A model generated the notes under the pieces. It was not told the origin of the DNA. It was given only the letters and a program-made list of their open reading frames with translations, and did no database searches. A stretch of 64,000 nucleotides of DNA, taken from positions 33,861,878 through 33,925,877 of the forward strand of contig NC_079222.1 of the NCBI RefSeq assembly GCF_029633865.1, in the 5' to 3' direction. Both the position numbers and the translations under genes were made by a program. The stretch is from Lampris incognitus (lineage: Eukaryota > Chordata > Actinopteri > Lampriformes > Lampridae). Positions 1-64,000 of this stretch are shown here, one piece after another (the first letter of the stretch is position 1; each line of letters opens with the position of its first letter).

Positions 1-299
1 CTAATGTGTAAGACTTGTAAAAGTCATATTACTACAATATAGGAGCTCGTTTTGTTTGTAGTCATGATAAGGGGTGAAGTATCCTATGCTCAAACGTGGA
101 GCAAGCAAAGATTGAGTTAAAAACGTTAATGTTGATTGTGGATAACTTAGACAGGTTAAATTGTGGGTGTACAGCGTATCCTTGATGAGCGCTAACCCCA
201 TAACAACATATTTTCGCGTTGCTACGGTGGCGCACACGTGACAAAGCCAGAAACGGGATTTTGGCGAGGCCTATGTAGGGTTCATAATATCGCCGCCAG

Positions 300-540
300 G
301 AAGGAGACGCGTCTCCGCGCATGCGTCAAACAAATCGGGTTTTCGGAACGGCTCGGCCAATGACGGTTTAGGACTGACGTCAGTCTAGCCTTGCGCGTGC
401 TCGAGCCTGTGGCGCGCCCTCCCGGTTCGCCCTGCAATATCAGCTCTCTTTAGCTTACAAGTCGGAGTTGTCTCAATAAATCACCTTTTATTGGATACGC
501 GTAATGGTTTTCGTGAATAAACCGTCAACGGTCGCATGAG
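300..540 (+). promoter_or_regulatory. Putative torsin-1 promoter and 5' UTR
   Basis: This CpG-rich stretch lies just upstream of the first torsin start codon. It contains a perfect CRE/ATF palindrome TGACGTCA at 375-382, plus several CG-rich boxes. I see no TATA box at a convincing distance. The promoter role is inferred from position and composition. Bases 1-300 hold nothing I can name. Confidence 0.45.
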
Positions 541-9190
<8,650 letters not shown>

Positions 9191-9650
9191 ACTCAGATTC
9201 CGATGGAGGTGCTTTTATTTACAGACTGTGTACACTTTGTAAAAAACTGCTCTCAAACGGATGACAGATGAGAGGAAATAAAGTTAGATTAACAACAGAG
9301 TGATATGGAGGACATCATCAGGACCTCTCTCTTACACTTAATGGACTAGCTGCTTGGACAGCATGAGGGCAATGAATTAAAAGAAGACAGAAGATTTCAG
9401 TGAAATCTTGGTAACTAATCAAGGTGCGAGATCCTTGCCTTTTTATGTTGTATGTTCGTGAGAATCTTGATGACTATCTCCTATTTTTATTTTTTTGTTT
9501 TGTTTAGCTTTGTTTTGTTTTATTCACCCCGAGGAACCGCTACAAACATACACAGTAATAATTATAAAGCTAACATCTGCTATGCGCTGACAAAAATACA
9601 GGCCTAAATTCTTACTATTTTTCAGCTGTTTGTAAACCCGTTGTGTCAGA
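9191..9650 (+). other. Torsin 3' UTR and downstream flank
   Basis: The polyadenylation signal AATAAA lies at 9277-9282, 87 bases after the stop codon. The remainder to 9650 is AT-rich with a TTTTG-rich patch. No coding sequence is seen. Confidence 0.6.
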
Positions 9651-9844
9651 TTATCAAGTCAAGTCAATTTTATTTGTATAGCCCAATATTACAAATTATC
9701 AGGATAATTGCTACAAAGCAATTCTGCTATTTTGCACAGGGACATCTTTGCTGGGCAAAAAGTTGCTGTATTGGCCTCAGCTTCTATGATTTGTACAAAC
9801 TCCCTTGTCAATCTAACATAATTATTTAACTGTCGTGACAGTCC

Positions 9845-10275
9845 ACATCTCATTTCATCATCAGCCGCTTCTCCGGGGTCGGGTTGTGGTGGCAACAAGC
9901 TAAGTAGGAAACTCCAGATGTCCCTATCCCCAGCAACGCCCTGTAGCTCCTCCTGGGGGATCCCACAGCATTCCCAGGCCAGATTGGACATGTAGTCCTG
10001 CCAGTGAGTTGTGGGTCTACCCCGGGGTCTCCTCCCAGTTGGACATGCCCGGACAAGCTCCAAAGGAAGGCGCCCAGGAGGCATCCTAATCAGATGCCCG
10101 AACCACCTCAGTTGGCTCCTTTCAACGCAAAAGAGCAGCAGCTCTACTCGGAACTCTCTCTGCATATCCGAGCTCCTCACCCTATCTCTAAGGCTGAACA
10201 CACAAACCCTATGGAGGACACTCATTTCAGCCGCTTGTATCTGCGATCTCACCCTTTCTCGGTCACTACCCAAAG
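9845..10275 (-). mobile_element. LINE 3' coding end
   Basis: The minus strand encodes the C-terminal tail typical of a fish LINE protein: a Arg-Trp-Phe-Gly-His-Leu-x-Arg-Met block, then CPTGRRPRGRP, then Trp-Gln-Asp-Tyr and Pro-Pro-Gln-Pro-Asp-Pro. It is an orphan 3' piece cut off at about 10275. A separate fish repeat with AAGTCAATTTTATTTGTATAG lies next to it at 9653-9700. The LINE clade cannot be fixed from this piece. Confidence 0.65.
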
Positions 10276-10418
10276 CTCATGACCATGAGGGTTGGAACAA
10301 AGATTGACTGGTTTTTTGACTGAGATTGACTGAGAGCTTTGCCTTGAAGATTGACTGAGAGCTTTGCCTTGCGGTTCAGCTTTAACAGTCCGCAGTTACT
10401 TGCAATTAGTCGAAGACA

Positions 10419-11614
10419 CAGATCAGCCAAAACATTAAAACTACCTGCCTAATATTGTGCAGGTCCCTTCATGCCGCTAAAGCAGCTCTGACCCGTCGAG
10501 GCATGGATTCCACAAGACCTCCGAATGTGTCATCTGGTATCTGGCAGCAAGACTTTAGCAGCAGATCCTTAAAGTCCTGTAAGTTGTGAGGTTGGGGCTT
10601 CCATGGATCAGAGTTATATTTCCAGCACATCCCACAGATGCTCGATTGGATTGAGATCTGGGGAACTTGGATGCCAAGGCAACACTTCGAACTCTTTGTC
10701 ATGTTCCTCAAACCATTCCTGAATAATTTTTACAGTATGGCAGGATGCATTATCCTGCTGAAAGAGGCCACTGCCATCAGGGAATACTGTTGCCATGAAA
10801 GGCTGTATCTGGTCTGCAACAATGTTTAGGTAGATGGTACGTGTCAAAGTAACGTCCACATGAATGCCAGGACCCAAGGTTTCCCAGCAGATCATTGCCC
10901 AGAGTATCACACTGGCTCCACCTGCTTGCCTTCTTCCCACAGTGCATCCTGGTGCCATCTCTTGCCCAGGCAAACGACGCACACATATCCGGCTGTCAAC
11001 ATAGTGTAAAAGAAAATGTGATTCATCAGACCAGGCCACCTTCTTCTACTGCTCCATGGTCCAGTTCTTGCGCTCACATGCCCATTGCAGGCACTTTCAG
11101 CACTAGACAGGAGTCAACATGGGCATTCTGATCTGCAGCTATGCAGCCCCATACGCAGCAAGCTGTGATGCACTGTTCTGATGCCTGTCTATTGTAGCCA
11201 GCATTATCTTTTTCAGCAATTTGAGCTACAGTAGCTGTTCTGTGGGATCGGACCACACGGGCTAGCTTTTGCCCCCCACACGCATCAGTGAGCCTCGGGC
11301 ACCCATGACCCTGTTGCCAGTTCACCAGTTGTGTAACCTTGGGCCACTTTGGTAGGTACTGACCACTGCTGACTTGGAAAACCCCTCAAGACCTGCTATT
11401 TTGGAGATGCTGTGGCCCAGTCGTCTAGCCATCACGATTTGGCCCTTGTCAGAGTCACTCAGATTCTTACGTTTGCCCATTTTTCATGCTTCCAACACAT
11501 CAACTTCAAGAACTGTTCACTTGCTACCCGATGTATCCCACCCCTTATAAGGTGCCATTGTAACAAGATAATCAATGTTATTCACTTACCTGTCAATGGT
11601 TTTAATGTTTTGGG
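10419..11614 (-). mobile_element. Tc1-like transposon, broken
   Basis: The ends are inverted: CAGATCAGCCAAAACATTAAAAC at left and GGTTTTAATGTTTTGG at right. The minus strand encodes a Tc1-type transposase. The catalytic half is open over 10614-11039 with WSDES (first Asp), FQQDN (second Asp) and [11 protein letters not shown] (Glu). The DNA-binding half lies in other frames toward 11325 with WQQGHGCPR. The two halves are in different frames, so the copy is dead. Its right end is also diverged. Confidence 0.85.
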
Positions 11615-11639
11615 GAATTGTTGTACATTGAATTGTTAA

Positions 11640-12420
11640 TTATGTTGCCTATCTTGTAGGAATGCATCTCCAGTGCTGATTTTTGAGTTTGTTTCTACAG
11701 CAATATGCTGATGGTCTTACAGTTATCTGGGATTAAAGGTTATTAGTATATAAGAAAAGATTAACCTGTAAATGCAAAGAAAATATTGGCTCCGCGTGTT
11801 AATCATGAGTCTGCACATATAATTGCAAAATTAAATGTAGCTCACTCATTTTTAGTAAGAACTTGAATTGAGGAATGAAATTTATAGGGAGGCTGTGTAC
11901 ACGTGTATCATAATGTAGGTAATATCAAGCAGAAAAGTGAAATTTGCTGACCATATGTAATTTTATTTGCTTTGATTTTGAATACCTAGCTGAAAATAAG
12001 TCACACTGTAGTTGATACATTTGTAATGTACACTGGTTTTAAAACAGTTTTGCATCTAGATGTTATTGACAGTGAAATTTTAAAATAAAACCTGCAAATC
12101 TTGCCTTATTTGACTTTTAGAGCAACTGTTGGCGGTCGACTGTGTCAGCGAGCATGATGACATTTCAATACCAAAGTAAAAGACTGCTCATTAATGCAGT
12201 CAAAATGGCGCCAGGTCAAAGTTGATATGGAATCAGAAGTACATAATTCCAAATAAACTTTCCATTTTGTTATGACTTGAATCTCATTACAATCATGTCT
12301 GATCAGTATTGTCTTAAAAGGTTTTAAGAAATGGCAGATAACTTGAAGGATTTTCCAAAAACATGTTTGTGTCTTTGACAAGTTGTCATTTTTGACAATA
12401 TTGTCATGTTTAAATGTTAC
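11640..12420. other. Intergenic, no gene seen
   Basis: This is AT-rich unique-looking sequence between a Tc1 copy and a LINE fragment. I see no conserved frame, RNA gene or repeat family. Confidence 0.45.
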
Positions 12421-12424
12421 GTTG

Positions 12425-12800
12425 ATGACTAGATATATAGATGGATGGATACTTTATTGTCCTCACAAACATGTACACATATGTATCATACGAAATACAG
12501 ACAGGACAGGGAGGCAACAACACATGAACACAAGACTGAGTTTAGAACTTCAGTGGCAGAGGAACAAAACTCCAGGTGAGAGTCCTGGTCCTGTACCTGC
12601 ATCCCCATCTTAGCGATGTGTGTCATGATTTATGGGGGTGAGTGGGATCTTGAGTTATGGTTCGTGCTCTGTGTATCCTGGCTTTGCTATTGAGGTCTGT
12701 TACGTCAGGGGTGGGAAGGCCAATGATTTTGGATGCGCTGTGCGAGATGCGGATGAACTGGTTTCTATTGGTGACTTAAGATGGTGAAGGACCAGTGGGA
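12425..12800 (-). mobile_element. LINE 3' UTR fragment (Rex1/CR1-like)
   Basis: It starts with GATGGATGGATACTTTATTG, the inverse of the tail common in fish LINEs of this type. A non-coding stretch follows, with GGGTGAGTGGGATC and GATGCGCTG. Similar material lies at the 3' end of the copy at 33970-35270. No reverse transcriptase remains. Confidence 0.45.
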
Positions 12801-12867
12801 GCAGTAAAGAAGTAAAATATCACACACTTCAAATTTAAAGCTATGATACAAGTCGTCTATTTAACTT

Positions 12868-13298
12868 GCACAGTTAGGGTACAAGTTAGTTTAACTTGTA
12901 CCCGCCCAATTACCCCACTCTTCTGAGCCGTCCTGGTCGCTGCTCCACCCCCTCTGCCGATCCGGGGAGGGCTGCAGACTACCACATGCCTCCTCCGATA
13001 CGTGTGGAGTCGCCAGCCGCTTAGTTTCACCTGACAGTGAGGAGTTTCACCAGGGGGACGTAGCGCGTGGGAGGATCACGCTATTCCCCCCCCAGTTCCG
13101 TACAGGCGCCCCGACCGACCAGAGGGGGCGCTAGTGCAGTGACCAGGACACATACCCACATCCGGCTTCCCACCCGCAGACACGGCAAATTTGTGTCTCT
13201 AGGGACGCCCTACAAAGCCGGAGGTAACGCGGGGATTCAAACCGCCGATCCCCGTGTTGGTAGGCAACGGACCAGACTTCCACGCCACCCGGACGCCC
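12868..13298 (-). mobile_element. tRNA-derived SINE, copy 2, with 14-bp target duplication
   Basis: Same family as 7099-7510. The 14 bases CGTCTATTTAACTT are duplicated exactly at 12854-12867 and 13299-13312, which proves insertion as one unit and argues for a fairly recent event. The B box region is at 13233-13245. Confidence 0.88.
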
Positions 13299-13388
13299 CG
13301 TCTATTTAACTTATGTCAATTTTATACACTGCCTTACCCTTCCTGTAGGGCCACAATCCATCACACCACGTTTCCCAGTAAACTATAG

Positions 13389-13542
13389 TGTAACGTGCAC
13401 GGATAAGTAGACACGTTGGTCCTGACTAACGGATCGGATCATTTAGTCGACTGGTTAACGTTGTCGCTTGCGGAGTGGGAGACACGGGTTCGCGTCCCGG
13501 CTGGGGCGACGGTCTCCCGGACTGCCCTCCGAAATCGCTACA
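13389..13542 (+). mobile_element. Solo LTR of a miniature LTR element (fossil)
   Basis: This 154-base stretch begins TGTAAC and ends GCTACA. It is homologous to the two LTRs of the element at 39265-39687. It contains tRNA-like A-box (TAGTCGACTGG) and B-box (GGTTCGCGTCC) strings. No internal region or partner LTR is adjacent, so it is a solo LTR, left by recombination. No clear target duplication is seen. Confidence 0.7.
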
Positions 13543-13544
13543 AT

Positions 13545-14160
13545 ATGTTTAATATGTGCTGTTAGAGTTTAAACCATGACATAAATGAATCCATTTGTAG
13601 CATCCCCACTGAATGATGGTCAACACTTCAACTGATGATTTTTCATTTATTTAAAAACCCCCAACCACCGTAAGAGCTAGATATAAAGCACAAATAGAAA
13701 TACATTAGCTGCATAGCCATGTAGCTTCAAGCGTTACCCTAGCTTAACATTTGCTCACATCTGTTAACCGATACTCAACCTAGAAGAGCTGTGAGGTTCC
13801 TTAAGGCTTCAAACTTACGTCAAAGCACAAAAACACACAACAATACAATACAAAGAACACTAACCTTGTGCCTCTTCGGAGGGTGCTAATACATTAAAAT
13901 TCGACTTAATGAGATTTCATTTCACCGTTAATGTTCCTTCTTTCGTTCGTGATAGGAAATACTAAGAATCAATTCGTAGTTTCAGAATAAAAGTCCCTCG
14001 ACGCAACCAAAACAGGAAATACTGTAATACATATTCAGAACATTAGACCTGCCATAATATGAATAAGTGGTTGTTCAACAGGGAAATCTCTTTAGAATTA
14101 AACTTAGAATTTAATTCTAAATTATTTTTTTGTCTAGATAAAGTGGTATATAAATGTAAT
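13545..14160. other. Intergenic, no gene seen
   Basis: AT-rich unique-looking sequence. It is followed by an (ATT/ACT)n run at 14162-14212 and then by 14220-14535, which I also cannot assign. Confidence 0.45.
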
Positions 14161-14537
14161 CCATTATTATTATTATTGTTATTATTATTATTATTACTAC
14201 TACTACTCTTGAGACATTACCTAATGATAAAAAGGGCACAATGGTGGGATTTAAACATGCCCTCCGCAACATCTCCTACTCTCCTGGACTCGTTTGAATC
14301 AACATTTAGCATGTTCCAAAGAGATGGTGAAGAAATCTCAGTTTCAGGAGGGCACTGTGCTGCAAGAAAGTGCACCATAAGGGTATGGTGCAGAGGTATA
14401 GAAGATGCAAAGGACAGGACAGGGTCTCCACAGAAATTATCTGGTGACTCTGCAATTGTTGGATGAATCAAGAAAGGAGATGAGACTGAGTACAGTCCAG
14501 TTAAACTGAGTACAGTACAGTTTGTCCAACTTAAAAA

Positions 14538-15716
14538 TTTGAGCTCTCACTCCTTTCCTGTTACTACCGGTGTTCCCCGGGGCTCTGTACTGGGACCCCT
14601 TCTATTTATTATTTACCTACTACCTCTTGGCTACATTTTCAGGAAATTTGGCATTCAATTTCATTGCTACGCGGATGACACCCAGCTTTATCTATCCACC
14701 AAACCTACCTCCACTCTTCCGCCCACATCCCTTTCTGACTGCTTACTAGAAATTAAATCCTGGTTTTCATACCACTTCCTCAAACTTAATAGTGATAAAA
14801 CTAAGGTCCTTTTAGTTGGCACTAAATCTACTTTGGCCAAAACAGACAGTTTTTTTCTTACTATTGACAATTCTATAGTTCCCCCATCGCTTCAGGTTAA
14901 GAGTCTGGGTGTCATCCTGGACAGCACATTATCTTTTAAAACTCACATCTACAATGTTACTCGGTCTGCATAATTCCACCTACGCAATATTAATCGTCTT
15001 CGGCCATCACTTACACCTAAAAGCACAGCCATACTCACTCACACCCTGGTTACATCCCGTATTGACTTCTGTAATTCTATCCTTTTTGATCTTCCCCTCA
15101 AGTGTCTTCACAAGCTTCAGTTGGTCCAGAATTCAGCTGCCCGTATCATTACCAGAACTCCTTCAGTAGATCATATCACTCCTGTTCTTCAGCAATTCCA
15201 TTGGCTTCCTTTTTTATACCGTATTGACTTCAAGATCCTGCTACTCACCTTTAAGGCCCTTGATAACTTAGCTCCTTCCTATCTTTCTGAACTCCTTCAT
15301 ATCCGCACGCCCTCCTGCACTCTCAGATCCTCTTCTGCTCTCCAATTCACTACACCATCGCCCCGCTTGACTACCATGGGGACTACAGCCTTCAGTCGTT
15401 CTGCCCCCCGTCTATGGAACTCTCTCCCACAACAAATTCGCAACATTGACTCTCTTTCAACCTTCCCCATCTCAAAACGTACATTTTCAAACTGGCATAT
15501 TCAGTCTGATCCACGCTTCACTGAGTTTTGTGCAGATGTTGATTTTATACTTACCTGTTGTGTTAACTTCTTATTGTCTACCCTGCTTTGTTTTGATTTT
15601 ACGCTGTCTGATACAGTGCTGTTTTTCTGTCGTTTTTTTTAACTATGTTCTGTAAGGTGTCCTTGAGTGTTTTGAAAGGCGCCCACAAATAAAATGCATT
15701 ATTATTATTATTATTA
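14538..15716 (+). mobile_element. L2-clade LINE, 3' portion
   Basis: The reverse transcriptase is entered near motif 4: [13 protein letters not shown], then [11 protein letters not shown] (catalytic Asp-Asp), then [10 protein letters not shown]. The C-terminal region follows in other frames, with a Asn-Ser-Ala-Ala-Arg block and WNSLPQQIR. It ends with a non-coding tail and an (ATT)n run at 15702-15717, typical for L2. Frameshifts near 14970-15120 break it. The copy is 5'-truncated. Confidence 0.85.
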
Positions 15717-15924
15717 CAGGAGGGTGACAGTTCCATTGACTGGTGTGAGCTTCTTCTACACCATTTAGATGGAAATGACATTAGAGGTGTATAGCAGTGT
15801 TCATTTTTATTGTTTCAACGGCAAGACTAAAACAAAACGTACAAACTTACTAAACTTACTAAAAAAGCAGCTGTCTATTAGCTGCTTACCATTCATGGCC
15901 CATGAGTTTCTAGACTTTTTCCTG

Positions 15925-17995
15925 CAATAAGGTTGATGAAATCATAAACAAAATTAGTTCTTCGACTCCAGCTACTCCTGCAGATCATGTCTTACCAAAT
16001 TCATATCTATACAATGAGTCACTGACAGTCCCAGTTACTACAGCTTATCTCTCTTAATACTTTGACTAAGTTCGTGTAAGCTTCTAAACCAACTGCTTGC
16101 CTACTTGACCCCTTACCAGCAAAACGTTTTTTAAAAACCTCTGGCCTTTTCTGGGACCTACAATGCTAGACATTGTTAATTTATCACTTACTACTGGCAT
16201 TGTTCCCAGCAGTTTTAAGACAGCTGTGGTTAAACCTCTACTTAAAAAACCGCACCTCGATCCAGGGTCTCTTAATAACTATCGGCCAGTCTGTAATCTT
16301 CCATTCTTTTCTAAAGTACGAAAGAGTGTTTTGTATCAACAACTTTCGACCCATATAGAAGAAAACCATCTACATGAACCTTTTCAATCGGCTTTAAGGC
16401 CCTGTCACTCCACTGAAACTGCTCTGACCAGAGTGGTGAACGATCTTTTACCAGCTATGGACTCTGATTCCACTTCTGTGCGTCTACTACTTGACCTTAG
16501 TGCAGCCTTTGACACCATCGATCACTGTATACTTTTAGATAGATTAAATTGTTATTTTGGTGTCTCTGGCTTAGCTCGCTCTTGGCTTAAGTTCTACTTA
16601 TCTGGAAGAACACATTGTTTCTGCTATAGTAATATTATATCAAAATTCTCTGATGTTAAACATGGTGTGCCTCAGGGCTCAGTTCTTGGCCCTCTACTTT
16701 TCTCTTTATATTTCACCTCTTGGCCAAATTATACGCAGTTATGGAATACATCTCCATTGCTGTGCTGATGATACTCAGCTGTATGTGCCTATAAGGGCTG
16801 ATGATCATACTCAAATGACTAATTTAGAGACCTACTTGCCCACTGTGAAAAATTGGATGTTACGTAACTTTCTCCTTTTAAATTCAGATAAAACCGAGAT
16901 GCTGGTCATTGGCCCTGCTAGACACAGACACCAATTTGATCAAGTAACGATAACAATCGACAACTCTGTGGCTTCACAAAGTGTGGCAGCCAAAAATATT
17001 GGTGGTGTCATGTTTGATCCCAGCCTTTCTTTTGATAAGCACATTAAGGAAATCACCAAGACTGCCTTTTTTTCCACTTATGTAACATAGCTAAAATTCG
17101 GTCTTTTCCCTCCATGGCTGACGCAGACTCTAATACATGCATTTGTTTCATCCAGACTTGATTACTGTATTGTTCTGTTTTCAGGTCTGCCACTAAAAGT
17201 GTTCAGCTGGTTCAGAATGCTGCAGTTAGAATCCTAACTAAATCTGGAAAATTTGACCATATTACACCGATTCTTGCCTCCCTTCATTGACTTCCTATCC
17301 ATGTTAGATCAGAATTCAAGGTGCTTCTGCTGACTTGTAAAATCCTTAATGGGCTTGCCCCATCTTACCCGTTATATTCCATCTCAAGCTGACCACACTA
17401 TATAAACCAGCAAGAACTCTGAAGTCCGATGGCAGTGGTCTTTTAACCATCCCTCGAGCTAGGTAGATAGAGTAGATGGACCTGTCTGAGGACCTGAGGG
17501 AGGCCCCACAGTGGACACATTTAAAAGCAGGTTAAAAACCATCCATCAATCCATTATCCGAACCACTTATCCTGCTCTCAGGGTCGTGGGGATGCTGGAG
17601 TCTATCCCAGCAGTCATTGGGTGGCAAGCAGGGAGACATCCTGGACAGGCCACCAGGCCATCACACAGGGCCAACATACACACACACACACGCACACAGT
17701 CATACCTTACTTTTTAAAACAACCTATGGCTAAGTTCATGGTGTGTGTGTTTATGTATGTGTGTGTGTGTTTTGTATATTTTGCTATTTTTATATATTCT
17801 GCTCCGATTGTTGTTACTTTTAATTAATCAGCGTTATGGCACTTTTATTTTACTAAATTTGAAACTTCTTGGTACTTTTTTAAAAATTGTCTGTACTTTG
17901 TATTTATTTTATTTATGCTTTTGTTTTTTTCCCCTTTTTTGCCTGTAAAGCACTTTGAGTGACCTCTGCGATGATAAGGTGCTATACAAACTTGC
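15925..17995 (+). mobile_element. L2-clade LINE, second copy with internal insertion
   Basis: The reverse transcriptase is largely readable: [51 protein letters not shown], then in a shifted frame CADDTQLYV and LLNSDKTEMLVIGP. The C-terminal part is broken up by several stops. A family-B repeat plus (CA)n/(TG)n tracts (about 17536-17770) lies inside the 3' end. The element ends with the L2-type tail AAGCACTTTGAGTGACC near 17948. Confidence 0.85.
17540..17680 (+). repeat. Family-B dispersed repeat, copy 2
   Basis: Inverted relative to 7630-7752, it contains GATGCTGGAGTCTATCCCAG and GGGAGACATCCTGGACAGG, followed by (CA)n. It lies inside the second L2 copy. Confidence 0.6.
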
Positions 17996-17999
17996 CTTG

Positions 18000-18740
18000 C
18001 CTTACTTTTAACCGCATCTATAGAGGTAGCAGTCCATTCTGATAGATAGTATTTCCTACCTGACAGAATGAGCTACTATAACTACATTTATAGATGTACC
18101 CTCAGTTAGTCGCACCCGGCGGCCCGGAGTCCACTCAAGCTTAATATTCTGAATGTATACCTCCCCCCGCATACTGTAACCCCTTCTGCCTTGCACGGGA
18201 TGATATTAAGGATGAATTACTCCAAAATACATCACTTGTTTTCTCTGGGAATCTGCTGATTTCTTCCTTCGTGTCTTGGACTTTTCTGGCTAATTCCTGG
18301 ATGGTTCTGGAAAGCTTGGCAGGCGTAGTAACAGTAACTGAAGGAGGGGGGGGGGGCTTTGCGAAAGGTCAATTATCATTGCCATCTTCACTGACACTGT
18401 TGTCACATCTACTCCATCCCTAAATCAGTAAGAGACGATACTAAATCCCTGCTGGATGACAGACAGCCTGCTTTTTGATACTCTCAACATCAAACATGTT
18501 ACTAAAACAAATAAAGGAAAAGTAAATATTATCATGCCCGGTTTATTTCCAAAACATTTCACTGAGCAAAGTGCAGCTTTCATTTTCCTTTTGAGTGTTC
18601 TTTAGTTGCGAAGCGATCCATCAACATGGTTTAATGATTTGAAGACGTCGGCGTATTGATCTTCTGTGTTCATTATTTCAACCACATAGGCCCAATAAAT
18701 CCATGGTGTTAACAGTAGTCCATGTAAGGCAGAAGTCCTT
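18000..18740. other. nsa2: Intergenic and nsa2 3' UTR
   Basis: On the minus strand an AATAAA signal at 18541-18546 lies about 195 bases after the nsa2 stop, so roughly 18520-18740 is its 3' UTR. The rest holds a poly-G run near 18347 and nothing I can name. Confidence 0.5.
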
Positions 18741-21700
18741 TCACACTAGCAGAACCGCATTAATGCAGCCATCATTCTCTGGGTTGTTAGTCACCTGGGC
18801 ATATTTACCTGGAAAACAAAAACCATTTAGTTACAAAATTACAACGTAACAAAGCAAACTAATATATACATCAAAGAAAGTTTAATCAGTTCATCTGGAC
18901 ACAACGTTTATCAACAGAAACGTTTCATCACTCATCTAAGTGACCTCTTCAGTCTCAGCTGACTGCAGGTGTCCCCACTCTTATAAACAATACAGCGGCA
19001 TAACGACCCAAACCAACGATCCGTTTCATATGCAAATTGCTGTGACCATTAACTAGAGTTTCAATGGCCATGTGTACTATTCACAAAAGATTTGGGGCTC
19101 TTAGCCCCCCAGTTCAGGGATGGTCATTCTGTCTTCACATAAAGTGCATCCGGAAAGTATTCACACCACTTCACTTTCCCCACATTTTGTTATGTTACAG
19201 CCTTATTCCAAAATGGATTAAATTCCTTTTTTTTCCTCATCAATCGACACACAATACCCCATAATGACAAAGTTAAAAGGGTTTTGTAGAAATTTTCGCA
19301 AATTTATTAAAAATAAAAAACTGGAATATTGCATGTACATAAGTATTCACACCCTTTGCTACGACACTCAAAATTGAGCTCAGGTTCATCCTGTTTCCAC
19401 TGATCATCCTTGAGATGAACCCAATGGTCATTCTGACAGAGCTCCAGCGTTCCTCTGTGGAGATGGGAGAACCTTCTAGAAGGACAACCATCTCTGCAGC
19501 ACTCCACCAATTAGGCCTTTATGGTAGAGTGGCTAGACGGAAGCCTCTGCTCAGTAAAAGGCACATGACAGCCCACTTGGAGTTTGCCAGAAAGCACCTA
19601 AAGGACTCTCGGACCATGAGAAACAAGATTCTCTGGTCTGATGAAACCAAGATTGAACTCTTTGGCCTGAATGCCAAATGTTACGTCTGGAGGAAACCAG
19701 ACACCTCTCATCACCTTGCTAATACCATCCCTACAGTGAAGCATGGTGGTGGCAGCATCATGCTGTGGGGATATTTTTCAGCGGCAGGAACTGGGAGACT
19801 ATTCAGGATCGAGGGAAAGATGAATGGAGCAAAGTACAGAGAGATCCTTGATGAAAACCTGCTCCAGAGCGCTCAGAACCTCAGACTGGGGCGAAGGTTT
19901 ACCTTTCAACACGACAACGACCCTAAGCAAACAGCCAAGACAACGAAGGAGTGGCTTTGGGACAAGTCTGTGAATGTCCTTGAGTGGCCCAGCCAGAGCC
20001 CAGACTTGAACCCAATTGAACATCTCTGGAAAGACCTGAAAATAGCTGTGCAGCGACGCTACCCATCTAACCTTACAGAGATCGAGAGGATCTGCAGAGA
20101 GGAATGGGAGAAATACCCCAAATATAGGTGTGCCAAGCCTGTAGCTTCATACCCAAGAAGACTTGAGGCTGTAATCGCTGCCAAGGGTGCCTCAGCCAAG
20201 TACTGAGTAAAGGGTGTGAATACTTATGTACATGCAATATCTTATTTTTAATAAATTTGCAAAAATTTCTACAAAACCTTTTCACTTTGTCATTATGGGG
20301 TATTGTATGTAGATTGATGAGAAAAAAACAGGAATTTAATCCATTTTGGAATAAGGCTGTAACATAACAAAATGTGGGAAAAGTGAAGGGGTGTGAATAC
20401 TTTCCGGATGCACTGTAGACTCCCCATTCAAACCACGGTTCAAACATTCCCAAATCCTCTGTGATAGTACACATGGCCAATGAAACTCTAATTAATGGTC
20501 ACGCCTATTTGCATATGAAATTGGTCGTTGGTTTGGGTCGTTATGCCAATGTATTGTTTATAAGGCTGGGGATACCTGCAGCCAGTTTAGACTGAAGAGG
20601 TCACTTAGATGAGTGATGAAACGATTCTGTTGATAAATGTTGTGTCCAGATGAACTGACACTACCTTCTTTGATTTTCCTACCTGGATTATTGAGCATGC
20701 ATGAAGACAAGATATACATCATTTTCAAATAATAATATATTTTGCAATGTTTATTGGACAAAATGAGCAATAGTTCATTTTGAGTTGAGATGAAACACTT
20801 GACATCTTCATTGCAACCAAATTTCACAATCATTCCATCTCAATTTCAGGATACATTAATCAAACCAATATATTCTGTGTTTACTGTTGATTCAACAGGT
20901 AGTGACAAATACATAAATGAACACTGTAGCCAGTTGTGGAATCATACTTGCTTTCAGTCTTGCACCAAGTATTGTATGAAGTAATAATTAGATGTTTTGT
21001 TAAAAGACAATTTTGCACTCACCCCAGACAACTTTTCCTCCTTGTGTAACTAAACCCAGTTCACTGACATTGACCTCTATCACTGTGCCCTTGGTGATGA
21101 CGCCCAATGTTGTGTAAAGGGGTGATGAAGGGTTCTTCTTTACTCCCAAGATGGGGAGACAGAAAGTAGCTTTCAGCTCTGGATGTGTTACGTGAGCCTT
21201 CTTAAAACGCAAGCCCTAGAGTAGAAAGGGATAAATCTCATGTTACCCAGACGTTTAAATGGTGACAACAGCAGTTTATAATCCATCCACTCCTGCCTAT
21301 TACATGAGTGAACATATACAACTATTTATTAAGCACACAAAAGTACATGTACAAAACATTTATCCTAAAAAAATAGATTAAATGAAATGTAGTGTCATCT
21401 TACCATGGGACGGATGAAACGCTCATACTTTGGGGGCTTCCGAGTGAAACCATCACCGACAAAACACACTTTTGTGACCATTCTCTTCCAAGCCTTCTTT
21501 TGCCTCTTTCCTGTTCTGATTACTTTGAGGACCTCTGTTTCTCCTTGAGCCCGTACCTTTGGCAGGGGCACCTCCCATTTACCCTAATTGGGGGAAAAAA
21601 AAACATTAGTTAGGGGGCATATACTGATCTGTGTAAGAACAGTGCTTCCCTTTTATTTACCCTACAATGGTGATTCACCACAGTAAGAATATGACCGCCC

Positions 21701-24700
21701 AAGGCAAAATAGTTGAAATGATTTTTGATTTTGGCCAGTGGTTCTCTGCGCACCCCATAAAACTTGGGGCAGTGTCACACAAACAGGAGATTTGGGGAAT
21801 GTGGAGCAGAACTGGGGCTGGAACGTTCTTAACATGAGTTATAAGAAGTTCATAAGAATGTTCCTAAAAGCAACTCTCGAAAAAAACCTCTTAATAACAT
21901 CTTAAGTTATAATTCTTTCTTATGAATAAGAATGGTGGACTTTACTGTAACCTGTTTTGTAATAAATTGGGTTGTGTCCAAGTTTATTTTTTCTATTTTA
22001 TCATATACCCTATTCAAGCCAAGCATTTTTGAACCTGTGCACAAGTTAGTTTAAAATAACAGCAAAACCGTTACTTTGACACACCGATAGTCCATATTTT
22101 GTAACACCCCATTAGACAGCTACCCATGGAAGACAAAAAAAGAAGTAGCCAGGAGTTGGGAGGTTATGGCTGAAGAAATTGGTGTGAGAAAGAAGGTTCA
22201 CCTCAGCTGACACAACTCAACTATAACGGCAGAGAGCAAAAGGCAAGGGTGAGCTGGGGTGGCGGAAGCCATTTCTATGGTCACAGATACAGGGCAGAAT
22301 AGAGGCTGTAAAAAAGACTTAAACAGTCAAACTCTGTAGTTAAGAAAAAGGGAGAGGGTAAGTGTTGGGAATTACGACTTTTTGAAGGGATTTGGATCTT
22401 ATGGCTTTGCTCCTTCCCGAGAGCTGTTCGAAATAACGGTCCTTCTGTCTTTTTTGTTATAGTTACTTAAAGGCTGTGCTTTCAGTAACTGTTACTGTGA
22501 CCTGCTATGAGTCAGGTTAAAAGTCCGTTAAAAAAGCCTAAACCTGGAGGTCTCCCTACTATAGTTTGGAGCCCCTCATCTGGAAAGGTAACATATGCAA
22601 TCACTTGAATTTAGGCCATTAATTGACTGAATTCCAAATGTCTGCACAGGGGAGGGGGATGTTTGTGTCACCAAAGCGTTGGATTAGATGATTGATTGTT
22701 TATTTTTTGCCGTGGCGGTAATGATTTTGCTGTAGCAGGTCGCCATGGAAAAATGTTACCAGCGGAAACACTGTGTTCTATGAAAACTGTCTTTCTGGGT
22801 AAGGATGTCCCTGCACCCCTATACATAGTTTCATTCTTTATGTTACAATCACAGTAATAAAAAAAATAATGGGGGGGAGCACTGAAGAAACCTAAGCCAT
22901 TTTTGGACAGGTTTACATCTATAATTTAAGATGACCGATCACATGTGAGTGATTTGTTTTGCAAAAAAAGAAACGGTCCATATTTTTGTTTCTGTATGAT
23001 ACTGAATATTGACAGTGGCATGCCAGAGACCATCACACACTTACAAAAAGCCTTAAATCTAAAAGAAATCTCAAAACAAGCAGATATCAACCAATACTTA
23101 CAGCCTTTTCTTTCCTCTTCTGTTTAATCATGTTGGAGAGGACCTTTGCACGAGACTGTCCCTCTCTGTCCAGCAGGTAGGCGGGCATTGCTCCCTCTGG
23201 GGTCTTGTCATCATTCTTCTGTTTAGTCTTCCTCTGTTCATGCATTTTGATGCTGCAAAGGCCCAAGTAGAATCCAAATTATTTTCACAAATATTTTTTT
23301 TGTTAATGAGGATTTGTAAATATTTTTTTCCTTGCTTACTATTGCCCAGGGTTCATTGGGCAGTTTCCTTTCCGTTAAAAAATAATTCCACATTGCAATG
23401 TTTCATTCAGCCAGTAGTTATAATTATAACAATAATGACAACACTATATTAGCTATTAATACTATTTTTTAAAATTATTTCCCCCCTTTTTTCTCCCCAA
23501 TTGTATCTGGACAGTTATCCCACTCTTGCGAGCCGTTCCAATCGCTGCCCCACCCCCTCTGCTGAGCCAGGGAGGGCTGCAGACTACCACATGCCTCCTC
23601 CAATGCATGTGGAGTCACCAGCCCCTTCTTTTCACCTGACAGTGAGGAGTTTTGCCCAGGGGACGTAGTGCGTGGGAGGATGACACTAATCCCCCCAGTT
23701 ACTTCTCCCCACTGAACAGGCACCACGACCAACCAGACGAGGCGCTAGTGCAGCGACCAAGACACATACCCATATTCAGTTTCCCACCCACAGACACGCC
23801 CAATTGTGTCTGTAGGGATGTCCGACCAAGCTGGAGGTAAAACAGGGATTCGAACCGGTGATCCTGGTGTTGGTAGGCAACAGAATAGACTGCTACGCTA
23901 CCCGGAAGCCCTATTATTACTATTTTTATTGAGTTATTATTAGTACTACTATCAGCACAAATAATTTCCAATTTACTTCAACTTTTAGGTCTATGTTTTT
24001 ATTGCCCTCCCCCTTGTCTCTTTTTGTGGGGCAGTTAGGTTACCTTAGCAGCAAAGGCAAAAAAAAATAATCAATAAAAACGTAGTAGTTGTAGTAGTAG
24101 TAGTAGTAGTAATAGTAGTAAGGCAACACTAGAGGAAACAACTGAAAGCCTGCACTCAGGAAGGGGAATAAGCATTTATCAGACAGACTGGGGTATACAT
24201 ACGTCTTCTTCATTTGGATCTTCTCAGCATGTCTCTGTTTATGGTAAAGTTTGGCCTTTAACCCAATCATCTTTCTGGCTTTGTGGGATCGCTCATGGGC
24301 CTCACGGCTCTCTTTCTTCCTCTTTCTCTCATGGTGGTCCAAACGGTAGCCGTGACGCTTGCGGTGCAACTCAATGTGCTCGTTCTGGGGCTAAAAATTA
24401 TTAGGACAAGCATAATTTGAGATATATGCATAGCAACACATCTAGAAATGCTGAGATCCACTGCACAACAACCTAAATTTCACAGCACAAAAAGCAAGTA
24501 TTAGCTCTTGGATGATGCAAAACATCATGAAAACAGTATCTCTCCTACACACACATTATATATGCGCACACACACACATACATGTGTGTCTGGAGAAGGG
24601 AGAAAATTTGAATTCGACTTTTAGATAGGTGAAAAACTTCCACGTTATGTCTCACACAATTGAACTTTTCATTTGATCATAATTTATGAATCTGGATTTG

Positions 24701-25385
24701 GTAAATTCACTGTGATATTCATCAGAACCTGTGTTTCCCAAATACCAAATTAGAAACATAGATTACAACTATAGGGTTGTTATTCCTTATCCTAGCTACA
24801 ATAGGGGTTTTAACACGAATAGTGAAAATAGTAAGACTAATAAAAAAGTAAGACAAAACTGCTACAGTCGGGCCGGGCAATATGGCCCAATATGACACAA
24901 TATCATCGTAAGAAAACTTGCACAGCATTTGGGTAAAACTAACGACGTTCACATAAATCTGATCATTTCTATTCTCAGGGTTGGGCTAGTTCGTGTTTAA
25001 AATCAAGCTTCAGCTCACGTTCGCCCGGTTCAAAGTAAAAGCCAAACTTGGTGAAAACTTGGGGTCGTTCACGCTTGCGCAGCACTAAACGCATCTCAAA
25101 ACAACAACTTTGTTTACATTCAATTCAAACGTAACAATCTCGTTTTATACATTTATCAAAATATTTCAGTAACCGAGCCAATAATACCGATACATTTGAC
25201 GGCAGCAAATTTAATGTATAAAAAAATGCTTAAGTAAAGTTACGGTAATGCCATTTTTATATTCGGAAAGTCGTGCTGAAACGCTACTTAGCCACGTGTA
25301 AGCGTAATAGCGCACCATGCTAACTCGACGTACAGCCTTTTATAGGTTTAAAATAACAGAATATAAGCAGCTGCATCCTTACCAT
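18741..25385 (-). CDS. nsa2: NSA2 ribosome biogenesis factor (pre-60S, TINP1)
   Basis: NSA2 is a nucleolar factor of late pre-60S maturation with an S8e-like fold. Six coding exons on the minus strand (25383-25385, 24203-24390, 23102-23252, 21404-21583, 21023-21215, 18741-18808) splice in frame to 260 aa, the usual length. Exon 1 codes only for the start Met. The N-terminus reads [17 protein letters not shown], followed by a very basic Lys/Arg-rich segment (about residues 11-60, nuclear/nucleolar targeting). The middle has [16 protein letters not shown]. The C-terminus ends [20 protein letters not shown]. All introns are GT-AG. Intron 5 carries an inverted Penelope-like pair split by a Tc1 copy; intron 3 is long and featureless. 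It is divergent from gfm2, as in other vertebrates. Confidence 0.97.
18886..19139 (+). mobile_element. Penelope-like terminal arm, left
   Basis: Homologous to 3409-3660, with GTTTCATCACTCATC and CATATGCAAATTGC. It forms an inverted pair with 20418-20670. A Tc1 element sits between the arms at a TA site, so the Tc1 is younger. It is a fossil in nsa2 intron 5. Confidence 0.55.
19142..20415 (+). mobile_element. Tc1-like transposon with a 263-codon transposase frame
   Basis: The ends are inverted: left AAGTGCATCCGGAAAGTATT, right (other strand) CAGTGCATCCGGAAAGTATT. Both are flanked by TA (19140-19141 and 20416-20417). An uninterrupted frame, 19415-20206, encodes the Tc1 transposase from the second part of the DNA-binding domain to the C-terminus. 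It has WSDETK (Asp), [10 protein letters not shown] (Asp) and [13 protein letters not shown] (Glu). The family's usual length is about 340 aa and the element about 1.6 kb. This 1.27-kb copy lacks the first helix-turn-helix, so it is an internally or N-terminally deleted but otherwise well preserved copy. It sits in nsa2 intron 5, opposite to the gene. Confidence 0.93.
20418..20670 (-). mobile_element. Penelope-like terminal arm, right (inverted)
   Basis: Inverse complement of 18886-19139, containing GATGAGTGATGAAACG near 20607-20622. With the left arm it makes a roughly 250-base inverted repeat whose spacer has been filled by the Tc1 copy. Confidence 0.55.
21584..23101 (-). other. nsa2 intron 3, possible MADF-like relic
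   Basis: Mostly unassignable intron. Around 22110-22200 one plus-strand frame reads [20 protein letters not shown], which loosely recalls a MADF/Myb-like DNA-binding segment such as those carried by PIF/Harbinger elements. It is short and closed by stops. No TIRs were recognised. Confidence 0.3.
23480..23910 (-). mobile_element. tRNA-derived SINE, copy 3, with target duplication
   Basis: Full-length copy in nsa2 intron 2. The B box GATTCGAACCGG (inverse) lies at 23848-23859. A 17-base direct repeat with one mismatch, CTATTAATACTATTTTT and CTATTATTACTATTTTT, flanks it (23453-23469 and 23911-23927). The ends of the insertion are therefore uncertain by about 10 bases. Confidence 0.85.
24391..25382 (-). 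other. nsa2 intron 1, no gene seen
   Basis: Intron between the Met-only exon and exon 2. It contains an ACAC-rich patch at 24548-24590. A GGGCAATATGGCCCAATATG string near 24876 may be a degenerate repeat. Nothing else is recognised. Confidence 0.5.
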
Positions 25386-26097
25386 TTTGCCTTTTTATTT
25401 TAATATAGCGGTGGATGTACACCGGGTTGAAGTTGTTTCCACCGGACCGGTTATTTCGTCTTTTTTTTATCGCCGCTTGGGACGTAGGTGTTGCCGTCCC
25501 CAAACGCCAGTACTTAAAGGAAGTACGTCATCGTGACGTCACGAGTTGTGCATTCCGTCAGCATAGCCGGCTGGGAACAAGCGCATTACGTACCCATTTG
25601 TATTACTATATTGTGATATTGGTTTACACCAAAGAATTCACTTTATATCATAATTATTGCAATGTGCACGTTACTCTGGATTTATATAGCAAAACGATTC
25701 TACTCTTACAAAGAAAGAACACCGAACATTTTGTTTGCTTGCCTGGAACTATGTAGACGAGGGGATCTGTTCTCGTGGGACGTGTTTTGAAAACGTACGG
25801 CAAACCAAAAGGGACGTCATTTGACAGTTGAATGGCTCGCACAGTTTAGTTAAAAAGTCGTTGTAATCAATATTTCTCTATGGGGCCGAATGAAATGTTG
25901 ATGTACACATCAATATTTGCTACCCGAGTAAACACCATAGCTAACACATTTGAGTTGACGCTGCTTCGTCCAGGCAGTTTCTTGACTGCGACCTCACCAT
26001 GGTCTCAGCTAGTGGTCATTAAGAGATTTAGGTTCGGGTTTTGAAGCTATAACAAATATTGAACATCCGACCAAAGGGCTTCGGTACTCTTAGCACG
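25386..26097. promoter_or_regulatory. Shared nsa2-gfm2 divergent promoter region
   Basis: The start codons of nsa2 (25385, minus) and gfm2 (26098, plus) are 712 bases apart and point away from each other. A perfect CRE palindrome TGACGTCA lies at 25534-25541, about 150 bases upstream of the nsa2 start. It is close to ETS-like GGAAGT at 25519-25524. The bidirectional-promoter role is inferred from the geometry. Confidence 0.55.
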
Positions 26098-29000
26098 ATG
26101 GCTTTGGTAAGAGGTCAATGATAATAATTTTGCTGTCAATGGCTTATGTTGTATCAATCTAAAACTACCTTTGTTGTCCACAGGGTAGGTATTTATTAAG
26201 AAATGGGATCAAAATGCGCAATTGGAGAGTAATCGGTCGTGTAAGAAGGCATTACAGCCTAACTCCAGGTAGAGTCATTTAATTGATTTGACACTTTTGT
26301 GTGCTGTTTTAATTTGTCTCTGTTTATCGTGTCACAAAATGATACTACTTTCCAGTCACTTCACCACTAATGTACGTACCCCTTGGTCATGATCACAGAT
26401 TATGTCAAATCTTTGCGAACCGTGGTTAATCCAGATATATCCAAGTAAGTGATAGTAGCTGCAATTACTTTTTGAAAATGTTTTTTGGAGCGAATGTGTT
26501 CTCGGATCCAAACTGACCTTTCATGCCCATGCTTTAATGCTATATGCATAGGATCCGAAACATTGGCATTTTGGCCCACATAGATGCAGGAAAGACTACT
26601 ACCACAGAAAGAATGCTCTATTACGCTGGCTATACGAGGACACTGGGAGGTGAGTTTATGGTAAAGACAAGATATTGACATTTTTCAATCATTTAATTAT
26701 CCCTATATTGTTTTCCTTGGCAGTCTTATTTATTATTTCTCTCAATCTCTTTTTTAGATGTTGATGATGGGGATACAGTTACAGATTTTATGGTTCAGGA
26801 GAGGGAGCGAGGGATCACCATACAGTCAGCAGCAGTCACCTTTGATTGGAAAAGTCACAGAATAAATCTAATAGACACCCCAGGTAAAATCAGTGACAAT
26901 TCATTTAAGAAGACGTCTCTGAGGGACTAAAACTGACAGAAATTAAAAGTCATCTGTGTTTTGCATGAATGTGTCTATTTTAGGACATGTTGACTTCACG
27001 TTAGAAGTGGAGCGGGCACTTCGTGTTCTTGATGGGGCAGTTGCTGTGTTTGATGCCTCCGCTGGTGTTGAGGTTTTTTTTCTACCAATCTGAACCTGCT
27101 TATTTTTGGATTTCTAAAACTGTTTTGCTAGATATTTAGGTATGCTCTAAACTTATGTGTTTTTCCGTTTTGTTTTTAATGCTAACAGGCTCAGACTCTA
27201 ACAGTATGGAGACAAGCAGAAAAACATCGTGTGCCTTGTATTTGTTTCCTGAACAAGATGGATAAGCCAGCAGCAAAGTCAGTGATACAACATTTCACCA
27301 ACCTTTAAAAAATTGTTCTTGTTTTTGTTTTGTTTTTTGTAGAATTAGGGTGGATTTTTTTAAGATTTGAGATAAGGAGTCTTAAAGTACATTTTTTCCC
27401 CATAGTTTAAGTTTTTCCATCGAGAGCATAAAGAATAAGCTCCAAGCCAACCCAGTCCTCCTCCAGGTAAATATAAATTAAAACATTTTATGAAATTAAA
27501 ATAAGGTCAAGTCATTAAGGAGTAAACCTAATCTTCTAAATGTTTAAGATAGCTAATTCGTTACAATTATTAACCATAGCCATGACAATGTCATTTTCCT
27601 CTTGATAGTATAACTATAATCAGTGTCCAACATATATTCTTGTTGAGTTGTAATGTACAATTATTTCCCAGATTCCAATTGGCAGTGGAAAGAGTTTTAT
27701 TGGTTTGGTTGACTTGCTAACAAACCAAAAGTTAACGTGGACGATGAAAACCAGAGAAGATGATGGGCGTATGTTTGACATCAAACCCCTGAGTCAATCC
27801 GACAACCCCAAACTCCTACAGACGGCCAGAGAAGCCCGGGCAGGTTTAATTGAGCAGGTACAAGTAATAACATTTTCACAACACTGACAAAACTTAAAGA
27901 ATACTATTTAAGTGGAAGTTAATTATTTTATTCAAATGTTTTCTGCCAATAAAGCATCTTTCCTTTTCATTTACAGATTGCTGATCTGGATGATGAGTTT
28001 GCTGAACTATTACTAACAGATTTTGGTGATAATTTTGATGCTGTTCCTTCCACCAAAGTAAGCACTGTGTTGTTTGACCATAGTATGAGAACTTAAAGGG
28101 AAATATTTACCTGGGAATAAAGGAAGCACATTTTTGCACAGAATGGATAGAGATATGTGTTGACCTGTTTCAAGTTTGTCTTTTGCATTTGTTGTCAGCT
28201 CCAAGAGGCTGTGCGGCGTATAACTCTGGCACGTAAAGGGGTCCCGGTGGTCTGTGGGAGCTCTTTGAGAAACAAAGGTGTTCAGCCTCTTCTAGATGCC
28301 ATCACTGCCTATCTACCTGCACCCAATGAGAGACACCATGACCTGGTGTGAGTAAATTGTGTACTATTTTACAGAAGTAGAAACATTCTTAACAGCATTT
28401 TAACATAATCTGTTGTAACTAAGCATTCCATATGAATGAACAATCTGAGCATGCAGCCTTCTGGTTGTTGAGGTAGCTCTATTTGCTCTACACCTGCACA
28501 TTTTGGCCATTAATTTTCATACAGGAAGTGGTACAAGGATGACCTTTGCGCCCTGGCCTTTAAGGTTCTCCATAACAAGCAACGCGGTCCCCTGGTTTTT
28601 TTGAGGATCTACTCTGGTACTGTAAAACCCCAGACAGCTGTCTACAACATCAACAGCAACAATATGTAGGTGTCTCCCATTACACCTCAATTACACACTG
28701 ACTTCTGCGTGCGTTGCTGGATCATGATAACTGTTACAAGTATATTCTAGAACTAGGATGGGCAACTTTGATGATACAGAGGGCCACAAAAAGTTTTTTT
28801 TTTCCAGATTTTTCTCCCCAATTGCACTTGGCCAATTACCCCACTCCTCTGATACATGTGGAGTTGCCAGCTGCTTCTTTTCACCTGACAGTGAGGAGTT
28901 TCACCAGGGGGATGTAGCGCATGGGAGGATCACGCTATTCCCCCCAGTCCCCCCTTCCCTTGAACATGTCTCTTCTCATCGTGTGTTGTTGCGGAAGAGG

Positions 29001-32000
29001 TCCACCAAGACCAAGACGAGACCATGTGCAAGCAGTTTCTTGGCTACAGGCCTCTTGTGTTTCGAGGGAGCACCCTCTATCAGTGGACAGTTTAATTACA
29101 ATTGGGATCTGGTTCAAATGTGGTCAAATGGCCCGCTTGCTTCCAACGCCTGTGAAATCAACAATTTATTGATATTTGAAAATTAGCCCACGGGCTGTAC
29201 TGAATGAGAACGGGGGCTGAATGTGGCCCGCAGGCCACCAGTTGCCCATTTCTGTTCTAGAATGCATTCTAATATTATTAAATAGGTATTATTCCCAAAA
29301 TCAGCCAATATGCCTTTCATTGTATTCTTTTTAATGTGATACCTTCAGCATCTAATTTATTTTCAATTCATAACTTTATGAATGTGGACCCCCCTAGTGA
29401 GCGGATGAGCAGGCTATTGGTGCCATTTGCTGATCAACATGTGGAGATCTCATCCCTGACTGCTGGAAACATTGCTCTGACTGTAGGACTCAAGCAGGTA
29501 GAGAACCCCACTCTTCTTCGCTCTATAAAGCTTACCGTATTCAAAGTTCTAATTAACTTTATCATTTCACTGTAATTTATTTATGCTGTACTTTCCTCAT
29601 GATGTTATTTCCTCCTCGAAAGTCATAATTTTCGTGGTACATATGTTTGTATATGTTTGTCTTTCATTTAGACAGTCACGGGGGACACCATTGTTTCATC
29701 CAAGGCTTCAGCAGCAGCTGCAGCCTGCCGGGCCCAAGAGGATGGGGATAAAGGAAAGAAAAGTGGAGAGCAAGCAAATCTAATCCTGTCTGGGGTAGAG
29801 GTTCCTGAGCCAGTCTTCTTCTGCTCTATAGAACCACCCACCATGGCCAAACAGACCGGTCAGTGTAAATCAAACAATATGAGCACCTAATTGAAAAACC
29901 ATTAAAACGATTTCTGTTAGTGGTATTTTACATCACCATGCCATCTTTCCTCAAGAGAGGCAGCTGGTAAGGCTGCCTCTTGAAAAATGGTTCCTAGACA
30001 TTAGGGTTAAAATGGCTATTCAACATTATCGATCATGTTGACAAACATAAACATTGTCAACTAGTTTTTGAATTTTCAAATGGACATTTGTCCATTTGAA
30101 AGTAGTCTCACCTAAGTAGACTCGCATAAGTCGCCTCGCATAAGTAGACTCGCCAGCCTACTTATGTGAGGCGCTGGCCCGTTGGCCAGGGGCTGGCAAG
30201 TCTACTTATTCATGATTGTTACAATATATTATAAGTATCAGCAATATATAGGTCAGCCCTGTGATGGCCTAGCGGCCTGCCCAGGGTGTCTCCCCGCCTG
30301 CTGCCCGATGACTGCTGGGATAGGCTCCAGCATCCCTGTGACCCTGAGAGCAGGATTGGATAATGGATAGAACGGATGGACTTTTGTTCAGTAATGGTAA
30401 TGAAGCTTTTGTCCAAAAGACGAAAGGTAAATGCTTTCGTCCAGTAAATGCTTTGCAGTCACCATTTGAATGGTAGTTGAATTTATTGACAGTGAGTGGT
30501 TGAACAGACAGTAAAGCTTGTTACACCTGTAACAACTTGACAAGATTTCTAGTTGGAGAACATGGCACACTTAAAGAGCTACTGCAGTCACAAAGTAATT
30601 TACCTCTTCAGCTGAACTGGCAGTCATTGGAAGGTGTGGTTATATGATGGTGCCACACAGATGTAGTGCATGTGCTCCAACCAATTACTGCTAGATTAGG
30701 GACGGACTGCATCTGCGGTGATGAGTACACCAAATCAGAAACAGACTTGACATCCAAGCCCCAGCTTATAATCACCTCAACCACCCATGGGGGCACGTTC
30801 AATCTGAAAACGGTGTGTGCCGTTTTGCTACGGTTTCCGGGTTGAGCAGCATGGTTCCTTGAGGCAGTGTGCAATGGGCTTTGAGCTATGTTTTCTCTTG
30901 TTTGGTGGGTGTGTCGGAGGTGTTACCCAGTCAGCAGCGACGTATATATAATCCCCACCATATTAAAAAGGCAGTGCGCACAATGGATCTAACTAAAGTC
31001 CACTGCAGCATAGTAACGCGATCACAAATCACTAGAAACCTAATAGTTAGGCTTCATTAAAAAGTGCTGTGTTGTTCATTTCAAGCCACCTGCATGCACA
31101 TCAGAAACCGTGTACCAGATGCTGATCAATGATGTAAACTTTTAAATAGGACAAACATGAAGACAGATGGACACAGTTATGCTGATACAGTGATGTTAGA
31201 TAAAGTAGATCTACGCACACAGATCTGGACGAAGTTTATCATGAAATTCATCCTTAACGTTCCTTTGCACAATGTATTATGTTTAATATGGATTTTTTTT
31301 AAATAATTCAGGAAATTTTCAGGCAATGGATGACTGTTCTTTTACAACTAAATCTATTTTTATTTCTTTTAATTTCAAATGCTGACTGGACACCGGAAAC
31401 AGTGTAATTACCAAGTTTCTGTTTCAGATTATAATGGTGGTCTATGGAGAAATGCCTCTTTTGGCAGCATTTTTGTCGCCCCCTGCAGATTTAAACGCCC
31501 TTTGGCTTCAAAGCCAAGGGGAAACATTGGCGCCCTGGTCTTAGCAAGCATGTCATCCTGATAGTAAAACTGAAAAATGATAAGTGGCTAAATATCAGTA
31601 TAATAACCTTTACCATTAATGCTTCGTGATTTGTTTTGAAAGATCTTGAGAATGCACTCACCTGCCTTCAGAGAGAAGACCCCAGCCTCAAAGTCAGGGT
31701 TGACCCTGACTCCGGACAGGTGAGGTTATCATACTGTTGGGTGGTATTAGTAACAGTTATTATCATTATTTTTATTATTGTTATAGTAATGCCCTGATTT
31801 TATTTTGTATTTTATTTAACATTACATCAACAACATTTACAAAATGTAGTTTTCACTGTCAATTTAATATCCACTCTCAGACCATTTTGTGTGGGATGGG
31901 AGAGCTGCACATTGAGATCATCCATGACCGGATCAGGAGAGAGTATGGCATTGAGACTCACCTTGGACCACTACAGGTGGCCTACAGGGAGACTATTCTC

Positions 32001-35000
32001 CAGCACATCTCTACTACAGGTACAATCAGAACTGTCACGTGGGCTGTGCAAAGTGCGCGACCGCACAGGGCCTCACTCCTGGCCTGTAATCCTGCAGTTT
32101 TTGTTTTTTAATATGCAATTTTTTTATGACTGTTCTTGATCCCACGTCCTTCTAAATTGAAACCTCTGTGTCAATTCCACTATGCATGGTCAAGGTCACA
32201 TGAAGAAATTTAACAAAATTATTCAGGTTTTTTCATTTTCAATATTGCATTGTTACACAGTGTGTGTATTGTTACATGCTGCTCACTATAGTGACGGGCA
32301 AAGCAGTTCTTTTCAGTGCACTGACTCATTAGAATCGGCTCATTAAAAAGATTCGTTCAATGGTTTTGTTCAGCGACTCGTTCGGTGCTTGACCAGAGCT
32401 CTGACTGCATAGTCCCGCACGCCGAACAGCGTTCAGTTCAGCTCCCTGGCTCGTGAGCTGAGAACGGCCGTTCACGAAGGATAAACCAGTGAGCTAAGAA
32501 TTTAGTTGGGTAAAGACACCGTCTGCAAACTGAAAGCTGCTATAACTGAGCCCCGCCCTGTTATTTGCAGCGTGTGTATTTTCGTATAAGACACTTGTGA
32601 GGACCGCTGGATTAATTTTGTCAACACTTCCAGAGAGGTGGTGGCTGAGCTGGTGTCCAGAGCTAGCAGGTGAATGTGGCTGTGACCGTAAGCTACGCAC
32701 AATGAGAAATGATCTGTGTAGACTTGAAATGTTGAATTACAACGTAGTCGTACTGCAACATGCCAAAATAAAGTGACAGCTGAGCTGACTTGATGTAAAG
32801 CCAAAAGTTTTACGGTTGATTTTTTTTCCCCATTTGAAATCGTATAATAGCAAAAAGTCCTAGCTGAGACTATGTGCACGATGATGCTGTATTATTCAAC
32901 TTGTTAAAATGTATTACACTGACATTATGGGTGCAGCAGAACTAGAATAACTGTGTGCAATAGACTCAAAACAGCTATGTGTGTGCGTGACTGTGATTCA
33001 TGCATGTCAGTGAGCAGGGCCTCATGTGTCCAAGTTCAAACAGGGCCTCCCGTGTTACCTCCAGCTTGGTCGGGCGTCCCTACAGACACAACTGGCCGTG
33101 TCTGCGGGTGGGAAGCCAGATGTGGATGTGTGTCCTGGTCGCTGCACTAGTGCCTCCTCTGGTCGGGCGGGGCGCCTGTTTGGGGGGGAGGGGGAACTGG
33201 GGGGAATAGCGCTACGTCCCCCTGGCAAAACTCCTCACTGTCAGGTGTACCCAGGCCCTGGGTACAATCAATAAATGACTGGAGAGACTGAGTTGTGTTA
33301 AGTGCATGGAGTCCTGGAAAGGCTTAATTTTTTTTGTTTGTTACAGATACACTGGATCGTACTGTGGGGGAGAGAAGACACGTTGTGACCGTGAACCTTG
33401 CGGTTCGTCCACTTGTGGACAACTCTGTAGGCAGCTCTTGTGACGTAATGTTTGAAGAGGAAGTGGATGTGCAGCTGTCCCTGGAAGTTAAGGAGGCGGT
33501 GGAGAACGGCGTGCGTTCCTCTTACCTTCAAGGTAACACAGGCTGAAGCCGTTGAGCTAATTAAAGTATTGCAGACGACGGGTTCTGTGGGAACAAAATT
33601 AGTTATGGAGCAAAATCGTTCTCGGCAGAAACTGAATTTAAGAAGCTATCGAACTCACGATGCTTGGAAAATGAAGTGTATTTCGATGTTATTGAAATGT
33701 TTCGCAGTAAATCTTGGGGCGGACTCACACTAGGCCCGAGCACAATCGTCCTCCCTCTCCACTCCCCCACTAGCCTGCACTCACATTGCGCTCAACGTTC
33801 GGGCCTGAGCACGCTTACGTCATCACGAAGAGAAGTGCTCTCGTGTAGCACAGTGGAGTTCATGGTTTTATTCACCTTGTGGCTTATTTGGAGTCGTTTT
33901 GGGCGTGGCGACACACGTCCCTCTCACACGCCTCATGGATTTATCAATCATACAACACAGCGAAAGTAGTAGTAGTAGTAGTAGATACAGTACACAATAA
34001 CACAATGATGTATAGGTGCATATGGGTGCGTCAGCTGTTAAGCAACCTGACTGCCTGTGGAAAGAAACTATTACTGAGACAGGTGGTGTGTGATTCGATG
34101 CTCCGGTGGCATTCTTTAGATGGAAAGAGCGAGAACCGAACGTGAGCGGGGTGGCTGGTCACCTTAATAATGTTTTGGGATTTCCTTTTGCAGCGAGTGG
34201 ATTTTTGCTGCTGTCTTTACAGTTCTTTGAAGCAGTCTGTAGTCCTGAGCTGTCAGGTTGCCAAACCACACTGTTATACAGCCTGTCAAGACACTCTCCA
34301 TGGTACTGCGATAAAAATTCATGTACCAAAACTCTTGAGATGCCTCAGAAAATACAGCCTTCTTGAGGATGCAGTTGGTGTTGAGACATGTGAGGGTTTC
34401 TTGTGTAAACGGGGAAATCTGGAAATGTCCACAATTTCAACAGATGAACCGCTGATGGAAATAGGGATGTGCTTTTCTCTGATCTTTCTAAAGTCAACAA
34501 TGATTTCTTTTGTCTACTTGACATTTAGACAGAGGTTGTCATCATGGCACCATATGGTTAAATCTTCCACTTCCCTTCTGGTCCTCTCATTACTGTCACG
34601 TATTAGTCCAGTCACTGGGGTGTCTTGTGTGAATTTGATGATGCTGTTGTCATATTTTGCAACACAGTTGTGTCTAAACAGACTGTACAATAGGGGACTG
34701 AGATAGCAGCCCTGAGGTGCGCTGGTCCTAAGAACTAATATGGATGAGTATGTTTTATCTATGCTCACAGTCAGGGGCCTGCCTATCAGGGGTTGCCCAG
34801 ATCAGGACCTCTTGAGTTTCAACACTAGTTTGGATGGTACAATTGTATTCAAAGCAGAGCTGTAATCAATACACAACATTCCGACATAGGTATTTTTCTT
34901 TTCAAGGTGTACTAAAGCAGTATGCAGAGCAAGTGAGATAGCATCATCTACAGATCTATTGGAACAGTAGGCAAACTGCAGTGGGTCAAAGGGTAGCAGG

Positions 35001-37497
35001 AATGTTAAATTGTCATACTATTTGATATGACCAATCTTTCCAGACACTTCATAATAACAGAGGTCAAAGCAACAGGTCGGTATTCATTAAGGCAAGAGAC
35101 AGGTGTTACCTGAGGTACAGGCACAATGGTGGTTTCTGAAAACAGTGGAACCACACACAATGGCAAGGACAGGTTAAAATGTCAGTAGAAACCTGAGCTA
35201 GCTGAAGGTAACTTGCCTTGAGGACACGGGAAGGGATGCCGTCTGGGCGAGCAGCTTTTTTGATTCAACAGACTGGTTGTTTTGTAGAAACCCTCTGAAC
35301 CTGAACGAATACACTGATAAAGTTACTGACTGTGTTTTATTCTGTGTGGACGGACACCTGTATTCCCACTCGTACCATCCGCTCCTATCCGAATCAGAAA
35401 CCTTGGCTCAATTACAACATTTGGCTGAGATTACAAGGACTGCCGCTTTTAAAGCCGGGGATAAGGACTGCTGCAAGCAAGCCAGGTACGTGCTGAGGAA
35501 AACCATCAACTCAGCCAAAAAACAATACTGGGATAAACTAGAACAGCATTACGACGGCGGGGACTCCGGGCGCATGTGGCAGGGTCTGCAAGCAAATAAC
35601 AGACAACAAACCCAAGCCGGGTGGTTTTTACCAACACCACCGCTTCACTCCCTGATGACCTGAACAGGTTCTGTGCTCGCTTTGAGTTTAACTCGGGACC
35701 ACCGGACAACACACAAAACCTTGTTGAGTACTCACCCAACGAGGTAACACATCAAGTGACAGAGGCTGATGTAAGGTTTTTGAATCTGTCAAAGCACGCA
35801 AAGCTGCCGGCCCAGACGGTGTCCCATCTCGTGTCCTTAAGACCTGCTCTAGTCAGCCAGCAAATGTTGTTACAGACATTTTCAACCTGCCATTGTCACT
35901 ATGTGTGGTTCCTACACGCTTTAAGAAAACCCTTATTGGGCAGTACCCAAAAAAAATCACCCCTATCCTGTCTTAATGGCTACAGACCTGTTGCTTTGAC
36001 CTCAGTAATGAAATGCTTTGAAAAATTAGTGAAGACACACATAAATCTTAACATTCCTGCCAACCTTGATCCACTACAGTTTGCTTATCGGTCAAGTAGA
36101 AGTGTGGAAGATGCTGTGTCATTGGCTGTCCATACTGTTAAAACACCTTGAAGGACAAAACACCTATGTCAGAATGTTGTTTATAGACTATAGCGCTGCA
36201 TTTAATACCGTTGTACCGTCTAAGTTGCTGCGAAACCTTAGGGACCTTGGTCTGTGTAATTCCATCTGTAAGTGGTTATAAGACTATATGCCAGGCAGAC
36301 CTCAGACAATAAGAGCAGGTACCAGCTACTCATCTACCATAGTTCTCCACACAGGAGCACTACAGGGTTGTTGACTTAGTCCCTCATGCTACAGTCTGTT
36401 TCCACATGACTGTGTTGCCAGATATCATAACAGCATGGTGACATTTGCAGGTGACACCACGGTAGACTGATAAATGGCAACTATGACGATGCCTATAGGA
36501 AGGAGGTGAGGGACCTGTCCATATGGTGTCAAGATAACAACCTCTCCCGACATGTTGAGAAAACAAAGGAGATAATTGTTGATTTTAGGAAGTCCAAAAC
36601 GGTTCAGACACCAGTTTACATCAACCGAAATGCTGCACTCTCTCTCCTCTGTCCTGATACTCCTGGACCTGTCAGCTGCGTTCGACACAGTGAACCACCA
36701 GATCCTCCTCTCTACCCTCAAGGGGCTGGGTGTCACATGCTCTGCACTCTCAATGTTTACAACCTACCTGACGGGTCGCTCCTACCAGGTGACATGGAGG
36801 GGATCTGTGTGCTAGTTTCATCACCAGATTGCACTGTTAGTTAAGAAAATGGGTAACATTTTAAGCACTTTTGGGATATCATTTTGCTTCCTTTTTCAGG
36901 TCCGTTGCTTGGTTACCCAGTCCAGGGTGTGTCTGCATTGATCCAGAGTATTCAGCTGGAGCCGGGGACGTCTCTTGCCATGGTGTCTGCCTGCACGTCT
37001 CGCTGCATGCACAAGGTAATCGATAATAACATGCAATGACAGAACCACAAGTGTCTATCAAGGGATGACATGCATTTTATTTCCCCTGACGCAGGCCCTG
37101 AAGCAAGCAGGTGTGCAGATTCTGGAGCCTGTGATGTTGCTGGAGGTGATTGTGACGGAGGAGCACCTCAGCACTGTGCTGGGGGACCTAGCCCATAGAC
37201 GAGGGAGCATTAAAGACATCCAGAGTCGTCATGATAGTAAAGTGGTGCTTGCCACTGTGCCCCTGGCAGAGATGATGGTAGATTTTATATGCAGTGCAAT
37301 TTTGCTTCACTCTTATATTGTTCCAACAAAGATTTTTTTTACTAACTGAGTCTCCTCTTCCACCAAAGGGCTACTCAACTGTGCTACGCACACTTACCTC
37401 TGGCAACGCCACCTTCTCCCTACAGCTGGATACCTATGAGGCCATGAACTCCCAGGAGCAGAGTACTCTTCTCAAAAGAGCTGCGGGTCTAACCTAA
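26098..37497 (+). CDS. gfm2: Mitochondrial elongation factor G2 (ribosome-recycling GTPase)
   Basis: EF-G2mt splits mitochondrial ribosomes together with the recycling factor after termination. Twenty coding exons splice in frame to 758 aa (human 779): 26098-26106, 26184-26268, 26399-26444, 26552-26649, 26758-26883, 26984-27072, 27189-27277, 27406-27466, 27672-27857, 27977-28057, 28199-28347, 28525-28665, 29398-29497, 29672-29858, 31643-31719, 31881-32019, 33347-33532, 36900-37015, 37095-37277 and 37369-37497. The first ~45 residues are basic and lack acidic runs, fitting a mitochondrial presequence. GTPase motifs: AHIDAGKT (55-62), DTPGH (119-123), NKMD (173-176). Domain IV/V motifs include [10 protein letters not shown], then [12 protein letters not shown] near the end, and the C-terminus is GLT as in human. 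Introns 12, 14, 16 and 17 hold transposons; exon 17 to 18 spans 3.4 kb of LINE debris. Confidence 0.97.
28795..28965 (-). mobile_element. tRNA-derived SINE, copy 4 (partial)
   Basis: Only the tail-proximal part of the family is kept, including CACCTGACAGTGAGGAGTTT at 28881-28900. It runs into unrelated sequence with no tRNA-like head and has an internal gap. It lies in gfm2 intron 12. Confidence 0.7.
30255..30372 (+). repeat. Family-B dispersed repeat, copy 3
   Basis: It contains CCAGGGTGTCTCCCCGCCTG and GGGATAGGCTCCAGCATCC and ends near GGATAATGGATAG. It sits in gfm2 intron 14. Just upstream (30100-30210) are three near-repeats of TAAGTAGACTCGC with an inverted partner, an unassigned small hairpin-rich patch. 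Confidence 0.6.
30373..31642 (+). other. gfm2 intron 14 remainder, no gene seen
   Basis: No conserved coding frame or named repeat is visible. Some CpG-containing stretches near 30780-31030 could be an old repeat. Confidence 0.4.
32285..32500. mobile_element. hAT-type MITE fragment
   Basis: The sequence from TAGTGACGGGCAAAGCAGTT through GACTCATTAGAATCGGCTC and CAGCGACTCGTTCGG resembles the ends of common fish hAT non-autonomous elements. The second end could not be placed, so the extent is approximate. Confidence 0.35.
33020..33265 (+). mobile_element. tRNA-derived SINE, copy 5 (partial)
   Basis: Plus-orientation copy in gfm2 intron 16. It keeps the body from just after the tRNA-like head (CCGTGTTACCTCC) to the CACTGTCAGGT block and lacks the 5' head. 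It is one of only two plus-oriented copies. Confidence 0.75.
33970..35270 (-). mobile_element. Rex1/CR1-like LINE, minus orientation
   Basis: On the minus strand the reverse transcriptase can be followed. A Arg-Pro-Asp-Gly-Ile-Pro-Ser block lies near 35250, then Asp-Pro-Leu-Gln-Phe-Ala-Tyr near 34980, IDYSSALNT near 34870, and [15 protein letters not shown] at 34690-34735. After these come the Asp box (degenerate) and [13 protein letters not shown]. The 3' UTR runs to an (ACT/AGT)n tail at 33967. It is 5'-truncated and carries several stops. It lies in gfm2 intron 17, directly next to an opposite copy. Confidence 0.75.
35277..36650 (+). mobile_element. Rex1/CR1-like LINE, plus orientation
   Basis: It begins in the linker ([10 protein letters not shown], then a [10 protein letters not shown] block). 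It continues through the reverse transcriptase: [49 protein letters not shown] and [16 protein letters not shown], with frame changes between. It is truncated at both ends and abuts the minus copy, so the two form a head-to-head arrangement. Confidence 0.75.
36655..36840 (+). mobile_element. Second LINE reverse-transcriptase fragment
   Basis: A short frame reads [20 protein letters not shown] and then [16 protein letters not shown]. This is a reverse-transcriptase segment of a different LINE type from its upstream neighbour. It ends just before gfm2 exon 18. Confidence 0.6.
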
Positions 37498-37974
37498 CCC
37501 CAAGCTCTTCGCTCGGCTTCACCATTCAGCGATTGAACCAAAGGCCGTCTTTGGCGATTAAATGGACAATTTCTCTCTAACTGTAAAAGTATCAGTGGAC
37601 AAATGTAAAACGGCGTGGATAGATTTCTCATCAGTTCAATTAAAAAGGATGCCTTTTCCAAATGAATGTGCATGCATCTTTGGTGGGTACACATTTGTCT
37701 CAGTGCTGTATTGTGCAGAATCCTTAGAAAAATGTGTTTGTAGTGGAAATGATACTTTCTTTAGCTGAAGATCACATGGAGAAAATGATTTATTTTCACT
37801 GAACATATAAATGTGATTTCTGTAATTTAAACCCAGATGGACGTCAGTATAAGGACTTAATGAAAACTGCTCTATTTCGGCTTCAAAAAACTGGATGGAA
37901 TTATCCGACTAGGACCATCACCAGGAGGTCAGCCAATATGGGGGGAAACCTAATTTTTTTAAAGGTGTCATCAA
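37498..37974 (+). other. gfm2: gfm2 3' UTR and flank
   Basis: Non-coding after the stop. ATTAAA at 37557-37562 is a possible weak polyadenylation signal. Nothing else is recognised. Confidence 0.45.
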
Positions 37975-38272
37975 CACCCCCCCCCCTATTTTTTTTTTTT
38001 TGCCCCCAATTGTACTTGGCTAGTTACCCTATTTTCTGAGCCGTCCCGGTCACTGCTCCACCCCCTCTGCTGAGCCGAGGAGGGCTGCAGACTACCAGAT
38101 GCTTCTTCCGATACATGGAGAGTTGCCAGCCGCTTCTTTTCCCCTGACAGGAGTTTCACCAGGGGGACGTAGCGCGTGGGAGGATCACGCTATCCCCCCC
38201 CCCCAGTTCCCCCTCATCTATGAACAGGCGCATCGATCGACCAGAGGAGGCGCTAGTGAAGCAACCAGGACA
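37975..38272 (-). mobile_element. tRNA-derived SINE, copy 6 (head lost)
   Basis: Starts at the C/T-rich tail and keeps the family body to about GCTAGTGAAGCAACCAGGACA. The tRNA-like head is missing. Confidence 0.75.
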
Positions 38273-38399
38273 GCGCTTCATGATCTCTCAAGCTGCACTT
38301 TCAAAGAAACAAGGGAAAACATTCGATGGGTGCCGGGCGAGGGTCTGCGGCACGGTGGGCGTGGCTGTGGTGCGGTAGGCGTGACAAACGCATGACGGG

Positions 38400-39262
38400 A
38401 AGGGCCAATTCGAGTGTTGTGAGTGACGTTGACGTCAGCGTGAGTGAACTGGACGGTACTGGTGATACACTAGATACACCTATAAATGCAACAAATCGGC
38501 GAGAAATGCGCCGGAAACGCAGGAAAAATCATTGAAACGTCATGATGACAGAGCCAGAAGTGGTGCATTGCAATACATGTGGTTGTGAATTGCGACAGTA
38601 CGCCAGTAGAGGGCACTGCAGGCTCAGTTACAGAGCCGTGGTTAAGAGACGTGCTGGAGAAGAAGGGTACCTTTTCGCCACGCGGTTGGAGAAGCTTCAC
38701 TGGAGTTGTATGCGATCGCTCAATAAAGCAGCCGTTAATGAGATCCCTTCACGTGGTGAATCTGTGTTGAATATAAAACGCGACATGGTGTCAGAAGGTG
38801 CGCGGCACCACGGGTGAGTGAGAGCAGAAAAAGAGAAGAAGAAAAAAAACGAGGGAGCGAGGCAGGCGAAGTGTGTTGGCTTTAGCTAGCGTTAGCAGCA
38901 GCAAGGCAACAACATGGCTGACAACGCAGGGCCATCGTTATTGCGGCCACCTCAGCCAACTCCCAAGTGCTCCACCAAATGCCACCTTCAGTATCCAACC
39001 ACCTAAGGCATGCGACTTTTCAAGACCACAGGAGTGGGAAAAAAATGGATTAGAAGCACTTGTTCGAATTACCGCAAGGCTTTTGGGGGGTGCCACCTTC
39101 GTAGTGTTTTGTGTGCGTGTGTGTGTGTGCTGGAGCGCAATAATGCAATATGACGTCATCAACACGAACTGTTCCACTATGTTTTTTGGGAGGCCCCAGT
39201 TTCACATTATTTGTAAAAGATGTGCATTAATTTATAGGGTGACGCCGGGGCATATACAATAT
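38400..39262 (+). mobile_element. LTR-retroelement 5' region (fossil, family uncertain)
   Basis: A region with AATAAA (38721-38726) is followed by a primer-binding-site-like string TGGTGTCAGAAGG at 38787-38799, an A/G-rich leader and a possible gag start near 38914. This order is typical of the 5' end of an LTR retroelement. No matching 3' LTR was identified in the window, so the limits are approximate. It is a broken relic. Confidence 0.4.
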
Positions 39263-39264
39263 AC

Positions 39265-39687
39265 TGTAGTGAATTAGGGGGGCAGCCCGGGCGGGAACCG
39301 CCACAGCCGGGACGCGAACCCGTATCTCCCGCTCCGCGAGCGACAACGTTAAACAGTCGACTAAAGGGTCCGACCCGTTAGTCAAGGACCAACGTGTCTA
39401 CTTATCCATGCACGTTACACTACTCCCCCTCCTTCGAGAAGTGCCTCCCCGCGCTTCAGCATATCAGCTCCCTCACGCCTCTGGGCGCACGCGCTTCCGA
39501 TGACCTCACGGTCTCACCATCCCACTTCTGACACCAATGTAGCGAATTCGGGGGGCAGCCCGGAACCGCCACAGCCGGGACGCGAACCCGTGTCTCCCGC
39601 TCCGCAAGCGACAACGTTAACCAGTCGACTAAAGGGTCCGACCCGTTAGTCAAGGACCAACGTGTCTACTTATCCATGCACGTTACA
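39265..39687 (-). mobile_element. Miniature LTR element (TRIM-like) with tRNA-like promoter in the LTRs (fossil)
   Basis: Two direct LTRs, 39265-39419 and 39538-39687 (about 150 bases, TG...CA ends), flank an internal region of only 118 bases. Read on the minus strand, the first LTR is followed by a primer-binding-site-like TTGGTGTCAGAAGTGGGA. The second is preceded by a purine tract GAAGGAGGGGGAG. The four bases ATAC flank both sides and look like a target duplication. Each LTR contains A-box-like TAGTCGACTGG and B-box-like GGTTCGCGTCC at tRNA-like spacing. It codes for nothing. The two LTRs are very similar, so the insertion is probably fairly recent. A solo LTR of the same family lies at 13389-13542. 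Confidence 0.75.
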
Positions 39688-39859
39688 ATACAGTATATTA
39701 CACATAAGAAATACAAATACCACAACACACCTTTTAAAAATGCATTTGCCTTTTTTATTTTTTAACATTCTACAAATCATCCCATTTTAAGACATACAAA
39801 TACCATTACGATATGCCTATTTAAAATTGTTATTTAATCTTTACCATTTTACAAATCAT

Positions 39860-39952
39860 CCCATTTCCAGCTATCTGTCCCAATGGGACAGATAGCTGGA
39901 AATGGGTTGATGGCTTTGGCACACCAATATCCAAGGTGTGCCAAAGCCATCA
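39860..39952. repeat. Two adjacent near-perfect inverted repeats
   Basis: 39860-39906 is a perfect palindrome with 23-base arms (CCCATTTCCAGCTATCTGTC...) and a one-base centre. 39909-39952 is a second inverted repeat with arms TGATGGCTTTGGCACACC and its complement around a 9-base spacer. No transposon ends were recognised. Confidence 0.9.
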
Positions 39953-40029
39953 TCGACTCGCCACCTATTGGCCCAAAGTGGCCTCTTTTCCTTTCTCTTG
40001 ACATCTTTCCCCGGTTTCCATGAAGTTGA

Positions 40030-42024
40030 AAGATGAGGGACTATGTCTACGGCAAGCCAATCACGGTCGAAACCGACCATCAGCCCCTCATCACAATCCT
40101 GAACAAAGCAATCCACACCGCACCAGCGCGTCTGCAACGCATGATGCTGAAGCTGCACAAGTTCAACTTGACGCTTGTCTACAAGAAAGGGAAGTTCATG
40201 TACTTGGCCGACACGCTGTCTCGCGCACCAAGGAAGAGCACATCACAGCATCAAACTGAACAGAACGACTTCGGAGTGATGGCAGTCCAGCCCATCTCAT
40301 CAAATCGCCTGAAGGAGCTGCGAGAACACACAGCTGCAGACTCTTCAACGCAAACTCTCCGCCGCACTATAAAGCAAGGATGGCCCGACCGAGCAAGCAG
40401 TACTGCAGCCGCTGCAAGACCATTCTTTGCATTCCGGGATGAGCTCAACATTGACAATAACATTGTAATGAACGGAACAAGAGTGGTCATTCCCCAAACA
40501 CTATAGTCTGAGTACCTGACCATTCTACACAAAGGACATCCTGGGGCCGAAGCAACGAAACGTAGAGCATGTGATGTTGCATTCTGGCCATCCATGGCAA
40601 AGGATGTTGAGAACATGGTCCAAGCCTGCAGTGTGTGCAACAGTCTAAAAGGACATCAACAGAAAGAGCCACTGCAACCCACTCCAATCCCAGAACTGTC
40701 CTGGTCCACTGTCGCCACAGACATCTTCGAGTGGAACAGTCACCACTACCTGGTCTTGGTCGACTCGTACTCAGGGTGGTTTGAAATCGATCCACTTAAA
40801 AACCTGTCTTCACAAAGTGTGGTCAACAAGCTAAAGCGGTACTTCTCAGTCCATGGCGTCCCTGACACTGTCTTTTCAGACAATGCCGCCCAGTTCTCCA
40901 GTCAGACTTTTCGTGAGTTTGCCACAACCTGGGGTTTCCACCACGCCACCAGCAGTCCTGAATACTCACAAGCAAACGGCCTGGCAGAACGGGCAGTTTG
41001 AAGAGCAAAGAGGCTGCTTGAAACTTCAAAGAGAGATGGGACAGATCTACTTCTGAATCTGCTGAACATTCGGAACGTGCCACGAGATACAACCCTGGGC
41101 TCTCCTGCTCAGCGTCTCCTATCTAGGAGAAAACGCACCACCCTACCTACCTGCCAGCCAGCAGCTGTTGGCGCCGTCGTCAAAGGACACTGTAACGGTC
41201 CGGGCTCAGCTGTCAAAGAAACGGGGAATGCAGAAAGCGCACTAAGACAAGTCAAGCAAACCACTGCCTGCACTGGAACCGTCCCAAATGGTCCGTCTTC
41301 AGACTACAAAGGGACATGACAAGATCGGAGTGATCAACAGGAAGTGCAACGAAACTAGATCTTACATCGTTGAATCGGAAGGAAAGGAATACAGGAGAAA
41401 CCGACGGTACATTCTGCCAGTATCCGAACCTCAACATATCCTCGACCAAAATGAACGCATTCCATCAGTACTCACTAGAGAGTCAGACCATGGCACTCAA
41501 GCGACCACTGAAGAGCCACCACCAGTCATGGAGCCACCTGGACAATCTCAATCCCCCTATATCACAAGATCTGGGAGGATTTCAAAGCCCAACCCAAAAT
41601 ACACTGAATGAAGAGTGCATGGACACAAGAACTGACTTCTCTTGTTGTTGAAATGTTTAATGTTACATTAACACAATTTGCTTCCTTTGCAGAGTTACAT
41701 GTCAGGCATAGTTCGTGTAAGACCAGCACAAGATAGCAGTACTGCTTTACTAAATATGAGCTACTTTGAAAACATAATTACAGTGAACATTTTGAAAACA
41801 TAATTACAGCTCTGAACTAAAGAAGGAGGATGTAGATAACCTTGTAGTGTTATGTTTGTACTGACCTGCATTCCGTACTTACAGAGTAGTCACGTGATCA
41901 TGCAGCCTAGTGGCGGCACTATACACACAGCTACATGCCTGTACACTGTACCTGAGTTCCCCTGCAATGATTATTAAATGTTAAGCCTAGGCACTAACGC
42001 TGTCTCCATGCGAGTCATTCTACA
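40030..42024 (+). mobile_element. Ty3/gypsy-like LTR retroelement, 3' part (fossil)
   Basis: RNase H (about 40033-40230), integrase zinc-binding and catalytic core (about 40500-41080) and a C-terminal integrase region (about 41280-41611) are recognisable, in the order usual for Ty3/gypsy pol. A purine tract AAGAAGGAGGA precedes a 194-base LTR at 41831-42024 with TG...CA ends. The gag, protease, reverse transcriptase and 5' LTR are absent, so the copy is 5'-truncated. It is broken by a few changes. Confidence 0.8.
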
Positions 42025-42788
42025 CTTTGATATGCCATAGTTTGCTTTGTTTTTGTTTTTTTTCCATTCTGTTACCCCATTCTGCAGTCACTTTCTTACC
42101 CCGGAATTTCCTAATCCTGATATTATTCATTATTTACTTTGCCAGTGGGTCGTCACCCCTAAGTGAATGTCATTACCTTCAGACGTCTTTCCGTGGTCTT
42201 CAATACAGTATCCTCATTTAAATACAAAGCCGTATCACACAATTCCTTTCCCCACAATCTCACAAACAGTCTCTTCTCACCCCGGGACTCGGTCACGAGT
42301 TCTCCTCAGGGGAGGTAGACTAGAGTTCCTGGGTCTCAACCCCTTCAACAGACTGGCCGGCTAGATTTAATTGGTGCAGAGGGTGGGTCAAGGAAGAATA
42401 TGAAGTGGGCTTCCTGGACTAACCCTCAAATTGTCGTGGCAATTATCTAATTCCACTCTGACAATAAATGAGGAGCAAGACAAAGATTTCTTACAGCATT
42501 GTCACACTTTAATATGCTAATGAACACACGCACAAAGCATAGATAGCTAAGTGCATGCTCTGATCTCACCTTGCAGCCCAAACATGCTTATTGACACGGT
42601 CACACTGGTATGTATCCAGAGTTTCTCCCTAATCCTGTTTGGGGGAAGTAGCTCATCTTTATTGCTGGACTTTCATCCTAATGGATAACAGAACTTGCTC
42701 AAAGATTTCATAGATTAGGTCTCCTCTCGTCCTTATCTTCTAGCTCGTAATTCTCCTAGGCAGTTCCTTCAGACCTTGTTACACTCGA
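42025..42788. other. Intergenic, no gene seen
   Basis: No conserved frame or repeat recognised between the gypsy-like LTR and the L2 fragment. Confidence 0.4.
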
Positions 42789-43534
42789 GTGAGCTTCCCA
42801 TACATTCCTTGCTATCAGCTAACAGATAACAATAGGCCTTTATTAGTTCACACGGAGAAGACCCTTCATAGCACTACCTTCAATTTGCTAAGCATGAGCT
42901 CTATTTTAATTTATAGACCGCCTAAGACTAACACTAGTTTTATTCAAGAATTTCCTGAACTTCTTTCTTTTATTATGGCCCAATACGACAGAGTTCTTAC
43001 CCTTGGGGATTTTAATACACATGTTTGCTGCCCTTCCACATCTTGCTTTATCACTGATTTTATTAACCTCTTCAAGTCTTTTAATCTTGAACGATCTGTT
43101 AAGGAGCCAACTCATAATAAGAGGCATACTCTTGATCTGGTGTTGTCTTAAAATGTTTTTCTGAACTTCTAGATTTTAATGTCTCTGATCACAAAGCTGT
43201 GATTTTTCAAACCCTGCTCCCAATCCCTGCTCACAAGCCATCTACCTATATCTGCTCTCGGTCTTTTAATTCCGAGTCAGCAAGTAGTTTTAGAAAAAGG
43301 TTTTTATCGGCTCCGGCTAGTAATACCCTTAATCAGGAGGACCTCTCTCTGTAAATGATTTATTGGATAATGCATAACTGCATAATCCAATGCTCCTGAA
43401 CAAGCCTACTCTCGACCCTCTTGTTTTAAACAATTTTAGATGAATTTCAAATCTATCTTTTTTATCTAAAATCAAGAAAACCCTGTTGCTCTTCAGCTAA
43501 TCACATACATGAATAGTTATTTTTGAGCAATTTC

Positions 43535-43950
43535 TTTTTTAACTCCCCCCCCCCTTTTCTCCCAAATTGTATCCAGCCAATTACCCCCCTCGTTCGAGCC
43601 ATCCTGGCCGCTGCTCCACCCCTCTGCCGATCCGGGGAGGGTTGCAAACTACCACATGCCTCCTCCGATACATGTGGAGTCGCCAGCTGCTTCTTTACAT
43701 CTGACAGTGAGGAGTTTCACCAGGGGAGAGGATCACGCCAATGCCCCCAGTTCCCCCTCCCCCCAGAACTGGTGACCCGACCGACCTGAGGAGGATCTAG
43801 TGCAGCCGACCAGAACACATACCCACATCTGGCTTCCCACCTGCAGACACAGCCAATCGTGTCTGTATGGACGCCTGACCAAGCTAGAGGTAACACGGGG
43901 ATTTGAAAGGCGATCCCTGTGTTTGTAGACACCACACCATCTGGACACCC
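43535..43950 (-). mobile_element. tRNA-derived SINE, copy 7, inside L2, 13-bp target duplication
   Basis: TTTGAGCAATTTC is duplicated exactly at 43522-43534 and 43951-43963, flanking a full-length SINE. The host is an L2 LINE, so the SINE is younger. The tRNA-like head is more diverged than in other copies. Confidence 0.88.
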
Positions 43951-44461
43951 TTTGAGCAATTTCAATCAGGATTCCGTACCCACCACAACACAGAAACAGC
44001 TCTCATTAAAGTTAATGACTTATTGCTCACCGCTGACTCTGGTGCTTGCTCAGTTTTAATTCTGGTTGTCCTGAGTTCCACTTTTGATATGGTTGACCAC
44101 GACATCCTTTTACAAATTGCCTGGAAAACTATGTTTTAGTGCTCTTGCCTGGTTCCGATCCTACCTATCTGACAGATCTTTCTGTTATAATGGGAGAATT
44201 CTCTTCATCCCCAGCCCCCCCTCCACATGTTGTGTCCCCCAGGGGTCAATTCTTGGTCCATTATTATTGTCCATTTACACGCTCCCCCTGGGTCAGATCA
44301 TCCGTCATCATAATATTAATTTTCAGTTATGCGGATGACATCCAGCTTTATGTCCCGCTTACTGGTAATGACACACACTATTTTTGTTGTGTGTGTTATA
44401 GCTTGTCTCTCCGCTATCAAGTGCTGGATGTCACAAAACTTCCTCCAGCTCAATGAGCCAA

Positions 44462-44889
44462 CCCAGCTAGCATCCGGATGTGGGCCACTTCAGGCAGTGA
44501 TGCGGCACTGATGGCCTTCTTCCGGCCCTGACAAAATGGATGTGAGCCTGAAGTGGCCCACATGTATAACAGCACATAAGTCCCAAATATGCCGAATCAA
44601 ATGTGGGCCTTTTTTGGTAAAGATGCGGTGCTCTCAGCAACATGTAATTTGGATGTGACCCTGAAGTGGCCCGTGTGGTAAATGGTGAATATGGCCCAAA
44701 TATCTCAAAACAAATATGTGCCACCTTTGGCAAATATGTGGCACATGTGGCATTGCTATGGCTTGGTTCTGGCCCAGATCTGGCAAACAGGAGCGGACCT
44801 CCCAAGTGCCATCATTCCACACAGTATGTGGGCCGGATGAAGTGTCGGGTGTAGGACGGGTCCGGGCCACAGCAATTTTGCTATCTGGG
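44462..44889. mobile_element. TIR element inserted in the L2 reverse transcriptase
   Basis: Ends CCCAGCTAGCA (left) and, on the other strand, TCCCAGATAGCAAAATTGC (right). It is made of internal near-repeats around GATGTGGGCC, GTGGCCC and CAAATATGTGCCAC. It has no coding capacity. L2 coding sequence stops at Leu-Asn-Glu on the left and resumes at Ser-Glu-Val-Leu-Leu-Phe-Gly on the right. Confidence 0.65.
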
Positions 44890-45793
44890 AAATCTGAGGT
44901 CCTTTTATTTGGGCCCCCTAACCTAACTGGCGACCTGGAAAAGTCTAGGGAACCTGTCTGCTAATGTTAAGCACTGCGCTTGCAATTTGGGTCTTTTTTG
45001 ACTCCAAGCTCCGTTTTGACACACAAATCACCAAGGTAGTACAGTCTTGTTTTCTCCAAATTGCAAAAGTTGAAAATGTTCTATTTCAAACGGACCTTGA
45101 AAAAGTCATCTATGCATTCATCTCATCACGTCTGGATTATTGTTAACTCGCTGTAAACAGGGCTCAGTGAAAAGTCCATCTCCCACCTCCTGCTCGTCCG
45201 GTTTGGATAATGGATGGATGGATGGACACATCACTCCCATTCTTGCAATGCTTCACTGGCTACCTGTTAGGCATAGGATTAATTTTAAACTTTTACTAAT
45301 TACTTTTAAAGCCCTACATGGCCTCACTCCTACATATATCACTTACTTACTCACACCCCATGGGCCTGGTCACTGCCTGCACTCCTCAGGCAGATCCTTT
45401 TTAACTGTTCCCTCAGGTAGCCTCGTTACTAAAGGCGACCGGGCGTTTTCTGTTAGAGCCCCACAGCTGTGGGACTCCCTACCTGAGGAATCAGACTAGC
45501 AAACTCACTGCCTTCTTCTAAATCACTCCTTAAAACTTACTTTTACAGGAAGGCTTTTTTATAGTAAATCCATTGTTGCCCTGTTTTTATTCTTTTTTTT
45601 TTAAAACTGTTCATATCTTATACTTTGATAATTCCATATATTTAACTCTTTATATTTTTCTGGTATTGCTCTGCGATGTGGTAGAAAGGGCTGTTCACAG
45701 CCTTCCGATTCCCAGTTAAATGTGCAGCGCAGTCATTTCCACATGGTACAATATTCCTCCACAACACATCCAGTACCTCATAGAATTCATGCT

Positions 45794-46544
45794 CAGGTAA
45801 AAGGCGCTTTTGGACTGGAGGAACTTTTTAAGTTCTAAGAACTGTTGGAGAAACTACCCCCTTCCTTATTGTATCGGCTTCGCGGGAACTGGGAACAATC
45901 GTAGCTCTTAGAACGCCATTCTGAGGAGCTTTTCAGCTCCTACTTCAGGGTAGGTACTCCCTCGTCACGAGAGGAGCCTTGAGTGACGGTGATTGGTCCA
46001 GATGCAAGTGTACGGTAATTGGTCGAACACGAGCCAGCGCGGCAACAGAAGCCGCCATTTTTAAAACCTGTGTAAAACATGAGCTGCGTGCCTAACAGCT
46101 GTTAACGTTCGCCTTTAAACATGGAACAAAACAGGGACACACGGACCGACAGTGAAGTCCAGGCTTTATTGAGCCTTTAATGCAACCACATAGTCCAAAT
46201 TCACACCGTCTCATATCCAACTCCATTATTATCACAGCAAACAACAAACACATAGCGCTGACCATGGAACCTCCATCTGATCATGGCGTCCTCCATCTTG
46301 TTGCTGCATCATGTGCAGAGTGAGATAAACGTATCTATTCGTACACATGTTGATGGCGGCATACAAATTGCGCAGAAATGCCGTTGGTATACTAACCGCG
46401 GGATTGCGTCACTTCAGCATTCCTGGCAGTGCTAATGCAAACAAGAGAAAAAAGCCCTTTAGGGTTTGTAATTTTTGGGGAACCTCCCCAGAGGGTAGTT
46501 CCTCTCAAAAAAGTCCCCAGAACTGTTTGGTCCGAAAGCGCCTT
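45794..46544. mobile_element. TIR element, hAT-like
   Basis: Left end CAGGTAAAAGGCGCTTTTGG; right end, other strand, AAGGCGCTTTCGGACC. AATTCATGCT is present outside both ends (45784-45793 and 46545-46554) and fits an 8-10 base target duplication. It has no transposase frame. Confidence 0.55.
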
Positions 46545-46554
46545 AATTCATGCT

Positions 46555-47929
46555 GTTCTGAAGGGTCTAAGGAGGTGCGACTTGCTACCAGACAGGTGTA
46601 CTGAATATACTGGCAAAACATTTTTCTTGAAAGGTTTATTCACTTGGAATTATACAAATATTAATATAAAAAGATACAGCATTCTTAAGTTCAAAGGATT
46701 AAATTGAGAATTTGGTAGAAAACATGAAAATATGTTTTTCTTCAGTGTGTCAGCATCATTATTTCAACTGGTCATACGAGGATGATTATTCGTAAGTCTT
46801 CCTTTCCAATGTTGTTGCTTCTTCTCATCCAGCATGGCTGTTTTCAAATACCCCTGTATTCACGAGGGCAATAGCTTGTAAACAAAGGCTCAGCTGGGAT
46901 CCCACGCCTTTAAAAACAAAAACGACGTGGGATTAAGATTTGTCGATGGAAAATTGACGTTTCTTTGTTTGCATATTCAAACATGAAGACAGTAAATTTG
47001 TTAATACCAGGAAAAAAGAGAAAAGTATTTTCATGTTGTGTATTTGATTTGTAGGCTCCTGACAGCACGTAAGGTAGTGTTCGTACTTTCTGCTGATTGA
47101 TGCACTTACAAACCCAGAAATGGCGTTTCTGAACCTTAACTGTTCATGTGTCCCATGCTGTACACCTTGAAACTCCAGTGCTTTAGTGGCGCAATGGGCA
47201 TATTCAACAATCCACACCCCTACCCCCACAAAATCCAACGTGAAAGCTGCCTTTTCAATAATGTCATACACTGACTTGGTGTTACACCAGAATCTGCAAC
47301 TGTCAAACACTGTGACCATGTGTGAGTGTGGTGTGATTAGAGCCGCGTTAGGGAATCTTATTATGGTAAAATATTACCTTTTAATCGCTACTAATGTTGA
47401 AAATATACCCCCAAGCCATGATGAAAATAAGAAAAACAAAACGTTGTTACATGGATTTACTAACTGCCGAGCACATCCTGTACTTTTCCTGTGAAATCTT
47501 AACTGGTGCACAGGAAGTGACATATTTTACATATCCATAGACTAGCACTTATCAAATAGGTAAGTAATTTTTTACGCTATTTAAATTGAAATTAATAACT
47601 TGAAACAAATGAAAAACTACGAGTGCAGCTCTCCGCCAGGCAGAGCTCCCCCTCTCCGGTGCTCTGACTTAGTGACACACAGGAACATACGGACAGAAAA
47701 ACCAGTGTTTTCCTGCCATTCTAAGACTTTTGTGCAGTGCCCAAGTCGACTGAGCGGGAAATATGGAAAAAAAAGTTTTTAATATGCAAGGCTCAAGCTA
47801 AACAAATCTACCTAATAAAAACGTTTTGCCTGTCAGTCTGTGGATGTGCAGCCTCCTAGGCGGACCCTCGCATGAAAGTGACCAAGTCTGACATGAATGA
47901 CAGAGAGCAGGCTATCACAATTTCAAAGC
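46555..47929. other. Intergenic gfm2-hexb, unassigned frame at 46933-47319 (minus)
   Basis: A 128-codon minus-strand frame at 46933-47319 is open and contains Cys/His-containing text, but it matches no family I know. A random origin is possible. The block around 47620-47770 with CCGCCAGGCAGAGCTCC looks like an old dispersed repeat. No splice structure is supported. Confidence 0.3.
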
Positions 47930-47930
47930 C

Positions 47931-47936
47931 TTTATT
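47931..47936 (-). terminator. hexb: Probable hexb polyadenylation signal
   Basis: AATAAA on the minus strand, about 480 bases downstream of the last placed hexb exon. It is the best-placed signal for the gene's 3' end. Confidence 0.5.
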
Positions 47937-48412
47937 AAAAGGCTTTTGGTTGGTCAGGGAAATGACTTAGGAGGGTGGTCGTCCCTTTCAGCACACCATC
48001 TAGTGATGATGAGTAAGGTGCCCCCCCCCCCTAATCTCGAGCAAAATGACTAAATTACAATCCTCATAAGCCAAACCCTAAAAAAGGCACAACTACCAGG
48101 ACATTATCAGATGCTTCATAGCTCTTCACAACCCTCTAATGCAGCAAACTGACCCAGTCATTTTCACTGTGCAGACTACGCCGGGTGTTCTCATAAAGAG
48201 CACGACTCGGGCTTAACATCTGTCACAAAATAAAATGGCTATGCTACATTAGAGCACACTATTCAATTTCACTCAGGATGCGACTATACTTAACGTTTCA
48301 AGTGTACCCATTTTTTTGTGGATTCATTCAAGTCATCTTATGTAACTGCAAATGAATAGTCTAGAATCCCTCTCACCGCATTTCTCAAGATTTGTATGTA
48401 CAAATCACTTAC

Positions 48413-51400
48413 TCAACCATGCGACAGCGGTGTATAGACAGTCTCCTGTAGGCATCATCAAGATCAGTCACGTCCTTGGCACTCCACAACCGTTCCGCTA
48501 CAGCACTGGCACGAGGCCTTGAAACAAGGGAAAAGGAAAAACCTTAAGTGACTGAATTAAAATATGATCGATAATGACCGATAATCACATATGAATCATA
48601 CCAGAGCCTGGGTGTCAGGTTAGTGGCATCCACGTACTCCCCCCACAGACAGGCTTCCCCACCAATCACTAGCTTCTTCTGGGCTTCAGTTCCTGTGTCA
48701 AATTATGTTTAATAGACGATTAAATCAGAAATCACAGGAAATGCACCATTAGTTCAAAACCTAAATTGTCTGTAGATCGTTTTAAAACACTGAACTTTAT
48801 AATGAAGAATTATTTGGTGACCTGTTGCTCTGTATGTGTAATACACTAAAATATTCCCTCTTCTTCATCCAACAGGCTTTCATGCATTTGCAAAGAGGTG
48901 ACAAAATAAAAACCCCATGACTCTTTAAGCCGTCATTCAGACAACGTTGAACCTCAATACAGAGTAATTATTGATAAGCTAAGGTCTGCAATCCCATGCC
49001 ATAGTAAAATGACAAAGCATCTTAGCATTCTGGGGTAGAATGACAACAGGACAATAAAGCATGTATAACGCTAAAGGCAACGATCCCAACATCCATGCTG
49101 AAATAAAGCATGACTGGCTGTGGCTAAAACAAGTTCACAACTGTAAAGAAACTAAAAATTCCATACAATTACAGGCCAACAAAAATTATCATAATGGAGC
49201 ATACCACAAGGACATTTTGCTTGCACCAGCATCACTAAGAGCAAGTTAACTTCTTGTGATGTGCATGAAACAGTTATGCAAACACAAACCATTGAAGTGC
49301 TGTGGGTCGGCCTTGTAAATGCCGCGCCAATCCTGGCCGTAGGAGATACGGTTCAGGTACCAGGGAGTGGAGAGCAGGGTCTGGTACCCTGATGATGTAA
49401 CCTTTGCCATCTCTTCCTGGTATTGCTGCTGGTTTCCTTTCCACACATGTATAAGTGTGTCTGGTTTCAGCTACACAGCACACATATGCATTTTTAGTAC
49501 CAGGAATGGTAAGATTAACTAGAAACTGGGGAAGAACAAAGAAAATACAGGAGGAGCCTTCCATGTTGTTTGTTGGGTACATGCAAGACAGTAAGATGAT
49601 GTAAGCTAAAAAGATGAAAGGCTGATGTTCTTCGTAAGTCAGTAAGTAAGTAAGAGTTTATTTATATAGCACCTTTTAAAATGAAGTAAGAAAGTGCCGC
49701 ACAAGATACTACTACTACTACTAATTTTGGCTGCTCCCGTTAGGGGTCGCCACAGCGGATCATCCGTTTCCATCTCTTCCTGTCCTCTGCATCTTCCTCT
49801 GTCACACCAGCCACCTGCATGTTCTCTTTCACCACATCCACAAACCTCCTCTTTGGCCTGGCAGCTCCATATTCAGCATCCTTCTCCCAATATACCCAGC
49901 ATCGCTCCTCCACACGTCCAAGCCATCTCAATCTTGCCTCTCTTGCTTTGTGTCCAAACCGTCCAACCTGAGCTGTTCCTCTAATATAATCATTCCTAAT
50001 CCTGTCCTTCTCTGTCACTCCCAATGAAAATCTTAGCATCTTCAACTCTGCCACCTCCAGCTCCACCTCCTGTCTTTTCATCAGTGTCACTGGTCTCACG
50101 ACCATCTTGTAAACCTTCCCTTTAACTCTTGCTGGTACTTTTCTGTCACAAATCACTCCTGACACTCTTCTCCACCCTGCCTGCACTCTCTTCTTCACCT
50201 CTACTCCTTGCATCCTTACTGTTCTACTGTCCTCCCTCTCATTCACGCATATGTATTCCATATTGCTGCGACTGACTTTCATTCCTCTTCTCTCCAGTGC
50301 ATACCTCCACCTCTCCAGGCTCTCCTCAACCTGCACCCTACTCTCGCTACAGATCACAATGTCATCTGCAAACATCATCGTCCATGGAGACTCCTGCCTG
50401 ATCCTGTCCGTCAACCTGTCCATCACCACTGCAAACAAGAAAGGGCTCAGAGCCGATCCTTGATGTAATCGCACCTCCACCTTGAACCCATCTGTCATTC
50501 CAACCGCACGCCTCACCATTGTCACACTTCCCTCATACATATCCTGCACCACTCCTACATACTTCTCTGCAACTCCCGACTTCCTCATACAATTACCACA
50601 CCTCCTCTCTCGGCAACCTGTCATATGCTTTCTCTAAATCCACAAAGACAGAATGTAACTGGCCTTCTCTATACTTCTCAATCAACATTCTCAAAGCAAA
50701 CATCTCATCTGTAGTGCTGCACAAGATACAGATACAGAAAAATAAACAACCTACATACAGAAAAGTATAAATTACAGACCTTTATAGGGAAGGCAAGTTG
50801 GTAGAGATGAATTTGGAGAAGTTTTTTTTAAAGTTGTTTACAGATTCAGCTGATCTAACAGTGGTGGGGAGACTGTTCCAGAGGGACAGGGCCCTTACGG
50901 CAAAAGCACAGTCACCCTTACATACTTCTCTGCAATTCAACTTAAGCGACTTTGAGTATTAGAAAAGCGCTATATAAGTTTATTATTATTATTATTACTA
51001 CCCTTGGCTTTGCGGAGGGAGCGGGATATAGATAAGAGACGCTGGTCGGAAGACCTGAGTGGCCCAGAGGTGGAGTAAGGATGTATAAAAATGTATAAAG
51101 GGGCAAGACTATGTAGGGCAAGGTTCCTCACTTAGTTTTCCCTAGCAAAAGTTGTTTTATGTGCAGATGTTGTTGTTGCTGCTATGATAATGATTATTAT
51201 TATGATCACTGTTATTATTATCATTACCATTATTATTATTATCAGTAATAGTAGTAGTAGTAGTAGTAATAATTTAGGCCTAGGACTCTTAAAGCCTGTG
51301 CTGAGGGTCACACAGGAAAAAAAACGTACTCTTGAAACAAAATAAGTCCAAAACCAACCATTTAACTATGGACAAATGGTCAAAAATAAATGGATGTTCA

Positions 51401-54400
51401 TTCACCAGTCAGTGAGAGAAGAGAGAGCGACAGGATGAGGCAATCCTTCTGATGTTGGGTCTGTTTTCTGTTGTGGCAAGCCTGAGTCACTGGCCAAAAT
51501 GTGCATAGGTGAGTCTGCTTCTTTCCTGGTTCTAGATCGAGTGTGAGTAGGAGCACTGCAATAGCTCTCATGTTTTTGAATCAAGCTTGGGGAACCACAT
51601 TGATCCAACGTCTTTGTGTTGTGCTTTGAGCAAATCAGATGTTCCCACCTCCAAGACCTCCATCTGAAGAACTGCCTCATCTACGGATGGTACCAGCCTT
51701 CTGGCCCCTGCAGTCCACTGGCTGTCAGCTATAATGGAGAATGGCTGTCTCAGTAAGAGGACGATGTCACCTGAGAGTTTAGGGGGGCTTTCAAACCATT
51801 CCTTGAAGTTTTCTGCCCGTTTTCACGAAATCCTTCAACGCTGGATCACACTGCATTTTGTTTTTCCGAGGGCTGCAGACTACCACATGCCTCTTCCGAT
51901 ACATGTGGAGTCGCCAGCCGCTTCTTTCCACCTGCCAGTGAGGAGTTTCGCCACGGGGACGTAGCGCGTGGGAAGATCACGCTATTTCCCCCCAGTTCCC
52001 CCCCCCGAACAGGCGCCCCGACCGACCAGAGGAGGCACTAGTGCAGCGACCAGGAAACATACCCCCATCCGGCTTCCCACCCGCAGACACGGCCAATTGT
52101 GTCAGTAGGGACGCCCGATCAAGCTGGAGGTAACACGGGGATTCGAACCGCCGATCCTCATGTTGGTAGGCAACGGAATAGACCGCTACGCTAACCAAAT
52201 GCCCGTCCTGAGTCAGTTTTTAATTGACAATGGGATGCAGTTAATTTCAGAATGCGCTATAAAAAATAAAAATAAACAAAAAACAACGAACAGGTCAGGT
52301 GGGTAATTCAACTATATTCGGTCCCCACATAATAAGTCTCCTGCAGAGCTGTGGACCCTTTCTCTTTTTTTCTTGGCTAAAGTCAACATGCACAATTCTA
52401 CATATTGAACAATTTAACCCATCGGACTGAATCTAACTGAACCTAGTGCACACCAACAGCTAATACCAAAGAAACACCACTAAATTTGCCAACTAACCAC
52501 ACCTCACCATGTTGTCTCTCTCCACATCTCAGTGAGACACATCTGTCTCTTGTCAATACTTTGTCACAGCTATGCAATTCACGAGCATGAGCCTGTTGAA
52601 GGAAGTCTAGTTTTAGATTTCAGTTTTGACAAACTGAAGGACTACACCCAAAGTGGCCAGAATATGTTGCTCTACCCATAGAGATCTTTAGTGTGTGAAC
52701 TGAAAGGACACAACCCTACTTAATGAAGACTGACCCTTGAAGTTAAGCGGCTCAACCTTGTAGTACTTCTGCCAGTCCTGTCCGTAGCTAATGTAATCTA
52801 GGTACCAAGGGGAAGAGAGGATGGTTGCGTAGCCTTCTGCCGTCACATTGTGCAACTCTTCCTCCAGCTTGTTGCCAATCCACACATGCACTACTGTGTC
52901 TGGTTTGAGCTGCAATTCACAATCAGGCTGAACTACTGTACTCAACTTAGGGACAGATGAAGATGTTTATCGTTATCATGCTTTGAAAAGCAAATGTAAT
53001 TAACGACATACCACTCAAAACAAAAATCAAAACTCATTTTAGTACTAAAGCATGCAACAATGGCAATATGAATGAAGTGTGACAAAATGTGTCTTTGGTT
53101 ACCTTAACTCCGTTGTCAAAGACTTCCTGCCATATCACGTAGCCCTTTTGTGTTGTAGCGACGATATCCAAGAGTCTACCAGTTCAAATGAGAGAAGAAC
53201 AATTGTGTTTTTATTTATTTATTTATTTTGTTAGGGACTGGGTTTAAAAAAATAGATTTCTCTCAGAATCAAATTAGTCCTAGGCTCCTTTTTAATAGTA
53301 GAGCTTTATTTTTCTTGCTAGTATTACTATATCTTGTGTTTGGATTGTGCATAAATATAACGGATATGCATGATGGGAAAATGCATCTCTGCTGTACACA
53401 CTTTTATCAGATTTCTCTGGCCATGCAATATGCTGATTTCCTTACACGTCAAATTACTTCCTTTTTTTTCCCTCCTTTTTCTCCCCAATTGTACCTGGCC
53501 AATTACTCCACTCTTCTGAGATGTCCTGGTCACTGCTCCACCCCCTCTGCCGGTCTGGGGAGGGCTGCAGACTACCACATGCCTCCTCCGATACATGTGG
53601 AGTCGCCAGCCCCTTCTTTTCGCCTGACAGTGAGTTTCACCAGGGGGACGTAGCGCATGGGAGGATCACGTTATTCCCCCTCCCCCCCGAACAGACGCCC
53701 TGATTGATCAGAGGAGGCACTAGTGCAGCGACCAGGACACATACCCACATCTGGTTTCCCACCCGCAGACATGGCCAATTGTGCCTGTAGGGATGCCCGA
53801 CCAAGCTGGAGGAAACACGGGGATTCGAACCGGCGACCCCCGTGTTGGTAGGCAAGGGAATAGACCGCTATGCTACCCGGATGCTCTAATTACTTCCGCT
53901 TTTAACATCACTTACTATAAAAACTTCGAGCAAACAGTTTGACCTTGAGCTCTTATTTGGAATTGAGCGCAAATTTGTGTCTCTTTCTGATGCAGTTCCT
54001 ATAGGTGGACTGGAGACGGATCAGACTTCCTCAAAGTTGCCTAATGTGGTCAATTGCGTATAACCACAGTGAAATACATTTCATTCACCCTTAATGCTTA
54101 TTCACACCAGCTAAGAAGAGATCCTGCAAATGAAAACCAGCAAATATCTGCCTGAACGTATGACATACTTCTGAATGTAGAACGACTCCAGCATGCTGTA
54201 GTCCCCTCCAAAACCTTGCTGATCCATGAACTTCTGAATGTCTGGGTTGGACCTCCTGTGGGTGGAAGAAAAACATCAGATGTATAATCTTGATTATAGG
54301 ATACGGAAATAAACAAATTAAACATGACTTTTTCAACAACCCAGATAGAAAACATGCGACAAAGCAGGGTGGAGAGCGATGGGGAAGGATGAGTCTGTCT

Positions 54401-57400
54401 CTTTAACAGAGGGGCACACATCAGATTCCCGGCGGCCGGAGACGGGCAAAGATAGAGTGGCTATACAAAAGTCCACACACCCCTGGTAAAATGGCAGGTT
54501 TTTGTGATGAAAAAAAAATGAAACCAAGATAAATCATGCCAGAACTTTTTACACTTTTTTTTTAATTGCAACCTATATAAAATAAAGTGAAAATCAATCA
54601 AATATTTTGAGGGAAGAAAAAGAAAAATACAAAATCAACATGTAACAAAATACAAATACATGTCAAATGTATCAAAATAAACTATAGAAATACTGGGGTC
54701 AAAAATGTAATAAATTAAAATACATGTATTTTGTGTTTCAAATGCCAAACAAAATACATAGCACCTGAAATGTTAGAATATCCCCAGAGGCTGCTTCTGC
54801 AGAGGAACCAGTTTGTGTTATGGTCAAAGACAAAGACGACAACTGATTGTGAGAGGTTTTCCTAAAAAATGTGGGTCTACAGGGACGTCCGGGTAGCGTA
54901 GTGGTCTATTCCATTGCCTACCAACAGGGTGATCGCTGGCTCGAATCCCTGTGATACCTCCGGCTTGATCGGGCATTGCTACAGATACAATTGGCTGTGT
55001 CTGCGGATGGGAAGCCAGATGTGGGTATGTGTCTTAGTCGCTGCACTAGCGCCTCCTCTGGTCGATCGGGACGCCTGTTCAAGGAGGAGGGGGAACTGGG
55101 GGGAATAGCGTGATCCTCCCATGTGCTACGTCCCCCTGGTGAAACTCCTCACTGTCAGGTGAAAAGAAGCAGCTGGCAACTCCACATGTATCGGAGGAGG
55201 CATGTGGCAGTCTGCAGCCCTCCCCGGATCGGCAGAGGGGGTGGAGCAGCGACCGGGACGGCTCGGAAGAGTGGGGTAATTGGCCGGGTACAATTAGGGA
55301 GAAAAAGGGGGGAAAAGACTAAAAAAAAAAAAAAGTCCCTCGGTCTCTAACCCTAACCCACAAATAAACGGCAGCGGTTTCAGCACGGTGACGGGGGTCT
55401 CACCAGCAGTTGAAGTCAACCTCGTCGCCCCCAAGATGAACGTATTCATCAGGGAACACTGTGCTGATCTCCTTGAAGAACTGGCTCATAAAATCATAGG
55501 TGGTGTTCAGGATGGGGTTAACTGGTCCAAAAGTTCCAGAGGGACTGGACCCAGAGTAGCAGGGTGTAAGTAGGTCTTTTTGGCCTGAAAAGGGAAAAGG
55601 AGTCTTAGGGAATATGGCTTGTTGTATTCATAGCTTTCACTTTTTTTTAACAATGAAAACATATTGGGACACTCTATGCTTGCCTAATTACCTGAATTTT
55701 GAGCGACACAAATGTTGCCTCATTAAAATGAAACTAATGAACAAGGCACTGACCACAAGACATTTCTCTCCAGTAATATGTACAAAACTGACCTTTGCCC
55801 CAAGACTGAGTGTGCCCTGGAGTATCAAACTCCGGCACAACACGAATGCCTCTCAGACGGGCAAATTCAATAACCATCTTCACATCAGCAGGTGTATACA
55901 CATGTGTGTATGGGTGGTAAGCTCCCTATGAACACATAGTTCAGTCAAATAATCTCCTTAGGAGTGACTGAGCAAGATCAAATGTGCTTGTATTAAAAAA
56001 AACAAAAACAAAAACACACACACAAAAAACCCAACAACTTAACATTTGTGTGTTTTTAATTCAACTGTACAGCTTTCTCGGTTAATTGTGTGTTTTAACA
56101 TAACTTATCACACTGACCTGCTGGCTCAGCTGTGGAAAGGTTCGGCTGAAGTATGGGAAGGAGGGGTCATCCACGATGTGCCAGTGAAATACATTGAATT
56201 TGTTCATTGCCATTGCTTCCTGCGGCAAAGAGCAAGGAGAAACACATAATGAAAATAAACTACTCTTATTATATTGAAATTAAAATGAGAAGGTCAAATT
56301 AGAAGGTCAATTTGACCTACCAGATTTGCCAAGATGACTTTAATGGGCAAGAAGTGCCGAGAGCTGTCCAGTAAGACGCCTCTATGTGCAAATCTTGGGA
56401 AGTCACTGATTTCTGTTGCGTTGATGGTTTTCTGAAAGGAGGCGAAGTAAATCAGCAGGAGTCAAAATCAATCTTACATCAGATTAAACCTTTCTTGACA
56501 TCACTTTATTTCTGTTAATGGAAACTGAAGATGTGAAAATGGATGCCCATACACACATACAATGATCTTCTTGTAGAACCTCAAAACAAAACAAACTTCC
56601 TTAATGCGATTAAAAAGTTAAAGGGAGTTTAAATTCATTGTTTGGATTAAAGTTTGGATTTATTGACATTAGGTGGTATGAGTAACCACAAGAGAGTTAG
56701 CGATGCACGGACGTGACCCTGGTTGGTGACTCCCGTGGTAAAAGACCTGGCTGCTAGTCCCAGCTAGCAAGCAAAAAAAAAAAAAGAAAAAGGAAACAAA
56801 GCAAACAGGGTCAGCTAAGAAAAACACTTTAAGCCTTAATAAAACAAAGATTATAAGATCTGTGAAAACTAATTTTTTCCTCTGACCCAGTTTGCTGCTA
56901 TTCATTTTTCTGCCAGATCTGACCACGAGAGTCCCACCGACACCATCTCATGGTAACTCATATCAGCTAGTGTCAACAAATCCAACCATCCCATTAAGAA
57001 CAACTACGTTTGGATCTGGCTGTGGCAGTTAACTTACGGCTCCATGCTCATCTTCATACACCAACTGGCTGAAAGTTTCAAGACCTATCAAGAAGGAAAC
57101 AAGATAACAGAAAAACAAGGCCATTAAAGCACTGTCAACTAGTAATTATTTTCTATCACACAACAGATGTTAAAGTTCAACACACACACACACACAAGTG
57201 AAATGCACATCAGCTAAGATACCGTGGGTCTTTAATTTGAGGTAGTGTTGTCAATTCAATTCAATGACCATATGACACAAACATAACATGTTATGACTTA
57301 CATTTTTAAAAATAGATCACCTGAAACTTCTCAATATTTGAATAAGAAGTTATGAAGTCTATCTGTAACCTTTGATTTCAACTGGTATTATGAAAGAAGA

Positions 57401-59548
57401 CAAAAAAAAAAATCATACCACGCAGAGCACCCCACACCTTTGGTGCTTTTAACAAAGCATAGGTCTGGTTAACTGAAAGCTCATCTGTTGGGACAGACAG
57501 ATGAAATTGTGGTTTAACATAACAAACATACATATTTAACAAAATATAAGAATGTAGCAATGATTTGGCAAAATATACTGCAGTATAAAAATATGCCGTT
57601 AACATGGTTAGATATAGGTCCCTTTCACACTTGAAAGTCCAAACCAAGGTCTGAACCAGAGTCTGGTTCTGGTGCTTTCACATCTGTTATTTTATAGTCA
57701 TTAGGTTCAGGATTTTTGCTTTCATACCAGCGGACCTTGACTTGAACTTTTGGCTCGTTGTTGCTGCCAGGTGCGCTCGTTGTTGCCAGGAGCGCTCGCT
57801 GTTGCTAGGTATTACTGTTTGTGTTTGTTTGATCACTTCCTATGATCGATCCGAAAGTCCGAACCTTTGATTTCACATTAGACATTCATGAACCTTGGTC
57901 TGAACCGAGACTACCTCCTGAGCTTGGACCAAAGACCGAGTCTTTGATCCCTGTACCCTGGTCCAAGAGGTTTCACACCTGGCAATCTGGTAAGGACTTT
58001 TCTGGAAAGTCTGAAAGTCCGGACTAAACAACATAAGTGTGAAAGGGCCCTATATAGTGTACCAATGGGAACTATAAAATCGGCTGCGGTGACCCCTTAG
58101 AAACAGGGAACAAGCCGAAAGAAGAAGATGGTCAGATACAGTGTATATATGTAACCAAGCCAATTTCTTTCCCAATAAGCCTACCGGTACTTTTCAATTT
58201 TGTCACGTACTAGAACCATATTTACTGCCACGTAGTTCATGAACATAAAGGGAATTTGACCTGGCATGTTGGTGCAAGAGGGAAAATTAACAGCAACAGT
58301 AATGTTTTGTTTTGGGTTTTTTTTTACTACCAATGGTTTATTGTATCACAGCCCAACAGTGCTAAATTTGAGTCTTTATGGCTCGGAGAATTTCACTGGT
58401 CTCAATTAACCGTTCCCTGTAAAAGTCGATGTCGTCATAATCTCCAATTCTATTAGAAAAACTTGAGGAAACCCTCCCCCCTGTCTTTAGAAATAAAACC
58501 ACCTCCGGCCAGGCAAGATAAATTTCGGGGGGGGGGTGGTGGATCAAACCATTTTCGAAGCATGGGGGGTGCTGTATTTTTGTTGTTAAAATATTACGTT
58601 TAAACCATATACTGGATATGGTTTTGACATTTCCTCAGCTTATCAAACATGGACATACAGTAAAAAAATAAAAATAAAAAATCTCTTCAATTTTAGGGGT
58701 GCTGGGGTTCAATTTAGGGGCGCTGCAGCACCCCCAAAAATGGGCTAGAAACGCCTATGCTACCGGGTTTCATTTGAACACACTGTGCGCATACTGAATA
58801 CAGGACCTACTGTGAATTAGCCCAAATCAGGCCCGGGCTGGCCTCGTCAGAGCGCTGGCTAAACTCACATGACTCGTCCGACGCTGCGCGGGGGTAACCG
58901 TCACATTCGGGGTCGGGCGACGTGATCCACACCTGTAGCTCCGCCAGCCCAGGCGCACCCAGCGCGGTCACTCTCCTGGCGTCTGCGGGATTTCTCGCGT
59001 TACCGAACACGTATTCGTAGTACCTGCAAATCGAAACAACAAAAGCATGTTTTGTTTTTCTTCTTCTGTGTGGCCAGTGATTCAGAAAAGGGCACTTGTG
59101 GAAACACTTCCGATTTCAGCTTGACATGGGACAGGACTGTCTTTCTGACAGAGGAACCAGTTTAAGGCTACGTCTTACAATATTATAACGTATTAACTAC
59201 ACTTTACGATATTATAACGTGTTAACTACACTTTACGATATTATAACGTGTTAAGTACACTTTACAATATTATAACGTGTTAACTACACCTCACCTTCTG
59301 TAAGCGTTCTGCAGGAGGCTGCAGCTTGAACCTGCAGTGGAGTCTTTGGAGTCAACCACTTGGAACGCGGAGCCAGCTAATTTGAATGAAACGGTCGAAA
59401 TCCGCACGTTCTGCGGCAAAGGCCAAACAGAACCGTATTCGGAACCGCCATCGACGAGCTCGTCCTCTGTGTTCATGTTGCTGCATCGTAGCCCCCGACA
59501 AATCGCAACGGCGACCATCAACACGAAAAACCCCGGACTTGCGAGCAT
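48413..59548 (-). CDS. hexb: Beta-hexosaminidase subunit beta (lysosomal, GH20)
   Basis: Cleaves terminal GlcNAc/GalNAc from glycans and, as HexA/HexB dimers, gangliosides. Thirteen exons were placed on the minus strand: 59295-59548, 58869-59023, 57419-57484, 57038-57084, 56321-56431, 56118-56219, 55793-55925, 55404-55584, 54169-54255, 53103-53175, 52735-52909 (or 49290-49470), 48602-48692 and 48413-48517. They join in frame for 526 codons plus two bases (human 556 aa). A hydrophobic signal peptide starts at [10 protein letters not shown]20 motifs: [26 protein letters not shown] and HLGGDEV (catalytic Asp343-Glu344). The C-terminal part has [13 protein letters not shown] and [16 protein letters not shown]. 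Several N-glycosylation sequons are present (NQT, NAT, NTT, NVT). The last small exon (expected Arg-Gly-Ile...Gly-Tyr-Cys) was not found; it should lie between 47931 and 48412. Exon 11 is duplicated (see separate entry). Confidence 0.95.
49290..49470 (-). CDS. hexb: Alternative hexb exon 11' with alpha-subunit-type active-site residues
   Basis: A second, intact copy of exon 11, 3.3 kb downstream of the first in gene direction. It has 60 codons plus one base. It begins in phase 0 after an AG (GTGTAG) and ends AATG|GTTTGT, the same phases as exon 11. It encodes [17 protein letters not shown] at the start and [14 protein letters not shown] in the middle. Human HEXA has Asn-Arg at this place, where these residues (N423, R424) bind the acidic group of GM2 or sulfated sugar; human HEXB has Asp-Leu. 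The exon is also two codons longer than exon 11, as HEXA is, and lacks the NVT sequon. Each copy is 3n+1 long, so only one can be used per transcript. The donor GTTTGT is weaker than that of exon 11 (GTCAGT). Confidence 0.88.
49710..50718 (-). mobile_element. RTE-like LINE, 5'-truncated, 11-bp target duplication
   Basis: The minus strand encodes the reverse transcriptase C-terminal half, open over 49740-50624 apart from small damage. It has a [10 protein letters not shown] motif, [12 protein letters not shown] (catalytic Asp-Asp) and the tail Arg-Trp-Leu-Gly-Arg-Val. The element ends in (AGT)n at 49710-49722. GCACAAGATAC flanks it on both sides (49699-49709 and 50719-50729). It interrupted another dispersed repeat. 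It lies in the intron between the two hexb exon-11 copies. The same family's 5' part is at 4566-5457. Confidence 0.88.
50730..51867. other. hexb intron, dispersed repeat and trinucleotide arrays
   Basis: 50730-50960 continues the repeat interrupted by the LINE (GTGGGGAGACTGTTCCAGAG). (ATT)n and (AGT)n arrays lie at 50981-50998 and 51190-51265. The rest to 51867 is not recognised and has no conserved frame. Confidence 0.45.
51868..52204 (-). mobile_element. tRNA-derived SINE, copy 8 (tail part missing)
   Basis: Keeps the body and the tRNA-like head with B box GGTTCGAATCCC (inverse at about 52138-52149). The tail-side 100 bases are missing. It lies in the intron between the two hexb exon-11 copies. 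Confidence 0.83.
53462..53887 (-). mobile_element. tRNA-derived SINE, copy 9, with 10-bp target duplication
   Basis: Full-length copy in the intron between hexb exons 9 and 10. AATTACTTCC flanks it (53452-53461 and 53888-53897). The B box GGTTCGAATCCC is intact (inverse at 53820-53831). Confidence 0.88.
54462..54720. mobile_element. Tc1-like terminal fragment
   Basis: AGTGGCTATACAAAAGTCCA and CACCCCTGGTAAAATGGCAG followed by an A-rich stretch resemble the terminal region of a common fish Tc1-like family. Only one end is seen. Confidence 0.4.
54882..55334 (+). mobile_element. tRNA-derived SINE, copy 10 (full length, plus)
   Basis: Starts GGGACGTCCGGGTAGCGTAG with the A box, then a B box with CTCGAATCCC at 54941-54950. 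It runs through the body to an A-rich tail at 55321-55334. This copy shows that the family's 3' end is A-rich in the plus sense. It is in the intron between hexb exons 8 and 9, antisense to the gene. Confidence 0.88.
57617..58050. mobile_element. MITE with TA/TATA target, 434 bases
   Basis: Inverted ends GGTCCCTTTCACACTT (left) and GGGCCCTTTCACACTT (right, other strand), both flanked by TATA. The interior has imperfect internal repeats of GTCTGAACC/GGTCTGAACCGAG and GTTGCCAGG. It is non-coding. It lies in hexb intron 2. Its ends are similar to 6004-6912. Confidence 0.75.
58051..58868 (-). other. hexb intron 2 remainder
   Basis: Includes a G-rich run (58529-58537) and GGGGTGCTGGGGTTC...GCACCCCCAAAAATGGG near 58697-58744, a self-complementary G/C-rich patch. 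No family can be named with confidence. Confidence 0.4.
59177..59292. repeat. 29-bp minisatellite, four units, touching the hexb exon 1 donor
   Basis: Four tandem units of ACGATATTATAACGTGTTAA... (29 bases) with few differences. The last unit overlaps the exon 1 donor site (minus strand GTGAGG at 59289-59294). Confidence 0.92.
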
Positions 59549-59578
59549 CGTCCCAGCGAACGCCGACGTCAGGAGACT

Positions 59579-59705
59579 TCTTCTTCTTCTTCTTCTTCTT
59601 CCTCCGCTTCTTCTATTTCTGCTTCTTTTTCTTCTTCGTCTTCTTTTTCTACCGCCTCTACTTCTTCTTCTACTACTACTTATTATTTTTCCTTTTTTCT
59701 TTTTT
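59579..59705. repeat. TTC-rich (GAA on the gene strand) tract upstream of hexb
   Basis: About 120 bases of nearly pure pyrimidine on the plus strand, mostly TTC units with TCC/TAC variants, starting some 30 bases upstream of the hexb start codon. It is therefore in the 5' UTR or core promoter. Confidence 0.9.
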
Positions 59706-60149
59706 TTCACCGAACAATTCTTTATTAACACAATAGCTTAAGTATACAGAGAACCGGTACACAAAACGAACATAAATAACAAAAGGAGCTAGGGGTACAT
59801 TCCATTCGTTGCATAAAGGTATTAAAATACATACACAAATTAACAGTTTTGGCAGCGTTTTTGTTTGTAGAAAAAGAAACAAATTTTACGTATTGTTCGA
59901 TTTCTTTCGGGAAATTAACAAAAAAACGTTTTTTGTTTGTGAATTTGCTTTCGTGAATAATTTTTTTTGCCAATATTATTAACAGATTTATTGTGAAAAA
60001 ATATCTGTCGCCTTTTTTTGCGGCCAAATATCACATTCTCTCATAATAAAACAAAGTCTTTGAAAAGATGGGCAATGACAAATCTGCAAAGGTCTTGCCA
60101 GAACTTCTTCGTACGTTTTGTTCTTTTTCTTATTCTTGTTCTTCTTTTA

Positions 60150-60870
60150 CTGGTGGACTACAAACAAACTTTAGATGTACATACCGCCGCCTAGTGTACT
60201 GGAGTGTGTAACAGCATGACTTTATGGAGGTAGATTTCTGGATTTTGCACCTGTAACTGTTTGTCCCGTCTCGAACAGACCTTTGATGCTCCACTCCCTT
60301 CCCATGTCGACCACCCTGCTCTTCAGTCTTTCTCTTTCTACACTGAACTTCATACAACCATACAACCTACCGGCACATGTCCAACCGTTCCCTTACAGTT
60401 ACAAGTCTCACTTTTATCCAACAGTCTTTTTCATAGTGTATTAAGTCTTGTATGTCCTAATCTCAACCTAGAAAAAAAATGCCATCTTTCCTACATTTAC
60501 CTCTATAACTTCTCACTCTGACATACTTTTGAATTTTGTAATAATCTTTACCCTTAGTGTCGTTAATCCAGATTTCCTGCCAACTTTTCATTATTCCGCG
60601 ATAAATTAGTGATTTTGCTTCTGAGCTCCCGAAGCACATTTCTGAAATACCATTATCATTTCTGTTTAGTGTACTTATAACAAGTTTATCTGAAGCCTAA
60701 TTTCCCTCGACTCCAACATGCGCTGGTATCCAACAGAAATGAATTTCTATCCCTAGTTGCTGTAGATTTAATAAGATTGTATGGACCTCATTTAATAGAT
60801 CATCTTGAACTGTTTGTCCTGATTTTATACATTGTGTACATTGCAGCAGCAGAATCTGAACATATCACTA
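60150..60870 (-). mobile_element. LINE relic with RNase H domain (I/Nimb-like)
   Basis: On the minus strand near 60690-60760 a frame reads Glu-Ile-His-Phe-Cys-Trp-Ile-Pro-Ala-His-Val-Gly-Val-Glu-Gly-Asn, the RNase H signature of I-type LINEs. Downstream (60150-60540) lies diverged tail sequence in several frames. Many stops are present; it is an old fragment. Confidence 0.55.
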
Positions 60871-61212
60871 CTTTAATTTTTTTAAACGTTTTTTTTGGGG
60901 GGAAGGGACAACGTACATTAATCAACATTCGAGACAAATGTATATGTATCCGACTTGATTTTGTTAGGCATCCTAGGATAATAAAATAGTACAAAAATAA
61001 ATAAACATAAAAATAAACATACAACATAGTTAATATACAATACAAGAACAGCAAGAGCAAACAAGCAAGAAAATATATACAGAATATATAAATAATGTAG
61101 AAAATTATAATAAAGATAATATAGAAAATTATATATATATATATAAGCACACATACAACACAGCTAATGTACAATACAGTTAAACAACATGTTAAAGGTG
61201 TGTGTGACTAGC
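60871..61212. other. AT-rich low-complexity stretch
   Basis: ATAAATAAACATAAA-type and (TA)n sequence around 60985-61145; no gene. Confidence 0.6.
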
Positions 61213-61213
61213 A

Positions 61214-61642
61214 TCAGTGTTGACATTGTTGGTTCTTAATAAGCCATTTCTTGACGTTATCAATGAATAATAGGAAGGGGTGTCTAATTGATTGTGGTAC
61301 TGAGTTCCACTGAAGTGGAGCTCTAAAGGAGAAAACGGCGTGACTAAATGCAGTTCTCCTGAGTGGGATTGTGCAGCCCCCTCTAGCTGCTCCTCTAGTA
61401 GCTCTGTTTATGGTAGATTTGAAGTTGATGAAGCTGGACAGAGGAGGAGGAGCTAAACCCTGCATGATCTTAGAAACTAGGCAGACATTTTTGTATTTGA
61501 TGAGGTTTTCCCAACCAAGTAGATTATGCTTTTTAGAATATGGCAATGATGAAAAGTGAATGGCTTCTTGTCTAAGGCTTTGAGTGCTTGTTTGTCTAAT
61601 GAGTCCAGTGGTTTTAATGCTGTAGAGCTGTAAACACAACAT
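61214..61642 (-). mobile_element. LINE C-terminal fragment
   Basis: A 142-codon minus-strand frame matches the tail of LINE proteins: LGWENLIKYKNVCLVSKI, then RATRGAARGGC, then a Trp-Asn-Ser-Val-Pro-Gln-Ser-Ile-Arg block. It is cut at both ends. A separate fish repeat with GATATTGGGCTATACAAATAA follows at 61705-61780. The clade is CR1/L2-like but not certain. Confidence 0.6.
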
Positions 61643-61899
61643 CCACTGTGTCTTGGGAGAGCGATCCCTCCTCTGTTTTTCTCCTTGAGGTCTCTTCTTG
61701 TCTTTTTCTCCCTGTTAATTTGTAATTTGTGATATTGGGCTATACAAATAATTTTGACGTGACTTGACTTGACTAGAGTGTGTGTTTGACCAGTTTATCA
61801 GACGATAGGTGGTGTAGGAGTGGAAGTATATCTTTGCTGCCTCGGTTGATAAGAAGTCTCTGGTAAACCGGACATTTTGAGCAATTCTGCGGGGAAGTC

Positions 61900-63960
61900 A
61901 GCAGGACTTGACGGTCGAACCGTGGAGTTACACTTTTTTTCTTGGAGTGATATAAGAAAAATGCTCTGTAATAACTTTTTAGCATGTATTTCAGCGAAAA
62001 AAGCTTTCTCCCACTATGAAGCATCACCCTAATCCCAAAACCCAACAAAGATCAACTTTCAATAGACAAATGGAGACCGATAACCTTATTAGGTAACGAT
62101 CCCAAACTGTTGGCACGTGTTTATGCTAATTGATTAAATAAGGGCTTAACACAAATAGTCTAAAATCTAAAGTCTAAAAGGTAGAAGTATACATAGGCTC
62201 TTACTTGATACGGTTGATTATCGAGATTTAATTGATACAGATAGTTTTGTGCTATTTCTTGATTTTTATAAGGCGTTTGATACCATCAAACGTTCCTTTT
62301 TCCTGGAAGCGCTACACTTTCTGGGTTTTGGAGAAAATGTTTGCAATGTAATTGACATGTTTTACACTGACATATATAGTTCTGTGTCCTTGAACCCTGG
62401 AATGACCCTTAGATTGAAGGTACAATGTGGTATTTGTTAAGGGTGCCCAATATCACCAACATTATTTATTTTGACCACCTATGTACTAACAATGCTTTTT
62501 AATAACAATCCCGAAATTCAAGGTATTATTATTTTTGACAAGGAATTTAAAATTAGCCAGTTCGCAGATGACACATCCATTTTCTTAAGAAGCAATTTAT
62601 AGTAAAGAAAGCCCTTGATACAATTTCATTATTCTCTAAGGCATCAGGATTATCCCTCAACATTAAAGAATATGAATTGCTTCCCATTCATTCATGCACA
62701 GATTCTCAAATTGCTTCAATTACAGTTGCGTCTGAAGTTAAATATCTAGGAACAACAATATCTAAAAATGTCATTAGAAGAGAAGACATTAATATTTCTA
62801 ATCGCATAACTGATATGAAGAAATCTCTCAGTCACTGGCTAACCAGAGCTCTTAACATTTTTGGTGGAGTCATCTTACCTAAAGCAGAAGGTATCTCCAA
62901 ATTAATTTATCCGTGTCACTCCCTATATGTTTCTTCCAATAATATTAAAAAAGCCAACTCAGTTATATTCCAATTCATATGGACAAATAAAACCCATTAT
63001 ATAAAAAGATCACAGCTAGCTAAAGATTATGAAGAGGGTGGTATTAAAGCTTAGAAATTTGATTTAATGGTTTGAACTCTTAAGATTAAATGACTGAAAG
63101 CATAATTGACACAACCAAATTCTATGTGGCTTCACATACCAAGGTCCTTGTTGAACAAAAAAAATAGTGGGCTTTATTTTGTTTTAAAATGTGATTTTGA
63201 GGTAGACAAGATTCCTATCAAGTTGTCAAATTTCCATAGACAAATTCTTCAGTTTTGGAAAATTATATTTAGTCATAATTTCTCTCCTCATGGTTCAGCT
63301 TTATGGAACAATAGAGTGATTACAATAAATAGGAAATCAATATAAAGGGATTTTGTTTGTAAGTGATCTATTGGATTGTAACGGCAACCTTTTGGACTAT
63401 ATGTCCTTTTTAAATAGATACAATTTAAATTGTACTCACAAGGAGTACAGTAGGATTTGCAAATCGATCCCTTTATCACCGATTCAGTTCACCCAAAACA
63501 CCTTAATATACTCAAATGTTAAATCGGTATTGCCAAATTTAGTGATTAACGATTGTACTTTATGTGATAACAGATATGATAACAAGGAGACCAGTGCTAT
63601 TCTGAAATCCAAAATGTTTTTATGATTATAATAGAGAGCGGTATGTACATGTTCCTAATGTGGCCAATTTCCCCAAAGGTAAAAGAAACTCACTTTAAAA
63701 TAATTCATAAGGTTTACTCGGTTGCAGATTTTCTCAAGAAAAGGTTTAAATTTGAAGTGGGTCCTTGTACATTTTGTAATGCAACAGACGAAACTGTAGA
63801 GCACATGTTCTTCCATTGCCCTGTGTCTAAAAGATTTTGGGTCGACTTAAAAAAAAAAACTGGACATCACTTAAGGTAAATGACATTCCTTTCTTTGACA
63901 TTTGTCATATTTTTTTTTTTACATCGATAACCGAAGCTCATCTATTTCTGATATGATGAC
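61900..63960 (+). mobile_element. L1/Tx1-clade LINE, reverse transcriptase to C-terminus
   Basis: Conserved blocks in order: a Leu-Ile-Pro-Lys-Pro-Asn-Lys-Asp...Trp-Arg-Pro-Ile block (62025-62085), VLFLDFYKAFDTIKRSFFLEAL (62240), a Gly-Cys-Pro-Ile-Ser-Pro motif (62441), FADDTSIFL (62560), LSLNI (62655) and VKYLGTTISKN (62735). A C-terminal zinc-like CTFCNATDETVEHMFFHCPVSKRFW lies at 63770-63840. Stops and frameshifts occur throughout. It runs to the window edge. Confidence 0.8.
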
Positions 63961-64000
63961 TATCATTATTCTTGTGGATAAATATATTCATTGAAGTAAA

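Follow-up and report, generated by a model that had tools for sequence, protein, structure and literature searches.

Can a single hexosaminidase gene supply both the active site of HEXB and that of HEXA, the enzyme missing in Tay-Sachs disease? The question is raised by hexb of the opah (Lampris incognitus), which lies on the minus strand of the stretch of DNA analysed here (the window, 64,000 nt, whose positions are used for all exon coordinates), and in which a sequence-only reading had recognised two alternative copies of exon 11. The gene spans 12.7 kb in 14 exons (Table 1). Its sequence points to a vertebrate HEXB, the GH20 beta subunit: besides the exon number and the GGDE motif, it is nearer to human HEXB than to HEXA. 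The form with exon 11 is letter-identical to the database protein "beta-hexosaminidase subunit beta isoform X2 [Lampris incognitus]" (P0001), and the form with exon 11' scores 737.8 bits against HEXB 1O7A and 668.3 bits against HEXA 2GJX, and contains GGDEVDF.

Table 1. Exons of opah hexb, in positions of the 64,000-nt window.
Feature	Position	Strand	Remarks	Source
Exon 1, coding part	59295..59548	-	ATG at 59548	gene model; protein = P0001
Exon 2	58869..59023	-		gene model; protein = P0001
Exon 3	57419..57484	-		gene model; protein = P0001
Exon 4	57038..57084	-		gene model; protein = P0001
Exon 5	56321..56431	-		gene model; protein = P0001
Exon 6	56118..56219	-		gene model; protein = P0001
Exon 7	55793..55925	-		gene model; protein = P0001
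Exon 8	55404..55584	-	alpha-like loop GSSPSGT; GGDE motif	gene model; chain comparison
Exon 9	54169..54255	-		gene model; protein = P0001
Exon 10	53103..53175	-	ends in phase 0	gene model; protein = P0001
Exon 11	52735..52909	-	beta type, Asp-Tyr at switch; 175 nt, phase 0 to 1	gene model; isoform X2 (P0001)
Exon 11'	49290..49470	-	alpha type at switch, Asn-Arg; 181 nt, phase 0 to 1	gene model
Exon 12	48602..48692	-	starts in phase 1; bears premature stops of both/neither forms	gene model
Exon 13	48413..48517	-		gene model; protein = P0001
Exon 14, coding part	46844..46907	-	includes stop codon	gene model; protein = P0001

The coordinates, lengths, phases and AG/GT borders first proposed for the two exons are right to the base (with slashes at the borders, cag/CTC...AGG/gtcagt for exon 11 and tag/CTG...ATG/gtttgt for exon 11'). 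Both are open: joined to exons 10 and 12, exon 11 gives a reading frame of 547 amino acids and exon 11' one of 549. Each is 3n+1 nucleotides long, and the reading frame allows one or the other, as had been argued: including both or skipping both leads to a stop in exon 12, situated 189 nt (both) or 172 nt (neither) upstream of the last exon junction. The two exons, neighbours between exons 10 and 12, are identical at 34 of 58 residues and a PDB search with exon 11' finds chains of human Hex (5BRO best, at E 7.7e-18), so the likeness of exon 11' is not a matter of chance. Judged by sequence, the pair fits mutually exclusive tandem duplicated exons, that is, adjacent homologues of the same phase and length class conserved across species. 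The suggestion that exon 11' has the two extra codons of HEXA fared less evenly: exon 11 of opah hexa, also 181 nt long, does exceed hexb exon 11 by two codons, but the human chains differ there by three residues, HEXA being the longer.

Exon 11' is by no means confined to the opah. Three protein searches yielded 198 proteins, 197 of which contain the segment, 209 times in total; the lists hold the best 120 matches of queries partly biased towards 11', merged at 90% identity, and the counts are therefore no census. Classed with the switch pair masked, 94 segments are of 11' type and 115 of exon-11 type. Among the matches listed, 88 of the 160 named species of fish have a segment of 11' type; they include zebrafish, eels, bonytongues, percomorphs, sturgeon (Acipenser, P0143) and reedfish (Erpetoichthys, P0194, there with Asn-Val). 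Since it occurs from reedfish and sturgeon to zebrafish, eels and bonytongues, exon 11' is as old as the ray-finned fishes. Both types were found in 27 named species among these matches, in 17 of them in separate proteins (e.g. Danio rerio, Takifugu rubripes, Scomber scombrus and Conger conger) and in the other 10 solely because a single gene prediction joins the two exons; the 12 fused proteins listed are read as gene-prediction errors. Two 11'-type proteins (P0014 and P0069) each fit within a single contig, 1984 and 2110 bases long; we take these contigs to be cDNA, because about 2 kb is too short for the introns of a 12.7-kb gene. Ten proteins derived from 'lgn' contigs have exon 11' in two cases, exon 11 in eight and both in none. 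The contigs imply spliced transcripts with either exon. The prospect that exon 11' would turn out to be limited to the opah thus fell away, the exon being conserved across ray-finned fishes, and open with intact borders in the opah; conservation likewise rules out a pseudo-exon. As for novelty, we found no account of an alternative exon 11 in hexb in the literature covered (most subscription papers, bioRxiv preprints and supplements lay outside it), as the sequence-only reading had supposed, but isoforms X1 and X2 are already named in the databases and the exons are thus annotated.

In the human enzymes, Asn423-Arg424 of alpha versus Asp452-Leu453 of beta sets acidic versus neutral preference (PMC3587417). 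The Asn-Arg of exon 11' aligns with the alpha 423-424 position (2GJX alignment). Among the matches listed, this switch has Asn in 90/94 and Arg in 83/94 of the 11'-type segments, and Asp in 115/115 of the exon-11 type; Arg is replaced in 11 of the 94, four of which, from herring-like fishes, have Asp as in exon 11. At the dimer interface, again among the matches listed, all 94 of the 11' segments have Gln where alpha has Pro429; alpha-436 is matched by Lys or Arg in 88 of the 94. Interface positions 432-433 are QK (68/112) or QR (30/112) in exon 11, and QG (22/94), QQ (10/94), RG (9/94) or otherwise mixed in exon 11', among the same matches. Exon 11' also differs from exon 11 by a two-codon insert near the alpha loop IPV.

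The loop encoded by exon 8 corresponds to GSEPSGT of human alpha and RQNKLDS of human beta, with roles described in the available text of PMC13198282 and PMC3587417. It has the form G..P.G in 172 of 183 parsed fish hexb proteins among the matches listed (11 of 194 non-primate, non-beetle proteins could not be parsed). In the PDB the 11' isoform matches 5BRO best, a chain of HEXB that shows NR and GSEP and presumably belongs to the modHEXB/mod2B series; by its sequence, with a beta-type interface Gln and an alpha-like GSSP loop, the isoform resembles this engineered human HEXB. According to the available text, modHEXB is human HEXB with DL452-453NR and RQNKLDS changed to GSEPSGT, and it lowers GM2 in Sandhoff mice (PMC13198282), and HexM bears P429Q (PMC11698352). 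As far as these sources describe them, modHEXB/mod2B, the 5BRO chain and HexM share with the 11' isoform the beta-type interface, Asn-Arg and a GSEP-type loop; they were designed for therapy (HexM from alpha, the others from beta), whereas the 11' form is natural and spliced, and its activity a prediction.

We searched the opah genome with exon 11', and gene copy number is taken from this search only. It returned hexb exon 11', hexb exon 11, one hexa exon and one weak match (E 5) that shows no likeness when read. Because the hexa exon was found separately, exon 11' is no displaced piece of that gene, and the concern that it might be a misassembled part of hexa did not survive: the genome search, the segment comparison and the separate hexa gene, on another contig and with a different exon 11 (Asn-His at the switch), rule out this origin. 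The hexa gene, traced as exon pieces, yielded 13 of the 14 expected exons in order, exon 2 not being seen, and its intactness is open to doubt. Intron 10 of hexa holds a degenerate, broken second exon 11. Compared as read, with frame shifts permitted and the top 14 per strand listed, this relic scores 67, 65, 63, 62 and 41 with five queries; the best unrelated scores listed are 43 on the plus strand of the window, and 37 and 35 on the minus and plus strands of hexa, respectively, and the top 14 of the window minus strand comprise only real exons. The fifth query does not stand out, since unrelated scores reach 43. At the DNA level the relic scores 61 with hexa exon 11, 53 with hexb exon 11 and 32.5 with hexb exon 11'; of 93 control pieces, 0, 1 and 16 respectively reach these scores. 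Given the Asn-His and the relic of opah hexa, it may be a mistake to see exon 11' simply as an alpha-type copy within a beta gene.

We propose that in hexb of ray-finned fishes two tandem exons of ancient origin exclude each other and swap a neutral-type for an acid-type site by splicing, an explanation that we judge, taken whole, to be probable. With exon 11, Asp-Tyr would flank the active site of the beta subunit, and a preference for neutral substrates is expected. With exon 11' the pair would be Asn-Arg, expected to bind the acidic group of GM2 or sulfated GlcNAc, and the dimer interface would stay of beta type. The choice, presumably regulated, would be enforced at least by the reading frame, as the premature stops of the other two forms should trigger nonsense-mediated decay. 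Homodimers or mixed dimers made from one gene could then provide the neutral/acidic split for which mammals use HEXB and HEXA. The predicted difference in preference follows the biochemistry of the human enzymes (PMC3587417 and the available text of PMC13198282). Homodimers of human beta-based hybrids cut a sulfated test substrate and spared GM2 presented with recombinant GM2AP, which heterodimers with alpha did cut (PMC3587417); the claim for GM2 is therefore weaker than that for acidic substrates. Exon 11' may also be redundant, because the opah has a hexa gene as well. The predicted structure of an 11' isoform (P0003, 24 rows) has a mean pLDDT of 63, low over exon 11', and was left unused.

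A different function for a genuinely exclusive pair has to be weighed: the swap might tune dimer pairing, contact with the GM2 activator, stability or pH optimum, with Asn-Arg incidental. The differences at positions 432-433, the two-codon insert and the replaceable Arg would suit such a role, but the charge pair parts the listed segments almost perfectly although it was masked in classing, and its effect is established in human enzymes (PMC3587417; PMC13198282, in its available text); we consider this account improbable. Far less probable still is that exon 11' is a copy in decay or out of use, or the product of faulty annotation or of a misassembly that brought in part of hexa. In favour of this, its donor scores lower than any other in the gene (2.8 bits by a splice-donor matrix) and predictions that fuse both exons exist. 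Against it stand the open frame, the intact borders, the two cDNA-like contigs, a protein conserved from reedfish and sturgeon as far as percomorphs, and the fact that hexa is a gene apart. What stands of the original interpretation is a conserved, mutually exclusive pair at the substrate-charge site; the Asn-His and relic of hexa, the variable Arg and the four herring-like fishes with Asp in exon 11' leave its plain form incomplete.

The origin of the pair is a separate matter. Trees were built from 63 hand-picked rows (references from opah, human and primates, together with 57 of the 206 segments from fish) and 58 columns; in the second, five clupeiform rows were left out and human HEXB was put in. 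With the switch masked and these five rows out, tetrapod (primate) HEXB groups with fish exon 11, and exon 11' groups with both HEXA rows (support 95/77, not starred). Human HEXA lies on the exon-11 side with the clupeiform rows in and on the 11' side with them out, and a tree that keeps both HEXA rows together does equally well (p 0.601), which leaves the position of human HEXA uncertain. Keeping fish exons 11 and 11' together costs 14.1 log-likelihood units and is not rejected (AU p 0.168). A tandem duplication inside ray-finned fish hexb, with an Asn-Arg convergent with that of HEXA, would agree with this result, with the shortness of the alignment and with a sample of genes examined for 11' that holds no lobe-finned or cartilaginous fish; the masked-switch groupings and the second exon 11 in opah hexa speak against it, and we judge its chances to be even. 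Alternatively, and more doubtfully, the pair may be older than the HEXA/HEXB duplication: the ancestral gene would have spliced neutral- and acid-preferring subunits, the Tay-Sachs/Sandhoff gene pair of mammals would be a later partition, and fish hexb would keep the splicing version. Opah hexa would then exemplify a half-finished partition, with an 11'-like exon with intact borders and a broken exon-11-like relic upstream.

The proposed exon swap has much in common with the tandem duplicated exon substitutions of human genes: homologous neighbours of one phase, one of which is used, exchange one segment, and the arrangement is ancient (PMC9741552, available text). That catalogue starts from human annotation, and an event unannotated in human HEXB would fall outside its scope; relative to the swaps it describes, that of hexb appears to reproduce the specificity difference of two paralogous genes. 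Mammals choose between two genes of the GH20 family for Hex A, B and S, whereas fish hexb would choose between two exons of one gene, at the same switch (Asn-Arg versus Asp-Leu/Tyr). Alternative splicing of hexb in a fish has been recorded: the gene is among 69 differentially spliced genes in RNA-seq of the reef fish Acanthochromis polyacanthus, with no hexb exon, event type or link to substrate specificity given in the available text (PMC8933327).

If our explanation is true, splicing of hexb could let the opah and many other ray-finned fishes give a lysosomal enzyme either a HexB-like or a HexA-like active site. Zebrafish models of Tay-Sachs and Sandhoff diseases would be affected: loss of hexa alone could be buffered by the 11' form of hexb, and loss of hexb would remove both forms. 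In the available account, assays with a neutral test substrate show a loss of >99% of activity in zebrafish hexb mutants (PMC6772114). The 11' form would be a natural and long-tested version of the single-subunit enzyme built by gene therapy groups, and the hexb pair a tractable case for asking whether a pair of paralogues arose from splice isoforms.

Between exons 10 and 12, opah hexb offers a beta-type exon 11 (Asp-Tyr at the substrate-charge switch, the residue pair at human alpha 423-424 and beta 452-453) and an alpha-type exon 11' (Asn-Arg), which the sequence-only reading had taken to be mutually exclusive. Re-derivation from a gene model with AG/GT borders, guided by the human HEXB protein, returned the coordinates, lengths, open frames, 3n+1 structure and phases that had been claimed for them. 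The one-or-the-other frame logic also held: one exon of the pair gives a protein of 547 (exon 11) or 549 (11') amino acids, whereas both or neither lead to a stop in exon 12, respectively 189 or 172 nt upstream of the last junction, a distance at which nonsense-mediated decay is expected. The two exons have 34 of 58 residues in common. Both have pyrimidine-poor acceptors (8 and 9 of 16), exons 7 and 12 being equally poor, and the 11' donor is the gene's weakest (2.8 bits against 4.7-11.1 for the other 13, by a splice-donor matrix); this fits regulated exon use and proves nothing. Stretches at 50200-50690, between the two exons, and at 44000-45600 resemble, by eye and by a chance match, pieces of LINE-type reverse transcriptase genes.

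Features of the opah hexb and hexa genes (hexb in window positions; C9 is the contig carrying hexa, L014 and L015 stretches of it)
Feature	Position	Strand	Description
hexb, complete gene	46844-59548	minus	14 coding exons and one extra exon
hexb exon 8	55404-55584	minus	GSSPSGT loop, alpha-like
hexb exon 11	52735-52909	minus	175 nt, 3n+1, open, phase 0 to 1
hexb exon 11'	49290-49470	minus	181 nt, 3n+1, open, phase 0 to 1
hexa exon 11	C9:60605372-60605552 (L015)		181 nt, AG/GT borders intact
degenerate second exon 11 of hexa (relic)	L014:6587-6748 = C9:60600586-60600747		in hexa intron 10

The exon-11 form is identical to the database protein P0001, 'beta-hexosaminidase subunit beta isoform X2 [Lampris incognitus]', and the 11' isoform is, by match score, nearer human HEXB (737.8 bits) than human HEXA (668.3 bits). 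Translated pieces at about 26750-27350 on the plus strand resemble GFM2, a neighbour of HEXB in human; such a gene order would support orthology.

Other teleosts had been suggested as a place to look for exon 11', and 11'-type segments are found in 88 of 160 named fish species among the matches listed, exon 11 in 99 and both in 27 (17 in separate proteins, 10 only through one gene prediction with both); since similar proteins were merged at 90% identity and only best matches kept, a missing partner type in a species means little. Three database searches (best 120 matches of each) gave 198 different proteins, in 197 of which a motif scan picked 209 exon-11-like segments; it saw none in the beetle protein P0195. 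With both switch residues masked, 115 segments, three of them primate HEXB, fell closer to opah exon 11 and the other 94 to 11'. The hidden residues divide these classes almost perfectly: Asp occurs in 115 of 115 exon-11 segments (followed by Tyr in 102, Leu in 8 and Trp in 5), Asn in 90 and Arg in 83 of the 94 of the 11' class. Database names follow loosely, X1 often being 11' and X2 often 11 (exceptions: Huso X1, 11-type; Chanos X2, 11'-type). Twelve proteins contain both exons (e.g. Albula P0120, Gymnothorax P0121) and are read as gene-prediction errors.

The 11' type ranges from Danio rerio, catfishes, elopomorphs and bonytongues to the sturgeon Acipenser and the reedfish Erpetoichthys (11' only, among the matches listed), which dates it back to the last common ancestor of the living ray-finned fishes; that ancestor would also have had exon 11, as other ray-finned fishes have it and primate HEXB is of its type. 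A 59-row tree, switch masked and clupeiforms left out, groups fish 11 with primate HEXB against fish 11' with both HEXA (support 95/77, below the tool's star), and human HEXA shifts to the exon-11 side when clupeiforms are included. This grouping argues against a duplication inside ray-finned hexb, which is 14.1 log-likelihood units worse and which the AU test does not reject (p 0.168). We thus favour a duplication that would predate the ray-finned/tetrapod split; it may possibly predate HEXA and HEXB themselves.

Proteins of the source 'lgn' bear on expression: ten were found, one on a contig of 4.4 kb and the other nine on contigs of 1.8-2.1 kb, eight of the 11 type and two of the 11' type (P0014, with 563 aa encoded on 1984 bases, and P0069, with 564 aa on 2110). 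A 2 kb contig that is filled by some 1.7 kb of open frame leaves no room for hexb introns, so that we infer the short contigs to be cDNA assemblies, although an intronless retrocopy may look the same. In the damselfish Acanthochromis, this same gene is among 69 called differentially spliced in a heatwave, the available text not giving the type of event (PMC8933327). Tandem exons that exclude each other form an already recognized class (PMC9741552). As the sequence-only reading had it, no description of the alternative exon 11 appeared among the matches listed in the literature searched, but both isoforms are already in sequence databases.

An exon-11' search of the opah genome matched, besides hexb, one exon at C9:60605378-60605551. 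By its sequence it belongs to a separate, HEXA-like gene (over exon 8, human HEXA 72% versus human HEXB 56%), of which pieces of 13 of 14 expected exons lie in order, exon 2 not being seen among them. Its intact-border exon 11 (...PWYINHIAYGQDW...) is nearer 11' (195) than opah exon 11 (155) and has Asn-His at the acidic-group site, where human HEXA has Asn-Arg; the pair might nonetheless carry positive charge at the pH of the lysosome. The relic has shifted frames, lacks a GT donor at the expected place and is exon-11-like at both ends; four of five queries score 62-67 against it and the fifth, 11', scores 41 (listed unrelated sequence, at most 43), so that the relic is nearer exon 11 (62-65).

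The stated role of alpha Asn-Arg and beta Asp-Leu in human Hex agrees with PMC3587417: alpha N423-R424 versus beta D452-L453 is reported to be the main cause of the preference for negatively charged substrates, their acidic group (6-sulfate in MUGS, sialic acid in GM2) being paired with alpha Arg and repelled by beta Asp. Engineering has reached a similar design. Human HEXB given exactly NR and the GSEPSGT loop (modHEXB) lowered GM2 in Sandhoff mice (PMC13198282), and among PDB entries the opah 11' isoform best matches 5BRO, a HEXB chain likewise with NR at the switch, and with GSEP. In fish the alpha-like loop is encoded by exon 8 and hence common to both isoforms; G..P.G occurs in 172 of 183 parsed fish hexb proteins, three primates having RQNK or RQTK instead, and human RQNK looks like a derived state. 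At the alpha Pro429 position all 94 of the 11' segments keep Gln, and at alpha-436 88 of them carry Lys or Arg; P429Q and I436K are among the changes that produced the HexM homodimer (PMC11698352). With beta-type interface residues, Asn-Arg and an alpha-like loop, the 11' isoform would be expected to form a stable dimer of beta type whose active sites are of alpha type. In the human enzyme, homodimers of beta-based hybrids cleaved MUGS and left GM2 with recombinant activator protein uncleaved, while their heterodimers with alpha cleaved GM2 (PMC3587417); a preference of 11' for acidic substrates is therefore predicted with more confidence than GM2 hydrolysis.

Eleven 11' segments lack Arg. Seven have Asn followed by His (3), Tyr (2), Ile (1) or Val (1), the Asn-Ile being that of Denticeps P0134; the rest are the clupeiforms Clupea, Sardina, Coilia and Engraulis (P0133, P0136, P0164, P0175), with Asp-Tyr, Asp-Trp, Asp-Gln and Asp-His. 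Three clupeiform segments are near-ties between classes, and two, those of Coilia and Engraulis, switch class on masking. Having lost Asn-Arg, these 11'-like segments of clupeiforms and Denticeps amount to a natural experiment on the charge switch.
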